Shown piece by piece: positions 1-64,000 of a stretch of 64,000 nucleotides of DNA. Positions within the stretch are counted from its first letter, which is position 1. Each line of letters starts with the position of its first letter. Under the pieces are notes generated by a model. That model had not been told where the DNA came from and searched no databases. It saw only the letters and a list, made by a program, of their open reading frames with translations. Source of the stretch: Sulfurifustis variabilis (GTDB lineage: Bacteria > Pseudomonadota > Gammaproteobacteria > Acidiferrobacterales > Sulfurifustaceae); the NCBI RefSeq assembly GCF_002355415.1, contig NZ_AP014936.1, forward strand, positions 2,852,001 to 2,916,000. The letters are read 5' to 3'. A program made the position numbers and the translations under genes.

Positions 1-854
1 CAGCGCATCAGCGGGATCCGGGCGTGAAAGGTATTGAACATGCCCCGCCCCTTCCGGGGATCGAGCAGGCCGCTCGTTTTCTGAAAGAGCGTGGTGGTGT
101 ACGACCAGGCGACGTCGTTGAGGTCGCCGGTGACGATCGTGGGCGCATCCCGGTCCTTGACCTCGCGCCCGACGATCAGCAGCTCGGCATCGCGCGGGGC
201 GGACGTCTCCGCCTCGGTCGGCGACGGCGGCTCGGGGTGAATGCAGTACAGCCACGCGGCCGCGCCGGAGCGCAGCCGTATGCGCATGTGCATGGACGGA
301 ACGCCCTCCCGCACCAGAAACCGGATCTCGGGATCGACCAGCGGCAGCCGCGAGTACAGCAGCATGCCGTAGCGATTGTCGCGCGGGTCCTTGACCGCGT
401 ACGGATACGACGCTTCCAGCGCGCGCATCCGCTCTTCCCACCAGGCGTCGGGCTCGAGCAGCAGAACGACGTCCGGCCGGTAGGCGCGGACGAGGTCGAG
501 CAGCCGGCCGGATTCACGATTGCCCATGAGCACGTTCGCCACGAACAGGGCCAGCGTCTCCTCGGGTCGGAAATCGCGCGCGGCGATCACCTCCTTGGGG
601 GCGACCGGCGTGTAGGGATAGATGCGATGGACCTGGATCAGCAGGGCCGGAAGGAGGACAGCGAGCGCGAGCGCTCCGCTCCCGGCGCGCAGGTCACGGA
701 AGCAGACGAGCGCGGCGAGCGCGACGAGACCGAGCGCGAGTATCTGCAGGCGCGGAAAGTCGAAGACCCGGATCCACCAGGCCTCCCTGCGGATCAGCGG
801 CAGGTACGACGCCGCCGCGACGACGGCGACGAGCATCAGGACGACCGCCTTCAT
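1..854 (-). CDS. Endonuclease/exonuclease/phosphatase family protein, partial (3' end beyond window)
   Basis: This gene starts at the ATG at 854-852 and runs off the left edge, so the C-terminus is missing. The N-terminus has three hydrophobic segments within about 75 residues, followed by a globular domain. Visible EEP-fold motifs are a FVANVLMGN segment near residue 95, LLLEPDAWWE (metal-binding Glu), an RYGMLLYS segment, and TGDLNDVAWS near residue 250, which is the DxN motif. Membrane-anchored members of this superfamily (YafD-like) are putative Mg-dependent phosphodiesterases or nucleases; the substrate cannot be told from sequence. It is transcribed away from the next gene. Family assignment is firm, specific activity unknown. 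Confidence 0.85.
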   Translation of the reverse strand, partial: MKAVVLMLVAVVAAASYLPLIRREAWWIRVFDFPRLQILALGLVALAALVCFRDLRAGSGALALAVLLPALLIQVHRIYPYTPVAPKEVIAARDFRPEETLALFVANVLMGNRESGRLLDLVRAYRPDVVLLLEPDAWWEERMRALEASYPYAVKDPRDNRYGMLLYSRLPLVDPEIRFLVREGVPSMHMRIRLRSGAAAWLYCIHPEPPSPTEAETSAPRDAELLIVGREVKDRDAPTIVTGDLNDVAWSYTTTLFQKTSGLLDPRKGRGMFNTFHARIPLMR

Positions 855-1070
855 GCTGGCACGGGCACGGCCTCGGAGCCTTTTCGTCACCCATTTGATC
901 GCAGGCACGTCGCGGAAAGTAGAGGCGGAGCCTCGGGAATCCGCCCCGCCCTCGACGAGGGCTTTGTTTCGATACGCGCCGCCGACGCGTTTGCGCGTGT
1001 GCCGGCCGTGTTTGGGCGCCGCCCGGCAACCGGATACGATGTCCTTCGTGCAACGAGCGGTACGACGGCA

Positions 1071-1523
1071 GTGAGCGAGGACGAGCAGCGCCCGGAACCG
1101 TCGAAGGCGCCTTACGTGCATCTGCGGCGCGCGGCGCCGAAGCGGCGACCTCTGCGGCTCCTGGCGCCGCTCGTCTTCGCCGCGATCGTCGCGCTGATCC
1201 TCTACGACCGGGTTCCGGCCGTGCGAACCGCGGTCGACCGTATCGTGCGGCCGGCCGAGCACCAGGCACGCGAGGTCTGCCAGCAGACCGCGCTCGCGGC
1301 CGCCTCGGAGCCGCGCTATGCGCGCGTCGTGGCGCCCGGCGAAGTGCACCGGACGGGCGGCGCGTACTACGTGGAGCGCGTGGTGATCGGCGAGATGGGC
1401 GCCGACGGCAACGAGAGCCGCTTCACCTACAACTGCTACGTCGATCCCGCGGGCGCGCTCATCCGCGGCGCACGCGGCGCCCCGCCCGCGTCGGCGCCGG
1501 CCGCCTCGGAAAACCCGCCCTGA
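1071..1523 (+). CDS. Hypothetical single-pass membrane protein
   Basis: 150 residues from a GTG start. The upstream part of the same open frame lies antisense to the nuclease gene and is taken as a shadow. One hydrophobic segment at about residues 25-42 (LLAPLVFAAIVALILYD) is followed by a probable periplasmic domain with two cysteines (VCQQTA and YNCYVD), which could form a disulfide. The tail is rich in Ala and Pro. No family was recognised. It sits just upstream of polB on the same strand, with a 50-bp gap, so co-transcription is possible. Confidence 0.6.
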   Translation: MSEDEQRPEPSKAPYVHLRRAAPKRRPLRLLAPLVFAAIVALILYDRVPAVRTAVDRIVRPAEHQAREVCQQTALAAASEPRYARVVAPGEVHRTGGAYYVERVVIGEMGADGNESRFTYNCYVDPAGALIRGARGAPPASAPAASENPP

Positions 1524-1575
1524 GCCGCCCCGCGACCTCGCGGCCGGCGCCCTCATGGCGCAAAATGACGGCCGC

Positions 1576-3933
1576 ATGAAAGTGCGCGGCTTCATTCTTC
1601 AGGCGAGCTACCGGGTCGTTACCGAGCCGGACGGGCGTCGCGTCCCGGTCGTCCACCTCTACGGTCGTCTCGAGGACGGGGGCACGTTCCTGGTCCGGGA
1701 CGATCGCCAGCGGCCGCACTTCTATATTCGCGCCGATCAGGCGGCCGCCGCTCGCGCGGTCGGGGCCCCGGAACCCGAGCCGAGCGACAAGCGCACGTTC
1801 GGCGGCCTCCCCGTCTGCCGGGTCGCGGTCGAAACGCCTCCGGACGTCCCCGGGCTCCGGGACCGCCTGCAGGCCGCCGGCATCGACACCTTCGAGGCCG
1901 ACGTGCGCTTCGCCGTCCGCTACCTGATCGAACGGGGCATCAAGGGAGGCTGCGAGATCGAGGGCGACGGCGTTCCGGGGACCGGCATCGCCTGGGTCTT
2001 CGACAACCCGACGCTTCGCCCGGCCGCGGTCGACGTGGAGCCCCGCGTCCTGTCCTTCGACATCGAGACCGACGGCAAGGGGGAGCGGCTGCTCGCGATC
2101 TCGCTTTACGGGCCCGGCGTCGACGAGGTGCTGATCGTGGACGGCGGCGACCGGCCGATGCCCGAGCGCGCGACCCGCTGCAAGGACGAGCTCGCCGCAT
2201 TCGACGCCTTCACGGACCGCATCCGCCGGCTCGATCCCGACGTGCTGACGGGATGGAACACCGTCGACTTCGACCTGACCGCCCTGCAGCGCATCGCCAC
2301 GCGCCTGCGGCATCCGTTCAACCTCGGCCGCGAGCCCGGGCCGCTGCGCATCCGCAAGGCCGAAGGGTATTTCGGCAGCGGCCAGGCCACGATCCCCGGG
2401 AGGCTGGTGCTCGACGGCATCGACCTGCTGCGCGGCGCGTTCGTGCGCATGGACGACTACTCGCTGGACGCCGTGGCGCGCGAGGTGCTCGGCGAGGGCA
2501 AGGCCGTCGCCGGCGAGGTGCGCGACCGCATCCACGAGATCATGCACAACTACGAGCACGATCTCCCCGCCTTCGCGCTCTACGCGCGCACCGACGCGCG
2601 CCTCGCCTACGAGATCGTCCGGAAGCTCGACCTCGTGCGGCTCGCCTTTGCGCGCAGCCGGCTGACCGGCATGACACCGGATCGGGTGGCCGCGAGCATC
2701 GCCTCCTTCGACTTTCTCTACCTGACGGAGCTGGAGCGCCGGCGCCTCGTGACGCCGACCGTGCGCTCCGACGACGCCAGCGTCCACGCGGCCCAGCAGG
2801 GCGGCCACGTGCTCGAGCCGGTCACGGGCCTGCACCGCCATGTCTGGGTGTTCGACTTCAAGAGCCTGTACCCGAGCATCATCCGCACCTTCAACATCGA
2901 TCCGGTGGCCTACGTCGCCGAGCCCTCGCCGGGCGCCGACCTGATCGAAACGCCCGGCGGGCGGTTCCGCCGCGAGCCGGCCATCCTGCCGAGCATGCTC
3001 GACGAGCTCTTCCCGCGGCGCGAGGCGGCGAAGAAGGCCGGCGACGACGTGGCGGCCAACGCCATCAAGATCCTGATGAACTCGTTCTACGGCGTGCTCG
3101 GCACGCCCGCCTGCCGCTTCCACAACCCGGCGCTCGCGAACAGCATCACCGGCCTCGGCCGGCATCTGCTGCAATGGTCGAAACAGTGGTTCGAGGCGGC
3201 CGGGTTCAGGGTACTCTACGGGGACACCGACAGCCTGTTCGTCCTCTCCGGCATCGACGACCCGGAGACCGCCCGCGCCCGGGGACCGGAGCTCGCCGCC
3301 TCCCTGAACGACGAGCTCGCCCGCTACATCGGCGAGCGCTGGCGCGTGCCCAGCCGGCTGGAGCTCAAGTTCGAGAAGCTGTACCTCAAGCTGTTCCTCC
3401 CGCGCGTGCGCCACGGCACCGGCGGCGCGCGCAAGCGCTACGCCGGCCTGCTGCACGGCGGGGGCGCGGACAGCGTCGAGTTCGTGGGCATGGAAGTCGT
3501 GCGCCGCGACTGGACCGCGCTCGCCAAGGAGGTGCAGCGCGAGCTGTATCAGCGCCTCTTTTCCGACCGGTCGGTGAACGAATACCTGGCGGACGTGGTC
3601 AAGCGGGTGCGCCGCGGCGACCTGGACGAGGCGCTGGTCTATCGAAAGAACCTGCGCAAGGACACGGGCGAGTACACGGCCACGACGCCGCCGCACGTGG
3701 TCGCCGCGCGCAAGATGACGCAGCCGCCGGGACGCCTGATCAGCTACGTCATGACCACCGCCGGACCGGAGCCGCTCGACAACGTGCAGCACCCGCTCGA
3801 CCGCGAGCACTACGTCGTCAAGCAGGTGAAGCCCGTCGCCGAACCGGTGCTCGCGACCCTGGGGCTCGACTTCGAGCGCGTGATCGGCGACAGCCGTCAG
3901 CTGGACATGTACGCACTCCTCGGGGCTGAGTGA
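1576..3933 (+). CDS. polB: DNA polymerase II (family B)
   Basis: 785 residues, matching the usual length of about 780. It is a damage-tolerant replicative-fold polymerase with 3'-5' proofreading. The exonuclease motifs are present: Exo I FDIETDGKG near residue 160, Exo II NTVDFDLTAL, and Exo III YARTDARLAYE. So are the polymerase motifs: motif A DFKSLYPSIIRTFN near 427, motif B KILMNSFYGVLGT near 497, and motif C YGDTDSLFV near 548. An in-frame ATG at 1555 also exists, but the start at 1576 (MKVRGFIL) aligns with the N-terminus of E. coli Pol II (MAQAGFIL). In E. coli the gene is SOS induced; I see no clear LexA box here. Confidence 0.95.
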   Translation: MKVRGFILQASYRVVTEPDGRRVPVVHLYGRLEDGGTFLVRDDRQRPHFYIRADQAAAARAVGAPEPEPSDKRTFGGLPVCRVAVETPPDVPGLRDRLQAAGIDTFEADVRFAVRYLIERGIKGGCEIEGDGVPGTGIAWVFDNPTLRPAAVDVEPRVLSFDIETDGKGERLLAISLYGPGVDEVLIVDGGDRPMPERATRCKDELAAFDAFTDRIRRLDPDVLTGWNTVDFDLTALQRIATRLRHPFNLGREPGPLRIRKAEGYFGSGQATIPGRLVLDGIDLLRGAFVRMDDYSLDAVAREVLGEGKAVAGEVRDRIHEIMHNYEHDLPAFALYARTDARLAYEIVRKLDLVRLAFARSRLTGMTPDRVAASIASFDFLYLTELERRRLVTPTVRSDDASVHAAQQGGHVLEPVTGLHRHVWVFDFKSLYPSIIRTFNIDPVAYVAEPSPGADLIETPGGRFRREPAILPSMLDELFPRREAAKKAGDDVAANAIKILMNSFYGVLGTPACRFHNPALANSITGLGRHLLQWSKQWFEAAGFRVLYGDTDSLFVLSGIDDPETARARGPELAASLNDELARYIGERWRVPSRLELKFEKLYLKLFLPRVRHGTGGARKRYAGLLHGGGADSVEFVGMEVVRRDWTALAKEVQRELYQRLFSDRSVNEYLADVVKRVRRGDLDEALVYRKNLRKDTGEYTATTPPHVVAARKMTQPPGRLISYVMTTAGPEPLDNVQHPLDREHYVVKQVKPVAEPVLATLGLDFERVIGDSRQLDMYALLGAE

Positions 3934-3978
3934 ACCGCGTACCGGTCGCCCTGATCGGCGACTTCGAGGAACCGCCGA

Positions 3979-4497
3979 TCAGGGATCCGACGGCGAACCG
4001 TTCCGATCGGCGCCGCGCCCGCTGGCGCGCGCCCGTTCCTCCGGCGCCATGGACCGAAAACGCTCGCGCGCCCGCTCGCGCTCCTCGGGCGTCATCTCCT
4101 GCCAGCGCTCGCGCAGCGCGCGCCGCCGCTCCGGCGGCAGGTTCCGGAAACGATCGTAGGCCGCGCGCACGCGCGCCTGCTCGTCCGGGGACAGGTTGCG
4201 GAAGCGCTCGTAGCGCTCGCGCGCCCGGGCCCGCTCCTCGGGCGTCATCTTCTGCCAGCGGGCGAAGCGATCGCGCGCCTGGTCCCGTTCCTGCGGCGTC
4301 ATCTGCTGCCAGCGGTGCGCGCCCTGCAGCAGCCGCTGCTGGCGCTCGGCCGGAAGCGAGTTCCATTGATCGCGGAAGCGGTTCAGCACTTTTTGCTCCT
4401 GCGCGCTCAGCTGATCCCAGGATCGGGGCTGCGCCTCCTGGGCGCCCGCCGCGGCGGGCAGTACCAGCGCGAGTACCAGCAGTAGTCGCCTAATCAC
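3979..4497 (-). CDS. DUF3106 secreted repeat protein
   Basis: 172 residues. A GTG start at 4497 is preferred because AAGGAG lies 8 bases upstream and it begins directly with a signal peptide (IRRLLLVLALVLPAAAGA). The longer upstream frame has no signal peptide and overlaps the previous gene. The mature protein consists of about five degenerate 18-residue helical units of the type RWQKMTPEERARARERY, extremely rich in Arg and Glu. DUF3106 proteins are periplasmic, of unknown function, and typically encoded with an ECF sigma factor and DUF3619, exactly as here. The start overlaps the preceding gene by 8 bases, suggesting translational coupling. Confidence 0.85.
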   Translation of the reverse strand: MIRRLLLVLALVLPAAAGAQEAQPRSWDQLSAQEQKVLNRFRDQWNSLPAERQQRLLQGAHRWQQMTPQERDQARDRFARWQKMTPEERARARERYERFRNLSPDEQARVRAAYDRFRNLPPERRRALRERWQEMTPEERERARERFRSMAPEERARASGRGADRNGSPSDP

Positions 4498-4735
4498 GAT
4501 GCGTCTCCTTGGAACCGCGCGCGCCGTCGGCGCGCGGTTCGCGGTCGGGTAAGGATTCGTCCCAGGGGCCCGTCGCCGTCTCCCAGCTGCCGAGGAACTC
4601 GAGCAGGTCGAGCGAGGGCGACGCCTCGGCGGGCGGCGCGACGGCGTCCTTCGGCGGACGGCGCGCGTCTCCCGCATCGGCGGGCCCGCCGAGCACGAGT
4701 GCGATCAGCCCGAGCCACGCCTCAGCCCGCTTCAT
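4490..4735 (-). CDS. Small exported hypothetical protein in sigma operon
   Basis: 81 residues with a probable N-terminal signal or anchor segment (AWLGLIALVLGGPADA). The mature part contains the sequence LDLLEFLGSWETATG, which recurs in uncharacterised small proteins of ECF sigma/DUF3619/DUF3106 operons. It overlaps the DUF3619 gene at its 5' end and the DUF3106 gene at its 3' end, so the four genes form one tightly packed transcription unit. Function unknown. Confidence 0.7.
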   Translation of the reverse strand: MKRAEAWLGLIALVLGGPADAGDARRPPKDAVAPPAEASPSLDLLEFLGSWETATGPWDESLPDREPRADGARGSKETHRD

Positions 4736-5078
4736 GCAGCGCGACCCACTGGTAGAACTCGAGATCCGCGTAGAACTCCGGTCCCTCCCCGGCGGCCAGC
4801 AGCTCGAGATCCTCCGCGGCGAGAACCGGAAGGTGGCGGGGCTGGGCCATCCACAATGCGACCGCGACGCCGAGCGCCAGGCCCGCGGCCACGGCCCCGA
4901 CGGGAAGCCACCACGCCGCGCGGCCGGGCGTGCGATCGCGGTTCGCCTCTTCCGCCCGGCGCCAGGCCTCCGCGCGTGCGTGCCGCAACCGCGTCAGGGT
5001 CTGCGCGTCCAGGTTTCGCGCCGCACCGTCGAGCAGGCGCTTCGCGCCCTGCTCCATCGTCCGCTCTTCGTCGCTCAT
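4722..5078 (-). CDS. DUF3619 membrane protein, putative anti-sigma partner
   Basis: 118 residues starting MSDEERT. The cytoplasmic N-terminal half is helical and charged (about residues 1-50), followed by one membrane segment at about residues 56-78 (WLPVGAVAAGLALGVAVALWM) and a short acidic periplasmic tail ending in FYADLEFYQWVA. Its ATG overlaps the stop of the sigma factor gene in an ATGA arrangement. This topology and position fit a membrane anti-sigma factor, although the DUF3619 family has not been shown to act so generally. That role is inference from context. Confidence 0.8.
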   Translation of the reverse strand: MSDEERTMEQGAKRLLDGAARNLDAQTLTRLRHARAEAWRRAEEANRDRTPGRAAWWLPVGAVAAGLALGVAVALWMAQPRHLPVLAAEDLELLAAGEGPEFYADLEFYQWVALHEAG

Positions 5079-5644
5079 GGCCAGTGGTCTCCCAGCGACT
5101 CGCGCAAGGCATGCACGGCGCGCGAGTAGTGCGTCTTGACGCTGCCTTCCGAACATCCCATCGCTCCCGCGGTCTGCGCCACGTCGAGCCCTTCCCACGC
5201 GCGAAGCAGGAAGACCTGCCGCTGCCGCGTCGACAACCGTTCGAGGGCCCGCGCCAGGGCGCTCAGAGCGCGGTGGTTGGACGCCTCTCTCGCCGGGTCC
5301 GGGCTGCCGGGATCGGGCAGGTTGTGCAGCGGGTCCTCGCCCGTGGCCTCGTCGCGCGCCAGCCAGACGCGCCAGCGACGACGCACGCCCGTGCGCCGTC
5401 GCCAGTCCCGGATGCGGCTCTGCAGCACGGTGTGGAACAGCGCGCCCCATTCCTCCTCCGGCCGGCCGGCATAGTGACGGATCATGCCGAACATCGCCTC
5501 CTGCACCACGTCGAGCGCCTCGTCGGTATCGCGCGTGGCGAAGCGCGCAATAATGAAAGCGCGTCGCTCGACACCGGCGAGAAAGCGGTCCAAGGCCTGT
5601 TTGCGGTTCAGCGTCCGCCTCCCGGGATCGAGCCTTTTTGTCAT
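5075..5644 (-). CDS. ECF-type RNA polymerase sigma factor
   Basis: 189 residues from ATG 5644; a longer start at 5698 is possible but no ribosome site decides. Region 2 is recognisable as RRAFIIARFATRDTDEALD and VVQEAMFGMIRHY, and region 4 as LSTRQRQVFLLRAWEGLDV followed by the helix-turn-helix AQTAGAMGCSEGSVKTHYSR. It heads the operon sigma - DUF3619 - small exported protein - DUF3106, all overlapping. This gene set is common in beta- and gammaproteobacteria. The signal sensed is unknown. Confidence 0.88.
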   Translation of the reverse strand: MTKRLDPGRRTLNRKQALDRFLAGVERRAFIIARFATRDTDEALDVVQEAMFGMIRHYAGRPEEEWGALFHTVLQSRIRDWRRRTGVRRRWRVWLARDEATGEDPLHNLPDPGSPDPAREASNHRALSALARALERLSTRQRQVFLLRAWEGLDVAQTAGAMGCSEGSVKTHYSRAVHALRESLGDHWP

Positions 5645-5832
5645 CGCGCCGCGCGCATTGTCTGGGTAATTCCCCGCCCGCGCGAGCGCGTACCTCATAA
5701 CGGACCATAACGCGCTTCCTCCCCGTCCGTTGACGGCGGCCGGAAGGCCGGCTCGGCGCATCGGCGACGCGGGCCGTCGGGACCGGGAGCGATCGCGGCG
5801 ATGCCGATCGACGAACACGCGAGAAGAAGCGA

Positions 5833-6819
5833 ATGACGGATTCTTTCTGGCGAAAGGCGGCGTTTGCCCTGGTGCTCGCCGGGGTGCTGCAGGGATGCGG
5901 CGGGGGCGGCGACTCGCAGAGCGCCGCGCCGGCATCCCCCCGCCCGCTGGCCGTCGTCCCGGCGCCCCGGGAGATCACGCCGAGCGCCACCGACCCCCGT
6001 ATCGTCGAGGACGACGCGCATCTCGCCTCCCTGGCCACGGACGTACCGCGGGCCGGCAAGCTCTTCGTGTTCCTGCCGGGCACCGGAGGCGCGCCACGGC
6101 ACTATACCTACGTCATCCGGACGGCCGCCGCGCAGGGTTACCACGCGCTCGGCCTCGCCTACGTGAACGACCGCTCGGTCGGTCTGCAAATCTGTGCCGG
6201 CACCGCGGACCCGGACTGTCCCGAGCAGGTGCGACTCGAGATCCTCGACGGCACCGACCGCAGTCCGCTCGTCGACGTCGACCGCGCCAACTCCATCGAG
6301 AACCGGCTGATCATGCTCCTGCGTTACCTGGCGGCGAACCACCCGGACGAAGGCTGGAGCGGCTTTCTCGACGACGCGGGCGGGCTCCGGTGGGACCTCA
6401 TGGCGTTCGCCGGCCACTCGCAGGGCGCCGGGCACGCGGCGATGGCGGGCAAGCTCCATCTCGTGCATCGCGTGGCGCTCTTCTCCGGCACGGAACCCGC
6501 GGCCTGGACGCTGCAACCGCTCGCGACGCCGGCCGATCACTTCTACGGTCTCGTGCACGATCTCGAGGAGCTGTACGCCGACATCGGGGCGTCGTGGCAG
6601 AACCTGGGTCTCCCCGGCGCCCTGACGAACGTCGACGGCGGCGCGCCGCCTTACGGCGGATCGCATCGGCTCCAGACGCGCGTCGCGCCCGCGGGCACGT
6701 CGTTGTCGGAGGGTCTCGGCTATCACAACGCCGTGGCGGTCGATTACGCGACCCCGCTCGGCGCCGACGGCGAGACGCCGGTGCTGCAGCCCGCGTGGAT
6801 TCGGATGATCGGTCCGTGA
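5833..6819 (+). CDS. Alpha/beta-hydrolase-fold lipoprotein
   Basis: 328 residues. The N-terminus is a lipoprotein signal with lipobox LQGC (Cys at residue 22) followed by a Gly-rich linker, placing the protein on a periplasmic membrane face. KLFVFLPGTGG near residue 78 looks like the first strand and oxyanion turn, and GHSQGAGHA near residue 195 is a GxSxG nucleophile elbow. A late GYHNAVAVD could carry the catalytic His. It resembles uncharacterised secreted hydrolases of the BPSS1187 kind; substrate unknown. AGAAG lies about 8 bases before the ATG. It is divergent from the sigma operon. Confidence 0.7.
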   Translation: MTDSFWRKAAFALVLAGVLQGCGGGGDSQSAAPASPRPLAVVPAPREITPSATDPRIVEDDAHLASLATDVPRAGKLFVFLPGTGGAPRHYTYVIRTAAAQGYHALGLAYVNDRSVGLQICAGTADPDCPEQVRLEILDGTDRSPLVDVDRANSIENRLIMLLRYLAANHPDEGWSGFLDDAGGLRWDLMAFAGHSQGAGHAAMAGKLHLVHRVALFSGTEPAAWTLQPLATPADHFYGLVHDLEELYADIGASWQNLGLPGALTNVDGGAPPYGGSHRLQTRVAPAGTSLSEGLGYHNAVAVDYATPLGADGETPVLQPAWIRMIGP

Positions 6820-6973
6820 GCGCGTTCGGCCGTCGCCCTCTTGCGCGCTCCCCGGTCCGCACGCTTGCGCGGCATTGGTGAAAACCCGCAGTCGTCGCGA
6901 CCGGGGGTCCACCGCGGCGCGCCGCCCGTCCAGTCGCGCGGCGCCGCCCCGCACCCGCGTGAATAATTAAGGA

Positions 6974-7561
6974 GTGGATCGGGTATCCGCAGGGACGGGA
7001 GTCGTGACGGGAAGGAGCCTGTTGAAGCATGTCGCCTCGATGGCCTCCGGCATCCTCATCGGTGCCGCGGCCACCCTTGTGGCAATCAGCTGGCAGGAAG
7101 AGAAGCTGCGCTTCGAGCTCAGCCCGCCCGCCGTGTTCGGCGACATCGTCTTCCAGAATCTCCGGCTCACCAACGACGGCTGGAACCCGGCGACGAACGT
7201 CAAGGTGTACGTGACCCACCCCGACATCGCGGCGCGGAACGTGCAGTCCTCGCCTTCCTTCAACCTTCGAACCGACGATGCCGGCATGCTCGGCGGCTAC
7301 GACCGCGTGCGTCGCGGCGAGATCGCGACGCTCACCTTTTCCTTCAAGGGCGCGCCGATCGCCGCTTCGATGATCGCGATCAAGTCGGACCGCAGCATCG
7401 CGCGGCCGCAGGTCGGAGACCGGGGCGCGCTCAGCCTGGTTTCCTTCCTGCTCGGCGCGTGCCTCGGCGTGCTGCTGCTTCTCGTCCCCGTCTACCGTGC
7501 CTTGCGCCGGTGGCTGGAGCGGCCGAGGGCTCTCGTCGCCGGCAAGGATCCCGCGCGGTAG
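6974..7561 (+). CDS. Hypothetical membrane protein with two terminal anchors
   Basis: Up to 195 residues. The GTG at 6974 gives the longest reading; the in-frame GTG at about 7004, with GGGACGGGAG just ahead, may be the real start. One hydrophobic segment lies near residues 22-42 (MASGILIGAAATLVAISW) and a second near 152-175 (LVSFLLGACLGVLLLLVP). Between them is a beta-rich periplasmic domain (FQNLRLTNDGWNPATNVKVY), which looks like an immunoglobulin-type sandwich. No named family recognised. Confidence 0.6.
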   Translation: MDRVSAGTGVVTGRSLLKHVASMASGILIGAAATLVAISWQEEKLRFELSPPAVFGDIVFQNLRLTNDGWNPATNVKVYVTHPDIAARNVQSSPSFNLRTDDAGMLGGYDRVRRGEIATLTFSFKGAPIAASMIAIKSDRSIARPQVGDRGALSLVSFLLGACLGVLLLLVPVYRALRRWLERPRALVAGKDPAR

Positions 7562-7582
7562 CACCGCGCACGGCGAGGCGCG

Positions 7583-10441
7583 TTACTGCCGGGACTGCGC
7601 GATCGCCTGCCACTCCGCCGCATGGGGCGCGTTCTGGCGGTCCCATTTGGCGTGGGCGACGATCACCTGGTTGCGCTCCGCTTCGTTCTTGATCAGCTCC
7701 AGGACCTCCGACGGCGCGCGGTCGCCCGCTCCGGACAGCACGCGGCGCGTGGCGCCGCCGCTCTTGGTCTTCACGCTCTTGGGCGGCTCCTTGAAGAAGA
7801 CATCGGCCGACGACGTGATCCAGCGCGGCGCGCCGAGGAAGCGCGGCGGCCGTTCGGTCGCCGACCCGTAGACCGCCGTCCATTCGACGAGCGGCGCGGC
7901 GCCGGCCACGTTGTAGACGTAATGCTGCGAGCGCCCGATGAGCTCGGGCCGGAACTGCTCGATGAGTCGCCCGTCCAGCGACCGCGCGGCGACCGTTGTC
8001 GCCTCGTCCAGCCGGACGTCGATCTGCCTGGCGGCGAAGGGCGCGACCGTGACCTGCTGCCCGGCGACGCTCACCTTCACCGGCGCCCCGAGCCCGTTGT
8101 AGACGCTGAGGATCGCGGTGGTGCCGGCCAGACTTCCGAGGCCGAGCACCGTTCCGACGATCGCGCCGGCGACGACCAGCCGGGCCAGCGTCGGAACGAC
8201 GCCGTCGGCGATCTGGAAGCGGTCCCACCAGCCGAGCCGCTTCTGGCGCTTGCGCTCCTGCCCGGCCACCAGGGTGCGGTACTCGCGCGGCACGCGGCTC
8301 GGCGCGGCGGCGGCCTCCGGCGTGCTTCCCTCGCGCAGGTGCCGCGCCACCTCGTCTTCGGCCAGCAGCAGCTGCTCGAGCGCGGCGGTGTTGAGCGCGC
8401 CGAGCGCGCCGCCCGTGCTGTCGACCCAGCCGTCGATCACCCGCAGCCAGTCGTTGATGTTCTCCTTGGATGCCGGCGGCAGCTTGAGCTCCTCGAGCAT
8501 CGCCGGCCATCCGCTGACGCCGAGCCGCGCGCACAGCGATGCATCGAGATGCACGTGCGGCTTCTGCGCGTGGATGTCGGCCAGCACCTCCTGCAGCACG
8601 TTGGCCACGGCGATGACGCGCTTCAGCTCTCCGCCGCTCACCTTTCCGTCCGCGGTCACGACCGCGAGCACGTTGCCGAGCAGGCCGTGCGCGTCGCGCA
8701 GATCGGCGAGCGCGTGCTCGGCGTAATGGAGAATGCCGATCAGACCGAGCAGGTACTCCTTCCAGCCGGCGCCGAGCTCGCCGGCCGCCGCGAGGTGCGC
8801 GCTGCGGCAGTGGCGATCGTGCGTCAGGATGCGCTCGCGCACCCGCTCCTCCTCCTGAGCGACCTGCCGGATCGCGGCCGGCAGCTCGCGCCGCGAGATC
8901 TCGCGGCCGCGATGGACGATCTTGCCGCCGACCGCCTGGTACACCCTGTCGCGCAGGGCCTCGAGGGTCCCGCGCTCTTCCGAGAGCTCGCGCAGCTTCG
9001 CGAGATCGCTGGCGAGCTGGGCCGGGTACAGCATGTCGAGCGCCTTGCGCACGTCGGCGCGCTGCAGCGCCTTCTCGTACAGCTCGTCGGAACGCGCCAC
9101 GTGCCGCGTCAGCGGCCGTCCGAGATAGGCGCCGCGGTAGCGCGGCTCGTACTGCTTGCGCGCGTACCGCTCCTCGACGGCGCGGATCGTTTCCTCCGCG
9201 GAAGCCGGCTTGGCCTCGTGCTTGCCGAGGAGCTGCGCGGCGACCTTCGCCTTCACCGCCGCCGGATTGTCGAACAGCAGCCAGGCGCTGCGTCCGTCGT
9301 GCGGCGCGGGCAGGTACTGCCTCTTGGCGTTGGCCTCGCGATCGGCGTTGGCCGGGTGCGTGGACCACATCTGTGGCGGCTGCGCGAAGCTCGACTTGAA
9401 AACGCGGTGCGCCTGCGGGTTGTCCGAGGCGGCACGGGGCACGCGCCCGTAGGTCTCGTCGTCGAGGATGCGCGCGATCTTCTCGATGATGAGCGTGTGC
9501 ACCGCGAAGAGATCGTGCGGGGCCCTGCCCTCCCGCAGTTCGGCGCCCACGAAGCCGAGCGTCTGGCTCCAGGCGTCGTCGGCGGCGTGCAGCTTGTGCA
9601 GCGCGTGAATGAGCTCGTCGCTGCCGGTGAGCGACACGGCGACGAGGTCCGCCTGGAACTCCATCTGCCGCGACAAGGCGCGCTGGGCCAGGACGACGAC
9701 GCTCAGCAGCGTGTCCATGAGCGAGCGGATGGACCAGACGATGAGCGACAGCAGCCAGCCGATCCAGGCGATACGCAGGTCGATGCCGGAGAGGAACTTC
9801 AGAAACTTGTCGAGCGCGTCGCGCCTGGCCACGAGGTGCCCGGCGATCTGCTGCGCGATGTAGACCCAGCTGCCGATCGCCATCGACCGCTGCGCGAAGT
9901 GCCCGAACTCGTGCGCGAGCACCGCCTTGATCTCGCTCAGCGTCAGCACGTTGACGAGGGCGAGCCCGATCTCGAGGTTCTTGCGGGAGGGAAAGAGCAG
10001 GTTGAGCACCGACAGGTCGTAGAAGACCGCGGCGTTCACGCGCGCGGACAGATAGACCCGCTTCGGCCGCGGCGCGCCCGCCTCGTCGGCGAGGCGGTGC
10101 AGGAACTCGAACAGGCGCGGCTGCTCGGCGGGGGTGACCTCGACCGCGTCCGGCGCGCCGCCCCGCTGGATGAACACCAGCGCCTTGAGCATGAAGACCG
10201 CGAGAAAGGCCGCGCTGCCGCCCACGAGGTAGTGCATCAGCGCATCCGGGCTGCCGGCCACCGCTTCGCCGATCATCCGCCAGGCCGTCCAGACGAACCA
10301 GCCGGCCAGCGCGACGTAGAGCGCCACGAACAGCGCGAGGCTGGCGAGCGCCAGCCAGGCCCGCTGCTTGTAGGTGAGTGTGGGCCGAGTCAGCTCGGCC
10401 GGAACCGCCTGAGGGCCGGATGGATAGAGGTCGTTCGTCAT
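7583..10441 (-). CDS. Large M48-family zinc metalloprotease with long C-terminal extension
   Basis: 952 residues, far longer than HtpX-type proteases (about 290). Two membrane segments lie near residues 30-60 and 85-105. The peptidase domain follows, with the zinc motif HEFGHF near residue 175 and the downstream EFQAD near residue 255, then two further hydrophobic stretches near 215-235. Beyond residue 400 come a long helical region, a TerB-like stretch (VVTADGKVSGGELKRV) near 610, another membrane segment near 765-790, and a beta-rich C-terminal domain. GGGAGA-like pairing lies upstream of the ATG. Proteolysis of membrane or periplasmic proteins is the inferred role. Confidence 0.85.
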   Translation of the reverse strand: MTNDLYPSGPQAVPAELTRPTLTYKQRAWLALASLALFVALYVALAGWFVWTAWRMIGEAVAGSPDALMHYLVGGSAAFLAVFMLKALVFIQRGGAPDAVEVTPAEQPRLFEFLHRLADEAGAPRPKRVYLSARVNAAVFYDLSVLNLLFPSRKNLEIGLALVNVLTLSEIKAVLAHEFGHFAQRSMAIGSWVYIAQQIAGHLVARRDALDKFLKFLSGIDLRIAWIGWLLSLIVWSIRSLMDTLLSVVVLAQRALSRQMEFQADLVAVSLTGSDELIHALHKLHAADDAWSQTLGFVGAELREGRAPHDLFAVHTLIIEKIARILDDETYGRVPRAASDNPQAHRVFKSSFAQPPQMWSTHPANADREANAKRQYLPAPHDGRSAWLLFDNPAAVKAKVAAQLLGKHEAKPASAEETIRAVEERYARKQYEPRYRGAYLGRPLTRHVARSDELYEKALQRADVRKALDMLYPAQLASDLAKLRELSEERGTLEALRDRVYQAVGGKIVHRGREISRRELPAAIRQVAQEEERVRERILTHDRHCRSAHLAAAGELGAGWKEYLLGLIGILHYAEHALADLRDAHGLLGNVLAVVTADGKVSGGELKRVIAVANVLQEVLADIHAQKPHVHLDASLCARLGVSGWPAMLEELKLPPASKENINDWLRVIDGWVDSTGGALGALNTAALEQLLLAEDEVARHLREGSTPEAAAAPSRVPREYRTLVAGQERKRQKRLGWWDRFQIADGVVPTLARLVVAGAIVGTVLGLGSLAGTTAILSVYNGLGAPVKVSVAGQQVTVAPFAARQIDVRLDEATTVAARSLDGRLIEQFRPELIGRSQHYVYNVAGAAPLVEWTAVYGSATERPPRFLGAPRWITSSADVFFKEPPKSVKTKSGGATRRVLSGAGDRAPSEVLELIKNEAERNQVIVAHAKWDRQNAPHAAEWQAIAQSRQ

Positions 10442-10695
10442 CGGAATCTCCCTTGAACCGCAGAAACGCGGGTCGACGCTCCCGCTTTGCTTCCACTCCT
10501 TATTAAAGGTCCCGGGCTCGCCGCCGGCTGGAATCGTTCCAGGCGGCATTCGGGGACTTTCGGTTGAGTATAGATAGCGAAGAACCGACCGTGTGCCCGG
10601 GGCGGGCTCGCCGGGCGGCGCCGGCGACGCCTGCGGGGAAATGAACGGGTCGGGGTCGCCCGCGCGAGGACGCGCGGTTTCTATAATTATCGGTA

Positions 10696-11139
10696 ATGAA
10701 CCCGCTCGCCAAAACACGCGCGCGCCTGCTCGGAGTCGCGCTCGTTCTGGCTCTGGTCCTGCTCGGCTTCGACCGCTACGCCGCCTACGCCCATCGCCCC
10801 GGACCCGATTCCACGCAGATCGTCCTCTACACGACCGCATGGTGCGGCTACTGCGAGCGGCTTCGGGAGGGTCTGCGCGCGAGCAACGTCCCGTACAGGG
10901 AATACGACGTCGAGAAGACGCTGCAGGGGTCGCTCGGCATGTGGGCGCTGCGCGGCCGCGGCGTGCCCGTGTCGGCGATCGGGCCGGAGGTCGTCCACGG
11001 GTACCAGGTCGCGAAGATCGAACGGGCGCTGCGCGCCCTCGGGCACGACTTCACGCCTTTCGCGTCCATCGAGTCGCGCGGGTCCGCGTCGACCGGTGCG
11101 CCTCCGGACGCCGGCTCCGTCCGCGCGAAAGCGCGGTAG
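10696..11139 (+). CDS. Membrane-anchored glutaredoxin-like protein
   Basis: 147 residues. One N-terminal hydrophobic segment (about 10-27) is followed by a thioredoxin-fold domain opening with TQIVLYTTAWCGYCERLREG, which carries the redox motif CGYC at about residues 50-53. GRGVPVSAIG near 90 contains the cis-proline segment that binds glutathione in glutaredoxins. The C-terminal 30 residues look disordered. A periplasmic or membrane-surface thiol role is likely. Promoter-like AT-rich sequence (TTTCTATAATTATCG) lies immediately upstream of the ATG. Confidence 0.82.
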   Translation: MNPLAKTRARLLGVALVLALVLLGFDRYAAYAHRPGPDSTQIVLYTTAWCGYCERLREGLRASNVPYREYDVEKTLQGSLGMWALRGRGVPVSAIGPEVVHGYQVAKIERALRALGHDFTPFASIESRGSASTGAPPDAGSVRAKAR

Positions 11140-11151
11140 AACCCGGCTCGC

Positions 11152-11703
11152 TCAGATCTTCCGCGAGTCGTACGCCCAGTGCAGCAGCGCCTGCCGCTGT
11201 CGCCGGCGACAACCGAGGTCACGGGGCTCGCAATGCTTTCTGATCTGCGCGATGTGCCGGCCCATCGCCCGCCAGCGCCGGATCTGGCGCTCGTCGTCCG
11301 CGCAGCGGCGGCCCATGTAGTAGCGGCAGTACCACTGGAACCAGCCGCGCGGGTCCTCGGGGTAGATCCAGCCCTTCCTGCGCCAGTACGACAGCGGCTT
11401 CGAGGCGTTCACGCCGAAGTAGTTGATCGCCGCATCGTGCCGCTCGGGGCACAGCTTCGCGCGCTCGAACCAGTCCTTCGGAAACTCCCGGGCGCAGTCG
11501 GTCATGTACTTGCCTCCGAAGACGCCGAGCCGGAGCATCTGCTTGGGCGTCAACTCCGGCCGGAAATCCGGATGAAACCGGCGCCCCACGGGCTCGGTGA
11601 GGAAGTACGCGTAGCCCTTCTGCATGCGGTCGCGGACCACCACGCGCCTGCGCAGCAGCGTTCGCGAGCGGGACGGGCGGCGCATTACCTTTTCACTCGA
11701 CAT
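11152..11703 (-). CDS. Conserved hypothetical protein
   Basis: 183 residues, rich in Arg, Trp and Tyr. It has motifs that look strongly constrained (LTEPVGRRFHPDFRPELTP, MLRLGVFGGKYMTDC, WFQWYCRYYMGRR) and several cysteines. There is no signal peptide or membrane segment. It recalls an uncharacterised bacterial/eukaryotic family, but I cannot name it. It is convergent with the glutaredoxin gene, 12 bp apart. Confidence 0.65.
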   Translation of the reverse strand: MSSEKVMRRPSRSRTLLRRRVVVRDRMQKGYAYFLTEPVGRRFHPDFRPELTPKQMLRLGVFGGKYMTDCAREFPKDWFERAKLCPERHDAAINYFGVNASKPLSYWRRKGWIYPEDPRGWFQWYCRYYMGRRCADDERQIRRWRAMGRHIAQIRKHCEPRDLGCRRRQRQALLHWAYDSRKI

Positions 11704-12007
11704 GGCAACGAGATCGTTATGAGCCGGATCGGGTTCCGGTCAGCACGATCGACGGAGAACGCTTCGATGTCGATTTTACCCGGCGTCGGCGGCTCTGCGC
11801 TGGATGTCATTTTTCGCCCGAGGCGAGGGTCATCTCTCGTAGTGACGCCGGAGCGGCCGCGTCATCCCGGAAGCTTGCGCGAAATGTCAGGGCATTGCCG
11901 CAAGATGTCCGACGACGCCCGGTCGGGTGTAGAGTCCCGGGTCGAGCGCCACGGAAGGCACCCGTCCGTGCCGTCTCGCGCCGAAGCGCTCAGAAGAAGG
12001 AGACGTC
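11704..12007. other. Intergenic stretch
   Basis: Divergent spacer between the conserved hypothetical gene and the DUF302 pseudogene. The last bases contain AAGGAG, 5 bases before the ATG at 12008. No other gene or structure was recognised. Confidence 0.5.
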
Positions 12008-12478
12008 ATGACAGTTCGAAGAAGAATGTTGAGCTACCTCGTCGTTTAGCTCGGTCTCGGACCCACTCTTGCCGATGCAGACAACGGGCTGATCGCAGTC
12101 CGGAGCGCAGGCAACGTCGAGCAGACGACGCAACGCCTCCAGAAGGTGCTGAAGGAGAAAGGGGTGAACATCGTGGCGACCGTCGATCACGCCGCCGCGG
12201 CCTCGAAGGCCGGGATGAAGCTTCGGCCGACGCGCGTGGTGATCTTCGGCAATCCCAAGGCCGGCACCCCGCTGATGCAGTGCGCCCAGACGATCGGCAT
12301 CGACCTGCCGCAGAAGGCGTTGATCTACGAGGACGACAAGGGTCAGACGTGGATCGCCTACAACGACGTCGCGTATCTCGCGAAACGCCACGACATCGGC
12401 CAGTGCGGGGAGTCGGTCGAGACGAACGCGAAGGCGCTGAAGGGCCTCATCGGCCAGGCGGCGGGCGGCTCATCATAG
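12008..12478 (+). pseudogene. DUF302 protein interrupted by an amber codon in its signal peptide
   Basis: Reading from the ATG at 12008, which has AAGGAG 5 bases upstream, gives MTVRRRMLSYLVV, then TAG at 12047-12049, then LGLGPTLADADNGLIAVRS and an unbroken DUF302 domain ending at 12478. Without the TAG it would be a 156-residue secreted protein of normal DUF302 layout, including VDHAAAASKAG, LRPTRVVIFGNPKAGTPLM and a terminal NAKALKGLIGQA. A TTG-to-TAG change (Leu in the hydrophobic core) would explain it. The ATG at 12146 can only make a protein lacking the signal and first strand. Confidence 0.8.
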
Positions 12479-12503
12479 TCCTGCGCCACGGCGAGGTTGC
12501 ATT

Positions 12504-12917
12504 TCAGCTTTCGTATTCCTGGTGGACCGGCAGCTCCTCGCCGCCGCAGGACCAGCTCGCGCGCGAGCCCCAGAAGATGCGAGCTTGCGGTCGGATCGAG
12601 GGCTCGCTGTCGAGCGAGCCGGCCGGAATGACGATGAAGCCCGTCTCCTTCACGTAGCGGGGCAGCCGCGCGCCGCAGACGCCGCAGAAGCAGTTGGCGA
12701 AGCGCTGCGCCTCGGGAACCTTGTAGTACCGGACGTGCTGTTCGCCCTGGAGCCAGTCGATGGAGCCGGTCTGGACGAGCAGGTTGGATGCATGACCGGT
12801 GCCGGTCGCCTTGCGGCAGCGTTTGCAGTGGCAATGGTAGAACTTCGAAGGCTGGCCGCCGATCTCGTAGCGCACCGCGCCGCAGAGGCAGCTGCCGCGG
12901 AGTACCGTGTCGTTCAT
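12504..12917 (-). CDS. GFA-family (glutathione-dependent formaldehyde-activating fold) protein
   Basis: 137 residues from ATG 12917 (MNDTVLRGSCLCGAVRYE). The zinc-binding pattern of the GFA fold is complete: CLCGAVRYE at the start, YHCHCKRCRKATG near residue 30, and CFCGVCGARL near residue 82, followed by a conserved GSLD. Family members are often annotated as S-(hydroxymethyl)glutathione synthase homologues or CENP-V-like, but most have no proven reaction. A longer in-frame start at 13016 exists, but the extra residues are not conserved in character. Confidence 0.85.
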   Translation of the reverse strand: MNDTVLRGSCLCGAVRYEIGGQPSKFYHCHCKRCRKATGTGHASNLLVQTGSIDWLQGEQHVRYYKVPEAQRFANCFCGVCGARLPRYVKETGFIVIPAGSLDSEPSIRPQARIFWGSRASWSCGGEELPVHQEYES

Positions 12918-13053
12918 TCGAAGGTTCCCATAGAGAGGCTCCCCATTCTCGGCGAACAGGGAACCGGGCGGCAACCGGTGCGGCGGACGAGCGCCCCGAG
13001 TCGACTCGACAGGCAACCGCGATCCGCCGGGCGCGCGCCGCCTCGGTGTGCCC

Positions 13054-13737
13054 TCACTGCCGGTCGCCGGACAGCGTCAGCGTGTCGCCGGTGGCGAGGT
13101 CGTGGAGCTCGATGGTTCGCGAGCGACGCTGTCCCTGCGCGTCGATCTCGTAGACGTGGCGCTCGGTCGAGATCGGCGCGCCCAGGAAGGAGATCTGGGT
13201 CTCGACCGCGAAGTGGGCCCGCCCGCCGCCCGCCTCGGTCAGTCGCCACGTGACGGTCGACGCCTCGCCGTCCGAGTTGCCCAGTCCGGTGTAGCTGCCG
13301 ACGGGACCGGAAGCGCCGATCGCGGCGGTCGGCGGAATCGCGCTGACGGACGTGGCCACCGAAACGCCGCCCAGCGAATCGCTCAGCCCCAGCAGCAGGG
13401 GGCCCGCGGGGTCGGGCGAGAAGTAGGCGACGGTGACGGCCTCCACCGACTCGTTCGTCGTCGTGTTCGTGATCGCGTATTCGGATCGAACCGGGACGGC
13501 GCGCTGGCCGTTGAACTCCGTCGCCGGCTCGGTGGTCTCCGTCAATTCGACGGCGAAGGCGCCGCCCTCGGAGTCGCTTCCGCTCAGCGCGTACTTCTCG
13601 GTGTGGCCGGCCGTCAGGAACTCGCGGGGCAGGCTCGGGAAGTCTCCGGCGGCCAGCCCGATCCCGGGGAATTGAATCGCGACCAACACGGTCGACAGCA
13701 CGAACCGGGCGGCCGTCCTGCTCGCCGATAGAAGCAT
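13054..13737 (-). CDS. Secreted hypothetical protein
   Basis: 227 residues with an N-terminal signal-like segment (ARFVLSTVLVAIQFPGIGLAA). The mature protein is beta-rich and Ser/Thr/Gly-rich, with repeated strand-like patterns (YAITNTTTNESVEAVTVAYF, STVTWRLTEAGGG). It ends with IELHDLATGDTLTLSGDRQ. No cysteines appear in the mature part and no family was recognised. Probably periplasmic or extracellular. Confidence 0.55.
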   Translation of the reverse strand: MLLSASRTAARFVLSTVLVAIQFPGIGLAAGDFPSLPREFLTAGHTEKYALSGSDSEGGAFAVELTETTEPATEFNGQRAVPVRSEYAITNTTTNESVEAVTVAYFSPDPAGPLLLGLSDSLGGVSVATSVSAIPPTAAIGASGPVGSYTGLGNSDGEASTVTWRLTEAGGGRAHFAVETQISFLGAPISTERHVYEIDAQGQRRSRTIELHDLATGDTLTLSGDRQ

Positions 13738-13950
13738 ATCGGTTCTCCGTAACCGTGCCCGTCAGTAAAGGGCAGCGCGTCGTGCGATACAAGCGTCTCG
13801 CCGGTGATCCCCTTGTTCGACTGAAGGAACCGGCGGGCGCGCCGTCTCGAGATCATCGCGGGAACACCTCCCGGCCTCCTGGGCGCTGCGTCGTGCTCGA
13901 CAGGAAGGTCGACCTGCTGCGCGCCAGAACCTGACGCGCGCGGTCCGGGC

Positions 13951-14220
13951 TCACGTTTCGTACCGCTCACTCGTGCGCGGGGCATTCGGCGCCTGCTCGT
14001 CCAGCGACTGCCGGTACCTGACGCAACCGCGCATGAACTCCGGCCATTCCGGCACGACCGGCAGGGGATCGGTCTGCTCCGGCAACAGTCCCCAGAGCGA
14101 CGGGTGGTGCCAGCACAGCTCGTGGCGGCTGCTGTCGCGGTGTCTGCGGATTCCTTGCCGGAGCTTCTTGGTCTCGACGATCAGCTCCTCGCGCGTCATT
14201 CGATCGAGGTCCTCGTCCAT
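13951..14220 (-). CDS. Small conserved hypothetical protein
   Basis: 89 residues from ATG 14220 (MDEDLDRMTREELI). A short coiled-coil-like start (EELIVETKKLRQGIRRHRDS) is followed by HELCWHHPSLWGLLPE and VPEWPEFMRGCVRYRQSLDEQ, sequences I recognise as recurring in small uncharacterised proteins of many proteobacteria. Cytosolic, function unknown. The frame stays open upstream to 14280, but the internal ATG matches the usual start. Confidence 0.7.
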   Translation of the reverse strand: MDEDLDRMTREELIVETKKLRQGIRRHRDSSRHELCWHHPSLWGLLPEQTDPLPVVPEWPEFMRGCVRYRQSLDEQAPNAPRTSERYET

Positions 14221-14333
14221 CACGGCCCGCCTCCGCGTGTTTACGATCGTCTGACTCCCGTCGACCGACGCGGTTCGCACAACCGCGGTCGGCCTACAAT
14301 GGCTCCTCGTACGGATGGCATAGGGCGAATGGC

Positions 14334-15020
14334 ATGAGAACCCGTGAACCCGAGCAGGTGACGATCGCCGTCGACACGGATCGGCGCGTGTCCGGCCTGC
14401 TGCGGGTTCCGGCGGACGCGCGCGCCTGCTGCGTCGTCGCGCACGGGGCCGGCGCGGGCATGATGCATCCGTTCATGGCTTCGCTGGCCGAGGGACTCGC
14501 GGAACGCCGCGTCGCCACGCTGCGCTATCAGTTTCCCTACATGGAGCGCGGCGCGAAGCGTCCCGACGCGCCGGCGGTCGCGCAGGCCACGGTGCGTGCC
14601 GCCACCGCAGCCGCGTCGCGCCTGGTGCCGGACCTCCCTCTCGTGGCGGGCGGGAAGTCCTTCGGCGGTCGCATGACCTCGCAGGCGCAGGCTGCGTCGC
14701 CTCTGGCCGGCGTCCGCGGCATCGCCTTCCTCGGGTTCCCGCTTCACGCCGCCGGCCGGCCGTCGGACGAGCGCGGCCGGCACCTCCTGGACGTGCATAT
14801 CCCGATGCTCTTTCTGCAGGGAAGCCGCGACCGGCTCGCGGACCTGCAACGCCTGCGCCCCCTCGTCGGCCGGCTGGGCGCACGGGCGACCTTGAGGGTC
14901 TTCGACGACGCGGACCACTCGTTTCACGTGCCGGCGCGGTCCGGAAGCAGCGACGCGGACGTGAGAGCGCGGATGCTGGATGCGCTGGCGGACTGGATCG
15001 CGCTCGTGTCCGGCCCGTAA
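14334..15020 (+). CDS. Alpha/beta hydrolase, KANL3/Tex30-type
   Basis: 228 residues. Strand and oxyanion turn CCVVAHGAGAGM lie near residues 32-42, the nucleophile elbow GGKSFGGRM near residue 103 (G-x-S-x-G), an acidic residue follows FLQGSRDRL, and the catalytic His sits in DDADHSFHVP near residue 200. This combination, with a Lys before the Ser, is typical of the KANL3/Tex30 dienelactone-hydrolase-like family. Substrate unknown; cytosolic. Confidence 0.8.
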   Translation: MRTREPEQVTIAVDTDRRVSGLLRVPADARACCVVAHGAGAGMMHPFMASLAEGLAERRVATLRYQFPYMERGAKRPDAPAVAQATVRAATAAASRLVPDLPLVAGGKSFGGRMTSQAQAASPLAGVRGIAFLGFPLHAAGRPSDERGRHLLDVHIPMLFLQGSRDRLADLQRLRPLVGRLGARATLRVFDDADHSFHVPARSGSSDADVRARMLDALADWIALVSGP

Positions 15021-15147
15021 CTGCCGAGAAACGGTCGTGGCGGGCGCACCATCGGGACCCGGCGACCTGGATTATCGAGCCTTCCCAACTAGACTTTCCG
15101 CTAGCAGCAGAACGCCCGCGGTCGGTTGACCGCTCTCTCTGCAAACC

Positions 15148-16311
15148 GTGCTGTCATCCCGCCTTGGCCTCCGGCTTGGGCTCGTCGTGGAACGCCCGAG
15201 ACCGAGGTGCACATTCGTGCCATCCGTAGCGCGCATCAAGCAGCAGAAACGGGCCATCATCGATCGGTACGCCAGGCCGGACAACCTGAAGGGCTTCGCC
15301 CAGACGCTCACCACCCTGTTGCCGCTCTCCCTCCTCTGGTGGGCCGCCGCTCCGAGCACCGGGGTGTCGTACGGGCTGACCGCCGGCATCGGGCTGCTGA
15401 TGACGCTGTTTCTGCTCCGGGTCTTCGTGCTGATGCACGAATGCGGCCACGGCAGCCTGTTCCGCACCGCCCGGCTGAACCGGGCATTCGGCTTCGTCTT
15501 CGGCGTCGTGTCGGGCATGCCGCAGTACGTGTGGTCCGAGCACCACGCCTTCCACCACGCGACCAACGGCAACTGGGAAAAGTACCGCGGGCCGCTCGCC
15601 ATCGTCACGGTCGACGAATACGCGGCGATGACGGAGAGGCAACGGCGTCAGTATCGGCGCGCACGCAGCATCTGGATGGCGCCCGTCGGGGGATTCCTGT
15701 ACCTGATCTTCAACCCGCGCGTGAACTGGCTCAGGGGCACGCTCGGCATGGTCGGTCACGTACTGAGAGGGAAGATCGCGCAGCCGCGCGTATCGATCCG
15801 GGCGCACGCGGCAAGCTTCAGGACGCCCTACTGGCGCTCCGCCCGGGAGTACGGGCACATGTTCTGGAACAACGTGGTGCTGCTCGGCGCATGGGCGGCG
15901 ATGTCATGGTCCATCGGGCCCGCCCTCTTCTTCCCGCTTTACGTCGCGACCCTGTCCATCGCCGGAGGCGCCGCCATCGTGCTCTTCGCCGTGCAGCACA
16001 ACTTCGAGCACGCGTACGCGAGCGCGACCGACGGTTGGGACTACGATACGGCGGCGATCAAGGGCACGAGCTTCCTGGTCCTGCCCCGCTGGCTGCACTG
16101 GTTCACCGCCAATATCGGCTATCACCACATCCACCACCTCTCCGCCCGAATTCCGAATTACCGCCTGGTCGAGTGTCACGAGGAGCACGAACACCTGTTT
16201 GCCGACGTCACCCGCATCCGGCTGTCCCGCATCCCCGCCGCGCTGAAATACATACTATGGGACACGCGCGCCCGCCGGATCGCATCCGTGAACGAGGTCC
16301 AGCCGGGCTGA
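15148..16311 (+). CDS. Membrane fatty acid desaturase
   Basis: 387 residues as the longest reading; the true start may be a little downstream (near VARIKQQKRAII). The three His boxes of acyl-lipid desaturases are present: HECGH near residue 93, HHAFHH near residue 132, and HHIHH near residue 330. They bind the di-iron centre that inserts a double bond into acyl chains. Four hydrophobic segments are arranged around the boxes in the usual order (two before box 1, two between boxes 2 and 3). It appears to be a single gene and probably adjusts membrane fluidity. Confidence 0.9.
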   Translation: MLSSRLGLRLGLVVERPRPRCTFVPSVARIKQQKRAIIDRYARPDNLKGFAQTLTTLLPLSLLWWAAAPSTGVSYGLTAGIGLLMTLFLLRVFVLMHECGHGSLFRTARLNRAFGFVFGVVSGMPQYVWSEHHAFHHATNGNWEKYRGPLAIVTVDEYAAMTERQRRQYRRARSIWMAPVGGFLYLIFNPRVNWLRGTLGMVGHVLRGKIAQPRVSIRAHAASFRTPYWRSAREYGHMFWNNVVLLGAWAAMSWSIGPALFFPLYVATLSIAGGAAIVLFAVQHNFEHAYASATDGWDYDTAAIKGTSFLVLPRWLHWFTANIGYHHIHHLSARIPNYRLVECHEEHEHLFADVTRIRLSRIPAALKYILWDTRARRIASVNEVQPG

Positions 16312-16615
16312 CGCGCGCTATTGCGTGCGCCTTCGGAAGGGACGCCGGAAAAGGTGGCTTTAAGGGCCGTGGTCGAGCGGCCTTCACGCGGAAAAACATC
16401 CCTGCCTGCGCCCTCCCTGTGTCGCTTCCCAGCCGCCGTCAGCCTGCCGCTTTGCCGGCCGTCCGGGCGCTAGGGAACGACACGACTTGCACCCGGTTCG
16501 GCGAATCGCTATGACGGTGGAACCCCGAGCCCGCTTCGAGGTCCTCTCGGGAAGCAGGGATTGCGGAAACCGGCGGGTCGCGACAGGCGGCCGCCGTCAT
16601 TCACGGAGGATCGAC
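16312..16615. other. Intergenic stretch
   Basis: No gene recognised in this 304-base spacer. The only clear signal is GGAGG, a few bases before the ATG at 16616. Confidence 0.5.
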
Positions 16616-16708
16616 ATGGGCAAAATCATCGGATGGGCCGTTCTTATTATCTTTCTCATCGGGCTGCTGGTGGTCCTCGGCTTCTTCAAGCTGATCATTC
16701 CGGGTTGA
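16616..16708 (+). CDS. 30-residue single-pass membrane peptide
   Basis: A very small gene: ATG at 16616 preceded by CGGAGG at 5-10 bases. It encodes about 30 residues that are almost entirely one hydrophobic helix (IIGWAVLIIFLIGLLVVLGF), with a Lys near each end. The good ribosome site and clean transmembrane character argue it is real. It lies between the desaturase and a convergent YeaQ/YmgE-family membrane protein. Function unknown. Confidence 0.55.
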   Translation: MGKIIGWAVLIIFLIGLLVVLGFFKLIIPG

Positions 16709-16851
16709 GCGCTCGCAAGCGTTCGCGGTTCGTTGCAGCGAAGCGCGCGAAACCGGCTCGCGAGTGACCGGTCAAGAAATCACCCAGGATCCGCGCAACG
16801 ACACCCTCGCCGTCGTCCTCGTCGGCGTTGCGTGTCTTCGGCCGAACGCCG

Positions 16852-17124
16852 CTAATGCCGGTGCTCGGCCGCACGCTTCCGGAAGAAGCCCACCTGCTGC
16901 AGGATCAGAATCAGCAGCACCGCGCCGCCCAACGCGATGAGGAACCGCAGGATGTTGCCCTGGGCCACGATGCCCAATAACCCGGCGATCCAGTTGCCGA
17001 GCAACGAGCCGACGACACCGACGAGCACGTTCGCGATGATGCCCATCTCCGCGTTCGTCTTCATGATGATGCTCGCGAGCCAGCCGACGATGCCGCCAAT
17101 GATCAATGCAATAATCCAGCTCAT
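16852..17124 (-). CDS. GlsB/YeaQ/YmgE family stress-response membrane protein
   Basis: 90 residues from ATG 17124 with GGAGG about 9 bases upstream. It shows the three-helix pattern of the transglycosylase-associated family: IIALIIGGIVGWLASIIM, then NAEMGIIANVLVGVVGSLLGNW and a third helix LIALGGAVLLILIL. The Gly-rich small-residue packing and the length match the family. Such proteins are induced by acid or osmotic stress in several bacteria; the mechanism is unknown. Confidence 0.88.
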   Translation of the reverse strand: MSWIIALIIGGIVGWLASIIMKTNAEMGIIANVLVGVVGSLLGNWIAGLLGIVAQGNILRFLIALGGAVLLILILQQVGFFRKRAAEHRH

Positions 17125-17433
17125 CCGTGATCCTCCGTGATTTCCCCAAGCACGTGACTTCGACGGTCTGGGCGTCACATCGAGGCCGATCCGCCGCGCG
17201 CCACGCGGTAGCTCCCTTCGTCGGGCTGTTTGCTGTAATCGAACTCGCAAGAAAATCCGTGCGCTTGCCGTCAGCGCGGCGCATCGACCCTGCCTGCGAT
17301 CGGACCGACGCCCTCTTCGTTCAGCGCCGATTCTTCATGTCGGGTATCCCGAAACGCAATTCGGATCGACCCTCGATTCCGGGCGGGACCGCCCGCGACG
17401 CCGGATCCGCCGTCTGCGGCCGGGAGACGGCCG
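17125..17433. other. Intergenic stretch
   Basis: No gene recognised between the YeaQ-type gene and the cupin lipoprotein. The spacer contains no obvious repeat or terminator. Confidence 0.45.
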
Positions 17434-17862
17434 TCACCGGACGGGAAATACCTCGGCGGGGCGAGGCGCCGTGCTCGCGTTCTTGATCTCGACTTCCACG
17501 ATCCGCACCGTCGTGGGCCCGATATTGCGCGTGCTGTGGCTTTGCACGCCGCGCCAGAGCGTCTGGCCGGGGCGCAGTTCCAGCGTGCTCACGCTCCCAT
17601 CGGGCGCCGTGGTCTGGAGGGTGCCTCCCTCGACCACGTAGACGGCATGCGGCCAGAGGTGCGTGTGCATCGGCGTGCTCCCGACCTTCGGCGGGTACGT
17701 CGTTTCGACGACCAGTACCTCGTCGTTTTCCAGCGCCACCCGGCGCACGGTCTGCGGGCTCTGCCGGGTCGTGGCGCAGCCTGCGAGCAGGAACAGGACG
17801 AGCACGGGAACAAGCGCCCGCCCGCGCCCTCCTCGTGCGATGCGATCGATTTTCTTGGGCAT
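17434..17862 (-). CDS. Cupin-domain lipoprotein
   Basis: 142 residues. The signal peptide ends in the lipobox LLAGC (Cys near residue 28), so the protein is lipid-anchored. A single cupin domain follows, with HTHLWPHAVYVVEGG near residues 65-80 (metal-binding histidines of motif 1) and SHSTRNIGPTTVRI near residue 108 (motif 2). Ligand or substrate unknown. Encoded alone, on the strand opposite to the small stress genes. Confidence 0.78.
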   Translation of the reverse strand: MPKKIDRIARGGRGRALVPVLVLFLLAGCATTRQSPQTVRRVALENDEVLVVETTYPPKVGSTPMHTHLWPHAVYVVEGGTLQTTAPDGSVSTLELRPGQTLWRGVQSHSTRNIGPTTVRIVEVEIKNASTAPRPAEVFPVR

Positions 17863-17998
17863 GACCGGCCTCCTCCACGGGTAGCCAAAGAATAGGAGAA
17901 ACCGGTCGGATCGTCGAACACCCCGCGGACGAAGGCGTGGATGTCCGATCGAGACGGACGAGCGCTGTCTCCGTTTTTCCTGCGGACGACCTTATGCC

Positions 17999-18652
17999 CT
18001 AAGGCCGCTCGAACAGCACGGCGTAGGTCCGGCCCCGCCACGGCTCGGGCCCGCGCAGGACCTGAAAGCCGGCCGCCTTTGCCTCCCGCAGCACCGTTTC
18101 CGTCGGCGTGCCGTGCCCGCCGTGCCGTTCGGCCGTCTCGGACCCGGCGATCCAGTCGAGGAGGCTGCCCGGCTCGAAGTCGATGACGAGGTACCGGCCG
18201 CCGGGCCGGAGGGCGCGAAAGACATCGGCGTTGATGTCGCGCGCCTCGGTGAGATGGTGGTAGACGAGGCGGCTGAACAAAGCATCGCAGCAACCTTCCG
18301 GAAGACGGGTGCTCGATACGGCGCCGCGGATCGCCTCGACATTCGAAAGCTTCGCCTCGGCCGCCGACCGCCGGATGCCGGCGAGGAGCTCGTCGTCGAC
18401 CTCGGTCGCGTACACCCGGCCTTCCGGTCCGACACGGCGCGCCAGCGCCACCGCGTACGTCCCCTTGCCGGCACCGAGATCGGCGATGCGCGTCCCCGGC
18501 CGCACTTCCAGCCATTCGGCCAGGCGCTCGACCTCCTGCGCGCGCGTGCCGTGCACGAACGGCACGTACGGCAGCTGCGCGGCTGCCAGCGCGATCAGGC
18601 CGGCGACCACCAGCAGCAGAACGGCGGACCGTCGCTTCCATCGGGGTGACAT
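17999..18652 (-). CDS. Membrane-anchored class I SAM-dependent methyltransferase
   Basis: 217 residues from ATG 18652, with GGGAGG 6 bases upstream. A hydrophobic N-terminal segment (SAVLLLVVAGLIALAAAQL) precedes the Rossmann-type domain. Motif I is IADLGAGKGTYAVALA near residue 56, the acidic end of strand 2 is VYATEVDDEL, and motif III-like LRPGGRYLVIDFEPG lies near residue 148. The exported or membrane-anchored layout is unusual for a methyltransferase; a similar one is found at 40659 in this window. Substrate unknown. Confidence 0.8.
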   Translation of the reverse strand: MSPRWKRRSAVLLLVVAGLIALAAAQLPYVPFVHGTRAQEVERLAEWLEVRPGTRIADLGAGKGTYAVALARRVGPEGRVYATEVDDELLAGIRRSAAEAKLSNVEAIRGAVSSTRLPEGCCDALFSRLVYHHLTEARDINADVFRALRPGGRYLVIDFEPGSLLDWIAGSETAERHGGHGTPTETVLREAKAAGFQVLRGPEPWRGRTYAVLFERP

Positions 18653-18786
18653 GCAAACCTCCCTCGGCGGCCGAACCGGGTCCGTATTCTTCCATTTTCC
18701 GCTCGACGACCGAAATCGGGATGTTCCGGCGAGCATGCCCGCTCGCCGCGCTCTTCGGACGCGCGGTGGAACGCCGCGGCAAGAAG

Positions 18787-18808
18787 AAACCCGCCTCGCG
18801 GCGGGTTT
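18787..18808. terminator. Hairpin terminator, 9-bp perfect stem
   Basis: AAACCCGCC, loop TCGC, then GGCGGGTTT, a perfect 9-bp stem with its own T-run at both ends, so it can act in either direction. It is placed just downstream of the rhodanese gene's 5'-to-3' opposite neighbour and between the two minus-strand genes, where it would end the rhodanese transcript. Confidence 0.75.
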
Positions 18809-18835
18809 CCTGTTTCCTGTCGGAGCCGACAGGGA

Positions 18836-19567
18836 TCAGTCGGCCATGTCGTACAGGTAGGCGTACGGCTGATAGATCAACGGCGGCAGCAGACGCGTGT
18901 CGTAGGGGAGCGCCTGGTGATAGCGCCATCCGTTCTTGTCGCCGTCGTTCAGGACGCCGTCGTGGTTGATATCGACGGACACCGTCTTGGTGGTTCCGTC
19001 CGCCTGCTTCTGGGGCGCCGTCAGGTAGATGCCGACGAATCCCTCCCAGATGTTGCGCACGTTGGTGTAACCGCGGTCGGTCAGGACGTTCGCCGCGTTG
19101 ACGCTCCGGACGCCGGTGCGGCACAGGGTGTAGATCGGCGTGCTCTTGTCCGGAACGAGGCTCTCGACGTAGTCGGCGAAGGCAGCGGGGTCCTGCGCGA
19201 TCTCGGCCACCTTACCGCCCGCGCACGCACCGTCGGGGGCGCGGCCCGCTTCGTCGCAGTATTGATAGATGTAGGGATAAGGGACGTTGTAGGCGTGCTC
19301 CGGATGACCGGCCTTGTATTCCGGAGTGCTGCGTACGTCGATGATCACGGGCTGCTTCGAGGGGCTGCCCCACTTGCCGCGGCTGGCGACCGTGTCCGCG
19401 AAAGCGCGGGCGGGGCTGATTTCCGAATGATAGTAGCCGCACAGTCCCGAGCGGTTCTCGTGGAACGGACACGGTGGTTCCTCGGCCGGGGCCGTCCCCG
19501 AGAACGCGGCGGCGCCGAGCGCGGATAGAGCGAGGGAGAGAAACTTGGTTTTGACGAGAACGTTCAT
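18836..19567 (-). CDS. Exported rhodanese-domain protein
   Basis: 243 residues with a signal peptide (LSLALSALGAAAFSGTAPA). The rhodanese domain spans about residues 60-190: VIIDVRSTPEYKAGHPEHA near 74 and the active-site loop CRTGVRS near 148, with the sulfur-carrying Cys and following Arg residues. An EF-hand-like DINHDGVLNDGDKNG near residue 200 may bind calcium. Periplasmic sulfur transfer or a thiol-related role is inferred. A hairpin terminator lies just downstream. Confidence 0.85.
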   Translation of the reverse strand: MNVLVKTKFLSLALSALGAAAFSGTAPAEEPPCPFHENRSGLCGYYHSEISPARAFADTVASRGKWGSPSKQPVIIDVRSTPEYKAGHPEHAYNVPYPYIYQYCDEAGRAPDGACAGGKVAEIAQDPAAFADYVESLVPDKSTPIYTLCRTGVRSVNAANVLTDRGYTNVRNIWEGFVGIYLTAPQKQADGTTKTVSVDINHDGVLNDGDKNGWRYHQALPYDTRLLPPLIYQPYAYLYDMAD

Positions 19568-19724
19568 ACCGCCTCCCAGTGGTTTCGATGCATCTTCGAT
19601 CGGAAGTGAAGCGAAGGCGACGTAGCGTAAATGAAAACGCGCGCGCCGCGACGCGAAGCGGGCGGTCGTTTTTCCAAACGACGAAAACGACCGGATCAGC
19701 GGCCCTCATCCAGAGGAAGCGCCG

Positions 19725-20000
19725 ATGTCTAATAACGATGGCGTCTCACGCGCCGGTAGAACGGAATTTTCTCAACTGCTGGAGATTGCGATGGCCAAAG
19801 CAAAAGGCAAGGCGACAGCGACCGTCAAGACGTTTCCCGGAAAGACCGCCCTCACGACCGAAGAGCGGCACCGGATGATTGCCGAAGCGGCGTACCTCCG
19901 CGCGGAAGCGCGCGGCTTTCGGGACGGTGATCCGCTCGAAGACTGGCTGACGGCCGAGGCGGAGTTCGATCGCAAGCGGTCCGGGACCCGCGCGGCGTAA
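19725..20000 (+). CDS. DUF2934 domain protein
   Basis: 91 residues. The C-terminal half carries the DUF2934 signature: EERHRMIAEAAYLRAEARGF followed by GDPLEDWLTAEAEFD. The ATG at 19725 has GAGGAA about 6 bases upstream; an internal ATG at 19791 (MAKAKGKA) is also possible. The domain is a short helical module of unknown function common in proteobacteria. Confidence 0.8.
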   Translation: MSNNDGVSRAGRTEFSQLLEIAMAKAKGKATATVKTFPGKTALTTEERHRMIAEAAYLRAEARGFRDGDPLEDWLTAEAEFDRKRSGTRAA

Positions 20001-20162
20001 GGCTTTCCCTCCCACCGTCACGCTGTCGGCGCCGAGCGTCCCGGCGCCGAGTGTGACCTCCGCGGGTTATTCGGCGCGGGCACGCTTCCGCGTCCGCCGG
20101 ACGTCGACGTTCCGGCCGGTTTCTCCTATCCTGTTCGGCCCAATGGCAAAGGAGATCCGGCC

Positions 20163-20474
20163 ATGCCGCGGACACTCGACCACTTCAAGGAGGAGTTCCC
20201 CAGGACCTGGACGGCCTACGAGCAGCTGCGCAACGCGTGCGATACCGAGGGACCTCTGGACCGCAAGGTCGCCGAGCTGATCAAGATCGGCATCTCCACC
20301 GCGCTCGAGCACGAGGGCGGTCTCATCGCCCACGTCTCGCAGGCGCGCAAGGCCGGCGCCACGGAGAAGGAGATCGAACACGCGATTCTCGTGGCGACCG
20401 GCCTGGCGGGGTTTCCCGCCGTGCTTCAGGCGTCCGAGCTGGCGCGGGACTACCTGGAAGCACAGGCGGACTGA
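20163..20474 (+). CDS. Carboxymuconolactone decarboxylase family protein without redox cysteines
   Basis: 103 residues, all alpha, with the family core LDRKVAELIKIGISTALEHEGGLIAHVSQARKAGA... split over residues 32-66 and EIEHAILVATGLAGFPAVLQ. The AhpD-type C-x-x-C motif is absent; its position reads EHEGGLIAHV. Peroxidase activity of the AhpD kind is therefore unlikely. GGAGAT lies about 8 bases before the ATG. Compare the paralogue at 22988, which keeps the cysteines. Confidence 0.8.
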   Translation: MPRTLDHFKEEFPRTWTAYEQLRNACDTEGPLDRKVAELIKIGISTALEHEGGLIAHVSQARKAGATEKEIEHAILVATGLAGFPAVLQASELARDYLEAQAD

Positions 20475-20609
20475 GCGTCCGCCGGCGAGTCCGGCCGCGG
20501 CGGGCGGCATCCGGCCGCTCGTCATTTGCGGCGGCGAACGCGACTCCCGGCGGTGCGACGGGCGGATTCGAAGCGTCCGTGGCATCGCCTTCCGCGCGAA
20601 ACACGTCCG

Positions 20610-21377
20610 TCACCGCTTGCCGCCCGCATCCCGATTCCGCTCGAGCCAGGCCAGGGCGTAGGCCGCCACTTCCTCCCATCCTGGTTCGCCCACCAGCCAA
20701 TGGGCGAGCCCGTCGTACTCTTTGTACGTCGCCACCGCCTGATACCGTCGCGCGACTTTGCGTACGACGGACGCCGGCGTGATCCGGTCTTGCGCGCCGG
20801 CCAATACCAGGACCGGGCAGTCGACCTTCGAGGCGTCGACGTTCGCGGCACGTCGTGAATCGAGCGGCCAGAAGCCGATCTCGAAGATCGCCCTTCCGGA
20901 CTCGTACACGAATCTCTCGTAGAGCTTCCGCCGTTCCGCTTCCGGGAACCGGTGCAGCAGCGCGTAGGAGACGTCGGCGAACGCCGGCCGCACCGGCTTT
21001 CGCCAGAATGCCCAGGTGGTACCGATCCGCCAAAAGCTTCGTATCACCGTCGGGGTGATCGGCAGGATCCCGGCGGGCGATGCCGGCGCGATCAGCACGA
21101 GCGCCCTCGCCAGTCCGCGGGCAGCGAGCATCTGGGCGAGCAGCCCGCCCAGGGAATGGCCCATGACGATCGGCTTTTCGCCGAGCCGTTTGATCTCGCG
21201 CTCGATCGCCGCAGCGTAGTCGAGCAGACTCGCGGTTGCGAGCCTCGGATCCGGGATGCCGCGGGGCTCCATGTCATGGAACGGCAGCGTGACGGCGACG
21301 CAGCGGTAACCGGCCGACTCGAACACGTCCCGATATGCCGTCCAGTGCCACGGCCCGCCCCACATGCCGTGGATCAT
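20610..21377 (-). CDS. Alpha/beta hydrolase, apparently lacking its first residues
   Basis: 255 residues from the only in-frame ATG. The N-terminus begins inside the oxyanion strand (MIHGMWGGPWHW), whereas the open frame upstream reads NVDKTIV, which looks like the missing beta strand, but offers no start codon before a stop. The nucleophile elbow is GHSLGG near residue 75, the acid AGAQDRITP near 195, and the His GLAHWLVGEPGWE near 226. It may be a pseudogene with a lost start or may use the short form. Confidence 0.7.
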   Translation of the reverse strand: MIHGMWGGPWHWTAYRDVFESAGYRCVAVTLPFHDMEPRGIPDPRLATASLLDYAAAIEREIKRLGEKPIVMGHSLGGLLAQMLAARGLARALVLIAPASPAGILPITPTVIRSFWRIGTTWAFWRKPVRPAFADVSYALLHRFPEAERRKLYERFVYESGRAIFEIGFWPLDSRRAANVDASKVDCPVLVLAGAQDRITPASVVRKVARRYQAVATYKEYDGLAHWLVGEPGWEEVAAYALAWLERNRDAGGKR

Positions 21378-21464
21378 GACTATCGTTTTGTCGACGTTTC
21401 CGCCCTCAGCAGGAGACTGCGTGCGCCAAAGCCGACGACATCGGCCGCGAGGCCTATCCGGCGT

Positions 21465-21962
21465 TCACGCTTTTTCTTCGGTTCGTTCCGTGCCCGTCCA
21501 GTGTTTCACGAGAACGACGAAGACGATGTAGTGCGTCACCAGCAACGCCGGGACCCAGAACGCCGGTATCCAGTATGCCGGCCCCATGTGCGCATCGGCC
21601 CGGTAGATCGTAGCGAGCGTTATCGCGGCGATGAGATCCAGGGTTCCTTCCACGTTGAAGATCCATACCAGCCGCCGCGCCGATCGCACGTTCCTGAGCA
21701 CGGCGGCGATGGCGGCCAGGGCCAGCAGGGCGGCAATAAGGTCTCCGAGCGCCGCCGGGTAGGCGAATTGCCGGGGGATTCCGGCGTAAGTCGCTCCCGG
21801 CGTGAGAAACATGAGTCCCAGATGCCGAAACGAGTGAAGCAGAAGAATCGGCAGCAGAACGGCCTGCGGCCGGAGGTCCGGCAGTTTCGGGAAGAGGTAG
21901 ATCCTGGCGGCAATCCAGAACACCAGGGTGCTGAACAGAAGATTGACGGCGAGAACGTTCAC
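21465..21962 (-). CDS. Hypothetical multi-pass membrane protein
   Basis: 165 residues from GTG 21962, which overlaps the stop of the AraC gene as GTGA, indicating translational coupling. Five hydrophobic segments are visible, including NLLFSTLVFWIAARIYLFP, LGDLIAALLALAAIAAVL and VPALLVTHYIVFVVLVKHW. It ends TERTEEKA. No family named with confidence. Its position suggests control with, or by, the AraC-type regulator. Confidence 0.7.
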   Translation of the reverse strand: MNVLAVNLLFSTLVFWIAARIYLFPKLPDLRPQAVLLPILLLHSFRHLGLMFLTPGATYAGIPRQFAYPAALGDLIAALLALAAIAAVLRNVRSARRLVWIFNVEGTLDLIAAITLATIYRADAHMGPAYWIPAFWVPALLVTHYIVFVVLVKHWTGTERTEEKA

Positions 21963-22912
21963 CCGCTCGCGTGCACACCGGCGCGTGCGCGGCGCCGCAC
22001 GTCGCCCGGGCCGACGCCGCGCACGCGCCGAAACGCACGGCGAAACGCGGCTTCCGTCTGATAGCCCAGCCGCTCCGCGATCTGCGCCACGGAGGACCGT
22101 CGTTCCTTGAGCATGTCCTCCGCGAGATGCATGCGCCAGGTCGCGAGGTAATGCATCGGTGTGACGCCGAGCAGCGCAACGAAACGCTCGGCGAAGACGG
22201 TGCGCGACATGCCGGCCGCGCGCGCGAGCGTCTCCACGCGCCAGCCCTCTCCCGGAGCCCGATGAAGCGCGGTCAGCGCACGCGCGATGCGCTCGTCCTT
22301 GAGCGCGGCGAGAAAGCCAGTGAGTCCCCGCGCCCGCTGCATATGGTGTCGCAGCACCAGCACGAACATGACCTCCGCGAAACGGTCGAGCACGCCCTGC
22401 CGGCCGGCTGCGCCGGCCTCGAACTCGGCGACCATCAGGCGGGCGAGCGCGTGCAGCGGCGCGGAGGTCTCCTGGTCTTCGCTGCGCACCACGATCACTC
22501 CGGGCAGCGCCTGCATGATCGGGTTCAACCCGCCCGCCCCGAAGTCGACCATCGCGCACAGCACCGTGGTGAATGGTCCCTCGCCGGTCGCGTCCGTGCG
22601 CATTCCCCGTTCGCGCCTGGGAGTGCCCGAGAGCTGGTGCCAATCGGCGTGTGGGAACATGGCCAGATCGCCGCCCCGCAGGACCAGGGGCTCGCGCTCG
22701 CCCTGGCGGTGCAACCACGCCTGGCCGCGTCCGACGAGGTGAAAGACCGCCCGGTTGATACCGGTCGAATCCAGCGCCCACGAACCGCTGTAGCTGCCCT
22801 GCTTGAACAACCCGACGCGCAACCGAAGGGCGTGCAGCACGTCCGAAAGGAGATCGAACTCCGGCGTTTCGGGTACGAATTCCGGACTGTCTGGGCTTAT
22901 TCGTACGGCCAT
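21959..22912 (-). CDS. AraC-family transcriptional regulator with cupin-type sensor domain
   Basis: 317 residues from ATG 22912. The N-terminal half is a cupin_6-type ligand domain (LLSDVLHALRLRVGLFKQGS, PLVLRGGDLAMFPHADWH). The C-terminal half has two helix-turn-helix units: VETLARAAGMSRTVFAERFV near residue 232 and SVAQIAERLGYQTEAAFRRA near 285, then FRRVRGVGPGDVR. It is divergent from the carboxymuconolactone-family gene at 22988 (75-bp spacer) and probably regulates it, a common arrangement for this regulator type. Confidence 0.9.
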   Translation of the reverse strand: MAVRISPDSPEFVPETPEFDLLSDVLHALRLRVGLFKQGSYSGSWALDSTGINRAVFHLVGRGQAWLHRQGEREPLVLRGGDLAMFPHADWHQLSGTPRRERGMRTDATGEGPFTTVLCAMVDFGAGGLNPIMQALPGVIVVRSEDQETSAPLHALARLMVAEFEAGAAGRQGVLDRFAEVMFVLVLRHHMQRARGLTGFLAALKDERIARALTALHRAPGEGWRVETLARAAGMSRTVFAERFVALLGVTPMHYLATWRMHLAEDMLKERRSSVAQIAERLGYQTEAAFRRAFRRVRGVGPGDVRRRARAGVHASG

Positions 22913-22987
22913 GATCGGCCAACCTACGCCTCCACGACGAAACGGGCAAGGCGCCCGCTTTCGCGGCAACCCGATGAGGAGACGGAC

Positions 22988-23554
22988 ATGAACCGCTTCA
23001 CCGTACACAGCCTGGAAACCGCGCCGGCCGGCAGCCGGCCGCTGCTGGAAGGCCTGCATAAGGCCTTCGGCTTCGTTCCCAACCTCTACGCCGTGCTGGC
23101 CGAGTCCCCCGCCGCGCTGAAGGGGGCGCTCGCGATCGGCGAGGCCTTTTCGAGATCCACGCTCTCCCCCGCGGAGCAACAGCTCGTGGCGCTCGCCGTG
23201 TCCGAGGCGAACGACTGCCGGTTCTGCGTCGCGGCACATTCGACCCTGGCCAAGCACGCGGCCAAAGCGGACCCGGCGGCGGTCGCCGCGGCACGGGCCC
23301 GCGAGCCGCTCGCAGACCCGAAGCTCGACGCGCTCGTGATCTTCACCCGCAAGGTGGTCGAGCAGCGCGGTTGGGTGGCGGAGGGCGATGTCGCGACGTT
23401 CCTCGAGGCGGGCTACACCAGGGCGCAGGTCATCGAGGTGCTGCTCGGCGTAGGCATGAAGACGTTCAACAACTACGTGGACCACATCGCGCACGTGCCG
23501 TTGAACGATCAGTTCAAGGCGGAGGCCTGGCAGCCGAAACGAAAGGTGGCGTGA
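22988..23554 (+). CDS. Carboxymuconolactone decarboxylase/AhpD-like protein
   Basis: 188 residues, with GAGGAGACGG just before the ATG. The AhpD catalytic pattern is complete: EANDCRFCVAAHSTL near residues 75-90 has the Glu, C-x-x-C and His. AhpD-like proteins reduce peroxide or peroxiredoxin using this dithiol. N-terminal PLLEGLHKAFGFVPNLYAVL is typical of the YciW/CMD subfamily. It is divergent from an AraC-type regulator that likely controls it. Confidence 0.88.
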   Translation: MNRFTVHSLETAPAGSRPLLEGLHKAFGFVPNLYAVLAESPAALKGALAIGEAFSRSTLSPAEQQLVALAVSEANDCRFCVAAHSTLAKHAAKADPAAVAAARAREPLADPKLDALVIFTRKVVEQRGWVAEGDVATFLEAGYTRAQVIEVLLGVGMKTFNNYVDHIAHVPLNDQFKAEAWQPKRKVA

Positions 23555-23621
23555 AATCCGGTTGTCGGACCAGGCGGGTCGGATCGCATGCCGTGACCCG
23601 ACCCGCTCTTTGCCCGCCCGA

Positions 23622-23915
23622 TCAGACGCAGCCCGTCGGCTTGGGCAGACCGCCGTACTTCGTGATCGGCTTCATCGGGCCCGTCAGCCAGAGCTTGAAC
23701 AGGTCTTTCTGATCCTCCTCGATGAACTTGGCGAACTTGCGGATCGGCGGCACCACGCCGAACTGCTCGTAGTAATCGCGCGCCTTCTCGATGTGAGACC
23801 ACTTCACCTCGTCGAGCGCGACGCCGTCGGCCTCGGCCATGGCCCGCGCGATCTCCGGCGTCCACGCGTCGCGATCGACCAGGTAACCGTCCCCATCACG
23901 TTGCGGAATTTGCAT
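23622..23915 (-). CDS. TusE/DsrC-family sulfur-relay protein
   Basis: 97 residues. The family body is clear (GYLVDRDAWTPEIARAMAE, HIEKARDYYEQFGVVPPIRK) and the C-terminus is YGGLPKPTGCV with the penultimate cysteine that carries sulfur. The second cysteine of true DsrC, about ten residues earlier, is replaced: ITKYGGLPKP has Thr there, as in E. coli TusE (ATKIAGLPKP). The sequence therefore points to a single-Cys sulfur carrier, as in tRNA 2-thiolation, rather than dissimilatory sulfite reductase. No dsr genes are nearby. Confidence 0.88.
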   Translation of the reverse strand: MQIPQRDGDGYLVDRDAWTPEIARAMAEADGVALDEVKWSHIEKARDYYEQFGVVPPIRKFAKFIEEDQKDLFKLWLTGPMKPITKYGGLPKPTGCV

Positions 23916-24089
23916 CTTCAGAGCTCACTTTGGATTTGGTCGGGCGATTATCCCAGAATAACCGAGCGGATCAATCAACTTTATCGGTACCGGCGATTCT
24001 TCGCTTGGGGCACTGGATCGGCCGAAGAACTGCGTCGGTCCCGAACGCCGGCGCTACGAGTGCCCATAGGCCGCAGAGCGGAAGCCCGA

Positions 24090-24743
24090 TCAGTCGCGGT
24101 CCGGCGCGCCCAGAGGAAAAAACGGACGGTACGGCCGCGCTTCGTCGACCGCGCGCGCGAACGAAGGCCGCGCGAGCAGCCGTTGCCGATAGGCGCGGAC
24201 GTTCGGGAAGCCGGCGCCGATCGGGTGGACCCAATCCGCATAGAACAACGACGGGGCCGCGGCACAGTCGGCCAGGCTGAAGGCGTCGCGGGCGGCCCAC
24301 TCCCGTCCGGCCATCGCCTTCTCGAGCCAGCCGTAGGCCGTGTCGAGCATCGCGCGCGCGTCGGCGACGCCCCGGGGATCGCGTTCCTCCGGTGCGCGAA
24401 GGCGGTCGAGCACGATCTTCTGCATTGGCGTCATGACGTAGTTGTCGAAGAAGCGGTCCATCATCCGCACGTCGAGGGCCGCGCGCGGATCCTCGGGAAT
24501 CAACCGGACCGGTCCGGGGTGATGAAGCGCGAGGTGCTCGATGATGACGCTCGACTCCACCACCGTGCGACCGTCGTCGACGAGCACCGGCATCTTTCTG
24601 AACGGCCACAGCGCCTCGTGCTCGGCCGCGGTCTCGGGGTGCTCCGGGGCGAGAAGGCGGTACTCGAAGGGCGTGCCGTTCTCGTACAGCGCGATGAGCA
24701 CCTTCTGGCAGTACGAAGAAAAGGGGTGGGCGTACAGTTTCAT
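24090..24743 (-). CDS. Glutathione S-transferase family protein
   Basis: 217 residues from ATG 24743. The N-terminal thioredoxin-fold domain starts MKLYAHPFSSYCQKVLIAL, with SSYC near residues 9-12 as the catalytic-type Ser/Cys. The G-site is seen as MPVLVDDGRTVVESSVIIEHL near residues 51-70. The C-terminal helical domain includes AFSLADCAAAPSLFYADW, the N-capping box of GSTs. Cytosolic conjugation or thiol chemistry is inferred; substrate unknown. Confidence 0.88.
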   Translation of the reverse strand: MKLYAHPFSSYCQKVLIALYENGTPFEYRLLAPEHPETAAEHEALWPFRKMPVLVDDGRTVVESSVIIEHLALHHPGPVRLIPEDPRAALDVRMMDRFFDNYVMTPMQKIVLDRLRAPEERDPRGVADARAMLDTAYGWLEKAMAGREWAARDAFSLADCAAAPSLFYADWVHPIGAGFPNVRAYRQRLLARPSFARAVDEARPYRPFFPLGAPDRD

Positions 24744-25054
24744 GGAAGTGCGCGATTCCTGAATTTGAGTTGGTCTGCGCGACCCGTCCGCGATCGGGCC
24801 GCCTCCAGTCGACGTTCGGGGAGGGTCGGAATCGACGCCCGGAGTCGGGACCGCCTCGCGAGCGACGTGTGCGCCGTTCCCTGAATAACCACTCCGAACC
24901 CCGTTCATTATCCCTCCGGCCCGTCGACGGCGCGCCGCCGATGAATGACGCTTATTTTTTCGGCGTTTGCCGGTAGAATTGCGGCGCTTTTTCGAGGGCC
25001 CGTGCGGTTTTCGATCAAAGCTTCCTCAACCTGCAACCAGGAGTGATCAGTTCC
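24744..25054. other. Upstream region of the HU-like gene
   Basis: No gene. TAGAAT at 24974-24979 could be a -10 element for the HU-like gene, but the matching -35 is poor (CTTATT). AGGAG at about 25039 is the likely ribosome site for the ATG at 25055. Confidence 0.35.
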
Positions 25055-25375
25055 ATGGCGAAAGCCAACATGAAACCGACGACCAAGTCCGAGATCTACG
25101 CCTATATCGCGGAGAAGACGAACCTCAAGCGCAAAGACGTCGCAGGCGTGTTCGAGAACCTGAATGCCCTGATCAAGCGCGACCTGAATCCCAAGAAGGG
25201 TCCCGGAGTGGTCAACCTCGCCGGTCTGATGAAGATCAAGGTCATCCGCAAGCCGGCGCAGCCGGCGCGCAAGGGGATCAACCCGTTCACCAAGGAAGAG
25301 GTGATGTTCAAGGCCAAGCCGGCCCGCAACGTGGTGAAGGTCCAGCCGCTGAAGTCCCTCAAGGGAATGGTCTGA
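25055..25375 (+). CDS. HU-family DNA-binding protein
   Basis: 106 residues from ATG 25055; an in-frame GTG at 25043 adds four residues. The HU fold is seen as TKSEIYAYIAEKTNLKRKDV, a helix pair, then GPGVVNLAGLMKIKVIRKPA and the DNA-clamping arm AQPARKGINPFTKEEVMFKA with the conserved proline-containing tip. The arm reads KGINPFTKE rather than the canonical GRNPQTGE, and the C-terminus is extended and Lys-rich, so it is a divergent HU homologue of the nucleoid-associated type. Confidence 0.88.
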   Translation: MAKANMKPTTKSEIYAYIAEKTNLKRKDVAGVFENLNALIKRDLNPKKGPGVVNLAGLMKIKVIRKPAQPARKGINPFTKEEVMFKAKPARNVVKVQPLKSLKGMV

Positions 25376-25514
25376 GGTCTCTCGATCCCGGGGATCCCGG
25401 CCGTCTCCTCTCGGCGCGTTTTCGGGATCCCCCTTCCCCTCGCAATCCCCTCCGTTCCTGCCTCGCCACCATGGCGTCCGATCCTGTCGGTCATCGGACC
25501 CCGTTGGCCCTCGG

Positions 25515-25946
25515 TCAACCGGCCACCGAGGGGAAGAGCCGATAACCGGCGACCACCCAGAGGCCGACGAGCAACGCGTTGCTCGCGCCGAATGCGACCA
25601 GTCGGTGAATGACGTTGTTGTACGTGAGATGGATCGCGCTGTGGACGACGCGCAGGGCGACGTAAGACCAGGCCAGCGCGACAGCGATGGGAGAAGAGGC
25701 GGCGATCGCGTACAGCAGGAGGCAGACCACGTAGAACAACACCGGAACCTCGAGCAGGTTCATGTAGTTCCGGTTGGGGATGCTGACGTCCGAAGGCACC
25801 GACCTGGACTCCCCGAACTTGAAGTCGTCCGCCATCACTCGCCCCCGCAAGGCTGCACGTATGCGGGCAACCGGAACAAGGAGCAGGACGAACCCGGTCC
25901 AGGCGGCCAGGACAAAGACGGGATGAAGGATTGCGGTCTTGTTCAT
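25515..25946 (-). CDS. MAPEG-family membrane protein
   Basis: 143 residues with four hydrophobic segments. It has the bacterial MAPEG pattern: residues PNRNYMNLLEVPVLFYVVCL (with the N-x-x-E-x-x-P core) and VALRVVHSAIHLTYNNVIHR. Eukaryotic relatives are membrane glutathione transferases and leukotriene synthases; the bacterial forms are mostly uncharacterised. Encoded singly. Confidence 0.88.
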   Translation of the reverse strand: MNKTAILHPVFVLAAWTGFVLLLVPVARIRAALRGRVMADDFKFGESRSVPSDVSIPNRNYMNLLEVPVLFYVVCLLLYAIAASSPIAVALAWSYVALRVVHSAIHLTYNNVIHRLVAFGASNALLVGLWVVAGYRLFPSVAG

Positions 25947-26081
25947 GTTTTTTGACAGGCTGCTCCGGGCGGCATCGATCGTCTCTTTCTTGGTATCCCG
26001 CCGACGCCCGAATGCAGCCGCACCGGGATCCGAGCCCGTCTTATTTGGCGGCCTGACCGCATCTCGCGCGCTTCGCCCGCG

Positions 26082-26363
26082 TCAACGGTGCTGCCGCAGC
26101 AGCTTCGAATACAGTGTGAGCAGCTCGAGGCAGCGTGCGCCTGCTTCTTCGGCGGTCGAGACCTGTTCGCCGCCGGCATTGACCGCCTTGATGACGGATC
26201 GGTCGCCTTTCGAAGCGGCGGCCATGCCTTTTTGCAGCGCGGTGATGAATTCTTCGGCCAGCTCGGGATGATGCCGCGTCAAATTGGCCATCCAGGTCGC
26301 GGCATCTTCCAGTGTGCCTTGATTGACGTAAGCGCCAAAAATGTTGTCCAGCGTTTCGGCCAT
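26082..26363 (-). CDS. Hypothetical all-helical protein
   Basis: 93 residues, starting MAETLDNIFGAYVNQGTLED and ending LELLTLYSKLLRQHR. It is predicted all-alpha with no signal or membrane segment, and one Cys. I do not recognise a family. It lies between a MAPEG gene and a LysR regulator, each with short spacers. Confidence 0.55.
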   Translation of the reverse strand: MAETLDNIFGAYVNQGTLEDAATWMANLTRHHPELAEEFITALQKGMAAASKGDRSVIKAVNAGGEQVSTAEEAGARCLELLTLYSKLLRQHR

Positions 26364-26446
26364 GGCGAAGACCTGTGCTTGGGCGAGCGGTTCGAGTAAG
26401 CGGTCGGGTCGGTCGCGATATCGCGAATATAAACGAAAACCCGGAT

Positions 26447-27442
26447 CTATCCCCGCTTTGCGGACGGAGCGTTGCCGGCCGCTCCGGCGTGGCGGCGAGA
26501 TCCGTCTCCTTTTTCCCGGTTATCCATCTCGTCACGCATGGCCACGAGCCACTTGTAAAACTTTTCCACCTTGTCGCCCGCTCGACTCCGCGGATGGACG
26601 ACATAATAGTTGTGTTCCAGGTCGCAGGGCGTGTCGAACGGGCGGACCAGACGCCCCGCCGCGACGTCGTCGGCCACGACGAAGCTGCAGCTCAGCGCCA
26701 CGCCCTGGCCGTTGATGGCGGCATCGATCGCCAGCACGGGGTTGCTGAAGTGCAGTCCGCGGGTGGCGGGCACGCTGTCGATCCCGGCCGACGCGAGCCA
26801 GGTTTTCCAGCTGGGCAGCACTCCGGTTCCCTTGATGGTGTCGTCGTGCAGCAGCGTGTGGTAGCGCAGATCGCTCGGCTCCTTCAGCGGATGCGCGCCC
26901 TCCAGGAGCGCCGGGCTGCAGACCGGGTACACCTTCTCCGGAATGCCGGGACGGAGCGATCTGCTCTCGAGGCCGGGGTAGTCGCCCGTTCCGAAGCGGA
27001 TCGCCACGTCCACCTGCGCGCGCCCCAGATCTTCCACCTCGTGGGTAGCGTCCAGGCGGACGTCGATCTCCGGGTGTCGTTCGCGGAACAGATGGATGCG
27101 CGGCAGCAGCCACTTGGCGGCAAAGGCGGGTGTGGCGCTGACCGTGAGCACGTCCCGCGATTCGACCTTGGTCAGATGGCCTATCGCGTGCTCGATCAGG
27201 GCAAACGCCTGTTTCAGTTCCGGCAGGATCAACTGCCCCTGGTCGGTGAGCACCACCCGTCGCTTGACCCGCTTGAAGAGCGGCATCCCGATGTAGTCCT
27301 CCAGCCCCTTGATCTGGTGGCTGATCGCCGCCGGCGTGACGCAGAGCTCGTTCGCGGCCGCCACCAGGCTCAAATGCCGTGCCGCGGCTTCGAAGGCCCG
27401 CAGGGCATTGAGCGGCGGAATGCGGACCCTGGCGTCTTTCAT
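26447..27442 (-). CDS. LysR-family regulator, GcvA type
   Basis: 331 residues. The N-terminal helix-turn-helix is PPLNALRAFEAAARHLSL and AAANELCVTPAAISHQIKGL. The effector domain (residues 95-300) has VSATPAFAAKWLLPRIHLF and DVAIRFGTGDYPGL, diagnostic of the GcvA subgroup. The C-terminal tail of about 25 residues is charged and variable. It is divergent from the quinone-reductase-like gene at 27569; the 126-bp spacer carries an inverted repeat that may be its operator. Confidence 0.9.
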   Translation of the reverse strand: MKDARVRIPPLNALRAFEAAARHLSLVAAANELCVTPAAISHQIKGLEDYIGMPLFKRVKRRVVLTDQGQLILPELKQAFALIEHAIGHLTKVESRDVLTVSATPAFAAKWLLPRIHLFRERHPEIDVRLDATHEVEDLGRAQVDVAIRFGTGDYPGLESRSLRPGIPEKVYPVCSPALLEGAHPLKEPSDLRYHTLLHDDTIKGTGVLPSWKTWLASAGIDSVPATRGLHFSNPVLAIDAAINGQGVALSCSFVVADDVAAGRLVRPFDTPCDLEHNYYVVHPRSRAGDKVEKFYKWLVAMRDEMDNREKGDGSRRHAGAAGNAPSAKRG

Positions 27443-27508
27443 TTAGTTTTCCTCATGTACTGCCTGAGAAAGTATCAATTTCGCACTCTGCAGAACGCTA
27501 CGAAAATC

Positions 27509-27532
27509 GTGCTCGCTCGAAAACGCGAGCAC
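27509..27532. promoter_or_regulatory. Inverted repeat in the LysR/oxidoreductase divergent spacer
   Basis: GTGCTCGC, eight bases TCGAAAAC, then GCGAGCAC: a perfect 8-bp dyad. It lies between the divergent LysR gene and the quinone-oxidoreductase gene. A second weaker dyad (TGCCTGA near 27460 and TCAGGCA near 27540) encloses it. Role as LysR operator is inference. Confidence 0.45.
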
Positions 27533-27568
27533 CGATCATTCAGGCAATCTAAACAACGGAGGCGAACA

Positions 27569-28603
27569 ATGAAAGCCGCTTACATGACCCGCTTCGGCGG
27601 GCCCGAGGTATTCGCCGTGGGGGATCTGGCCACCCCGCAGGTGCGTCCCGGCCATGTCCTGGTGCGCGTCGAGGCGGCCGGGCTCAACTACTACGACACG
27701 CTGGTGCGCCGGGGCGCCGTCAGCCAGGCGATCCCGCTTCCCCACGTCCCGGGATCGGACATCGTCGGCCGGGTCGAGACCGCGGCGGACGACGTCGAAA
27801 GGTTCAGGCCCGGCGACGCGGTCATCGTCGCCCCGGGATTTCCGGTCGACGAGGCCGACTGGCAGGCGGAGAAGGAGAACTTCGCCCCGAGCTATTACCC
27901 GGGCGGCACGTTCAATCACGGCGGTTACGCGCAGTACATGCTGATCCACCAGCGCTGGCTGCTGAAGAACGACACCGGCCTGCCGGCGGAAGAGCTCGCG
28001 ACGATCCCGCTCGTGCTGGTCACCGCGATGCACACGGTCGGCACGCTCGGACAGGCCGGCCCGGGCATGCGCATGCTGGTCCACGCGGGCGCCTCGGGCA
28101 GCGGCAGCATGGCCATCCAGGTCGCCAAGGCGCTGGGCGCGTCCGTGATGACGACCGTGAGCACGCCACGGAAGGCCGACCTGGCTCGACGTCTGGGCGC
28201 CGATGAAGTCGTCTTCTACCGGGAACGGAACTTCGCGGACGCCGCGAAGGAATGGACGGGCGGCGACGGCGTCGACGTCGTGATCGACAACCTGGGCGGA
28301 AGCGCCATGCGCGACAACGTGCGTGCCACGCGCTGGGGCGGACGGATCGTCAACTACGGCCTGGTGGCCGGCCTGGAAACCACGCTGCCCAATATCTACG
28401 AGTTCTTCCGCGGCCAGTATCAGCTGATCGGCTCCTTCATGGGCACGCTGGGGGAGCTCGAACGGGGTCTGCGGCTCGTCAAGGCGGGCAAGGTGAAGCC
28501 GGTGCTGGACGAGGCCTTGCCGCTGAACCGGGTGCGCGAGGCCCATGCCCGCGTGGATAATCACCAGGTCGCCGGTAACCTGGCGCTGCTTCCCTGGACA
28601 TAG
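27569..28603 (+). CDS. Zinc-type alcohol dehydrogenase/quinone oxidoreductase family protein
   Basis: 344 residues; CGGAGG lies 6 bases before the ATG. The medium-chain reductase fold is clear: GroES-like N-terminal domain with LVRVEAAGLNYYDTLVRRGA and HVPGSDIVGRVE, then the NADPH-binding segment MLVHAGASGSGSMAIQVAKA near residue 172. Zinc-binding cysteines of true alcohol dehydrogenases are absent, so it resembles NADPH:quinone reductases (QOR type). Followed after 9 bases by a RidA gene, probably one operon controlled by the divergent LysR regulator. Confidence 0.88.
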   Translation: MKAAYMTRFGGPEVFAVGDLATPQVRPGHVLVRVEAAGLNYYDTLVRRGAVSQAIPLPHVPGSDIVGRVETAADDVERFRPGDAVIVAPGFPVDEADWQAEKENFAPSYYPGGTFNHGGYAQYMLIHQRWLLKNDTGLPAEELATIPLVLVTAMHTVGTLGQAGPGMRMLVHAGASGSGSMAIQVAKALGASVMTTVSTPRKADLARRLGADEVVFYRERNFADAAKEWTGGDGVDVVIDNLGGSAMRDNVRATRWGGRIVNYGLVAGLETTLPNIYEFFRGQYQLIGSFMGTLGELERGLRLVKAGKVKPVLDEALPLNRVREAHARVDNHQVAGNLALLPWT

Positions 28604-28612
28604 AGGACGACC

Positions 28613-29083
28613 GTGCACCCCATCGATGTGCGTCTCAATGAGCTGGGCATCGTGCTGCCGGAGCGCAGCCGGCCGGCGGGCAATTACCTGCCCGCCTGCC
28701 GCTGCGACCGGCTGCTGTTCGTCTCCGGCCAGTTCCCGCTCGAAAACGGGCGGCTCAAGTTCGCCGGACAGATCGGACGCGACCTGACGCCGGAGGACGG
28801 CTACGCGGCGGCGCGGTTGGCCTGCCTGAACGCGCTCGCGCACGTCCGGCACGAAACCGACGGCTGGCAGCAGCTCGACGGTATCGTGCGCATCGATGGC
28901 CACATCAGCTCCGCGTCGGAATTCCACGGTCAACCGAAAGTCCTGGACGGCGCCTCGGACCTGCTCAAGGCGGTGCTGCAGGATCGGGCGGGTCATGCCC
29001 GTACCGTGTTCGGCCACAGCGTGTTGCCCCTGAACAGCAGTATCGAGCTGGTCGTGATCGCGTGCCTTCGGCCGACGGTCTAG
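28613..29083 (+). CDS. RidA-family protein
   Basis: 156 residues from a GTG start, 9 bases after the quinone-reductase gene. Family features: LLFVSGQFPLENG near residue 35, LTPEDGYAAARLACLNALAHV, and a C-terminal NSSIELVVIACL. RidA proteins hydrolyse reactive enamine/imine intermediates from PLP enzymes. The conserved substrate-binding Arg of the canonical RidA group is not obvious at RTVFGHSVLPLNSS, where the motif differs, so it is a divergent member. Confidence 0.85.
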   Translation: MHPIDVRLNELGIVLPERSRPAGNYLPACRCDRLLFVSGQFPLENGRLKFAGQIGRDLTPEDGYAAARLACLNALAHVRHETDGWQQLDGIVRIDGHISSASEFHGQPKVLDGASDLLKAVLQDRAGHARTVFGHSVLPLNSSIELVVIACLRPTV

Positions 29084-29285
29084 AGAGCACCGGGAGTGGA
29101 ACGGAAATGGATCCGGGGCGCTCCTTGCACCTCGGGTCCCGCCAACACGATGCGCTGAAACCGCGCCGGACTTCGCCGGGGCCACGACGGACCGCTTGCC
29201 TGGACAGCGCGAGGTGGCGCGCTTAATCTGGCGCGCTTGCGTGCCGTCCCCGATCAATCGAGTCAATCCAGACAAGGACCTCTCC

Positions 29286-29963
29286 ATGCGTGTCATCGTG
29301 CCGTGCGTGTTTGCCGCCCTGTTCGCGTCCGCTTCCGTGGCCGTCGCCGCGGGTCCGGAACCGAAATCGGAGGAGCAGAAGACGTTTTATGCCATCGGCG
29401 TACTCCTCAGCGGGAACCTTTCCACGTTCAATCTGAGCAAGTCCGACCTCGAAATGGTCAAGGCCGGGCTGAGCGACGGCGTCCTCAATCAGAAGCCGAA
29501 GGTGGACGTGAACGCCTATCGCCCGAAGATCCAGGAACTGCAGAAGACCCGCATGGCGTCCGTCATGCAGCGGCAGAAGCAGGCCGGCGCCGCGTATGCG
29601 GAGAAGACCGCGGGTCAGAAAGGCGCGAGCCGGACCGCGTCGGGGATGGTGTACGTCCCGCTCAAACCGGGCAGCGGCGCTTCGCCGGCCGCGACCGACC
29701 AGGTGAAGGTGCACTACAAGGGGACGCTGATCGACGGGAAGGTCTTCGACAGCTCGATCGAGCGCGGCGAGCCGGTGACGTTCGGACTGAACCAGGTGAT
29801 CCGCTGCTGGACCGAAGGGCTGCAGCTCATGAAAGTCGGCGGCAAGAGCAGGCTCGTGTGTCCCTCCGACATCGCCTACGGCGACACCGGCCGCCCCCCG
29901 GTGATTCCGCCGGGAGCGACGCTGGTGTTCGAGGTGGATCTGCTCGATATCGTCAAACCGTAA
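29286..29963 (+). CDS. Secreted FKBP-type peptidyl-prolyl cis-trans isomerase
   Basis: 225 residues with a signal peptide (VIVPCVFAALFASASVAVAA). It has the FkpA/Mip layout: an N-terminal helical dimerisation region (about 25-105), then the FKBP domain from 115, with VKVHYKGTLIDGKVFDSSIERGE split at residues 138-160, then VIRCWTEGLQLMKVGGK and PSDIAYGDTG. All key pocket residues (Y, F, D, W, Y) are present. It catalyses proline isomerisation during periplasmic folding. The in-frame extension upstream of 29286 is not used. Confidence 0.92.
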   Translation: MRVIVPCVFAALFASASVAVAAGPEPKSEEQKTFYAIGVLLSGNLSTFNLSKSDLEMVKAGLSDGVLNQKPKVDVNAYRPKIQELQKTRMASVMQRQKQAGAAYAEKTAGQKGASRTASGMVYVPLKPGSGASPAATDQVKVHYKGTLIDGKVFDSSIERGEPVTFGLNQVIRCWTEGLQLMKVGGKSRLVCPSDIAYGDTGRPPVIPPGATLVFEVDLLDIVKP

Positions 29964-30066
29964 CGTCGCGCGCCGTCTTGATGACGGGTCGGACCGGGCT
30001 TCCGCGCATTCCCCGGACCCGGAGCGGAAACAGGTTCGACCCGGTTCTCTTGCCGTACGTCGTGTT

Positions 30067-30303
30067 TCAGACAGCGGTTCCGCGCCGCCGCGGCATGGGC
30101 CTGTCCGCCTTGCGCGTCGAAATGCCGAACGGCACATAGGCGGGGCAATAGCCGACGAGGCTCGTGACCGCGAAGACCACGGCCACGACGCCGAGCACGA
30201 CGGCCACGGTCCCGCTGATCTGCCCGGTGAAATACAGCGCCGCGATGATGGCGGCGACGACCAGTCGGGCGGACCGATCGATGGTTCCCATGTTGAGCTT
30301 CAT
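30067..30303 (-). CDS. DUF2892 (YgaP-like membrane module) protein
   Basis: 78 residues from ATG 30303, with AAGGAGG 5 bases upstream. Starts MKLNMGTIDRSARLVVAAII and has two hydrophobic helices. The family pattern GYCPAYVPFGIST near residue 52 is the conserved C-terminal signature. DUF2892 is the membrane segment found alone or fused to rhodaneses such as YgaP. A pair with the next small membrane protein and the DGC zinc protein on the same strand suggests one operon. Confidence 0.85.
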   Translation of the reverse strand: MKLNMGTIDRSARLVVAAIIAALYFTGQISGTVAVVLGVVAVVFAVTSLVGYCPAYVPFGISTRKADRPMPRRRGTAV

Positions 30304-30428
30304 AATTACCTCCTTGCGAGCGGCCTGATTACCGGAACGGTGCCGGATCGGACCGGTGCTGGCACGGGCAAGACCGCGCCGATGATGAGCCATGGTTCAG
30401 CTCCTTCTGCCGGTGCTTGCGCACGCCC

Positions 30429-30659
30429 TCATGGGCGGGCTCCCGAATGCATCGACTCCATGGCGCCCATGGGAGAGAGGCCGGCAAACGTCGCATAGGC
30501 ACCGAGCAAGGGAAAAAGAGCGCCGATCGCGAAGACGACGATGGCCAGGATCCGGCCGAACGTCTGCAGCTGGCCTTGGGCCTTGGAGGACGTGAACAGA
30601 ATGAAGTAGCCCAGGACGACCCAGAGCGTGGCAGGAATAAGGCTGAAGAACAGGTACAT
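30429..30659 (-). CDS. Small two-helix membrane protein
   Basis: 76 residues with two hydrophobic segments, LIPATLWVVLGYFILFTSS and ILAIVVFAIGALFPLLGAY. GGAGG sits just upstream of the ATG. Family not recognised. It sits between a DUF2892 gene and the DGC zinc protein, same strand, and may share the FNR-type promoter upstream of the latter. Confidence 0.65.
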   Translation of the reverse strand: MYLFFSLIPATLWVVLGYFILFTSSKAQGQLQTFGRILAIVVFAIGALFPLLGAYATFAGLSPMGAMESMHSGARP

Positions 30660-30704
30660 GACGTCACCTCCGACGAACGCGCAGCGACACGACTCGCGGC
30701 GATG

Positions 30705-31193
30705 TCAAGCCGCCCTGGCCTGTTCCTTCAACATCGCCTTGATCTTGTCCGCCACCTCTCGCGCCACCGCCTTTCGCTCGTCTTCGGGGACGTCGTCCAT
30801 CGAAAAGAGATCGGTGTATTTCCTGTAGAGCGGCAGCGCATCGATATGAAGCACCTTCTCGTCGTGAATCAGCTTCGTCAGCACGCGTCCGTGGCACTTC
30901 AGGAAACAACCATCGATCATGACGGCCCTTTCCGCCTCCTTGACCCAGCGCGCCATCGTCGAATGCGGCACGAAGAAGGTCTCCGCATGGCACGAGCGTG
31001 CGTAACCCGGCACTTCGTTTGCCACCAGATTGGCAGCGAGCCGCGCGATCTCTCCGCGGATGCAGGGTCCCTCGCACGAGAAAACGGGGATCTTCTTTTC
31101 CGCGATCATCCGCTTTGCATACTGCTCACCCGCGGGACAAAGCCCTTTCACTCCTTCCACTTCAAGTGAGAAGTCCGGTGTGTAGTCGTCCAT
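30705..31193 (-). CDS. DGC-family putative zinc-binding protein
   Basis: 162 residues, starting [14 protein letters not shown]. Conserved cysteine-containing segments of the DGC family are present: [20 protein letters not shown] near residue 38, [12 protein letters not shown] near 63, and [14 protein letters not shown] near 92 (the DGC triplet). These cysteines probably bind zinc or another metal. Two small membrane protein genes follow on the same strand. A perfect FNR-type box lies 163 bases upstream, so low-oxygen control is plausible. Confidence 0.82.
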
Positions 31194-31613
31194 CTCAACC
31201 TCCTCTCCCGGAGAGCTCCAGGAGTCGGTCTCGCTATGCAGGCTGCGCCCCGCAGAGACCGGGCAGGAGAAGAAACGAGGTTCTTTCAGTTGCCGACGAC
31301 CGCGAGGCGGAGCGGCGTACCGACCCTATGTTGCGAAAGCGCCTGCCGCGGCGCTTTGATCGGCATCAAACTGCGCGATCGGGCGATCGGCAGAAGATTG
31401 GTTTATCGCGCATTAACTGAACCGATCGCCTTGTGTCGCCGCGCTTCTCCACACGCGATCTGGGGGCCAGGCGCGGGTAAGCTACGTAAGGCTTTGCTTG
31501 CCACGAACCGTTTGCCGTCCTACAGCCTCATTTCCCCGCTGGCGGCGCAGCGCCGACCGCGCCTCCGGCGGACACCCAGGGGGGTTCATCTTTCGCGAGC
31601 GAGGAGGGGAATC
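31194..31613. other. Intergenic stretch carrying an FNR-type box
   Basis: 420 bases between divergent genes. The notable content is the 14-base palindrome at 31356-31369. GAGGAGG at about 31601 is the ribosome site for the GTG at 31614. No small gene recognised. Confidence 0.5.
31356..31369. promoter_or_regulatory. FNR/CRP-family operator, perfect dyad
   Basis: TTGATCGGCATCAA matches the FNR consensus TTGAT-N4-ATCAA exactly in both half-sites. It is 163 bases from the DGC-protein start on the minus side and 245 from the cyclophilin-like gene on the plus side. The first, with its membrane-protein partners, is the likelier target. Binding by an FNR, ANR or DNR-type factor is inferred. Confidence 0.6.
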
Positions 31614-32015
31614 GTGCGGCGCGTCAAAATGACCATCGGGTCGGTCGTCCTCGAGGCGGAGCTCCTCGATACGCCGACGGCGGACGCCATCTGGAACGCG
31701 CTACCGTTCGAGTCGAAGGCCCGGACGTGGGGCGAGGAGGTCTATTTCTCCACCCCGGTCAGCGCGGAGCGGGAAGCGGACGCGCGCGACGTCGTGCAGG
31801 CCGGCGAGCTGGCCTTCTGGGTGGAAGGCGATTGCATCGCGATCGGGTTCGGCCGCACCCCCGTCTCCCGCGGCAACGAGATCCGCCTGGCGGCACCGAC
31901 GAACATCTGGGCCCGGGCGCTGGGCGACGTGAAGCAGCTCGGGAACGTGAAGGCGGGCGCCGCGATCCGGGTGGAGAGAGCCGCCCATATCGACCCCCAC
32001 ATGCCCGATTCCTAG
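31614..32015 (+). CDS. Cyclophilin-like fold protein
   Basis: 133 residues from a GTG start with GAGGAGGGG 7 bases upstream. The fold family is recognised by [37 protein letters not shown] and the later [20 protein letters not shown], typical of the bacterial cyclophilin-like superfamily formerly listed as DUF369. These proteins lack the isomerase active site and their function is unknown. Encoded alone. Confidence 0.8.
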
Positions 32016-32386
32016 AATCACAAATCGTCTTCTCGTTCGTTCGCCGAGGTCGCGGCGTCGCGCAAGTTTGCTCCGGTGTCCGAGATTGGCGGGTCGTTTG
32101 ATCGCGCATCCACGTTTCCTGCCCGATCGTCCAGGGACCGTCAATCCGCCAGCGGGTGCATGCCATCCGAATAAAGACCGACGTGCCCGACGGGCGTTGC
32201 AGGAGACGGAGCGGGAGGATGCTGCGACAGGTTGTCGCATTGATTTCACGCCCGGCGACGATCGAGGATGTTGGCATCGTGCGTTGCTCGTCGGCGACGA
32301 CAACACCGAAAGTTCAACCGGAATGCATCTCATCGCCATCCCCAGGTCCGGTTGTTTATCCGACAACCCTAAGGACGACAGCTACC
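32016..32386. other. Intergenic stretch
   Basis: 371 bases with lower GC than the flanking genes. No gene, repeat or clear promoter recognised; AAGGAC about 12 bases before the GTG at 32387 is a weak ribosome site. Confidence 0.4.
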
Positions 32387-32995
32387 GTGTCATTGAAACT
32401 TGCATCAGCGATTCTTGCCATCGGTCTCACGTCGATCAGCGCCCCGCTGCTGGCCGCGAAAAGCGGCAGCGACCTTACGGCGCAGGAGCAAGCCGACCTG
32501 ACCTTCGTTCGCGAAGAGGAGAAGCTCGCCCGGGATTCGTACCTGGTCTTTTTCGACAAATGGGGAACCGCGGTGTTTTCCAACATCGCGGGCTCCGAGC
32601 AGAGCCACATGGATGCCATCCTCGGCCTCCTGCGCCGATACGACCTGCCTGATCCCGCCGCCGGTAATCAGATCGGCCAGTTCACCGACCCGAGCCTGCG
32701 GATTCTTTACGCCAACCTGAGCACCCTCGGCATGGAATCCGAAATGGCGGCCCTGCGGGTCGGTGGCATCATCGAAGAGACGGACATCCGCGATCTCCAG
32801 ACGTCCATCGCGAACACCACGCATCCGGATATCGCCAAGGTCTACGAGAACCTGTACTGCGGCTCGCGCAATCACCTGCGCGCCTTCGCCCGCTCCGTCG
32901 GTGATTTGACCGGTCGGACCTATACCGCGGTCGTTCTGACGCAAACGGAGGTCGATACGATAATCGGCAGTCCGACCGAACAATGCGGGAAATGA
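32387..32995 (+). CDS. Exported DUF2202 ferritin-like protein
   Basis: 202 residues from GTG 32387 (read SLKLASAILAIGLTSISAP, a signal peptide). The DUF2202 domain begins at LTAQEQADLTFVREEEKLAR, with a run of acidic residues and the conserved FVREEEKLARDSY. The second half has AGSEQSHMDAILGLL and YCGSRNHLRAFARSV. The Glu/His pattern (EExK...H) across two helix pairs is ferritin-like, suggesting a metal site. Function unproven. Periplasmic. Confidence 0.85.
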   Translation: MSLKLASAILAIGLTSISAPLLAAKSGSDLTAQEQADLTFVREEEKLARDSYLVFFDKWGTAVFSNIAGSEQSHMDAILGLLRRYDLPDPAAGNQIGQFTDPSLRILYANLSTLGMESEMAALRVGGIIEETDIRDLQTSIANTTHPDIAKVYENLYCGSRNHLRAFARSVGDLTGRTYTAVVLTQTEVDTIIGSPTEQCGK

Positions 32996-33216
32996 CCAGC
33001 CACGGGCGGCGTAGCGCCCGTGCCCTTCCCCTTCGTGCCGGGGCAACCGGCGCAGTTCGCGTCGTACTCCCGCCTGCCCTTTTCGGCAGGGCGAGTCGGC
33101 ACCGTACCGCGGTCCGTCGGCAGGGGCCTTGATCGCCGCTCTCCGCGACCTGCGACGACCCTTACCCGGGTCGCGATTCTCGCAAGTCGCGCGGCGTGGC
33201 GGTCACGCCGTTCGGG

Positions 33217-34023
33217 TCACCGCTTGCGCGCGTAGAAATTCACGGCGTGCACGAAGAGGTCCTTCGAGACGTGCTGTTCCGCCGAGGTGCCCATGAAGCA
33301 GTTGAACCGCTGGACGATGCGGCCGTCCACGAGCCCGCTCGTCCTGGCGAGCTCGAGCATCTCCCCCTCCATCAGCGCCCCGCCGATGCACGCGGCCCAG
33401 ATATCCGGGTCGTTGCGCGCCTCCGCCGTCAGCTCCCGCTGGACGATGACGTCCGCGAGAAAGAGCCGGCCGCCGGGTTTCAGCACGCGGTGGATCTCCG
33501 CGAACACCCGCGTCTTGTCGGGCGCCAGGTTCACGACACCGTTGGAGATCACGACGTCGATGCTCTCGCTCTCGACCGGCAGGTCTTCGTACATGCCGTC
33601 GCGGATGTCGACGATCTCGCCGAGCCCCGCGCGCTCCGCGGCCGCCCTCGCCTGCTCGCGCATGGCCGGCGTCATGTCGACGCCGATGGCGCGCCCGGTC
33701 GGCCCCACGCGCCGCGCCGCGAGGAGCAGATCCATCCCCGCGCCGCAGGCATGATCGAGCACCGTCTCCCCGCGGGTGACGGGTGCGACGCCGGGCGCAT
33801 CGCCGATGCGTAACGGATTGCCGACGCCGGCGAAGCGGGCGGTGCATTCCTCCGGCAGCGCCGCGAGCTCGGCCGCGTCGTAGCCAAGCAGGTTGCTCGC
33901 GTACTCGGGACCCCGGTGGAAGTGAAACTCGCCGTGGGGCTCACGCGCCACGCGCTCGTACTCGGCGCGCACCTGGGCGCGAAGGTAACCGCTGTCGAAG
34001 TTCGGGGGTGCTGTGAGAGCCAT
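33217..34023 (-). CDS. Class I SAM-dependent methyltransferase, arsenite-methyltransferase-like
   Basis: 268 residues from ATG 34023 with AGGAGG 7 bases upstream. Motif I is VLDHACGAGMDLLLAARRVG near residue 87, followed by AIGVDMTPAMREQARAAAER, then DLPVESESIDVVISNGVVNL and LKPGGRLFLADVIV. The sequence layout resembles ArsM-type and related small-molecule methyltransferases. Three cysteines occur at scattered positions, but the ArsM catalytic Cys set cannot be assigned with confidence, so only the fold is called. No arsenic genes are adjacent. Confidence 0.82.
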   Translation of the reverse strand: MALTAPPNFDSGYLRAQVRAEYERVAREPHGEFHFHRGPEYASNLLGYDAAELAALPEECTARFAGVGNPLRIGDAPGVAPVTRGETVLDHACGAGMDLLLAARRVGPTGRAIGVDMTPAMREQARAAAERAGLGEIVDIRDGMYEDLPVESESIDVVISNGVVNLAPDKTRVFAEIHRVLKPGGRLFLADVIVQRELTAEARNDPDIWAACIGGALMEGEMLELARTSGLVDGRIVQRFNCFMGTSAEQHVSKDLFVHAVNFYARKR

Positions 34024-34370
34024 GATCAATCCTCCTGGTCGTAGTTCGGATTGCTTTGGCATGCCTGGATCAACCGGCCCGGCCGCTTGGATTCGAGGTG
34101 TGGCGGGTGGAACGACGGCGCGGGGGCGTTCATGGTACGGCGACGGAGGTCGGAGGCAAAGGCGGACTTCGATAAAGGGCTTGATCCGGCGGCGCAGTCC
34201 TCGTCGGCCCATGCAGTCGAAGCACGCTCTTCCCTTCCCGCCGACCTGCGGTCTTCAGCGTGGATTCATCCGGCGCGCTTAGAGTGCCGGCAGATGGAGA
34301 ACGCCACAGGGATCGAATCAACGGGTCGCCGCCAGTGGAAGCCCGACCCATTTCCGAAGGAGTACGGGCC
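34024..34370. other. Intergenic stretch
   Basis: 347 bases between the divergent methyltransferase and PepSY genes. AAGGAG 8 bases before the ATG at 34371 is a good ribosome site. Nothing else recognised. Confidence 0.4.
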
Positions 34371-34649
34371 ATGAAGAAATATCTGATCGCGGGTTTCGTG
34401 ATCGCAGGACTTTCCGGGGGCATTGGGGCCGCAGTGGCGTCGAGCGGCGACGAGTCGGTCCAGCCGGCGCAGCCCCGGCTCGTGATCGAGCAAGCCGTTG
34501 CGCTCGCCAAGCATCAGGTGCCGGGAACGGTGATCGAGGCCGAGCTCGAGCACGAGGGCGCGCGCGACCTCTACGAAGTCAAAGTCGAGGACAAGGCGGG
34601 AAGGATGCACAAGATCAGGATCGATGCGGCCACGGCGGAGCGGTTGTAA
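34371..34649 (+). CDS. Exported PepSY-domain protein
   Basis: 92 residues. The signal peptide KKYLIAGFVIAGLSGGIGAA is followed by one PepSY domain: LVIEQAVALAKHQVPGTVIEAELE and YEVKVEDKAGRMHKIRIDAATAE. PepSY domains are small periplasmic inhibitory or sensory modules. No two-component genes adjoin it. Confidence 0.85.
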   Translation: MKKYLIAGFVIAGLSGGIGAAVASSGDESVQPAQPRLVIEQAVALAKHQVPGTVIEAELEHEGARDLYEVKVEDKAGRMHKIRIDAATAERL

Positions 34650-34758
34650 ACGCCCGTTCGCAGCCGACTCGATTCCTCAACTCCCATCGGTGGTCTCCGC
34701 CCTTTCGGGGGCGGGGCCGCCGCGGTTCAGCGAGAAACATTCGGAAACGCGGGCGCGG

Positions 34759-35217
34759 CTATCGGCGATCCCGCTTGCGCTCCTTTCGGCGAGGCTGCGC
34801 GGCCCGCTTCCTTCGCGCACCGATAGCACCCGATGCGGCGGCGCCCAGGAATCGGCGGAAGCTGGGACATTCCATATGGCTCGGCGCGGGGCAGACGGCG
34901 GCATGCCGAAGGCCGTCGCGCATGGCGCTCAGCCGGCGGATCGTCCGGTCCAGCTCCTCCGCCTTGGCGGCGAGCATCTTCCGGTCGATGCGCGGCCGCC
35001 CGTCCGACGCGAACATGAGCGCGATCTCGTCGAGCGTAAAGCCGGCGGCGCGCCCCAGACCGATCAGCGCCAGCCGCTCCACCACGCCGGGATCGAACAG
35101 ACGACGCAGGCCCCGCCTGCCGGTCGAGGCGATCAGTCGCTTTTCCTCGTAGAACCGCAGCGTCGAGGCGGGAACGCCGGAGCGCTCCGCCACTTCCGCG
35201 ATGTCCAGGTCGCGCAC
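34759..35217 (-). CDS. MerR-family transcriptional regulator
   Basis: 152 residues from GTG 35217. The N-terminal DNA-binding domain reads LDIAEVAERSGVPASTLRFY and EEKRLIASTGRRGLRRLFD, followed by the dimer helix VERLALIGLGRAAGFTLDE. The effector end has CPAPSHMECPSFRRFL, with two cysteines that could bind metal or redox ligands, but not the four-Cys SoxR cluster. Its divergent neighbour is a DUF2938 gene; a SoxR-like dyad spans the spacer. Ligand unknown. Confidence 0.85.
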   Translation of the reverse strand: MRDLDIAEVAERSGVPASTLRFYEEKRLIASTGRRGLRRLFDPGVVERLALIGLGRAAGFTLDEIALMFASDGRPRIDRKMLAAKAEELDRTIRRLSAMRDGLRHAAVCPAPSHMECPSFRRFLGAAASGAIGARRKRAAQPRRKERKRDRR

Positions 35218-35221
35218 CCTC

Positions 35222-35252
35222 TTGACCTCAAGTCGACTTGAAGTGGCAGAGT
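35222..35252 (+). promoter_or_regulatory. MerR-type promoter with SoxR-like operator
   Basis: A -35-like TTGACC at 35222-35227 and CAGAGT at 35247-35252 are 19 bases apart, the long spacer typical of MerR-controlled promoters. Between them CCTCAAGTC-GACTTGAAG (35226-35243) forms a dyad with 8 of 9 pairs matching, very close to the SoxR consensus CCTCAAGTTAACTTGAGG. Drives the DUF2938 gene; regulator is presumably the MerR protein alongside. Confidence 0.6.
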
Positions 35253-35280
35253 GCCGCTTCGGCCTCTCGAAGGCAAGCCA

Positions 35281-35784
35281 ATGGAGACGATCGTGGACTA
35301 TCTGGTGTGCACACTACTCATTGGGGCGGGCGCGACGGCGGTCACGGACATCTGGGGAGTCTTCCGCAGGCGCATGCTCGGCATTCCTGCGCCGGACTAC
35401 GGTCTGGTCGGCCGCTGGCTCGCCTATTTCCCACGCGGGCGCTTTCGCCATGACCGGATCGCCGCCACGCCGTCTGTGCAGGGCGAGCGCCTGATCGGCT
35501 GGACCGCCCACTACCTGATCGGCATCGCTTTCGCGGCCCTGCTGCTCGCTTTCTGGGGGCTCGACTGGGTTCGCCGGCCGACGCTCGGGCCCGCCCTCAT
35601 CGTCGGGATCGGCACGGTGTTGGCGCCCTTCCTGTTGATGCAGCCGGGCATGGGCGCCGGCATCGCCGCCAGCCGCACTCCGCGCCCTGCCGCGGCCCGA
35701 ATCCAGAGCCTGGTCATGCACGCGGTCTTCGGCATCGGCCTCTACGCGGCCGGCTGGGTGACCCGTTCGTTGCTTGCGCTCTAG
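35281..35784 (+). CDS. DUF2938 membrane protein
   Basis: 167 residues. Four hydrophobic segments, with the family opening LVCTLLIGAGATAVTDIWGV and a conserved LGIPAPDYGLVGRWLAYFPRG near residue 35. It ends GYGLYAAGWVTRSLLAL-like (AAGWVTRSLLAL). DUF2938 genes are frequently next to MerR/SoxR-type regulators; function unknown. Its promoter carries a SoxR-like dyad, suggesting redox or xenobiotic induction. Confidence 0.85.
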   Translation: METIVDYLVCTLLIGAGATAVTDIWGVFRRRMLGIPAPDYGLVGRWLAYFPRGRFRHDRIAATPSVQGERLIGWTAHYLIGIAFAALLLAFWGLDWVRRPTLGPALIVGIGTVLAPFLLMQPGMGAGIAASRTPRPAAARIQSLVMHAVFGIGLYAAGWVTRSLLAL

Positions 35785-35806
35785 CGGCGCCGGCTTCTGT
35801 CGGCGG

Positions 35807-36394
35807 CTAAGCCGGTCCCTCGGTCGGTTTCTGCGGCGTGTGATGGAACGTGTACTCGCCGAGGGCGCGCTCGCCGTTGCCCTCGACGGCGAGCAGACGC
35901 ATGCGCAGGGTCGTTGCCGGCAGCGCGCGCAAGGTGGCGACGCGTGTCGAGACGATCACGTGGCCTGTTTCGGCAATGAACGGAATGTCCTCCAGCCGCA
36001 TTTCCGTCCTGCCGTCGGCGCCGACGTTCACAAGATCGAGGCGCGTCACCCCGGCGAGCGGCGCCTCGAGGCGCGCCACCACGAAATCGTCCTCGGGCGC
36101 GATGGTGCAGTTCACCGAGCCGTTCTGCGGCACGCGGTACGCGCGCACCTTGAGGCCGCGTTCCGTCAGCCTCTGCACGAACGGTTCGTTGACCACCGCC
36201 GTCACCCCGCTCGCCCGCGCCACCGCGCGCACGCCCTCCGCCAGCGCGCTCAGCTCGTCCAGCCGCCGGCTGCATTCGGCGCAGCCGAGGTAATGCTCCT
36301 CGATGCGCGCCTCGGTGTCGGGGTCGAGCTCACCGAGCCGGTACGCGATGAGCGTGGGCCAATCGAGCGGCGCGCGGCAGGCGGCGGCAGTCAC
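35807..36394 (-). CDS. Zinc-finger anti-sigma-type protein
   Basis: 195 residues from GTG 36394, overlapping the sigma gene stop (GTGA). The N-terminus carries a ZAS-like motif: EEHYLGCAECSRRLDEL near residues 33-50 (H-x3-C-x2-C). No membrane segment follows; instead the rest is a beta-rich cytoplasmic domain. Such soluble anti-sigma or sensor proteins are usual partners of ECF sigma factors. The cognate partner is the sigma immediately upstream. No obvious redox disulfide beyond the CAEC pair. Confidence 0.8.
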   Translation of the reverse strand: MTAAACRAPLDWPTLIAYRLGELDPDTEARIEEHYLGCAECSRRLDELSALAEGVRAVARASGVTAVVNEPFVQRLTERGLKVRAYRVPQNGSVNCTIAPEDDFVVARLEAPLAGVTRLDLVNVGADGRTEMRLEDIPFIAETGHVIVSTRVATLRALPATTLRMRLLAVEGNGERALGEYTFHHTPQKPTEGPA

Positions 36395-36960
36395 GCGGCG
36401 GCTCCGTTCACGCATCCGCGCAGGCGCTCGAGCGCGCGGTGGCGGATGACGCGCACGTTGGCCGGCGTCAGGTTCAGCTCGCGCGCCAGGGATTCGGCCG
36501 GCAGGTCGTCATGGAAGGTCAGCATCAGGATCGTGCGCTCCCGTTCCGGGAGGCGCGCGAGGCAATCCGCCAGCCGCCCCCGGTCCGGGTCCGGCGCCCG
36601 GGTTTCCGCCGGCGCAAGCGCCTCGCCGTAGGTTTCGAGCAATCGTTCGCGCCGCCGGTTCCCGCGCCGCAGCTCGAGCACCATCATCCGGCACATGCCG
36701 AACAGGAACGAGGCCAGCCGTTCCGGCTCGCGGACTTCGCCGGCGCGCAGGCGCTCGATCATCATGAGCATGACCTGCTGCGTGAGGTCGGCGGCGGCCG
36801 ATTCGCTGCGCAGGTGCCGCAATCCGTAGAGGCGCACGCGCGGCGCAAGCCGCCGGCACAATTCGGCCTCGGCCTCGCCGTCGATCCCGGGCGCCGCCTG
36901 GGCCACGCGTCGTGCCAGCGTGGCGTCGTCCGGGTGGTTGTCGGTGTCGGGCTGGAGCAC
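36391..36960 (-). CDS. ECF-type RNA polymerase sigma factor
   Basis: 189 residues from GTG 36960. Region 2 is seen in DLTQQVMLMMIERLRAGE and FLFGMCRMMVLEL, region 4 in LPERERTILMLTFHDDL followed by ESLARELNLTPANVRVIRHR. The AAGGAGG site is 18 bases ahead of this start, which is far, and favours an out-of-frame ATG at 36972, so the start remains uncertain. Overlaps the anti-sigma gene. Divergent from an MBL-fold gene across a perfect inverted repeat, which probably holds its autoregulated promoter. Confidence 0.87.
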   Translation of the reverse strand: MLQPDTDNHPDDATLARRVAQAAPGIDGEAEAELCRRLAPRVRLYGLRHLRSESAAADLTQQVMLMMIERLRAGEVREPERLASFLFGMCRMMVLELRRGNRRRERLLETYGEALAPAETRAPDPDRGRLADCLARLPERERTILMLTFHDDLPAESLARELNLTPANVRVIRHRALERLRGCVNGAAA

Positions 36961-36989
36961 GCCCGCAGCATAGTACGCCCTCCTTGCCT

Positions 36990-37030
36990 CAAGGAAGTGT
37001 AACGATCCGCCGCCTCGTTACACTTCCTTG
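36990..37030. promoter_or_regulatory. Perfect 16-bp inverted repeat, candidate face-to-face ECF promoters
   Basis: CAAGGAAGTGTAACGA, nine bases TCCGCCGCC, then TCGTTACACTTCCTTG: all 16 pairs match. Read rightward, GGAAGT (36993-36998) and CGTTAC (37016-37021) are 17 bases apart, an ECF -35/-10 layout; symmetry gives the same leftward. Transcripts would start about 25-35 bases before each start codon. The assignment to the adjacent sigma factor is inferred. Confidence 0.65.
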
Positions 37031-37053
37031 GCGACCCACTTAAGGAGGACGCC

Positions 37054-37794
37054 GTGATTACCAACACACAGTCTGGCACCAACGTCCAGGAAATCGCCGA
37101 AGGCATCTACCGCATCAACACGCCCGTGCAATTGCCGGGAGGCGGCTTCAACTTCAATCAATACCTGATCGTCGACGACAAGCCGCTGCTCTTCCATACC
37201 GGCCCGCGGCGCATGTTCCCGCTGGTTCGGGAGGCGATCGCCGCCATACTGCCCCCGGAGCGGCTCGCGTATATCGGCTTTTCGCACGTCGAGGCCGACG
37301 AGTGCGGCGCCCTGAACGATCTTCTCGCGGCCGCCCCGGACGCCGTGCCGGTCTGCAGCCAGGTCGCCGCGATGGTGTCGGTGAACGATCTGGCCGACCG
37401 CGCCCCGCACGCCCTGGGCGACGGCGAGACGCTGGATCTGGGACATCACCGGCTCCGCTGGTTCGACACGCCGCACCTGCCCCACGGCTGGGAGGCGGGC
37501 CTGATGTTCGACGACAGCACCCGCACGCTGCTGGCAGGCGACCTGTTCACCCAGGGCGGGAGCGGAAAAGCGGCCCTGGTCGAGAGCGACATCCTGGGGC
37601 CGAGCGAGGCATTCCGCCGCGCCATGGACTACTACGCGCATGCCCCGAACACCGGCGCCATGCTCGAGCGCCTTGCCCAGGAATCACCCATTACCCTCGC
37701 CTGCATGCACGGCAGCGCCTGGCGCGGCAACGGCGCCGCATTGCTGCGCGCATTGGCGGGATCGCTCGGACAGCGTCAGGACAAGGCGGCGTAG
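37054..37794 (+). CDS. Oxygen-binding diiron-type MBL-fold protein
   Basis: 246 residues from GTG 37054, with TAAGGAGG 8 bases upstream. The metal motif is SHVEADECGAL near residue 74, an H-x-E-x-D pattern as in flavodiiron proteins rather than the H-x-H-x-D-H of zinc lactamases. Further ligands are LPHGWE near 143, AGDLFTQGG near 162 (bridging Asp), and CMHGSAW near 213. No flavodoxin domain follows. Members of this ODP-type group are oxygen, NO or redox sensors or reductases. Divergent from the sigma/anti-sigma pair. Confidence 0.82.
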   Translation: MITNTQSGTNVQEIAEGIYRINTPVQLPGGGFNFNQYLIVDDKPLLFHTGPRRMFPLVREAIAAILPPERLAYIGFSHVEADECGALNDLLAAAPDAVPVCSQVAAMVSVNDLADRAPHALGDGETLDLGHHRLRWFDTPHLPHGWEAGLMFDDSTRTLLAGDLFTQGGSGKAALVESDILGPSEAFRRAMDYYAHAPNTGAMLERLAQESPITLACMHGSAWRGNGAALLRALAGSLGQRQDKAA

Positions 37795-37920
37795 TAGCGG
37801 ATACCACTACGGAAGGTGAAACGCGGCGGAGGGATCGAGGTCCGGTCCCTCCGTCCAGGCAGTCGCTCACGAGATCCAGCCGACCAGCGAATAATCCGGA
37901 TCCGCCCACCCAACATGAGA

Positions 37921-37949
37921 GAGAAAACGGGGATCGGATCCCGTTTCTC
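37921..37949. terminator. Bidirectional hairpin between convergent genes
   Basis: GAGAAAACGGGGATCGGATCCCGTTTCTC folds with an AAACGGG/CCCGTTT stem and flanking T-run on each strand. It lies between the MBL-fold gene and the convergent beta-propeller gene, where a shared terminator is expected. Confidence 0.6.
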
Positions 37950-37985
37950 CTCCCGCCGACCCCCGTTGTTGCTCGAACTACGCAA

Positions 37986-38993
37986 CTAATGCGGCAGAAG
38001 AAAGTCGCCTAAGCCACCGGGCTTGAAGTCCGCTTCGCCCATGGAAACATCCGCAACGTGCCCGTGACAGGTCGCGTCGATAACAGCTAGCGCTCCGGTG
38101 GTGTCGGTGGTCAAAGACCGAGGGTAACCACGGACCACCGCATATACCTCTTTCCCGTTCCGGCTCACGGCGACGCCCTGCGGGGGATATCCGAGCGGTA
38201 CCGTGGCGATCACCAGGTTACGAGCAGTATCGATGACCGAGACAGAGCGGCCTCCGGTATTCGTGACGTAGACACGTGTTCCGGCTTTGTTGACCGCCAC
38301 AGCGTAAGGTGCCGATCCGACCGAGATGCGCTGCACGACTGGTGGACTGCTGTCCGTTTTGATCGCAGAGACAGAATCGTCTTTGCCGTTTGCTACGTAA
38401 AGGCGAGTGCCGTTCGGATGCACGGCTAGACCCTGCGGGCCGGATCCGACCGCGATGGCTCCCGGCAATACGGTGTTGCCAGCCGCATCGATCACGTACA
38501 CGGCATTCCCGCTGTTGTCAGCCACGTATACCCGTGTGCCGTCCGGCTTGATAGCGACACCGGCAAGGGAACCACCGACAGGTAACGTAGCGATCACGCT
38601 ATTTGTTGAGGTATCAATCACTACCACCGCGCCATCACTCGCACCATAAAGACGCGCCGTACTCGGATTGACGGCCATTGAACGCGCAGTAACCGGGATG
38701 TGATCGATGACCACGTTCGTCGCGGCATCGATCACGTCAATCTGACTCGGCGTACCAAGAGCGACGTACACTCGTTCGCCGACTGCGTCGACGGTCAGGC
38801 AACCAGACGGTCCCGCCACCTCAATCGCTCTGACAACCGTACGCGTCCCGGTATCGATCACCGTGACCGCGAGTCCCTGGTTGTCCGTCAGATATGCGTA
38901 TGCTTGCTGCTGTAATACGGGGCCCCTGGGACCTCGAATCCAATCCCTGATCGTTCTTGCAGGGTTGGCTACCGCACCTGTTTGGTTCGCCAT
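37986..38993 (-). CDS. YncE-type YVTN beta-propeller protein
   Basis: 335 residues made of seven or so repeats of the form VAVNKAGTRVYVTNTGGRSV, KPDGTRVYVADNSGNAV and NPSTARLYGASDGAVV, each a propeller blade. The N-terminus (MANQTGAVANPARTIRDWIR) has no signal peptide, so it may be cytosolic or exported in another way. Base composition is lower in GC than the genes to the left. Function unknown; relatives are periplasmic or redox-linked proteins. Confidence 0.85.
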   Translation of the reverse strand: MANQTGAVANPARTIRDWIRGPRGPVLQQQAYAYLTDNQGLAVTVIDTGTRTVVRAIEVAGPSGCLTVDAVGERVYVALGTPSQIDVIDAATNVVIDHIPVTARSMAVNPSTARLYGASDGAVVVIDTSTNSVIATLPVGGSLAGVAIKPDGTRVYVADNSGNAVYVIDAAGNTVLPGAIAVGSGPQGLAVHPNGTRLYVANGKDDSVSAIKTDSSPPVVQRISVGSAPYAVAVNKAGTRVYVTNTGGRSVSVIDTARNLVIATVPLGYPPQGVAVSRNGKEVYAVVRGYPRSLTTDTTGALAVIDATCHGHVADVSMGEADFKPGGLGDFLLPH

Positions 38994-39424
38994 CGATCGC
39001 CCTCCATGGGGAGATTCAACGACATTGGACGTGCAGCACCATTTTTGGTTCGTGAAAATCCGGCGGCGTTATCGGAGGACTCGCCGCGGGATTGCTACAA
39101 AATCATCGACGCAGGTCACGCGTACCGCCTACTTTTTTGTCGAATCTACTTTTCACGTCAGTCGCCTTCTCGGCAAGCGAACATTTTTTCATGGTATCGG
39201 TTTCGCGCTTCTTCCGACGGCGGAGGTAAGGTCAACGGAATATGGTGTCGGAAACGACGACAACCTTTCGAGGTAACGCGCGAACTCCTCACTCGCATAC
39301 CTCACCTCGTCCTCGAATTCCATGATTAACCACGCATCTGGACAATCGAGTGACAACCCGCCGACCAGATCATCGAGTTTTACTGCCTGTTGCGAAGAGC
39401 CTCCCGCCTGGGCCGTTTCACCGG
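38994..39424. other. Low-GC intergenic stretch
   Basis: Distinctly lower GC than the rest. A short minus-strand reading at 39189-39323 (MEFEDEVRYASEEFARYLER) has a helical look but no ribosome site or known relative; it may be decayed coding sequence. Nothing else recognised. Confidence 0.35.
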
Positions 39425-39648
39425 CTAGGCGGTCAGGCGACCGACGATTCGACGTACCCAAGGGGTAAACAACGAGCGCTGCGGGAAATGCCACTGGCCA
39501 CGTCTTCACACAGCTTTTAAGCCATTGCCACAGGAACCCGTTCTGGACCCCCTGGTTGATCGCAAGACCACGGCGGACACGATGCCGACCATGATGGTCG
39601 AGAGCAGGCACCGAAGAGGATCGGTGCATAACGATCCGGGATACGCAT
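39425..39648 (-). pseudogene. DUF2798 membrane protein gene with three single-base indels
   Basis: Beginning at ATG 39648 (GAGGATGAGA upstream) the reading is MRIPDRYAPILFGA, then shifts to LLSTIMVGIVSAVVL, then to AINQGVQNGFLWQWLKSCV and TWPVAFPAALVVYPL, then to VRRIVGRLTA and TAG at 39425. Repairing one base at each junction gives a 74-residue two-helix protein of the standard DUF2798 length and pattern. Two junctions lack a base and one has an extra base, each at a short C or G run. Either a true pseudogene or assembly errors. Confidence 0.8.
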
Positions 39649-40023
39649 TCTCATCCTCGCGAAAGCGATCACTTCTTTTGAAAGCCGCTGACAGAAGCCA
39701 CCGCGCGGCTAGAACGGGTCACCCAACCCGCTTTTCGTTCCCCGACCCCCTTTCCGTCGGGCCGAAAGTCCTCCCGCCGCCCCCGTCGTTGCCGGGGCAA
39801 TGGGAATCCAAGCGTTTAGGGATGCGTCTTCCATACCCGGCAGGACAAACACCAATTCGAAGAACAAGGGAATCAAGCTCTTCCCCTTCAAACACGAACT
39901 TCCCTTACGTACGCTTCCCTCTTCATTGAATCTGGTCGAAAAACAAGCAACGGTGGAGAATCGACCGCGTAGTACCATGCACTGATCGTTGCGAGTCAAG
40001 GGACTCGACAGAGGAGGTCATCC
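39649..40023. other. Low-GC intergenic stretch
   Basis: 375 bases with no gene recognised. AGAGGAGG at about 40010, 6-8 bases before the ATG at 40024, is the ribosome site for the cupin gene. Confidence 0.4.
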
Positions 40024-40494
40024 ATGAAGACTGCGAAGGTTGCGGCGATTGGTCTTACTGTGGGACTCAGCGGGTTGATGGCAGCGCCGGCGTCGGCGCA
40101 AGAGTACACCGCAGTAATGCAAGGCGACATCAAGTGGCAAGATGCGCCCTCCATCGGTCCGGGCGCCAAGACCGCCGTCATCGACGGCGACCCCAAGTCG
40201 TCCGGACCGTTCGTGATGCGTCTCAAGGTTCCGCCGAAGACGACCATCGGGGTGCACACCCATCCGGCTACCGAGAACGTCACCGTCCTCTCGGGCACCC
40301 TTTACTTTGCCCCGGGCGACAAGTTGGATCGCAAAGCGGCCAAGGCATTCGGCCCGGGCAGCTACTTCTCGATCGAGCAGGGCAAGCCGATGTTCGCCTA
40401 CACCAAGGACAAGGAGGCGACCGTCCAACTTCACGGGAATGGGCCTTGGGGGATCACCTACCTCGACAAGGACGGCACGGCAAAGAAGAAATAA
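40024..40494 (+). CDS. Exported cupin-domain protein
   Basis: 156 residues with a signal peptide (AAIGLTVGLSGLMAAPASA). The cupin domain has MRLKVPPKTTIGVHTHPATE near residues 66-83 (metal-binding His pair and Glu) and ATVQLHGNGPWGITYLDKD near 138 (motif 2 His). The pattern, length and C-terminal GPWGITY are of the uncharacterised periplasmic cupin type. Followed by a strong hairpin. Confidence 0.85.
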   Translation: MKTAKVAAIGLTVGLSGLMAAPASAQEYTAVMQGDIKWQDAPSIGPGAKTAVIDGDPKSSGPFVMRLKVPPKTTIGVHTHPATENVTVLSGTLYFAPGDKLDRKAAKAFGPGSYFSIEQGKPMFAYTKDKEATVQLHGNGPWGITYLDKDGTAKKK

Positions 40495-40514
40495 AACGAT
40501 GCGGGCGCAGGGAT

Positions 40515-40540
40515 GGCAGGGGAGCCGCGTCTCCCCTGCC
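40515..40540. terminator. Strong 10-bp hairpin downstream of the cupin gene
   Basis: GGCAGGGGAG, loop CCGCGT, CTCCCCTGCC: a perfect 10-bp stem, itself flanked by a CGATGC/GCATCG outer pairing. No T-run follows, so termination may be weak or factor-dependent; it could equally be a repeat-type palindrome. Confidence 0.5.
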
Positions 40541-40658
40541 TCCAGGCCCACCTGCATCGCCGCGTGGGCGGCGTAGCGGATCTCGCTCTCCAACCCGGTT
40601 TTTTGTTTCGATGTTCGGGAACAGGAGCCGTGATCCGCGATCGAGAAGAGAAACTTCC

Positions 40659-41291
40659 GTGGCGCTGAGAAAGAGCGCGACGCCCGGGCTCGCCGTTCTC
40701 CTCGCGTTCCTTCTGCTTACGGGCTGCACGGGCCTGAAGCGATGGGCCTACGAGGGATTCAACCGGGACGAATGGCAGAAACCGGAGGAAGTGATCCGCG
40801 TCCTCGACATCAGGGCCGGCGATCAGGTTGCCGACGTCGGGTCGGGAAGCGGGTATTTCACCTTTCGCCTCGCGAACGCCGTCGGTCCGGGCGGGAAAGT
40901 GTTTGCGGTGGACGTCGATCGTCGAATGAACGACTACCTTCGCGAACGTGCGCGCGTCGAGGGCCACAAGAACGTCGAAGTCATCCTCGCGGAGCCCGAC
41001 GACCCGGGGTTACCGCCTTCCGGCGTAGACATGATCTTTTCCGTCAACACTTACCACTTTCTGGAACGCCGTACCGCCTATTTTGCCCGCGCGGGCAAGT
41101 ACCTCAGACCCGGCGGGCGGGTGGTGATCATCGACTTCAACAGCAGGCAATGGTTCGACATCTTCGGGTCCCACCACACTTCCCCTGGCGCAATCAAGAG
41201 CGAGATGCGGAGTGCGGGATTCGAGCTCAAGCACGAGTTCACGTTTCTCCCGAAACAAGCGTTTCTCGTTTTCGCCAGGAGCGGAGGCTAG
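40659..41291 (+). CDS. Lipoprotein-type SAM-dependent methyltransferase
   Basis: 210 residues from GTG 40659; an in-frame ATG at 40611 gives a longer N-terminus but places the signal awkwardly. The chosen start gives a lipoprotein signal with lipobox LLTGC (Cys near 23). The methyltransferase domain follows with VADVGSGSGYFTFRLANAVG near residue 52, VFAVDVDRRMNDYL, and LRPGGRVVIIDFNSRQW near 142. Same unusual exported layout as the gene at 17999. Substrate unknown. Confidence 0.78.
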   Translation: MALRKSATPGLAVLLAFLLLTGCTGLKRWAYEGFNRDEWQKPEEVIRVLDIRAGDQVADVGSGSGYFTFRLANAVGPGGKVFAVDVDRRMNDYLRERARVEGHKNVEVILAEPDDPGLPPSGVDMIFSVNTYHFLERRTAYFARAGKYLRPGGRVVIIDFNSRQWFDIFGSHHTSPGAIKSEMRSAGFELKHEFTFLPKQAFLVFARSGG

Positions 41292-41409
41292 CGAGCCGCG
41301 ACAAATCGGTTGGCTTTTTCACCGGCTCACCCGGAACCTCGCCGGCGCGGCTGTGTCCATCCGTGGTGGCGAGATGCCGCGATTTCATCGCAGATGCTGG
41401 AGGTGCGAT

Positions 41410-41763
41410 ATGGCGAATCCCTTCGTGCACGTGGAACTGAATACGAACAATCTCGGCAAGGCCAAGCCGTTCTACGAGAACCTGTTCGGCTGGAAGCTCG
41501 CAGACGTGCCGCAGATGAACTACACGATGGTCGAGGTCGGCGAGGGCACCGGCGGCGGCATGATGGAGATGAAAGAACAGTCGCCCATGTGGCTCGCGTA
41601 CGTGCAGGTGGACGACGTCCGCGCGGCCACACAAAAGGTGAAAGCGCTCGGCGGTTCCGTCCTGAAGGACGTGACGGAGGTACCCGGAATGGGCTGGTTC
41701 AGCGTGATCGCCGACCCGACGGGCGCGACTCTCGGCCTGTGGCAGTCGACGAAGAAGAGCTGA
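41410..41763 (+). CDS. VOC-family (glyoxalase-like) protein
   Basis: 117 residues. Two beta-alpha-beta-beta-beta modules: FVHVELNTNNLGKAKPFYENL with metal-type His, and MWLAYVQVDDVRAATQKVKA, ending FSVIADPTGATLGLW with the Glu replaced by other residues. Related to uncharacterised glyoxalase/bleomycin-resistance proteins (the CDS of type PA1353). The metal ligands are only partly conserved, so catalytic activity is uncertain. Confidence 0.85.
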   Translation: MANPFVHVELNTNNLGKAKPFYENLFGWKLADVPQMNYTMVEVGEGTGGGMMEMKEQSPMWLAYVQVDDVRAATQKVKALGGSVLKDVTEVPGMGWFSVIADPTGATLGLWQSTKKS

Positions 41764-41813
41764 GCGACTTCGAGCCGGAGACCGGGTCGGAGAACGATTC
41801 CGATTCCTCTCTG

Positions 41814-41838
41814 ACGCGGCTTTTTGGCCGCGTTTTTT
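41814..41838 (+). terminator. Rho-independent terminator after VOC gene
   Basis: ACGCGGC, loop TTTTTG, GCCGCGT followed by TTTTTT: a 7-bp GC-rich stem and T-run, 50 bases after the VOC gene stop. Confidence 0.8.
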
Positions 41839-41863
41839 CCCCAGCCCGGTTTTTTGCCGGCGA

Positions 41864-42385
41864 ATGAAACGATCATCGCGCGTGATTTCCGTCGACTCTG
41901 CCGGCAGGGTGCAATCGGTCGAGGAGGCCGGCGTACGAGAAGCCCGCGAACGGCTGAGGCAGCTCGCGTGGCTCCTCGATAGCTCGATTCCGATCCCAGG
42001 AACGAGCTTCACCATCGGCGTGGACGCATTGCTCGGTCTTTTTCCCGTTCTCGGGGATCTCCTGGGTGTGCTGATATCGGGTTACATCGTGAAGGAGGCG
42101 GCACGCTTGGGTGCGCCAAGGAGCCTGCTCCTGCGCATGGCGGCCAACATCGGTGTAGAGGGTGTCGTCGGCGTCGTCCCGTTTGCGGGTGACGTCTTCG
42201 ATGCGGCATGGAAGGCGAACCAGCAGAACGTCCGGCTGCTCGATGCCTGGCTGGAACGGCGGGAGAGAACCGAGCGTTCGAGCCGGCTCTTCTCCGTGTC
42301 GCTAGCCCTCGGGCTCGCCGCCCTCCTCGTCCTCCTCGGTGTCGGCGGGTTCTTCCTGGTCCGCTGGGCGATCGGCGCGCTGTAG
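41864..42385 (+). CDS. DUF4112 membrane protein
   Basis: 173 residues. The DUF4112 core is evident: RLRQLAWLLDSSIPIPGTSF then GVDALLGLFPVLGDLLGVLI and VVPFAGDVFDAAWKANQQNV. One hydrophobic helix near 58-75 and a strong C-terminal one (SLALGLAALLVLLGVGGFFL). Function unknown; widespread in bacteria and some archaea. Confidence 0.88.
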   Translation: MKRSSRVISVDSAGRVQSVEEAGVREARERLRQLAWLLDSSIPIPGTSFTIGVDALLGLFPVLGDLLGVLISGYIVKEAARLGAPRSLLLRMAANIGVEGVVGVVPFAGDVFDAAWKANQQNVRLLDAWLERRERTERSSRLFSVSLALGLAALLVLLGVGGFFLVRWAIGAL

Positions 42386-42427
42386 TCCGCGAGCGCGGTC
42401 ACTGCTTGTGAAGCCGCGCCCCGACGA

Positions 42428-43273
42428 TCAGAACAATGCGGTCACCCTACCAACCTCATCTTCTGTTAACTCAAAATCCAGGATTTGCAGGTCTTCGCGC
42501 ATGTGAGCTTCTGTGCTCGTACCCGTCAACGGGACAACATCGTTCTGGGTCAGGTAGCGAAACAACACCTGTGCCGGAGTACGTCCGTACTTCGACGCCA
42601 GGAGTTTCACGTCGTCATGGGCGAGGACATGTGGATTGGCCGTCAATGTCCAGAAACTTTGATAAATGATCCCGTGCAATCGGCAGAATGCTCTGATTTC
42701 GCGATCGTAGCCCGTCTGGGCATAGAAACGATTCTGAACCACGGCCGGCTTTACTCGCATCGTGCGGTACAGCGTCTCGAGGTAGGTGAGACTGTAGCAA
42801 TTGCTGATCCCGAGCTGCCTGGCGCCACCGTTGTCGAACAGCAGTTCCATCGCCCGCCAAACTTCCGTCGTTTGTCTTCCTTCGCCCATGGGGGAATGCA
42901 GGATGAAGCAATCGACATAGTCGGTCCGCAGATTGTGCACCGATGTCTTGAACGACTGCGCGACTTGTTCGGCTAGGGGCGCTTTCGGGTCGTAAGGGAC
43001 CCGCGCCGGGTCCTGGCCCGGCAGCGACGTGAATTTGGTTTGCAGATAAAGGTCGGCGCGCCGCAGGTGATCGTTCAGACACGCCGCCACCCCCGCCCCT
43101 ACGCCCGCTTCGTCGTAGTGTCTGGGTTGACCCGCCGTATCGATACCGCGAAATCCCAGCTCGATGGCTGTTCTGACGAGTGCTTCCGTACGGTCTTTTT
43201 TCCAGGCCGTTCCGTAGATGATCCTGGGGCTACGTACGCTGTAGGCGGAGGTGACGTGGTCGGTTGTTGCCAT
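42428..43273 (-). CDS. Aldo/keto reductase
   Basis: 281 residues from ATG 43273. The barrel is seen from IIYGTAWKKDRTEALVRTAI; the catalytic tetrad can be placed as Asp in FRGIDTAGQPRHYDEA, Tyr in the same segment, Lys in YLQTKFTSLPG, and His in CFILHSPMGEG. C-terminal VPLTGTSTEAHMREDLQILD is the cofactor-binding end. NADPH-dependent reduction of a carbonyl is inferred. GC is noticeably lower than in most genes here, suggesting recent acquisition. Confidence 0.88.
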   Translation of the reverse strand: MATTDHVTSAYSVRSPRIIYGTAWKKDRTEALVRTAIELGFRGIDTAGQPRHYDEAGVGAGVAACLNDHLRRADLYLQTKFTSLPGQDPARVPYDPKAPLAEQVAQSFKTSVHNLRTDYVDCFILHSPMGEGRQTTEVWRAMELLFDNGGARQLGISNCYSLTYLETLYRTMRVKPAVVQNRFYAQTGYDREIRAFCRLHGIIYQSFWTLTANPHVLAHDDVKLLASKYGRTPAQVLFRYLTQNDVVPLTGTSTEAHMREDLQILDFELTEDEVGRVTALF

Positions 43274-43399
43274 TCGCGCTGTCCCAACCCGCAACTGAGC
43301 GGGTGAAAAGCCGATTCTACGCTGTAAAACCGGTCCGTTTTGGAAGGATGAGCGTACCGGTTCAAAGCGTTGCACTGGTCCGACCCCCGTTTAGCCCGT

Positions 43400-44866
43400 T
43401 CACCTCATTGCCCCCGAGTTGGTTTGAGACTCCGGTCTGGTGGTCCCTGCAGTGCCAGCGCCGGGCGCGTGGGGCCCGGGTCGCGACCGGGCGGCCGTTC
43501 GCTCGGAACGCGGGCGGATGTTCTGGTTGTGGTGGAAGACGTTGTCGGGATCGTACTGGGTCTTCACCTCCACCAGGCGGTCGTAGACGGCGGTGCCGTA
43601 GGCGTCGCGGATCCGGTCGGGCCTTTCGTCGGCGCCGAGGAAGTTGACGTAGACGCCCTCGCGGTAGCTCTCGAGGGCGGCGAAGAAGCCTCGGCTCCAG
43701 GCGATGTCCCGGTCGGCGTAATCCTCCCCGGCCCGCCATACGCCGTCGAGCGTGATGGCGTGCGATGCCTGTCGGTTCCCAACAGCGGTGTCGCCCTCGG
43801 GCACGCGACTCACGGCGCCTCCCAGGTGGAACATGACCGCGTACGAACGCGGTGACGAGCACGCGAACGCGTGCGCGGCGATCACGTCGATCAGGTCGTC
43901 GCGTAGCTCGGGGAGGTATGTCGACTTCCAGTAGTACTTCCAGCCGTGCAGCACCGTGGAGTCGAAGGCGCTCTGGTGGTTCACGTAGGGCGTGGGCGCG
44001 ATCAGATCGAGCAGGGGTCTCCCAAAGGCGCGCAAGGGGCGGAGCACCTCTTCGGCGTCTCCGATCGGTCCCGCGCAGCAGGCGCCCACCAGTATGACCG
44101 GGCGCCAGTGCAGTTCTTCGGGGATGATCGGAAGTGGCGGCGCGGTGCCGAATCGCACGACGGTGCCCAGCTCGTCGGGGGCGCCGCGCACGAAGTCGCG
44201 GTAGAAGCGCAGCACTTTCCGGGTGTCGCCCGCGTCCCAGAGGATGGCGCCGGCCAGGGCGTCGGGTCCGACGGGGTGGAGCTGGAACTCGAACGAGGTG
44301 ACCACCCCGAAGTTGCCGCCTCCTCCGCGCAGCGCCCAGAAGAGGTCGGGGTGCCGGTCGTCGGACGCCCGCAGCAGTTCGCCGTCGGCGGTCACGACGT
44401 CGGCGGCGAGCAGGTTGTCGACCGTGAGACCGTGCTTGCGCATGAGCCAGCCCAAACCCCCACCGAGGGTGAGCCCGGCGACGCCGGTGTGGCTGACGAT
44501 GCCGCCGGTGGTGGCGAGACCGTGGGCTTGTGCCGCGTGGTCGACGTCGCCCCACAGGGCACCGCCCTGCACCCGGGCGGTGCAGCGGCCGGGGTCGACC
44601 CGGACGGCCTGCATCGCCGAGAGGTCGATGACGATCCCGTCGTCGCAGACAGCGGTCCCGGCCACGTTGTGGCCCCCGCCCCGTATCGCGATCTCCAGGT
44701 CGTGGCTGCGGGCGAAACGCACGGCGGCGGTCACGTCCGCGGTCCCGCTGCAACGGGCGATCAACTGTGGGTGGCGGTCGATGGCGCCGTTCCATACGGC
44801 TCGGGCGGTGTCGTATTCCGGATGGTCGGCCGTGATCAGCTGGCCCTGAAACTTGTCGATGTCCAT
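43400..44866 (-). CDS. FAD-binding berberine-bridge-type oxidoreductase
   Basis: 488 residues from ATG 44866 (MDIDKFQGQLITADH). The PP-loop FAD domain reads IAIRGGGHNVAGTAVCDDG near residue 62, with the His and Cys of possible bicovalent FAD attachment (GGHN and the later TGGIVSHTGVAG variant). WALRGGGGNFGVVTSFEF near 158 is typical. The C-terminal berberine domain ends YVNFLGADERPDRIRDAYG and TQYDPDNVFHHNQNI. Divergent from an HxlR regulator, which likely controls it. Confidence 0.88.
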   Translation of the reverse strand: MDIDKFQGQLITADHPEYDTARAVWNGAIDRHPQLIARCSGTADVTAAVRFARSHDLEIAIRGGGHNVAGTAVCDDGIVIDLSAMQAVRVDPGRCTARVQGGALWGDVDHAAQAHGLATTGGIVSHTGVAGLTLGGGLGWLMRKHGLTVDNLLAADVVTADGELLRASDDRHPDLFWALRGGGGNFGVVTSFEFQLHPVGPDALAGAILWDAGDTRKVLRFYRDFVRGAPDELGTVVRFGTAPPLPIIPEELHWRPVILVGACCAGPIGDAEEVLRPLRAFGRPLLDLIAPTPYVNHQSAFDSTVLHGWKYYWKSTYLPELRDDLIDVIAAHAFACSSPRSYAVMFHLGGAVSRVPEGDTAVGNRQASHAITLDGVWRAGEDYADRDIAWSRGFFAALESYREGVYVNFLGADERPDRIRDAYGTAVYDRLVEVKTQYDPDNVFHHNQNIRPRSERTAARSRPGPHAPGAGTAGTTRPESQTNSGAMR

Positions 44867-44958
44867 GGTCGTTCCCTCCGCGCTCAGGTCGCCGACTTCC
44901 TGGGTGGTCGGGGTCGGCTCCCTCGGCGGATACATCGCACCACCGTGGACGTCGGCTG

Positions 44959-44983
44959 TGAAGTCAAGAATCTGGACTTCACT
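44959..44983. promoter_or_regulatory. Inverted repeat between oxidoreductase and HxlR regulator
   Basis: GTGAAGTC, nine bases AAGAATCTG, GACTTCAC: a perfect 8-bp dyad in the 139-bp divergent spacer. It is centred 35 bases from the HxlR ATG, a typical place for the regulator's operator. Confidence 0.55.
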
Positions 44984-45005
44984 GCGGACGGTCGGGAGCG
45001 TGACA

Positions 45006-45713
45006 ATGGGCGTCATGCGGACCTACGGCCAGTACTGCCCTATCGCCCGCGGCGCGGAGATCTTCGCCGAACGTTGGACGCCACTGATCGTCCGCAACCT
45101 GTCGGTGGGCTGCGGAAGTTTCAGCGAGATCCTGGAGGGCGCGCCCGGGCTCTCGCGCACCCTGCTCTCGCAGCGCCTGAAGCAACTGGAGCGGCTCGGC
45201 ATCGTCGAGTCCGCATCCAAACCCGACGGGCGCGGGCACCACTACGAGCTCACGCCTTCCGGCCGCGACCTGTTCAAGGTCTGCGTGTCGCTCGGCGAGT
45301 GGGGTGCACGCTGGCTCGAGATCGCGCCGGAGAACCTCGATCCGTTCGTGGCGCTCTGGTCGATGTGCAACGCGCTGCGCCGGGACCGGCTCCCGGATCG
45401 ACGCGTTGTGATTCAGTTCAACTTCACCGGCCGCCCGCGCCCCGAGCGCTACTGGCTGCTGATCGAGAAGGGCGATACGGAGATCTGCAAGACGTACCCG
45501 GGGCTGGACGAGGACCTGTTCGTCACCGCGGAAGCCGAAGCCTTCGTCAAATGGCACGCCGGCCAGCTCAGTTGGGCGGCGGCCGTCGGCAATCGCCGCA
45601 TACAACTCCACGGCCCGTCATGGCTCGTCCGAGCCTTCCCCACGTGGAATGCCCGGAGCATGTTCGCTCACATCAAGCCGGCTTCAGCGAGTGCGGCGAG
45701 CTCCGCAGGCTAA
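45006..45713 (+). CDS. HxlR-family transcriptional regulator with SCP2-like C-terminal domain
   Basis: 235 residues from ATG 45006 (a second Met at 45015 is possible). Winged-helix domain: CPIARGAEIFAERWTPLIVR and GLSRTLLSQRLKQLERLGIV, near residues 10-90. The C-terminal domain from about 110 resembles the SCP2/sterol-carrier-like extension found on this regulator type, ending WLVRAFPTWNARSMFAH. The Cys of HypR-like sensors at residue 11 is present (YCPIA). It is divergent from the FAD oxidoreductase. Its last 100 bases recur elsewhere in the window. Confidence 0.88.
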   Translation: MGVMRTYGQYCPIARGAEIFAERWTPLIVRNLSVGCGSFSEILEGAPGLSRTLLSQRLKQLERLGIVESASKPDGRGHHYELTPSGRDLFKVCVSLGEWGARWLEIAPENLDPFVALWSMCNALRRDRLPDRRVVIQFNFTGRPRPERYWLLIEKGDTEICKTYPGLDEDLFVTAEAEAFVKWHAGQLSWAAAVGNRRIQLHGPSWLVRAFPTWNARSMFAHIKPASASAASSAG

Positions 45714-45853
45714 GAACGCCACTGATCGTCAGTCGCGGTCCGAGCGCGACGATCCTGTGCAGAACGTCCATCGCGCTTACCTTCGTCGCCTGCGGCGACC
45801 TGAAGAGACGTGGTCTGAGCCCCGACCGCTACGGCGCAGCACGCAATGGCGCG

Positions 45854-47221
45854 TTAGCGCAGTGAGCTGAATGCAGACCGCACCTCGGTAGCGAAGAGCT
45901 CCGGCTCCTCCCAGGCGGGGAAGTGGCCGCCCCGGTCGACCTCGTTGAAGTAGGCGACGCCGGGGTACGCCGCCTCGACCCAGCTGCGCGGGGCGGCCCA
46001 GATCTCGCCGGGGAACGTCGTGAAGCCGACGGGAACCGAGACCGCGGGAGGAGCCTTGCCGGCCGCACCTGCTGCGGCCAGGAACCGCCCGAATTCCCAG
46101 TACCACCGGGCGGCCGAGGCGCCGGTGCCCGTCAGCCAGTACAGCGTGATGTTATCGACGATGCTGTCCCGGGTGAGATTGCCGACCGGCTCGCCGTCGA
46201 CGAACGCGCGGGAGATCTTGTAGTAGCTGTCCGTGTCGTGGTCGAGCATCCAGGCCGCCAGTCCCACTGGTGAATCCAGCAGGGAGTAGCCGATCGTCTG
46301 CGGCCGGGTGGACTGTTCCAGGAAGTAGCCGAAGCCGTCGGTCGTGAACGTCGCGAGCGCTTTGTGCGCCGCGCGTTCCTGCTCGGATTCCGCCGGCAGC
46401 TGGTCCTTGAGGCCGATCGCCAGAGCGAGCAGGTTCACGTGGATGCCAAGCAGCCCTTCGGGTGCCTGGCGGCCCATCGCGTCCGTGACGGCCGCGCCCA
46501 CGTCGCCCCCCTGCGCAACGTAGTACGTGTAGCCGAGGCGGTCCATCAGCTCCGCCCACGCGCGTGCGATGCGGCCGTTCTCCCAGCCGAGCTCGGTCGG
46601 CTCGCCCGAGAAGCCGTAGCCAGGCAAGGACGGCAGCACCAGGTGGAATGCGTCCTCGGGGGTGCCGCCGTGAGCGGTCGGGTCGGTCAGCGGGCCGACG
46701 GTATCGAGCAGCTCGATGACCGAGCCGGGCCAGCCATGCGTCATGATCAGCGGCAACGCGTTCTCATGCCGCGACTTGACGTGGATGAAGTGGACCTCGA
46801 CGCCGTCGATCCGGGTCGTGAACTGCGGCAGCGCGTTCAGTCTCGCCTCGCACTTGCGCCAGTCGTACTCGGTCGTCCAGTAGCGGGCGAGCGCTTGCAG
46901 CGTCGCCAGCTGCACGCCTTGGGAGCGGTCCGTAACGAGCTCTTTGGAAGGCCAGCGCGTCGCCTTGATCCGGCGTCGCAACTCATCGAGCGCCGCTTGC
47001 GGAATATTGACACGGAAGGGACGGATCGCTTCGTCTTCGGCCGCCGCTCGCGGCTGCGCGGGAAGCGCGCCGGTGTACTGCACGGTTTCGAGGGTCATGA
47101 AAGACTCCTTCATAAGAACACGGGCGAGGGTGGCCTGCGCATTTGCCTGGACGCGGCTGAAGGCGGCGAGCAGGAAAAAGCCGAGGGCGGTTGCGGCCAA
47201 AATGGGAAAGTGCGCCCGCAC
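45854..47221 (-). CDS. Exported epoxide hydrolase
   Basis: 455 residues with an N-terminal signal-like segment (LAATALGFFLLAAFSRVQA). An EHN domain (IRPFRVNIPQAALDELRRRI, residues 65-170) precedes the alpha/beta hydrolase core: LIMTHGWPGSVIELLDTVG with the oxyanion HGWPG, and AQGGDVGAAVTDA with the catalytic Asp nucleophile. The lid contains TRPQTIGYSLLDSPVGLAAW and the catalytic His is in VDRGGHFPAWEEPELF. Opens epoxides to diols; the exported location is unusual but seen in related enzymes. Confidence 0.9.
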   Translation of the reverse strand: MRAHFPILAATALGFFLLAAFSRVQANAQATLARVLMKESFMTLETVQYTGALPAQPRAAAEDEAIRPFRVNIPQAALDELRRRIKATRWPSKELVTDRSQGVQLATLQALARYWTTEYDWRKCEARLNALPQFTTRIDGVEVHFIHVKSRHENALPLIMTHGWPGSVIELLDTVGPLTDPTAHGGTPEDAFHLVLPSLPGYGFSGEPTELGWENGRIARAWAELMDRLGYTYYVAQGGDVGAAVTDAMGRQAPEGLLGIHVNLLALAIGLKDQLPAESEQERAAHKALATFTTDGFGYFLEQSTRPQTIGYSLLDSPVGLAAWMLDHDTDSYYKISRAFVDGEPVGNLTRDSIVDNITLYWLTGTGASAARWYWEFGRFLAAAGAAGKAPPAVSVPVGFTTFPGEIWAAPRSWVEAAYPGVAYFNEVDRGGHFPAWEEPELFATEVRSAFSSLR

Positions 47222-47469
47222 GCGCGCCGATCACTCTCCGCCTTTGGGGCTCGACGACCGTGTACTCGCTCATCGGGACACTCCTTTGTCCAAATGGCCG
47301 CGCCGCGCGGAGCGCCAGTCGGTGCTCCACCAAGCGAGCAGGGTATGCCCGGTAGGCGGGGAAAACGTTTGTTCGCGTTATGCGACTAACGCGGTACGCT
47401 TGCTTGCTCCGGGTTTACGGGTATCCAGGAAAGGCCGAACAAACTACGCGCACACGGAACGAGTTGTAA

Positions 47470-48168
47470 ATGCGGGTTTGCCCAGGGAAGAAATTATTTC
47501 TTATGCCAGGAGACATCATCAAGAAATTCAGCGAGCGCGCTGAAGCGCTGCTTAAGGACGCAAAGAGCATCGAAGAGCGGTGCGAACTTGGGGGCGTTGG
47601 CTTCCCTGAAGTGCATGAAGTTGCATCGCGGGCAAGAATGCTTATTCACGCTATGTCCGGTCCAGAATCCGCGTACGCTGAAAGCCTCAGTGACGCGATG
47701 AAGCAGGAGAGTTGTAAGGCCCAGTTCGGCGCGCTCGAGGGCGTTCTACGAGCACTGTGTAGAGATCTCTCGGATCGAAATCTTGTGACCTTCAGACACG
47801 AAGTTGAAATGGCAGTCATTTACAAGATCTTGAGTCAAGCGAAACGACTGATTCGCGCAAAAGGAACCCACCCCTCTGCCGTTGTAATCGTCGCCTGCTC
47901 AGCGGCAGAAGAATTTCTGCGCAATTGGTGCGAAGAGAAGGGAATTGAGGTCCCCGAGCGACAGAAATCCATTGCCAAGTTTACTCAAGCACTGAGGGCC
48001 AATGGCCAAATTAATCTTCCGGTCGAACAGCGCGTCAACTCGTGGGAAGACTGCCGAAATGACGCTGTGCGTGGCGCAAGTTGGGAGAACATCACTCAAG
48101 AAACCGCGAATCGGCTCGTTAGAGAAGTAGAGGAATTCGTTATGGAGAATCGAGAAGTTCTAGGGTGA
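47470..48168 (+). CDS. Hypothetical protein, low GC
   Basis: Up to 232 residues from 47470 (ATG 47503 is an alternative). Mostly helical, with AVVIVACSAAEEFLRNWCEE near residue 138 and FRHEVEMAVIYKILSQAKRL. The C-terminal EQRVNSWEDCRNDAVRG resembles the HEPN-like or DUF4145-like R-N-x-x-x pattern, but its last His is Arg here, so I do not assign the family. GC is clearly lower than the neighbours, suggesting recent transfer. It has no obvious partner gene. Confidence 0.55.
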   Translation: MRVCPGKKLFLMPGDIIKKFSERAEALLKDAKSIEERCELGGVGFPEVHEVASRARMLIHAMSGPESAYAESLSDAMKQESCKAQFGALEGVLRALCRDLSDRNLVTFRHEVEMAVIYKILSQAKRLIRAKGTHPSAVVIVACSAAEEFLRNWCEEKGIEVPERQKSIAKFTQALRANGQINLPVEQRVNSWEDCRNDAVRGASWENITQETANRLVREVEEFVMENREVLG

Positions 48169-48373
48169 GGAACGCAGGGCATGCCCATCGATCATTTAAT
48201 CACTCCGACTTCTTTAACTTCGTCGTCAGTCGTGAGCTCAGAAGCCGTTCGAGTGCGACGGTCCTGTGCCGCACGTCTCGCTGGTGGAACTCACGATCGA
48301 GGGCGAGGAAAAGGGGCCAGAGAACAATCGTCGCCCATATTAAGAAGCAGTTCCTCGCTGACCCGCTTTTCCT

Positions 48374-49396
48374 TCAGCGCTCGGTCTCGCCTTTCTCGCG
48401 CGGCGTCCGGCGGGAGAACGGATAGGCGTTGGTGACATGGGCGGGGGCCGGGATGTAGAGCGAAAGCACCATGCTGACGGCCAGGACGATTGCGGTGGCC
48501 ACGAGCGACCAGAGCACGGGGATCTTGTAGATGTCGACCAGCAGCATCTTGCCGCCGATCAGTATCAGCACGATCGCCAGACCGTAGGACAGCAGGTGAA
48601 AGCGCTCGTGCATGCCGGCGAGCAGGAAGTACATCGCGCGCAGCCCCAGGATCGCGAACACGTTCGAGGTCAGCACGATGAACGGATCCGTGGTGATGGC
48701 GAAGATCGCCGGGATCGAGTCGACCGCGAACACCACGTCGATGATGCCGATCAGGATGATGACCACGAAAAGCGGCGTCGCCATGCGCACGCCGTCGACG
48801 CGCGTGAAGAACTTCTCCCCGTCGAAGCCGGGTGCGACCGCGATGTGGCGCCGGATCCATTTCAATGCGGTGCTCGACTCGAGATCCGGCTCCTCCCCGA
48901 CGGCGCGCCACATCTTGATGCCCGTGTAGACCAGGAACGCGCCGAAGACATACAGCACCCAGTGAAAGCGGGCGATCAGCAGGGCGCCGATGAGGATCAT
49001 GATGGCGCGCAGCACCAGGGCGCCCAGGATGCCGATCATCAGCACGCGGCGCTGGTACTCGCCCGGCACGCCGAAATAGGTGAACACCAGCAGGAACACG
49101 AAGATGTTGTCCACGGCGAGCGCCTTCTCGACCAGGTAGCCGGTCACGAACTCGAAGGCCTTCACCTGCGCCGTGGCCTCGGCCGACGGGTCGCCGGTCG
49201 TGCCGCCGAGATACCACCACAGCCAGCCGACGAACACGAACGACACGGCGACCCATATCAGGGACCAGATCGCCGCTTCGCGCATGGACACCCGCTGCGC
49301 GCCCCGCCGGCTAAGCGCATAGAAGTCGATCAGCAGCGCGACGAGCACGAACGCGGCGAACAGCAGCCACATCAGGGGGGTGCCGATGGTCATCAT
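48374..49396 (-). CDS. TerC-family integral membrane protein
   Basis: 340 residues from ATG 49396 (MMTIGTPLMWLLF). Nine hydrophobic segments; family motifs YLVEKALAVDNIFVFLLVF near residue 85 and VFAVDSIPAIFAITTDPFIV near 225, each with the acidic metal-binding Asp/Glu in the membrane. TerC proteins (Alx/MntP-like) export Mn2+ or are linked to tellurite resistance. No yybP-ykoY riboswitch is recognisable upstream. Encoded alone. Confidence 0.9.
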   Translation of the reverse strand: MMTIGTPLMWLLFAAFVLVALLIDFYALSRRGAQRVSMREAAIWSLIWVAVSFVFVGWLWWYLGGTTGDPSAEATAQVKAFEFVTGYLVEKALAVDNIFVFLLVFTYFGVPGEYQRRVLMIGILGALVLRAIMILIGALLIARFHWVLYVFGAFLVYTGIKMWRAVGEEPDLESSTALKWIRRHIAVAPGFDGEKFFTRVDGVRMATPLFVVIILIGIIDVVFAVDSIPAIFAITTDPFIVLTSNVFAILGLRAMYFLLAGMHERFHLLSYGLAIVLILIGGKMLLVDIYKIPVLWSLVATAIVLAVSMVLSLYIPAPAHVTNAYPFSRRTPREKGETER

Positions 49397-49584
49397 CGAA
49401 GTGGGGGGTATCGTGCCGGGGCAAGTTTCGCGGCGGGCAAGCATGCGCGAAGTCGAGCCAAAATGGAACCGCGTCGAAGCCGGCAGCTCTTCTGGTGATC
49501 AGTGGCGGAAAGTCAATTCCTCTTTTTCTTCCCGGACCTGCCCGAGCTCGAAACCCGCGGGCAGCGCACCAGTCGAAGTCGGGT

Positions 49585-49887
49585 ATGAAATGCCCCGTGT
49601 GCGTGGAACCGGATCTTCTGATGACCGAGCGACAGGGCATCGAGATCGACTATTGCCCGAAATGCCGTGGGGTCTGGCTGGATCGCGGCGAGCTCGACAA
49701 ACTGATCGATCGGTCTGCGGAACCGGCCTCCGCCGCGGCAGCGGCCGCCCCTTCGCCGGGCCGTGAAGATCGGTATCGAGACGACGACCGGTATCGCGAC
49801 GATCGCTACCGGGACGACGATCGTCATGGCGGTCGCCACCGAAAGCGACGCCGCGGGTTCCTCGGGGATCTCTTCGACTTCGACTAA
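49585..49887 (+). CDS. TFIIB-type zinc-ribbon protein
   Basis: 100 residues. The zinc ribbon is MKCPVCVEPDLLMTERQGIE followed by CPKCRGVWLDRGELDKLID, two C-x2-C knuckles. A low-complexity Asp/Arg/Tyr-rich tail follows (YRDDDRYRDDRYRDD, a hydrophilic repeat), ending RRRGFLGDLFDFD. It belongs to the short zf-TFIIB family of unknown function. Confidence 0.85.
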   Translation: MKCPVCVEPDLLMTERQGIEIDYCPKCRGVWLDRGELDKLIDRSAEPASAAAAAAPSPGREDRYRDDDRYRDDRYRDDDRHGGRHRKRRRGFLGDLFDFD

Positions 49888-49934
49888 ACCGCGCCTGCGC
49901 TCTTTCCGAACGACGACGCTCCCGGAGAACTTCG

Positions 49935-50050
49935 CCATCCGCGGCCGCCGCATTCGACTTCGCGGCCCGTGATGGCTCGTCCGAGCCTTCCCCACCTGTA
50001 TGCCTGGAACATGTTCGCTCACATCGGACCGGCCTCGGCGAGCGCGGCCC
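49935..50050 (+). pseudogene. Relic of an HxlR/SCP2-type gene tail
   Basis: In one frame this reads LPENFAIRGRRIRLRGP, a stop, then WLVRAFPT, matching the HxlR tail of 45006-45713 (NRRIQLHGPSWLVRAFPT). The DNA from 49962 to 50050 is about 80% identical by eye to 45611-45705. Only the 3' end is present, with a TGA replacing a Ser codon. Confidence 0.6.
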
Positions 50051-50054
50051 AGTC

Positions 50055-50093
50055 GTTGATCGAGCCCCCGTTGATCGAGCCCCCGTTGATCGA
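50055..50093 (+). repeat. 15-bp tandem repeat, 2.6 copies
   Basis: GTTGATCGAGCCCCC occurs twice in direct succession, then GTTGATCGA. It lies 86 bases before the start of the racemase-family gene. No coding role is visible; it may be a slippage product or a regulator-binding array. Confidence 0.7.
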
Positions 50094-50178
50094 CGCTATC
50101 GATCGGGCGTGCTGGCCTAACCGAGTTCGAGTAGTCTTCGCTCTTACGACCCCTTTTACGGAACCGGGAGCGGACGTG

Positions 50179-51291
50179 ATGAAGGGCACAGCACCCTCAT
50201 TTCCTGATCCACTGATCTTGCGCGGGGTCACGACTCGCGCCGTTCGTGTCCCCCTGAAGTTCGCGCTCGGCACGAGTGCAGCGATCATCAAGGAGGTCCC
50301 GTTCCTGCTGATCGACGTTCTCATGGAGGAAGGGCCGGTCGGACACTCGTACGTTTTCTGCTACACGACCGCCGGCGCCAAGTCGATTGCCGCGCACATC
50401 GCCGAAGCCGCGGAAATGGTGAAGGGGCGACCCGGGAAACCGCATAGCATTTTCCAGATGCTGATGCGGCGATTTGCGCTCCTGGGGGTCGCCGGCCCCG
50501 TGCGCATGGCTCTTTCGGCGCTCGACGTTGGCATCTGGGACGCGGCGGCGGTTGCGGTCGGCCGGCCTCTCGTCGAACTGTTGGGTGCCGTGCGACGCCC
50601 GATTCCCGCCTATGACAGCCGCGGGCTCGGGCTGATGGGCCCGGAGAAACTGGCCGACGAAGCCGAGGCGTTGGCGACCAAAGGAATGAAGGCGATGAAA
50701 CTTCGTCTCGGATATCCGACGCTCGCAGAAGACCTGGGTGCGTTGCGGGCCGTGCGCCGGTGTGTTCCGCGCGACGTGCTCGTCATGGTCGACTACAACC
50801 AGGCGCTCACGACCGCCGAAGCGATTCGCCGCGGCCTTGCGCTACAGCAGGAAGGCATCGCCTGGCTGGAGGAACCGATTCGACACGACGACTATTGGGG
50901 CAACGCGGAGATTGCGCGCCGCCTGGACGTTCCCCTCCAGATCGGCGAGAACTTCAACGGTCCGGAGGCGATGGCCGAAGCGGTCACCGTGCGCGCGTGT
51001 GACTATGTCATGCCGGACGTGGCGCGCATCGGTGGAGTCACGGGTTGGATGCAGGCGGCCGGGATCGCGTCCGCCTTCGGCCTGGAGATGTCGTCTCATC
51101 TCGTCCCGGAGTTGAGCGTGCATCTGCTTGCCGCGACCCCCACCGCACACTGGGTCGAGTATGTGGACTGGGCGGACGCCATCCTCGACGAGCCGCTGGA
51201 GGTGGTCGACGGCGCGGTAACCCCGCCGGATCGGCCCGGCCTTGGCATTACCTGGAGCGAAGAAAAGCTGCGCCGGCTGGAGACGTTGTGA
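50179..51291 (+). CDS. Mandelate racemase-like enolase-superfamily enzyme with K-to-R change
   Basis: 370 residues from ATG 50179 (GGGAG ahead). It aligns along its whole length with Pseudomonas mandelate racemase: VDYNQ (metal Asp/Asn), WLEEPI and IGENF (metal Glu residues), MPDVARIGGVTGW with the Asp, SSHL with the catalytic His, and HWVEYVD with the late Glu. The K-x-K motif of the S-specific base reads AMKLRLGYP, so the second Lys is Arg. Racemase activity is therefore doubtful though not excluded. Confidence 0.85.
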   Translation: MKGTAPSFPDPLILRGVTTRAVRVPLKFALGTSAAIIKEVPFLLIDVLMEEGPVGHSYVFCYTTAGAKSIAAHIAEAAEMVKGRPGKPHSIFQMLMRRFALLGVAGPVRMALSALDVGIWDAAAVAVGRPLVELLGAVRRPIPAYDSRGLGLMGPEKLADEAEALATKGMKAMKLRLGYPTLAEDLGALRAVRRCVPRDVLVMVDYNQALTTAEAIRRGLALQQEGIAWLEEPIRHDDYWGNAEIARRLDVPLQIGENFNGPEAMAEAVTVRACDYVMPDVARIGGVTGWMQAAGIASAFGLEMSSHLVPELSVHLLAATPTAHWVEYVDWADAILDEPLEVVDGAVTPPDRPGLGITWSEEKLRRLETL

Positions 51292-51731
51292 CGCTTTTTT
51301 CCACGGGCAAGCCGGCGTCAGCGAGTGCACCAGTCGTTCAATCGAGTCTGGCCACATCGATCCGCTCTGTCTTTGAAGTAAAACCGCCCGAGCACGATCA
51401 GAAACAATTCCTCTCTGAGCTGACCCAGTTTTTCCCGCACCGAGTGCAGCGAGTTCTGCCGGCTGAAACAAGGTTGCCCGCAACGCCTGAAGGCGACGGC
51501 CTCAACCCGGCCGGGGTGTTGATGCAACATTCAACATTCCCTGCGGGGCGTCCCCCTTTGTCGTTTGGCGCCCAAGGGCCAGGAACACGCTCTCACCGAA
51601 GGGTCATCGACCTCACTGCTAGACCCACTAGACCCAAAGACACCGGAAGCGGAGAGTAAAGCGCGAATAGCAATGGTCTGAGCGGAAGGGAAGATTTTCC
51701 CTGCTCCCGATTTGCTTCACGTCGGCCCATC
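51292..51731. other. Intergenic region with mobile-element debris
   Basis: It contains a fragment of the HxlR-tail repeat (51308-51336), a RAYT-like fragment (51359-51440), and a CTCTCTGA-type terminal sequence. No intact gene. Confidence 0.6.
51359..51440 (-). pseudogene. Degenerate RAYT transposase tail and REP-like end
   Basis: On the minus strand this reads LIVLGRFYFKDRADR, matching LVLGRSYFKDRIEAI of the intact RAYT at 53496-54218, and the DNA TGTCTTTGAAGTAAAACCGC is nearly identical to the RAYT 3' end. Just right of it CAATTCCTCTCTGA...CCCAGTTTTT resembles the RAYT terminal repeat. Confidence 0.65.
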
Positions 51732-51767
51732 ATGCCGACTGGCAAGCGGGAGATCGGAAGAACGTCG

Positions 51768-52427
51768 ATGGAAGATGACTTTGGCCATCCGCCGGAGCCG
51801 CCGGGCGTCGTAATCCACCCGCTGACGGTGCGAGTCGGGCACTGGATCAACGCGATCGCGATCTTCGTGATGATCTTGAGCGGCTGGCGCATCTACAACG
51901 CCTCGCCGCTGTTCCCGTTCCGTTTTCCGGACAACCTGACCCTGGGCGGATGGCTCGCGGGCGCGCTGCAATGGCATTTCGCGGCGATGTGGCTGCTGGT
52001 GATCAACGGGTTCGTGTACATACTGTATGGCATCATCTCCGGCCATTACCGTCGCCAGTTCTTCCCGATCCCGCCGCGCGCCGTGGTGGACGAGCTGGGT
52101 AACCTGGCGCGCGGGCGTCTTTCCCACCGGTTGGGCACGTACAACGCGGTCCAGAAACTCGCCTACGTCGTCGTCATTCTGCTCGGTGTGGTTCTGGTGC
52201 TCTCCGGGCTCGCCATGTGGAAACCGGTGCAGTTTCAGGGCCTGGCCGCTCTCATGGGCGGGTACGAGGGGGCGCGTCTGGTGCATTTCTTCGCCATGGC
52301 CGGTGTCGTCGTCTTCATCGTGATCCACCTCACCCTGGTGATTCTGGTGCCGCGCACGCTGCCGCCCATGTTCACGGGTCGCGCGCCGCGCCGTGCGACC
52401 TTGTCCGAGGGCGAACCCCTGACATGA
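51768..52427 (+). CDS. Membrane cytochrome b561-type protein (YedZ1-like)
   Basis: 219 residues from ATG 51768 (GGAAG 8 bases upstream; an earlier ATG at 51732 lacks one). Four or five membrane helices with likely haem-ligand histidines in HPLTVRVGHWINAIAIF, ALQWHFAAMWLLVINGF, and ARLVHFFAMAGVVVFIVIHL. It overlaps the following molybdoenzyme gene by an ATGA. It would deliver electrons from the quinone pool to that enzyme. Similar in role to MsrQ, but of a distinct cytochrome b561 type. Confidence 0.85.
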   Translation: MEDDFGHPPEPPGVVIHPLTVRVGHWINAIAIFVMILSGWRIYNASPLFPFRFPDNLTLGGWLAGALQWHFAAMWLLVINGFVYILYGIISGHYRRQFFPIPPRAVVDELGNLARGRLSHRLGTYNAVQKLAYVVVILLGVVLVLSGLAMWKPVQFQGLAALMGGYEGARLVHFFAMAGVVVFIVIHLTLVILVPRTLPPMFTGRAPRRATLSEGEPLT

Positions 52428-53185
52428 AAAAACACTCGAGTGCCTACACTGCCCTGGAGACGGTGCCGGCGAAACAGATCCACCTGATCGAGCGGCGGTT
52501 GTTCCTGCGGCGCACGCTCAGCCTCGGAGCGCTGACGTTGCTCACCGGCTGCAACGTCACCGATGTCGGCGCGGTGCAGAAAACGCTGCTGGCCATGTCT
52601 AAATGGAACGACCGCGTGCAGGCCTGGTTGTTCGATCCCGACCAGCTTGTCCCGGTCTACCCGGAAAGCGCGATCACGAACCCGTTTCCGTTCAACGCCT
52701 ACTACGGCGAAGCCGAGGTTCCGCGCGTCGACGCCGAGCGATACCGACTGGTACTGGGCGGCCTGATCCGCGACAGGAAACCGTGGACGCTCCCGCAACT
52801 CTACGCCCTGCCCCAGGTTTCCCAGATCACCCGGCACGTGTGCGTCGAGGGGTGGAGCGCCATCGGCAAGTGGAGCGGCGTGCCCTTCCGTTATTTCCTC
52901 GAGCAGGTGGGCGCGGACCTTTCCGCCAAATATGTCGGCTTTCGCTGCCTCGATTACTATTACACGAGCATCGACATGGCGACCGCGCTGCACCCGCAGA
53001 CGCAGCTGACCTTCAAGTTCGCCGATGAGACATTGCCCGCCAAGTACGGCTTTCCGATGAAGCTTCGCATTCCCACCAAGCTCGGCTTCAAGAACCCGAA
53101 ACACATTGCGGAGATCTTCGTCACCAACTTGTATCCGGGCGGCTATTGGGAGGACATGGGTTACAACTGGTTTGCCGGCCTGTGA
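52424..53185 (+). CDS. Tat-exported molybdopterin-dependent oxidoreductase (YedY1/MsrP-like)
   Basis: 253 residues. A Tat signal ERRLFLRRTLSLGAL leads to a lipobox-like LLTGC. The sulfite-oxidase-fold Mo domain has TRHVCVEGWSAIGKWSGVPF near residue 142, where the Cys ligates molybdenum, and MKLRIPTKLGFKNPKHIAEI near 208. It ends GGYWEDMGYNWFAGL, typical of the MsrP/YedY group. It probably reduces methionine sulfoxide in periplasmic proteins, fed by the adjacent cytochrome b. Downstream is a methionine-rich secreted protein. Confidence 0.88.
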   Translation: MKKHSSAYTALETVPAKQIHLIERRLFLRRTLSLGALTLLTGCNVTDVGAVQKTLLAMSKWNDRVQAWLFDPDQLVPVYPESAITNPFPFNAYYGEAEVPRVDAERYRLVLGGLIRDRKPWTLPQLYALPQVSQITRHVCVEGWSAIGKWSGVPFRYFLEQVGADLSAKYVGFRCLDYYYTSIDMATALHPQTQLTFKFADETLPAKYGFPMKLRIPTKLGFKNPKHIAEIFVTNLYPGGYWEDMGYNWFAGL

Positions 53186-53193
53186 GTGCCGCG

Positions 53194-53499
53194 ATGCCAA
53201 TGCGCTCGATCTCGGTATTCCTCCTGGTGCTCGCCTGTTCCGCGCTGCCGGCCGCCGCTGAGAAGAATGGGCCCGCCGACTCCGGCCGGACCGGGACAGA
53301 CGGCCTCGGCATGAAAGAGAAGATGCGAGGCGGCGCGCAACTACCCATCGACATGGACGAGCCGATGCCGATCGGAATGGCCAGGGAAGGCATGAAGAAA
53401 GGCGATGTGAAAGAGCACGCGATGAAGAAAGAAGCGGTTATGGACGAGATGATGAAGCAGGAAGAACAGAAACCCGGGTCAGAGAGGAATATTCGCTAA
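53194..53499 (+). CDS. Secreted methionine-rich protein (MrpX-like)
   Basis: 101 residues from ATG 53194. A signal peptide (ISVFLLVLACSALPAAA) leads to a mature part of about 79 residues, with 10 Met spread along it among Lys, Glu and Asp (GMKEKM, IDMDEPMPIGM, DEMMKQEEQK). It has no other fold. In Azospira suillum a similar Met-rich peptide, MrpX, is regenerated by YedY1 after hypochlorite oxidation; this gene is 9 bases after such a molybdoenzyme. The last residues lie inside a RAYT terminal repeat, so the C-terminus may be altered. Confidence 0.7.
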   Translation: MPMRSISVFLLVLACSALPAAAEKNGPADSGRTGTDGLGMKEKMRGGAQLPIDMDEPMPIGMAREGMKKGDVKEHAMKKEAVMDEMMKQEEQKPGSERNIR

Positions 53500-53500
53500 T
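53474..53500 (+). repeat. Left inverted repeat of RAYT element
   Basis: CCGGGTCAGAGAGG then AATATTCGCTAAT. Supplies the stop codon of the Met-rich protein gene and of the transposase. Confidence 0.75.
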
Positions 53501-54218
53501 GTACTAAATCGATGTAATACACGCCGGCCTCCTCCTCCACCCGCGGCCGCCCAGGTATGCCCAGCCGGGTCCTCCGCTGGGTGATGGCCTCGATCCTGTC
53601 TTTGAAGTAAGACCGCCCGAGCACGAGCTCATGGTTCAAGGCATCGCGGATCTCGTGCAAGAGCGCTTCATCGATATGGTGACGGAAGAGTTCCCGGTAT
53701 GCATATTGACGCTCGGAGGCAGTGTGGCCGAGCGCGGTATACAACGGATGCGGCGAGAGCAGCGGGTCGGGGCGTCCTTGCGCGTTAGCCCCGTAGCTCG
53801 ACCATTTGTACTCCGCGGCATGCCCGACCATCTCCGCCCGTATCGGGTTCAATTCGACGTAGCGCATGCAGGACAGGAGATAGGCTTCCGAATCGACCAG
53901 GCTCGCCTTGTACCGACCCTCCCATAGCGTTCCCGTTCGCCGATAGGTCTTGTTGACGTAGTACACGTAGCGCCGACCGAGCGCCTGCATCAACTCCCCG
54001 ATGCCGTGCTCCTTCATCGGCGTCAGCAAGAGGTGCACGTGATTGGTCATCAGCACATAGGCATGAATCCGGCACGCGTGCTTGTCCGCCGAAACGGCCA
54101 GATCGTCCAGATAGCGCCGGTAGTCTTGCTCGGCGAAGAAGCAGGGTTCGCGGTTGTTGCCGCGCTGAATGACGTGCTGCGGGACACCGGACAGCGTAAA
54201 CCGCGGCTTGCGCGGCAT
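53496..54218 (-). CDS. REP-associated tyrosine transposase (RAYT)
   Basis: 240 residues from ATG 54218. Y1 transposase features: the HUH motif in TNHVHLLLTPMKEH near residue 60 and the catalytic Tyr in SCMRYVELNPIRAEMV near residue 120. The N-terminus MPRKPRFTLSGVPQHVIQRG is typical. RAYTs are single-copy domesticated relatives of IS200/IS605 that process REP sequences. The gene is intact. A decayed piece of a second copy lies at 51359-51440. Confidence 0.93.
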   Translation of the reverse strand: MPRKPRFTLSGVPQHVIQRGNNREPCFFAEQDYRRYLDDLAVSADKHACRIHAYVLMTNHVHLLLTPMKEHGIGELMQALGRRYVYYVNKTYRRTGTLWEGRYKASLVDSEAYLLSCMRYVELNPIRAEMVGHAAEYKWSSYGANAQGRPDPLLSPHPLYTALGHTASERQYAYRELFRHHIDEALLHEIRDALNHELVLGRSYFKDRIEAITQRRTRLGIPGRPRVEEEAGVYYIDLVH

Positions 54219-54240
54219 GGTTCAACCTCCCTGTTTATTA

Positions 54241-54510
54241 TTAGCGGCCAATATTAGCGGATTTTGCTCTCTGACCCGGTTTTTGCGTTGGGGTTAGACC
54301 ACTGGCAAACGGGTTCGGGCCAAGCACCTTGATTACTTCGTCGAAAACGGCGGGATCTCGTAAATTGAACCCAATGCCGATAGTCGGAATTCCCTTGCTG
54401 TCGGCATATGCCCAATAAACCGTTCCTTCGTAGCCGCTTGACTTGAGCGTGTTATAGACGAGGTCGCGGTATGTCGTAGTGTTCGTGATAGTGTGAAAGG
54501 TAATCGCCAT
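54241..54510 (-). pseudogene. Truncated lysozyme-like protein gene
   Basis: 89 codons from ATG 54510 (GAGGAATC 6-8 bases before). The first 75 residues contain YEGTVYWAYADSKGIPTIGI and GFNLRDPAVFDEVIKVLG, the N-terminal half of a phage-type muramidase (the Y-x-D-x-x-G-x-P-T-I-G-x-G core). After PTQ the reading runs into the RAYT inverted repeat (KPGQRAKSANIGR) and stops. The catalytic core is incomplete, so it is read as truncated by the element. Confidence 0.7.
54253..54279 (-). repeat. Right inverted repeat of RAYT element
   Basis: ATTAGCGGATTTTGCTCTC followed by TGACCCGG; reverse complement matches the left end at 24 of 27 bases. It supplies the tail and stop of the muramidase-like fragment. 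Confidence 0.75.
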
Positions 54511-54525
54511 TGCTGATTCCTCGTC

Positions 54526-55341
54526 TTATTTTTGTTTCTCGAAGTTGGATTCCTGGTAATGGAACTTACATTCACCAGAAATTGCGCCGTGTCTCGTGAA
54601 CCGAACAATGTACAACGTCGCGTCCCGTCCCTGCTTCATTCGCAAGGTTGGCGTATTCCCGTAAAACGTATCTGAATAAAGTCTGTCCTTGTATAGAAAG
54701 ACGTTGTCGAACGCCGACCCGGCGAAATAATCCACTATCTTTATTAGGTTCGGATCGGCTACCACAATGGCCTTTCGATCTCCAATCTCACCCGCTAGTC
54801 GCTTCTTCGGATCGCATTGGCGCCATGGCATATCGTCCCAAATGCGAACGACGTTGTCGGGCAACCCGTCACGATTGGCATCGGCGCGAGTAATTTCCAT
54901 TGTGAGGCGGTTCCTCTCAACCTTGTCTTTGAGCCGCTCCATCCAAGGGCGTCTATCCTCTGGGGACTCGATCTTGTGCCATCCCAAGTGGCGAAAAATG
55001 TCCTGAACGAGTTCCGGATACTTCATTGGATCAAGTCTCTGCCAGACGGGGCGGGTGAATCCAAGCCGTGAATCAAGTTGACGCTCGCAAGCCATGCCAT
55101 AAGGCAGATCCTCAAAGCGCTTCAAATTCTCTTGATAGGCAGCGCACACGCCGTCTATATCTGCGAACTGGTAATTTTCCCGCGGGTTGTCTTCTTCGAT
55201 GAGTTCGTAGCGTCCCGCATCAGCAGACACACTGGAAACGGCAAGTGCCACGGCAAGTACGAAAGACAAGCGAGAAGTAGACGAACATGAACGCGATAAA
55301 CCGTCCGAGTTGCCCCTATGATCGATGAAGAACGTGCGCAT
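54526..55341 (-). CDS. Hypothetical exported protein, low GC
   Basis: 271 residues from ATG 55341 with GAGGGACC before it. A likely signal region is FVLAVALAVSSVSADAGRYE near residue 30. The rest has no recognised domain; it includes YQFADIDGVCAAYQENLKRF, ANRDGLPDNVVRIWDDMPWR (calcium-loop-like) and YSDTFYGNTPTLRMKQGRDA. GC is near 50%, well below the average. It neighbours the truncated muramidase gene and both may have arrived together. Confidence 0.6.
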   Translation of the reverse strand: MRTFFIDHRGNSDGLSRSCSSTSRLSFVLAVALAVSSVSADAGRYELIEEDNPRENYQFADIDGVCAAYQENLKRFEDLPYGMACERQLDSRLGFTRPVWQRLDPMKYPELVQDIFRHLGWHKIESPEDRRPWMERLKDKVERNRLTMEITRADANRDGLPDNVVRIWDDMPWRQCDPKKRLAGEIGDRKAIVVADPNLIKIVDYFAGSAFDNVFLYKDRLYSDTFYGNTPTLRMKQGRDATLYIVRFTRHGAISGECKFHYQESNFEKQK

Positions 55342-55415
55342 GGTCCCTCGTGGTTGCTCAGGTGTTGAACCCGTTGTCCGGATCACCTCGGTCTTACCTT
55401 GTTCTACATATTTCC

Positions 55416-55548
55416 CTATTTCGCCTTCTCCTCCAGCATCCTTATCCGTTCCTGCAGCTTAGTAATGGCTTTCGCATGCTCGGCGTAAGCACGAACCAAT
55501 TGCTTGGCGATATCGGTAAGCCCTTTGATGGCGATCGGAGAACAGACA
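55416..55548 (-). pseudogene. Gene tail fragment with coiled-coil character
   Basis: The minus strand reads IAIKGLTDIAKQLVRAYAEH then AKAITKLQERIRMLEEKAK and stops at 55416, a coherent coiled-coil end. There is no start codon before an in-frame stop; the 5' part abuts GGGGTCAGGTCTTGCAATG at 55547, a RAYT-type REP end, so it looks truncated. Confidence 0.45.
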
Positions 55549-55573
55549 CGGGGTCAGGTCTTGCAATGAAACA

Positions 55574-55857
55574 TTTCATCCGCAACGAATTTTCAACCGA
55601 ACAAACCCTTCCGCATCCTTCTGGTTGTACGCCCCCCTATCCTCCTCGAACGTCGCGATCGAGGGATCGAAGAGCGAGTCGGTGTCGGACTTGCGGCCGG
55701 CGACGGTGACGTTGCCTTTGTAGAGCTTGAGGCGCACGACGCCGTTCACGGTCCCCCTCTCCCTAGCCCTCTCCCTCGAGGGGAGAGGGAACCGCAAAGA
55801 GTCGATCAGCTCCTGCATCACGCGGCGCTCGGGGCTGAACCAGTAGCCAAAATCCAG
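55574..55857 (-). pseudogene. Duplicated 3' fragment of argG
   Basis: This matches argG 57041-57280 over most of its length, including [24 protein letters not shown] and [13 protein letters not shown]. Identity is high in the middle and lower at the ends. The argG segment GGCCTGGGAGGC is replaced here by about 45 bases of CCCTCTCCC...GGGAGAGGG repeat, which shifts the copy. It is not a functional gene. Confidence 0.85.
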
Positions 55858-55862
55858 CGCCT

Positions 55863-56036
55863 TCAGCGAGAGCCCTTGCCGCTTCTTTTCGCCACGCTCC
55901 GGCTTTTGCAGAGAACGTCGAACTCCCGCATAGTCTGCTCGCGCGTCAGTCCCGCCCTGTGCAGCCCCCGTGCGGTCGCGTGCACGGCATCCAATACCGC
56001 TTTACGCTTTGCCATCGTTCTTGATTGGCTCTTCAT
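55863..56036 (-). pseudogene. Truncated helix-turn-helix antitoxin-type gene
   Basis: 57 codons from ATG 56036 ([12 protein letters not shown]). [19 protein letters not shown] and [13 protein letters not shown] match the N-terminal end of NadS/HigA-type XRE regulators, normally followed by an HTH domain. Here the reading breaks after FDVLC into [15 protein letters not shown], and the argG fragment begins. It looks cut by the duplication or rearrangement. Confidence 0.55.
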
Positions 56037-56054
56037 GTTCGATCCTGCCAATAA

Positions 56055-56435
56055 TTACTGACGGCTCTCGCCGATCGGCAACGTTCGAACGCGAATGCGT
56101 GCTTCTTCAAGGACTGCCACGCAACCCTGACGTAGTGGCTTTTCCAGTGCCGGAAGGTTCGCAAGCATTAGCGCTAGCTGCTTTTCGGGCTGGCGTCCCG
56201 ACCCCTGGCGAAACAGGATAACCGAAGGCTTGGCCTCACTTGTCAACGCCAGGAGTGTCCCGAAGTCGGTGTCCGCCGATACAACGACTCGGTCCTCTCG
56301 CGCTGCTCGCTCGAAGATGACGAGATCGTCAGCAGACTGAAGACCGAGATCACGAACGTGCGTGGCATCGTATCCCCGCTGCCGCAAACCTTCTGCCAAT
56401 ACCGGGGACAACGCGTTATCGATGAGAAACTTCAC
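56055..56435 (-). CDS. DUF5615 PIN-like toxin
   Basis: 126 residues. The PIN-like fold is seen as [20 protein letters not shown] with Asp6, [12 protein letters not shown], and [14 protein letters not shown] with two Asp, all putative metal ligands of a ribonuclease. Followed by [17 protein letters not shown]. It is paired with a DUF433 gene whose stop overlaps this start (56432-56435). RNA cleavage is inferred from the family. Confidence 0.88.
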
Positions 56436-56659
56436 GGAGCCGCGAGCGGAAGCTTTCGCTCGCGGACAGCTTCGGCGGCGTAGTGCAGCGCCTCGTGGAT
56501 ATCGTCCGGCTGGAGGTCAGGATACGCATTCAGAATCTCGCTCTCCGCCATGCCATCGGCGACCATCCCGACGACCGTTGCCACCGGGATGCGTAGTCCT
56601 CGAATGCAAGGCACGCCGTCCATTTGCTTGGGATTTACAGTGATCCGCGTAAATCTCAT
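56432..56659 (-). CDS. DUF433 antitoxin
   Basis: 75 residues, with the DUF433 pattern [20 protein letters not shown] then [21 protein letters not shown], a winged-helix-like fold. It immediately precedes the DUF5615 toxin and overlaps it by four bases, the usual order for this toxin-antitoxin type. It likely binds and neutralises the toxin and autoregulates. Confidence 0.9.
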
Positions 56660-56726
56660 GACGCCTGTCTCCGACTAGCCTCTTTCCGGTGTTGTTCAAA
56701 CAGACAATTCACGAGAGCCATCAACG

Positions 56727-56939
56727 TTACGAAAGACCCAGCCGCTTTTTGGCTTCCGCTAGGCTCACGCTGCGCCCCGCTTCCAAATCGGCCAGCCCCT
56801 GAACGACGGCGCGCATGAAGGCTTTCTCGTCATCCCCTTCCGACTGGCCGATGAAGTCCACGAAGTCTTCGACCTCCTTGATCTTCTCGGGAGGAAGACG
56901 GCGGATTTTTTCGAGAAGCGCATTTTCGTTCGTTGCCAT
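56727..56939 (-). CDS. Small hypothetical, DUF2281/antitoxin-like
   Basis: 70 residues from ATG 56939 (MATNENALLEKIRRLPPEKI). KEVEDFVDFIGQSE is the helical core of short antitoxin-type proteins, and VVQGLADLEAGRSVSLAEA the conserved C-terminal part. No toxin gene lies beside it in frame, so it may be orphan. Same strand as the toxin-antitoxin pair. Confidence 0.65.
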   Translation of the reverse strand: MATNENALLEKIRRLPPEKIKEVEDFVDFIGQSEGDDEKAFMRAVVQGLADLEAGRSVSLAEAKKRLGLS

Positions 56940-57014
56940 GAGCCTCAACCGTCCCTGCCCTTCTCTTCGACAGATACTAGGCCGACATGCTCCGACGCTC
57001 AAGCCGGCCGGGAC

Positions 57015-58232
57015 CTATCGCTTTTTCTTCCGTCTCGCCGCAATCCTCATCCGCAACGCATTCAACCGAATGAACCCCTCCGCATCCTTCTGGTTGTACG
57101 CCCCCCTGTCCTCCTCGAACGTCGCGATCGAGGGATCGAAGAGCGAGTCGGTGTCGGACTTCCGGCCGGCGACGGTGACGTTGCCTTTGTAGAGCTTGAG
57201 GCGCACGACGCCGTTCACGGTGGCCTGGGAGGCGTCGATCAGCTCCTGCATCACTTTGCGCTCGGGGCTGAACCAGTAGCCGTTGTAGATGAGGCTTGCG
57301 TAGCGGGGCATGAGCTCGTCTTTGAGGTGCGCGACTTCGCGGTCGAGGGTGAGCGACTCCATCGCGCGGTGTGCTTTCAGCAGGATCGTGCCGCCGGGGG
57401 TTTCGTAGGCGCCGCGGGACTTCATGCCGACGTAGCGGTTCTCGACGATGTCGGCGCGGCCGATGCCGTTCGCGCCACCGATCTTGTTCAGCTCGGCGAG
57501 GAGGGTCGCGGGGCTCATCGCCTTGCCGTCCAGCGCGACCGCGTCGCCCTTCTTGAAGGTCAGCTCGATGTAGGTCGGCTTGTTCGGAGCCTTTTCCGGG
57601 GCGACCGACCAGCGCCACATCGACGCCTCGGGCTCCGTCCAGGGGTCCTCGAGCTCGCCGCCTTCGTACGAGATGTGCAGCAGGTTCGCGTCCATCGAGT
57701 ACGGGGACTTCTTGCCCTTCTTGAACTCGACCGGGATCTTGTGGGTCTGCGCGTAGCTCATCAGCTTCTCGCGCGAGGTCAGGTCCCACTCGCGCCAGGG
57801 GGCGATGATCTTGATGTCGGGCTTGAGCGCGTAGGCGGTGAGCTCGAAGCGGACCTGGTCGTTGCCCTTTCCGGTCGCGCCGTGGGCGATGGCGTCGGCG
57901 CCGGTCTTGTTCGCGATCTCGACCTGGCGCTTGGCGATCAGCGGGCGGGCGATGGAGGTGCCGAGGAGGTACTCGCCCTCGTAGAGCGTGTTCGCGCGGA
58001 ACATCGGGTACACGAAGTCGCGCACGAACTCTTCTTTCAGATCGTCGATGAAGATCTGCTTCACACCCATCTTCTGCGCCTTGGCGCGCGCGGGCTCGAG
58101 CTCCTCGCCCTGGCCGATGTCGGCGGTGAAGGTGACCACCTCGCACTGGTAGGTCTCCTGGAGCCACTTGAGGATGACGGAGGTGTCGAGGCCTCCGGAG
58201 TACGCGAGTACAACTTTCTTGATCTTTGCCAT
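57015..58232 (-). CDS. argG: Argininosuccinate synthase
   Basis: 405 residues from ATG 58232. The ATP-pyrophosphatase P-loop [17 protein letters not shown] lies near residue 9, with [20 protein letters not shown] near 113 and [20 protein letters not shown] near the end. It makes argininosuccinate from citrulline and aspartate in arginine biosynthesis. The C-terminus ends [13 protein letters not shown] partial copy of its 3' end lies 1.2 kb downstream with a toxin-antitoxin cluster between. Confidence 0.95.
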
Positions 58233-58688
58233 GTGCGCCAAACGGGTTGAACGGGAGGGCCGCCGGGGCCCGGAAAGGGCGAAAGTGTAAAACAAAGGGG
58301 GTGTTTCGTCCTTGGTTTTGCGGGGGATTGCGGGGGCCGGGAGCCAGGGAAAGCTGCCGGAGGTGTCGAAATCCGCCGGCGACGGCGGCGGTGGTTGAGG
58401 ACCGAATGCCATGGTCCCCCTCTCCCGCCAGGGGAGAGGGGGGTCTGGAGGCCGTCATCTCGAGCCGAATCTGCGAGGAATCGAAGCAGACAGCGAAGCA
58501 ATCTGTGCGCTGCCCTTAGGCGGTCGGGAGATTGCTTCGTCGCGTTCGCTCCTCGCAATGACAATCCTCTCCCCTGCCCCTTTCCTCCCGCGCTTCCTGC
58601 TACATGGGAGAGTCCAGGGCAGCCGTCCTTGGCTGCCCGCTCGCCGGGGAACGGTTCATTGGGCCGTTCGCGCGTCGCCGGCTCGCCC
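58233..58688. other. Intergenic stretch with REP-like palindromes
   Basis: Contains a CCCTCTCCCGCCAGGGGAGAGG palindrome near 58410-58435 and a longer REP-type palindrome at 58455-58562. No gene. Confidence 0.6.
58455..58562. repeat. REP-like palindrome, copy 1
   Basis: Imperfect long palindrome: GAAGCAATCT and AGATTGCTTC arms around a GC-rich loop, closing with TCGCTCCTCGCAATGACA. The second arm matches the copy at 63771-63853. Confidence 0.65.
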
Positions 58689-59519
58689 TCAACGGGAAGG
58701 GCGGCAGGTGTAGGACACCGTGCGAATGCGTCTCTCGGCGAGGTTTTGGACCTGATTGCGCGCCATCACCGGGAAATCGGCGCCGAGGAAGGTTTGAAAC
58801 GTGACGGCGGCCGGACCCGATCGCGCGATGCGGGCCTTCACTTCCTCGAACCATCTCAGACTTGCTTCCGTCGAATCGTGCTCGTCCAGAATCTCGAAGC
58901 CCGCCTCGGTGAGCAGCTTCCGCATCTCCTCCGGCGTCGACAGGTAGCTGTGGGTGGCATCGCGCGCCCACGGAACCGGGTAGAGGACGGGACCCCCTTC
59001 GCCCTGCAGCACGTCGTATACCGCGAATAGGCCGCCGGGCTTCAGCACTCTCCTGGCGCCGGCATAGAGCGCGTCCTTGGCCGGTATGTTCATCCCGGCA
59101 TGAATCGTCATCGCGGCATCGAAGGTGCCGTCGTCGAACGGCAATGCGGTTGCATCGCCATGGAAGCAGCGCACACGGTCCGCGAGACCCAGCCACTCGG
59201 ACATGGCATTGGCCGCTTCGCAGAAAGGCTGGGTCAGATCTATTCCGGTGACCCGGCAGCCGTAGGTCTCCCCGATCGTTCTCGCGGGGCCGCCGAGTCC
59301 GCTGCCGATGTCGAGGACGTGGGACTCGGCGGTGAGCTGCATGCGTTCGGCCAGCTCGAGCGTGGCCTGACGTCCGCGGATGTGGAACTCGTCGACCGGA
59401 GCGAGATCCGTCGTGGTCAGTCGGCTGAGGTCTTTTCCCGCCGAAGCCAATCCGGCTCTGATCTGCGCCGCCAGGTCGGCGCCTTCGCTGCAGTAGTGGG
59501 TCTGGACGGCGTCAATCAT
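58689..59519 (-). CDS. SAM-dependent methyltransferase (UbiE/sarcosine type)
   Basis: 276 residues from ATG 59519 with GGAGG 6 bases upstream. LDIGSGLGGPARTIGETYGC near residue 70 is motif I, then RVTGIDLTQPFCEAANAMSE, LPFDDGTFDAAMTIHAGMNI and LKPGGLFAVYDVLQ. The pattern resembles glycine/sarcosine and UbiE-like methyltransferases. A N-terminal HYCSEGADLAAQIRAGLASA leads in. Substrate unknown. Confidence 0.85.
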   Translation of the reverse strand: MIDAVQTHYCSEGADLAAQIRAGLASAGKDLSRLTTTDLAPVDEFHIRGRQATLELAERMQLTAESHVLDIGSGLGGPARTIGETYGCRVTGIDLTQPFCEAANAMSEWLGLADRVRCFHGDATALPFDDGTFDAAMTIHAGMNIPAKDALYAGARRVLKPGGLFAVYDVLQGEGGPVLYPVPWARDATHSYLSTPEEMRKLLTEAGFEILDEHDSTEASLRWFEEVKARIARSGPAAVTFQTFLGADFPVMARNQVQNLAERRIRTVSYTCRPSR

Positions 59520-59672
59520 GTGCGCCTCCTGCCCCTTGTCCCGAGGCGGGAATGGGATCGAAAAGTATATCGACGGAGACGGCGGCTTTACTCGCACATT
59601 TTGACGGCTTTCATCCGGCCTCGTCGGTGAAGCCGCGTCGTTCGGGTTCCGGCGGGTAAAGGGAGTCAAACG

Positions 59673-59698
59673 AAAAAGCTGCCCCGGGAGGCAGCCTT
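59673..59698 (-). terminator. Putative terminator
   Basis: On the minus strand GGCTGCC, loop TCCCGG, GGCAGC then TTTTTCG. A 6-bp stem with a T-run, in the 276-base gap upstream of the methyltransferase gene; it would block read-through toward it. Confidence 0.5.
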
Positions 59699-59730
59699 CT
59701 TAACGCCTATTGGCCGCGGCTCGATACAGC

Positions 59731-59779
59731 CCCCTCGCCCGTACCCCTCTCACGGCATGGGAGAGGGGGCGAGCTGTTA
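59731..59779. repeat. CT-rich REP-like palindrome
   Basis: CCCCTCGCCCGTACCCCTCTCACGGCATGGGAGAGGGGGCGAG: left and right arms complementary, at the 5' end of the exchanger gene. Related CCCTCTCCC-type palindromes lie at 55750, 58410 and 60878. Confidence 0.6.
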
Positions 59780-59795
59780 AGCGGGCAGCGGTACG

Positions 59796-60848
59796 ATGGG
59801 TTCCGTGGCGCTCGATTCTCTGTTCGGATCCCTGCCCTTCAGCGTCGGCGTCTTCGTCGGGGCGGCGTTCGCGATCGCGCTGGCGGGGGTCGCGATGTCC
59901 GCCACCGCGGATCGGCTCGCGGACCGGACCGGATGGGGAGAGGCGATCGTCGGGGCGGTGTTCCTGGCGGCCGCGACGTCCCTGCCCGATTTTGCCGCGA
60001 CCCTGACGGCCGCGGCGGACGACCACCCCGAGCTCGCGGTCGGCAACATGATGGGAAGCATGGCACTCAACTTCGCCTTCCTCGGGATCGGCGACATGGT
60101 GTACCGGAAGGCGAACCTCGAGCACGCGGCCGCGTCTCCGGCCAACCTGATCCAGGCGGCGCTGTTGATCGCGCTGCTCGTGATTCCGCTGATGGCGATG
60201 CTCGGGCCCGGCGTGACCGTGTGGGCCGTGCACCCGGCTTCGGTGATCCTGCCGGTCGCCTATGTCTTCGGCTTCGTGCTCCTGCGCCAGACGCAGGCCA
60301 CGCCGATGTGGACGGTGAGACGCACGGCGCAGACAGTGGAGGACCGGCCCGACAGGAACAAGGGAGGTCGCCAAAGCCTCGCGATTCTCTGGCTGCGTTT
60401 CGGCGTCCTGACGCTGGTGCTGGCCGTTTCGGGCTGGGCGTTGATGAAGGCGGCGGAGACGATCATCGCCTGGACGGGACTCTCGGAGACGCTCGTCGGC
60501 ACGCTCCTCACCGCGCTCGCCACTTCCTCTCCCGAGCTCGTGACGACCATCGCCGCCATCCGCGCGGGCGCGCTGGCCCTCGCGGTGGGCGGGATCATCG
60601 GCACGAACTGCTTCAACGTAACGGCGATCGCGGCCGCCGACTTCGCCTATCGCGGCGGGTCGATCTACCAGGCGGTCACGTCGGACCAGGTCTTCTGGGG
60701 GCTGCTCACGATCCTGATGAGCGCGGTGCTGCTGCTCGGCTTCGTGCGGCGGGAGCGGTACGGGATCGGGAAGATCGGGTTCGAGAGCTTTTTGATATTG
60801 GTGCTGTATGCGGGGGCGGTGGCGTTGCTGGTGGGGAGGGAGTTGTGA
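59796..60848 (+). CDS. CaCA-family sodium/calcium exchanger-like protein
   Basis: 350 residues with about ten hydrophobic helices in two halves. The alpha repeats that bind ions are visible: TGWGEAIVGAVFLAAATSLP-D-FAATL near residue 50 and LSETLVGTLLTALATSSPELV near 235. The first repeat has Asp after SLP where most exchangers have Glu, a conservative change that may alter ion selectivity. It probably exports Ca2+ or a similar cation in exchange for Na+ or H+. Confidence 0.88.
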   Translation: MGSVALDSLFGSLPFSVGVFVGAAFAIALAGVAMSATADRLADRTGWGEAIVGAVFLAAATSLPDFAATLTAAADDHPELAVGNMMGSMALNFAFLGIGDMVYRKANLEHAAASPANLIQAALLIALLVIPLMAMLGPGVTVWAVHPASVILPVAYVFGFVLLRQTQATPMWTVRRTAQTVEDRPDRNKGGRQSLAILWLRFGVLTLVLAVSGWALMKAAETIIAWTGLSETLVGTLLTALATSSPELVTTIAAIRAGALALAVGGIIGTNCFNVTAIAAADFAYRGGSIYQAVTSDQVFWGLLTILMSAVLLLGFVRRERYGIGKIGFESFLILVLYAGAVALLVGREL

Positions 60849-60877
60849 GGGAGAGGATAAAGCGCTTCTCTCAAGAC

Positions 60878-60977
60878 ACCCTCGCCCTTGAGGGAGAGGG
60901 TTGGGGTGAGGGTGCAGGGCTTTGCTGGGTTTCAACCCCCTCACCCTACCCTCTGCCCCAAGGGGGAGAGGGGAAGG
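60878..60977. repeat. CT-rich REP-like repeat region
   Basis: CACCCTCGCCCTTGAGGGAGAGG, then about 35 bases, then CCTCACCCTACCCTCTGCCC and AAGGGGGAGAGGGG, a nested palindrome between the exchanger and the convergent E2-E3 gene. Confidence 0.6.
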
Positions 60978-61008
60978 AAAGGCAAGGAGAGGAAGTTAAG
61001 AACGTGAC

Positions 61009-63711
61009 TTAGTGGACGGCGGCGCCGGCTTTGGCGGAGCGGCGCAGGCGCGCCAGGAGGCGGCGGGCCATTTCGCCGTACATTTCGGTCTGGGTCGGAT
61101 GGGGGTGGATGGCGGTGGCGACCTGATCCAGCGTCATCTCGCCGGCGACCATCATGACGGCCTCGCCGATCAGGGTGTCGGCGTGATCGGCCAGGAGGTG
61201 CACGCCGACGATACGGCGGGTGGCCTTGTCGGCGACGAGCTTGATGAAGCCGTCGAGCTCGTTCGTCATCATCGCCTTGGCGTCGATGTTGAACGGCATC
61301 TTCACCTCGGCGGCATCGATGCCCTTCGTCTTCGCCTGCTCGACCGAGAGGCCGACGAACGCGGCCTGCGGGCGCGTGAAGATGACGCCGCAGTCCTTCT
61401 CCTGGCGGTACTCGAGCTTCTCGCCGAGGATCGCGCCGGCCGCGACGCGGCCCTGCGCGCCCGCGGTATGGGCGAGCATGAGGCCGCCGTTCACGTCGCC
61501 GACGGCGAAGATGTGCGGGACGTTCGTGCGGCACTGGCGGTCGACGGGGATGATGCTGCGATCCGAGCGCACGCCGGCATTGCCGAGCTGGAGCGGCTCG
61601 AGCACCGGGCGCTTGCCGGTCGCCATCAGGACGTAGTCGCACTTCACGTTGGCGTTCTTGCCGCTGGCGTCGCTGTAGGAGAGCGTCATGTCGCCCGGCT
61701 TGCCGGCGATCTTCGTGACCTTGGCGGACGTCACGAGCGTGAGGTTCTTCTCCTTCTTGAGGAGCTCGGCGAGGGTCTTCGCGACCTCGGCCTCGACCTC
61801 GGCGAGCGGGCGGTCCTGCGCCTCGACGACCGTCACTCTTGCCCCGAAGTCGGCGAAGATCTGCGCCATCTCGAGGCCGATCGCGCCGGCGCCGACGATC
61901 GCGAGGCGCTTGGGCGGGTTCTTGAGGCCCCAGACGGTGTCTGAGTTGAGCACGCCCTTCCCGTCCGCGCCCGGAATCGGCGGAATGAAGGGCGGCGCGC
62001 CGGTCGCGATGACGCAGGCGCCGAAGCTGATTCTCTCCTTCTTCTTGCCGTTGCCGGGCTCGGCGCGGGCGTGCGGGTCCTTGATGTTGCCCGAGGTGTC
62101 GAGCGAGATCGTGTGGTCGGACTCGAAGCGGGCGAAGCCCTGCTTCACGTCGATGCGCACGCCCTTGTCGGTCTTGAGCGCCATCTCGCCGCGCGTCTCG
62201 AGGACGTTGCGGCGGGTCTTCTCGAGGAGCTTCCAGTCGAGCCTGGGCTTGGTCGTGTTGAGCACGCCCAGGTGCGCGTCGTGCGCGCGGTCGCGGATGC
62301 GGTCGGCCGCGGCGCGCCAGGCCTTCGACGGAATGCAGCCGCGCCAGAGGCACTCGCCGCCGGGGAACGGCGCGTCGTTGACCATCAGGACCTTCTTGCC
62401 GTGGCCCGCGAGGTCGCGCGCGCAGTCCTCGCCGCCCGGCCCGCCGCCGATGACGACGACGTCGTAGTCCCACTTGCCGGCCGGGATCGCCGGCGTCGGC
62501 TCGCCGGTCGGGAGCCCGACGCCCGTGATCCACGGCTCCGGGTTCTCGACGAGCTGCTTGAAGTAGTTCAGGAACTTCGCGGCGTCCGCACCATTAATAA
62601 TGCGGTGGTCGGCGGTGATCGTCACCGGCATGCCTTCGGGCCCGCGGGTCGCGATCGCCATGATCGCGGAAGTGCCGGGCGAGGGAATGGCGTCGAAGTG
62701 CGTGACGCCGAGCATGCCCATGTTCGAGATCGTGAAGGTCGGGTTCGAGTACTCCTGGGGCTTCAGGCGCTTCACGCGCGCGCGGGCGACGAGATCCTTC
62801 CACTCGTCGTTGAGCTTCTTGAGCGACTTGCTCATCACGTCGCGCAGCACCGGCACGACGAGGCCCATGCCTTCGGTCTCCACGGCGAGGCCGACGTCGA
62901 TCTGCTCGCGCTCGACGATGCGGTCCTCGTGCTGGTAGACGGCGTTGACGTTCGGGAATTTGGCGATCGCGAGGGCCGAGGCCTTCGCGAGCGCGACGGT
63001 GAGCGAGTAGCCCTCCTGCTTCGACGCGGCGAGCAGCCGGTCGGGCTGGAGGTTCACGGTCACGCGGAAGAGCGGCATGGAGAGCGCGTACTCCATGTTG
63101 TGCGCGACCGCCTTCTCCATGGCGTTCATCGGCCGGCCGACGCCCGGCACCTGGTAGATGCGCTTGGCCATGCCCGGCGGCACGCGCGGCGTCAGCACGT
63201 CGCTGGCGACGATGATCCCGCCCTTCGCGCTGCCGATCAGGCTGTCGATGTCGATGCCGTGCGCGCCGGCAAGCTGGCGCGCGTACGGCGTCGCGCGGCC
63301 CTGGCGCGGGCGCGGCGCAGGGCTCGCGCCGTGCGGCATGGCGGGAATGCGGGTCTTCGGCATCTGCGTGCCGTAGGGCTCGAAGCGCGGGATCTCGGCC
63401 TGCGCGGCCTCGACCGGCGCGGCGGCGGCTTTCGACACCGCCACCTCCCCGCCCTTCACCTCGCTCTTGTCGGCCACGAGCTGCGCGATCGGCTGGCCGA
63501 CGGGGACGACGGCCCCGACGGGGACGAGCGGCCCGGAGAGGTAGCCCTCGCGGAAGATCTCGACGTCCATGATCGCCTTGTCGGTCTCGACCGTCGCGAC
63601 CACGGTGCCGCGCTCGATGCGGTCGCCGGGCTGCTTCTCCCAGGTGACGACGGTGCCCTCGGTCATGGTGTCCGAGAGCTTGGGCATTTTGATGACGTAA
63701 GGTTCGGCCAT
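61009..63711 (-). CDS. Fused pyruvate dehydrogenase E2-E3 (dihydrolipoamide acetyltransferase / dehydrogenase)
   Basis: 900 residues. Residues 1-80 are a lipoyl domain with the modified Lys in ETDKAIMDVE (residue 45). PYARQLAGAHGIDIDSLIG near 145 is the peripheral-subunit-binding domain. The E2 acyltransferase core follows to about 400 with TADHRIINGADAAKFLNYF near 367 (catalytic His, Asn replacing the usual Asp). From about 412 comes a complete FAD-dependent E3: VVVIGGGPGGEDCARDLAGH, the redox disulfide CLWRGCIPSK near 454, and the C-terminal HPHPTQTEMYGEM. The E1 beta gene is upstream on the same strand. Confidence 0.92.
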   Translation of the reverse strand: MAEPYVIKMPKLSDTMTEGTVVTWEKQPGDRIERGTVVATVETDKAIMDVEIFREGYLSGPLVPVGAVVPVGQPIAQLVADKSEVKGGEVAVSKAAAAPVEAAQAEIPRFEPYGTQMPKTRIPAMPHGASPAPRPRQGRATPYARQLAGAHGIDIDSLIGSAKGGIIVASDVLTPRVPPGMAKRIYQVPGVGRPMNAMEKAVAHNMEYALSMPLFRVTVNLQPDRLLAASKQEGYSLTVALAKASALAIAKFPNVNAVYQHEDRIVEREQIDVGLAVETEGMGLVVPVLRDVMSKSLKKLNDEWKDLVARARVKRLKPQEYSNPTFTISNMGMLGVTHFDAIPSPGTSAIMAIATRGPEGMPVTITADHRIINGADAAKFLNYFKQLVENPEPWITGVGLPTGEPTPAIPAGKWDYDVVVIGGGPGGEDCARDLAGHGKKVLMVNDAPFPGGECLWRGCIPSKAWRAAADRIRDRAHDAHLGVLNTTKPRLDWKLLEKTRRNVLETRGEMALKTDKGVRIDVKQGFARFESDHTISLDTSGNIKDPHARAEPGNGKKKERISFGACVIATGAPPFIPPIPGADGKGVLNSDTVWGLKNPPKRLAIVGAGAIGLEMAQIFADFGARVTVVEAQDRPLAEVEAEVAKTLAELLKKEKNLTLVTSAKVTKIAGKPGDMTLSYSDASGKNANVKCDYVLMATGKRPVLEPLQLGNAGVRSDRSIIPVDRQCRTNVPHIFAVGDVNGGLMLAHTAGAQGRVAAGAILGEKLEYRQEKDCGVIFTRPQAAFVGLSVEQAKTKGIDAAEVKMPFNIDAKAMMTNELDGFIKLVADKATRRIVGVHLLADHADTLIGEAVMMVAGEMTLDQVATAIHPHPTQTEMYGEMARRLLARLRRSAKAGAAVH

Positions 63712-63770
63712 TTTTCTATCCTAGTGGAATGGCAGACAAACGCAGAGGATACGAACGACGGCAAAAGGCG

Positions 63771-63853
63771 CTGTCATTGCGAGGAGCGAAGCGACGAAGC
63801 AATCTCCCCGCTTCGGGAAAGTCGAGATTGCTTCGCTTCGCTCGCAATGACAG
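63771..63853. repeat. REP-like palindrome, copy 2
   Basis: CTGTCATTGCGAGGAGCGAAGC...GCTTCGCTCGCAATGACAG: near-perfect palindrome of about 83 bases in the gap between the E1 beta and E2-E3 genes. It could form a stable hairpin in the transcript. Confidence 0.75.
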
Positions 63854-63874
63854 AGACGCTTCTCCAGCAGACTG

Positions 63875-64000
63875 CTAGATCCGCCCCATGACCTTGAGGG
63901 CGCCGCGGTAGACGTCGTCGACGTCGGGGATCGCGACTTTCTCGAGGTTCGCGGCGTAGGGCACCGGGACGTCGGCGGCGTAGACGCGCACGGGCTGCGC
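63875..64000 (-). CDS. Pyruvate dehydrogenase E1 component beta subunit, partial (5' end beyond window)
   Basis: The last 41 codons of the gene: AQPVRVYAADVPVPYAANLE, KVAIPDVDDVYRGALKVMGR and a final Ile, then TAG. The sequence PVPYAANLEK is the conserved C-terminal segment of alpha-keto acid dehydrogenase E1 beta subunits, where it contacts E2. It is upstream of the E2-E3 gene on the same strand with 163 bases between, filled by a REP-like palindrome. Confidence 0.88.
   Translation of the reverse strand, partial: AQPVRVYAADVPVPYAANLEKVAIPDVDDVYRGALKVMGRI

Follow-up and report, generated by a model that had tools for sequence, protein, structure and literature searches.

A b561-type cytochrome, an MsrP-like molybdoenzyme and a Met-rich peptide with a RAYT-encoded C-terminus form a candidate periplasmic repair cassette in Sulfurifustis variabilis

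We identified a three-gene cluster of Sulfurifustis variabilis, at positions 51768-53499 of the window (the whole 64,000-nucleotide stretch of DNA analyzed), that encodes a b561-type cytochrome, an MsrP-like molybdoenzyme and a secreted Met-rich peptide. We consider it probable, at roughly 60%, that this locus encodes a cassette for methionine-sulfoxide repair in the periplasm, complete with a renewable sink for oxidants. The basis for this reading is the gene order, the protein families, the conserved residues, a lipobox motif, a statistical link between the enzyme and Met-rich open reading frames (ORFs), and a peptide C-terminus recoded by a RAYT element; against it stand a host that already encodes MsrP and MsrQ and the scarcity of the peptide within the window's own group (5 of 27 loci). 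An earlier sequence-only reading had proposed an MrpX-type operon. The arrangement stands, but the peptide is not of the MXKDX kind, the enzyme does not fall in the clade typical of SigF/NrsF loci, and the nearest relative, locus L037, has no such peptide.

The cytochrome (YedZ1-like, 219 aa, predicted electron donor; 51768..52427, plus strand; PF01292, E = 3.7e-28) and the enzyme (YedY1-type, 253 aa; 52424..53185, plus strand; PF00174, E = 5.3e-27) overlap by ATGA, and the peptide gene (53194..53499, plus strand; EPM type, 101 aa, predicted mature 79 aa with 10 Met) begins 8 bases after the enzyme stop codon. The overlap had been described from the sequence; the gap, previously given as 9 bases, is corrected here. 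For the cytochrome, the start at 51768 was preferred by eye over 51732, which would make the protein 12 residues longer. The source genome is a single contig of 3.96 Mb. No promoter was identified at the operon (0 promoter-like sites, 0.7 in shuffles), nor was a regulator, and the two terminator-like sites there are at chance level (2.7 in shuffles).

The best curated relative of the enzyme is the canonical MsrP profile NF003767, at 69.6 bits and thus below its cut-off of 207, and the best PDB match of the enzyme model (pLDDT 67, low-to-moderate confidence) is 1xdq, which we take to be E. coli YedY/MsrP. A sulfite dehydrogenase of the SorA/SoxC type was ruled out, the scores being 49 and 37.8 bits where the cut-offs are 600 and 420. 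Residues R24, R25, G42, C43 and C140, the Cys of CVEGWS, are invariant in a 10-row alignment, in line with the Tat motif and Mo-ligating Cys recognized earlier; Cys140 is presumably the Mo ligand. The Tat signal carries a lipobox, LLTGC, with its Cys at position 43. With a permissive pattern, a lipobox-like Cys follows the twin arginines in all 91 unfused enzyme rows and in neither of the two fused rows (a stricter RR pattern fits 72 of 93 rows, and the L080 row begins after its RR), which suggests that the window enzyme is a Tat lipoprotein. The lipobox Cys is absent in the alignment from the canonical MsrP of the host, and no title on Tat-lipoprotein MsrP-type enzymes was found among the matches listed in a literature search. 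That MsrP scores 476.3 bits on NF003767 and is encoded with MsrQ at G000:C1:539800-544000 (L137), so that one genome holds two different membrane-fed systems.

The b561-type partner, previously put forward as the distinguishing feature of the locus, turned out to be a family rule: a cytochrome homologue lies directly upstream of the enzyme, on the same strand, in 80 of 80 named loci, and a feature peculiar to the window is thereby ruled out. Five histidines (H25, H70, H120, H173 and H187) are identical in every residue-bearing row among 81 cytochrome rows, and four of them would hold two b haems. Relatives in the same order encode cytochrome and enzyme as one polypeptide with an internal RR (L117, 558 aa, with both PF01292 and PF00174; L121, 564 aa), and this fusion supports joint working of the two proteins. 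The fused loci (L117 1498-3515, minus strand; L121 2-2067, plus strand; L141 3348-5527) are recorded with an upstream MEHKA-like repeat gene; a Met-rich secreted gene lies just upstream of the fused gene in 2 of 4, one with about 30 Met, whereas L138 has none and L139 is a doubtful case. A design rule may be at work here, with unfused enzymes lipid-anchored beside the cytochrome and some relatives tethered to it by fusion.

We surveyed the neighbors of the enzyme in 80 named loci, which are the best 80 of at least 540 and are therefore biased towards the window. Met-rich ORFs were called by a rule that measures Met content alone (length 50-160 aa, 7 or more Met besides the first, Met content of 8% or more), and the downstream neighbor was defined as a same-strand ORF starting within 700 bases. 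A Met-rich ORF lies downstream in 41 of the 75 assessable loci (5 of the 80 were not assessable) and upstream in 9 more, compared with none of 1500 shuffles, 4 of 530 control stretches from these loci, and none of the 19 loci with more distant enzymes (L016-L034, grouped by Pfam family only). Met-rich genes thus do accompany YedY1-type genes in relatives, as an MrpX-like reading predicts. The opposite strand of the downstream stretches also passes the rule in 17 of 75 loci, at least partly through repeats read backwards, in unseparated proportion. Some labels were set by hand: an opposite-strand upstream ORF at L114 was excluded although flagged by the rule, an opposite-strand upstream gene at L065 was counted, and L111 was scored as having none despite a 38-aa MXKDX-like ORF, below the length limit. 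An evenly drawn phylum sample yielded an enzyme relative at E <= 1e-30 in 76 of 398 genomes, and of 27 A-type loci retrieved from this sample 9 are followed by a Met-rich ORF, counting the best match per genome only (second A-type matches of G574, G591, G652, G724 and G776 were left out). By this sample, the fairest measure, the peptide beside the enzyme is common but optional.

Most of these neighbors are of one kind. In 38 downstream peptides (without L042, L060 and L061), 405 of 492 Met-Met distances are exactly 5. On the MXKDX profile TIGR02953 (cut-off 41 bits), the peptides of L045 (60.7) and L066 (101.5) pass, those of L062 (30.7) and L007 (37.1) fall below, and those of L042, L006 and L043 gave no match. 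The Met-rich protein of L012 carries MSHDD repeats, and in L043 (5274-5468) and L150 the peptide's place is taken by Lys-rich, nearly Met-free ORFs with signal-like starts. Enzyme relatives at E <= 1e-20 also occur on 223 plasmid records, 58 of them from Escherichia and 13 from Klebsiella, and a 6.4-kb plasmid of Klebsiella variicola carries the cytochrome, the enzyme and an MXKDX gene.

The enzyme tree has 93 rows; it omits L118-L120, L126, L128, L129 and L009, the last of which is also absent from the alignments. A fully supported branch separates off 55 rows, a clade that includes 52 of the 80 loci. There, 47 of 50 assessable loci have a Met-rich peptide (38 downstream and 9 upstream), mostly MXKDX-like, with sigF homologues near 19 and nrsF near 18 of the 52 loci, as in the YedY1/YedZ1/MrpX arrangement of Azospira; in Caballeronia the order is nrsF, sigma factor, cytochrome b, enzyme, MXKDX gene. 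MsrA-, MsrB- or MsrAB-like genes lie near some relatives, with export signals recognized by eye in L050, L013 and L134, and an MsrA-like gene is found near 12 of 52 loci on this side of the tree versus 1 of 28 in the window's group. The window enzyme is not a member of this clade; it belongs to a group of poor resolution, as sister to L037 (100/97), its nearest relative at 81% identity, where the rule finds no Met-rich ORF within 3 kb. Because the tree is rooted at the midpoint, between the window's kind and a distant kind on a long branch, a "basal" position of the window is unsure. Within this group a Met-rich peptide was found in 3 of 25 assessable loci, the figure of 5 of 27 being reached by counting the window and L006. 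No nrsF lies near any of its 28 loci, and the three sigma-factor matches are all 3.3-3.5 kb downstream; such absences apply to the flanking DNA present, several flanks ending at contig ends. The absence of an NrsF gene from the window, already remarked upon, extends to the whole genome, in which no match exceeded the cut-off and one sub-cut-off match lies inside an 848-aa frame.

The window enzyme has no match at E <= 1e-20 in 19 other genomes of the same family, and 5 of 57 genomes of the order match it, its own included, the other four only with the distant kind. Its nearest named relatives, among the best 80 of at least 540 loci, are betaproteobacterial metagenome-assembled genomes (MAGs), which makes horizontal gain of the enzyme likely.

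The window peptide stands out by composition. Three of 284 short ORFs in the window are Met-rich by the fixed rule, the peptide included, and the probability of at least 10 Met among 79 residues is 1.3e-4 even at a 3% Met background. Its signal peptide, like the export of other ORFs, was judged by eye. We counted 10 Met in the predicted mature 79 residues, and the structural model contains no globular fold, only one helix at residues 69-92 (pLDDT 61); apart from that helix, both results agree with what had been read from the sequence. Searches of Pfam and NCBIfam returned no family for the peptide. TIGR02953 matched neither the peptide nor, in a genome search, the window locus, and gave one sub-cut-off match elsewhere in the genome. 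A Met-Met distance of exactly 5 occurs in 1 of 9 intervals. The missing profile match and this spacing rule out a recognizable MXKDX repeat protein.

Relatives of the window peptide are rare. Five peptides (window, L006, L042, L060 and L061) share a core in which E56, P57, M58, M62, D71 and M83 are invariant, so that three Met positions are kept in 5 of 5, and the window and L006 peptides are 49% identical over 47 residues (E = 5e-11, from a single comparison). A profile built from the five matched 3 of 369 genomes of the class, namely its own and G246, both in the profile, and the new G174, and 1 of 398 genomes of the phylum, its own. In G174, what remains of the same enzyme precedes the copy, and in frame after it comes a second sequence that is extremely rich in Met; a gene like this second one is also present in L061, where its product is about a quarter Met. 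This second secreted type adjoins the EPM type in two different genomes (L061 6132-6434; L133 5108-5704). The Met-rich neighbors in relatives and the conserved Met positions together mean that the MrpX-like arrangement holds.

The 3' end of the peptide gene coincides with a mobile element. A Y1 transposase gene (Y1_Tnp; 53496..54218, minus strand; PF01797, E = 7e-13) lies between terminal inverted repeats of 31 nt that are 87% complementary (left, 53470..53500; right, 54253..54283), the organization of a RAYT. By frame arithmetic, codons 93-101 of the peptide (KPGSERNIR) and its stop codon lie inside the left repeat, so the re-cut 3' end that had been suspected is real; none of the 10 mature Met falls within the element. 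Since the L006 peptide ends two alignment columns before the window's, little peptide was lost to the insertion. The repeat consensus, allowing up to 3 mismatches, has three copies genome-wide, both ends of this RAYT and one beside a RAYT remnant, and a control pattern has none. DNA folding of the repeat ends gave nothing beyond shuffles. Upstream of the operon, a 31-bp piece (51367..51397, plus strand) is 97% identical, in the same orientation, to RAYT-internal positions 53596-53626; a genome search with 51290-51770 found no further RAYT match there. This terminal repeat turned coding is a clean example of a mobile-element end serving as coding sequence. Further along the window, a domain search found a DUF5615/DUF433 pair (56055-56659, minus strand), which we take to be a toxin-antitoxin-like arrangement.

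In the repair cassette that we favor, the cytochrome would take electrons from the quinol pool and pass them through its b haems to the molybdoenzyme, which Tat would export in its folded state and a lipid on Cys43 would anchor to the membrane. By analogy with its relatives, the enzyme would reduce periplasmic methionine sulfoxide. The Met residues of the unfolded peptide would react with hypochlorite or peroxide and be regenerated by the enzyme, which may also re-reduce Met sulfoxide in other envelope proteins.

A less likely reading, though one with several observations behind it, is that the cytochrome and enzyme repair periplasmic proteins generally, and that the window peptide, optional or decaying and altered by the RAYT, contributes little. 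In the window's group, no Met-rich peptide was found in 22 of the 27 rows that could be assessed, L037 included; the L043 peptide in the same place is nearly Met-free, the G174 EPM gene follows an enzyme remnant, and the RAYT has inserted in the 3' end of the peptide gene itself. Yet the window ORF is intact, with a signal-like start and every mature Met outside the RAYT, its core Met positions are kept across distant loci, and its spacing to the enzyme is tight. We infer that the window peptide still works, possibly as an atypical, declining Met sink.

The clustering of Met residues bears on a second alternative, that the peptide binds copper or silver and the enzyme keeps its Met reduced under metal stress. 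Five of 9 Met-Met distances are 3 to 5 residues, and MsrP has been connected in E. coli with copper stress and CusF (PMC9302797). We regard this as improbable, as none of six flanking window ORFs tested has a metal-resistance domain, and the homologous arrangements are described as HOCl-inducible in Brucella (PMC8315932) and peroxide-inducible in E. coli CFT073 (PMC8550376). Least likely is a reverse flow, in which electrons pass from a sulfur compound, oxidized by the molybdoenzyme, to quinone by way of the cytochrome: such a function was proposed for "nSor", a similar-looking Acidocella pair, from the resemblance of its cytochrome to a formate dehydrogenase subunit (PMC10715153), and the window cytochrome does match TIGR01583 weakly (34.6 bits against a cut-off of 115.85), but c3566 and c3567 mutants of CFT073 are peroxide-sensitive (PMC8550376), the enzyme is linked to Met-rich ORFs, and the proposal's own authors call for further experimental tests (PMC10715153).

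The repair cassette with its sink also invites a broader and more tentative idea, to which we give somewhat less than even credence: the enzyme family may be tied to Met content and not to one peptide family, its partners being interchangeable, fold-free redox buffers with a C-terminus free enough to take up a transposon end. The kinds meant, which differ in appearance, are MXKDX, EPM in the window, DMMM in L061 and G174, MEHKA before the fused genes and MSHDD in L012, their likeness having been judged by eye and, for some kinds, by family searches. If this is true, sacrificial-peptide defense is no longer confined to a single repeat family but extends to peptides grouped by composition, and the non-repeat, 79-residue version is simple enough for probing which Met contexts the enzyme repairs.

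The system to which the locus was compared from the outset is YedY1-YedZ1-MrpX of Azospira suillum, under SigF/NrsF, as described in or through PMC5748585, PMC4623255, PMC8315932 and PMC8550376; hypochlorite scavenging is reported for it, as cited by papers on relatives. Like that system, known here through published descriptions, the window combines a molybdoenzyme, a membrane partner and a Met-rich secreted peptide in one cluster: a Tat MsrP-like enzyme (by sequence), a cytochrome b upstream and an adjacent peptide. Unlike it, the window has neither an MXKDX family peptide (TIGR02953) nor, above the cut-off anywhere in the genome, an NrsF gene, and its enzyme does not fall in the clade of sigF/nrsF-linked loci, as judged from a tree in which A. 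suillum was represented by an Azonexus MAG locus (L045) and c3567. Perchlorate islands are described as carrying sigF/nrsF, yedYZ and mrpX, some also with exported msrA/msrB (PMC4623255).

E. coli CFT073 has the same gene order in c3566-c3567-c3568, and the window enzyme is 55% identical to c3567 over 229 aa; the cytochrome gene is annotated as frameshifted in the CFT073 record. That operon differs from the window's in being under a two-component system, and its peptide, c3568, resembles the MXKDX kind by eye. It is reported to be induced by tert-butyl hydroperoxide, resistance to which is lost in c3566 and c3567 mutants; the deletions named for the oxidant assay are these two, not the peptide gene c3568 (PMC8550376). 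Brucella bcrXQP (bcrS-abcS) likewise combines a Met-rich peptide and an Msr-type pair; HOCl induces it, and it plays a part in resistance to HOCl. Compared by description, it differs from the window in its MXKDX peptide and its regulation by an ECF16 pair (PMC8315932).

The fused relatives L117 and L121, single chains of cytochrome-like helices, an RR and a MoCo domain in that order, resemble the published Sco3746-type fused haem b - MoCo proteins, which use dual Sec/Tat export; the window genes, by the same published description, differ in being separate, and the part of that paper describing the type mentions no Met-rich gene beside the fused form (PMC5449189). The window enzyme is also like E. 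coli MsrPQ, in that 1xdq is the best solved fold for its predicted model, and unlike it in the membrane partner, MsrQ being of the ferric-reductase type (PF01794 in the host copy) and the window partner of the b561 type. The core and the logic of the window locus are therefore known from other systems; what differs is the kind of peptide, a genome in which no NrsF was found, and a C-terminus supplied by a mobile element.
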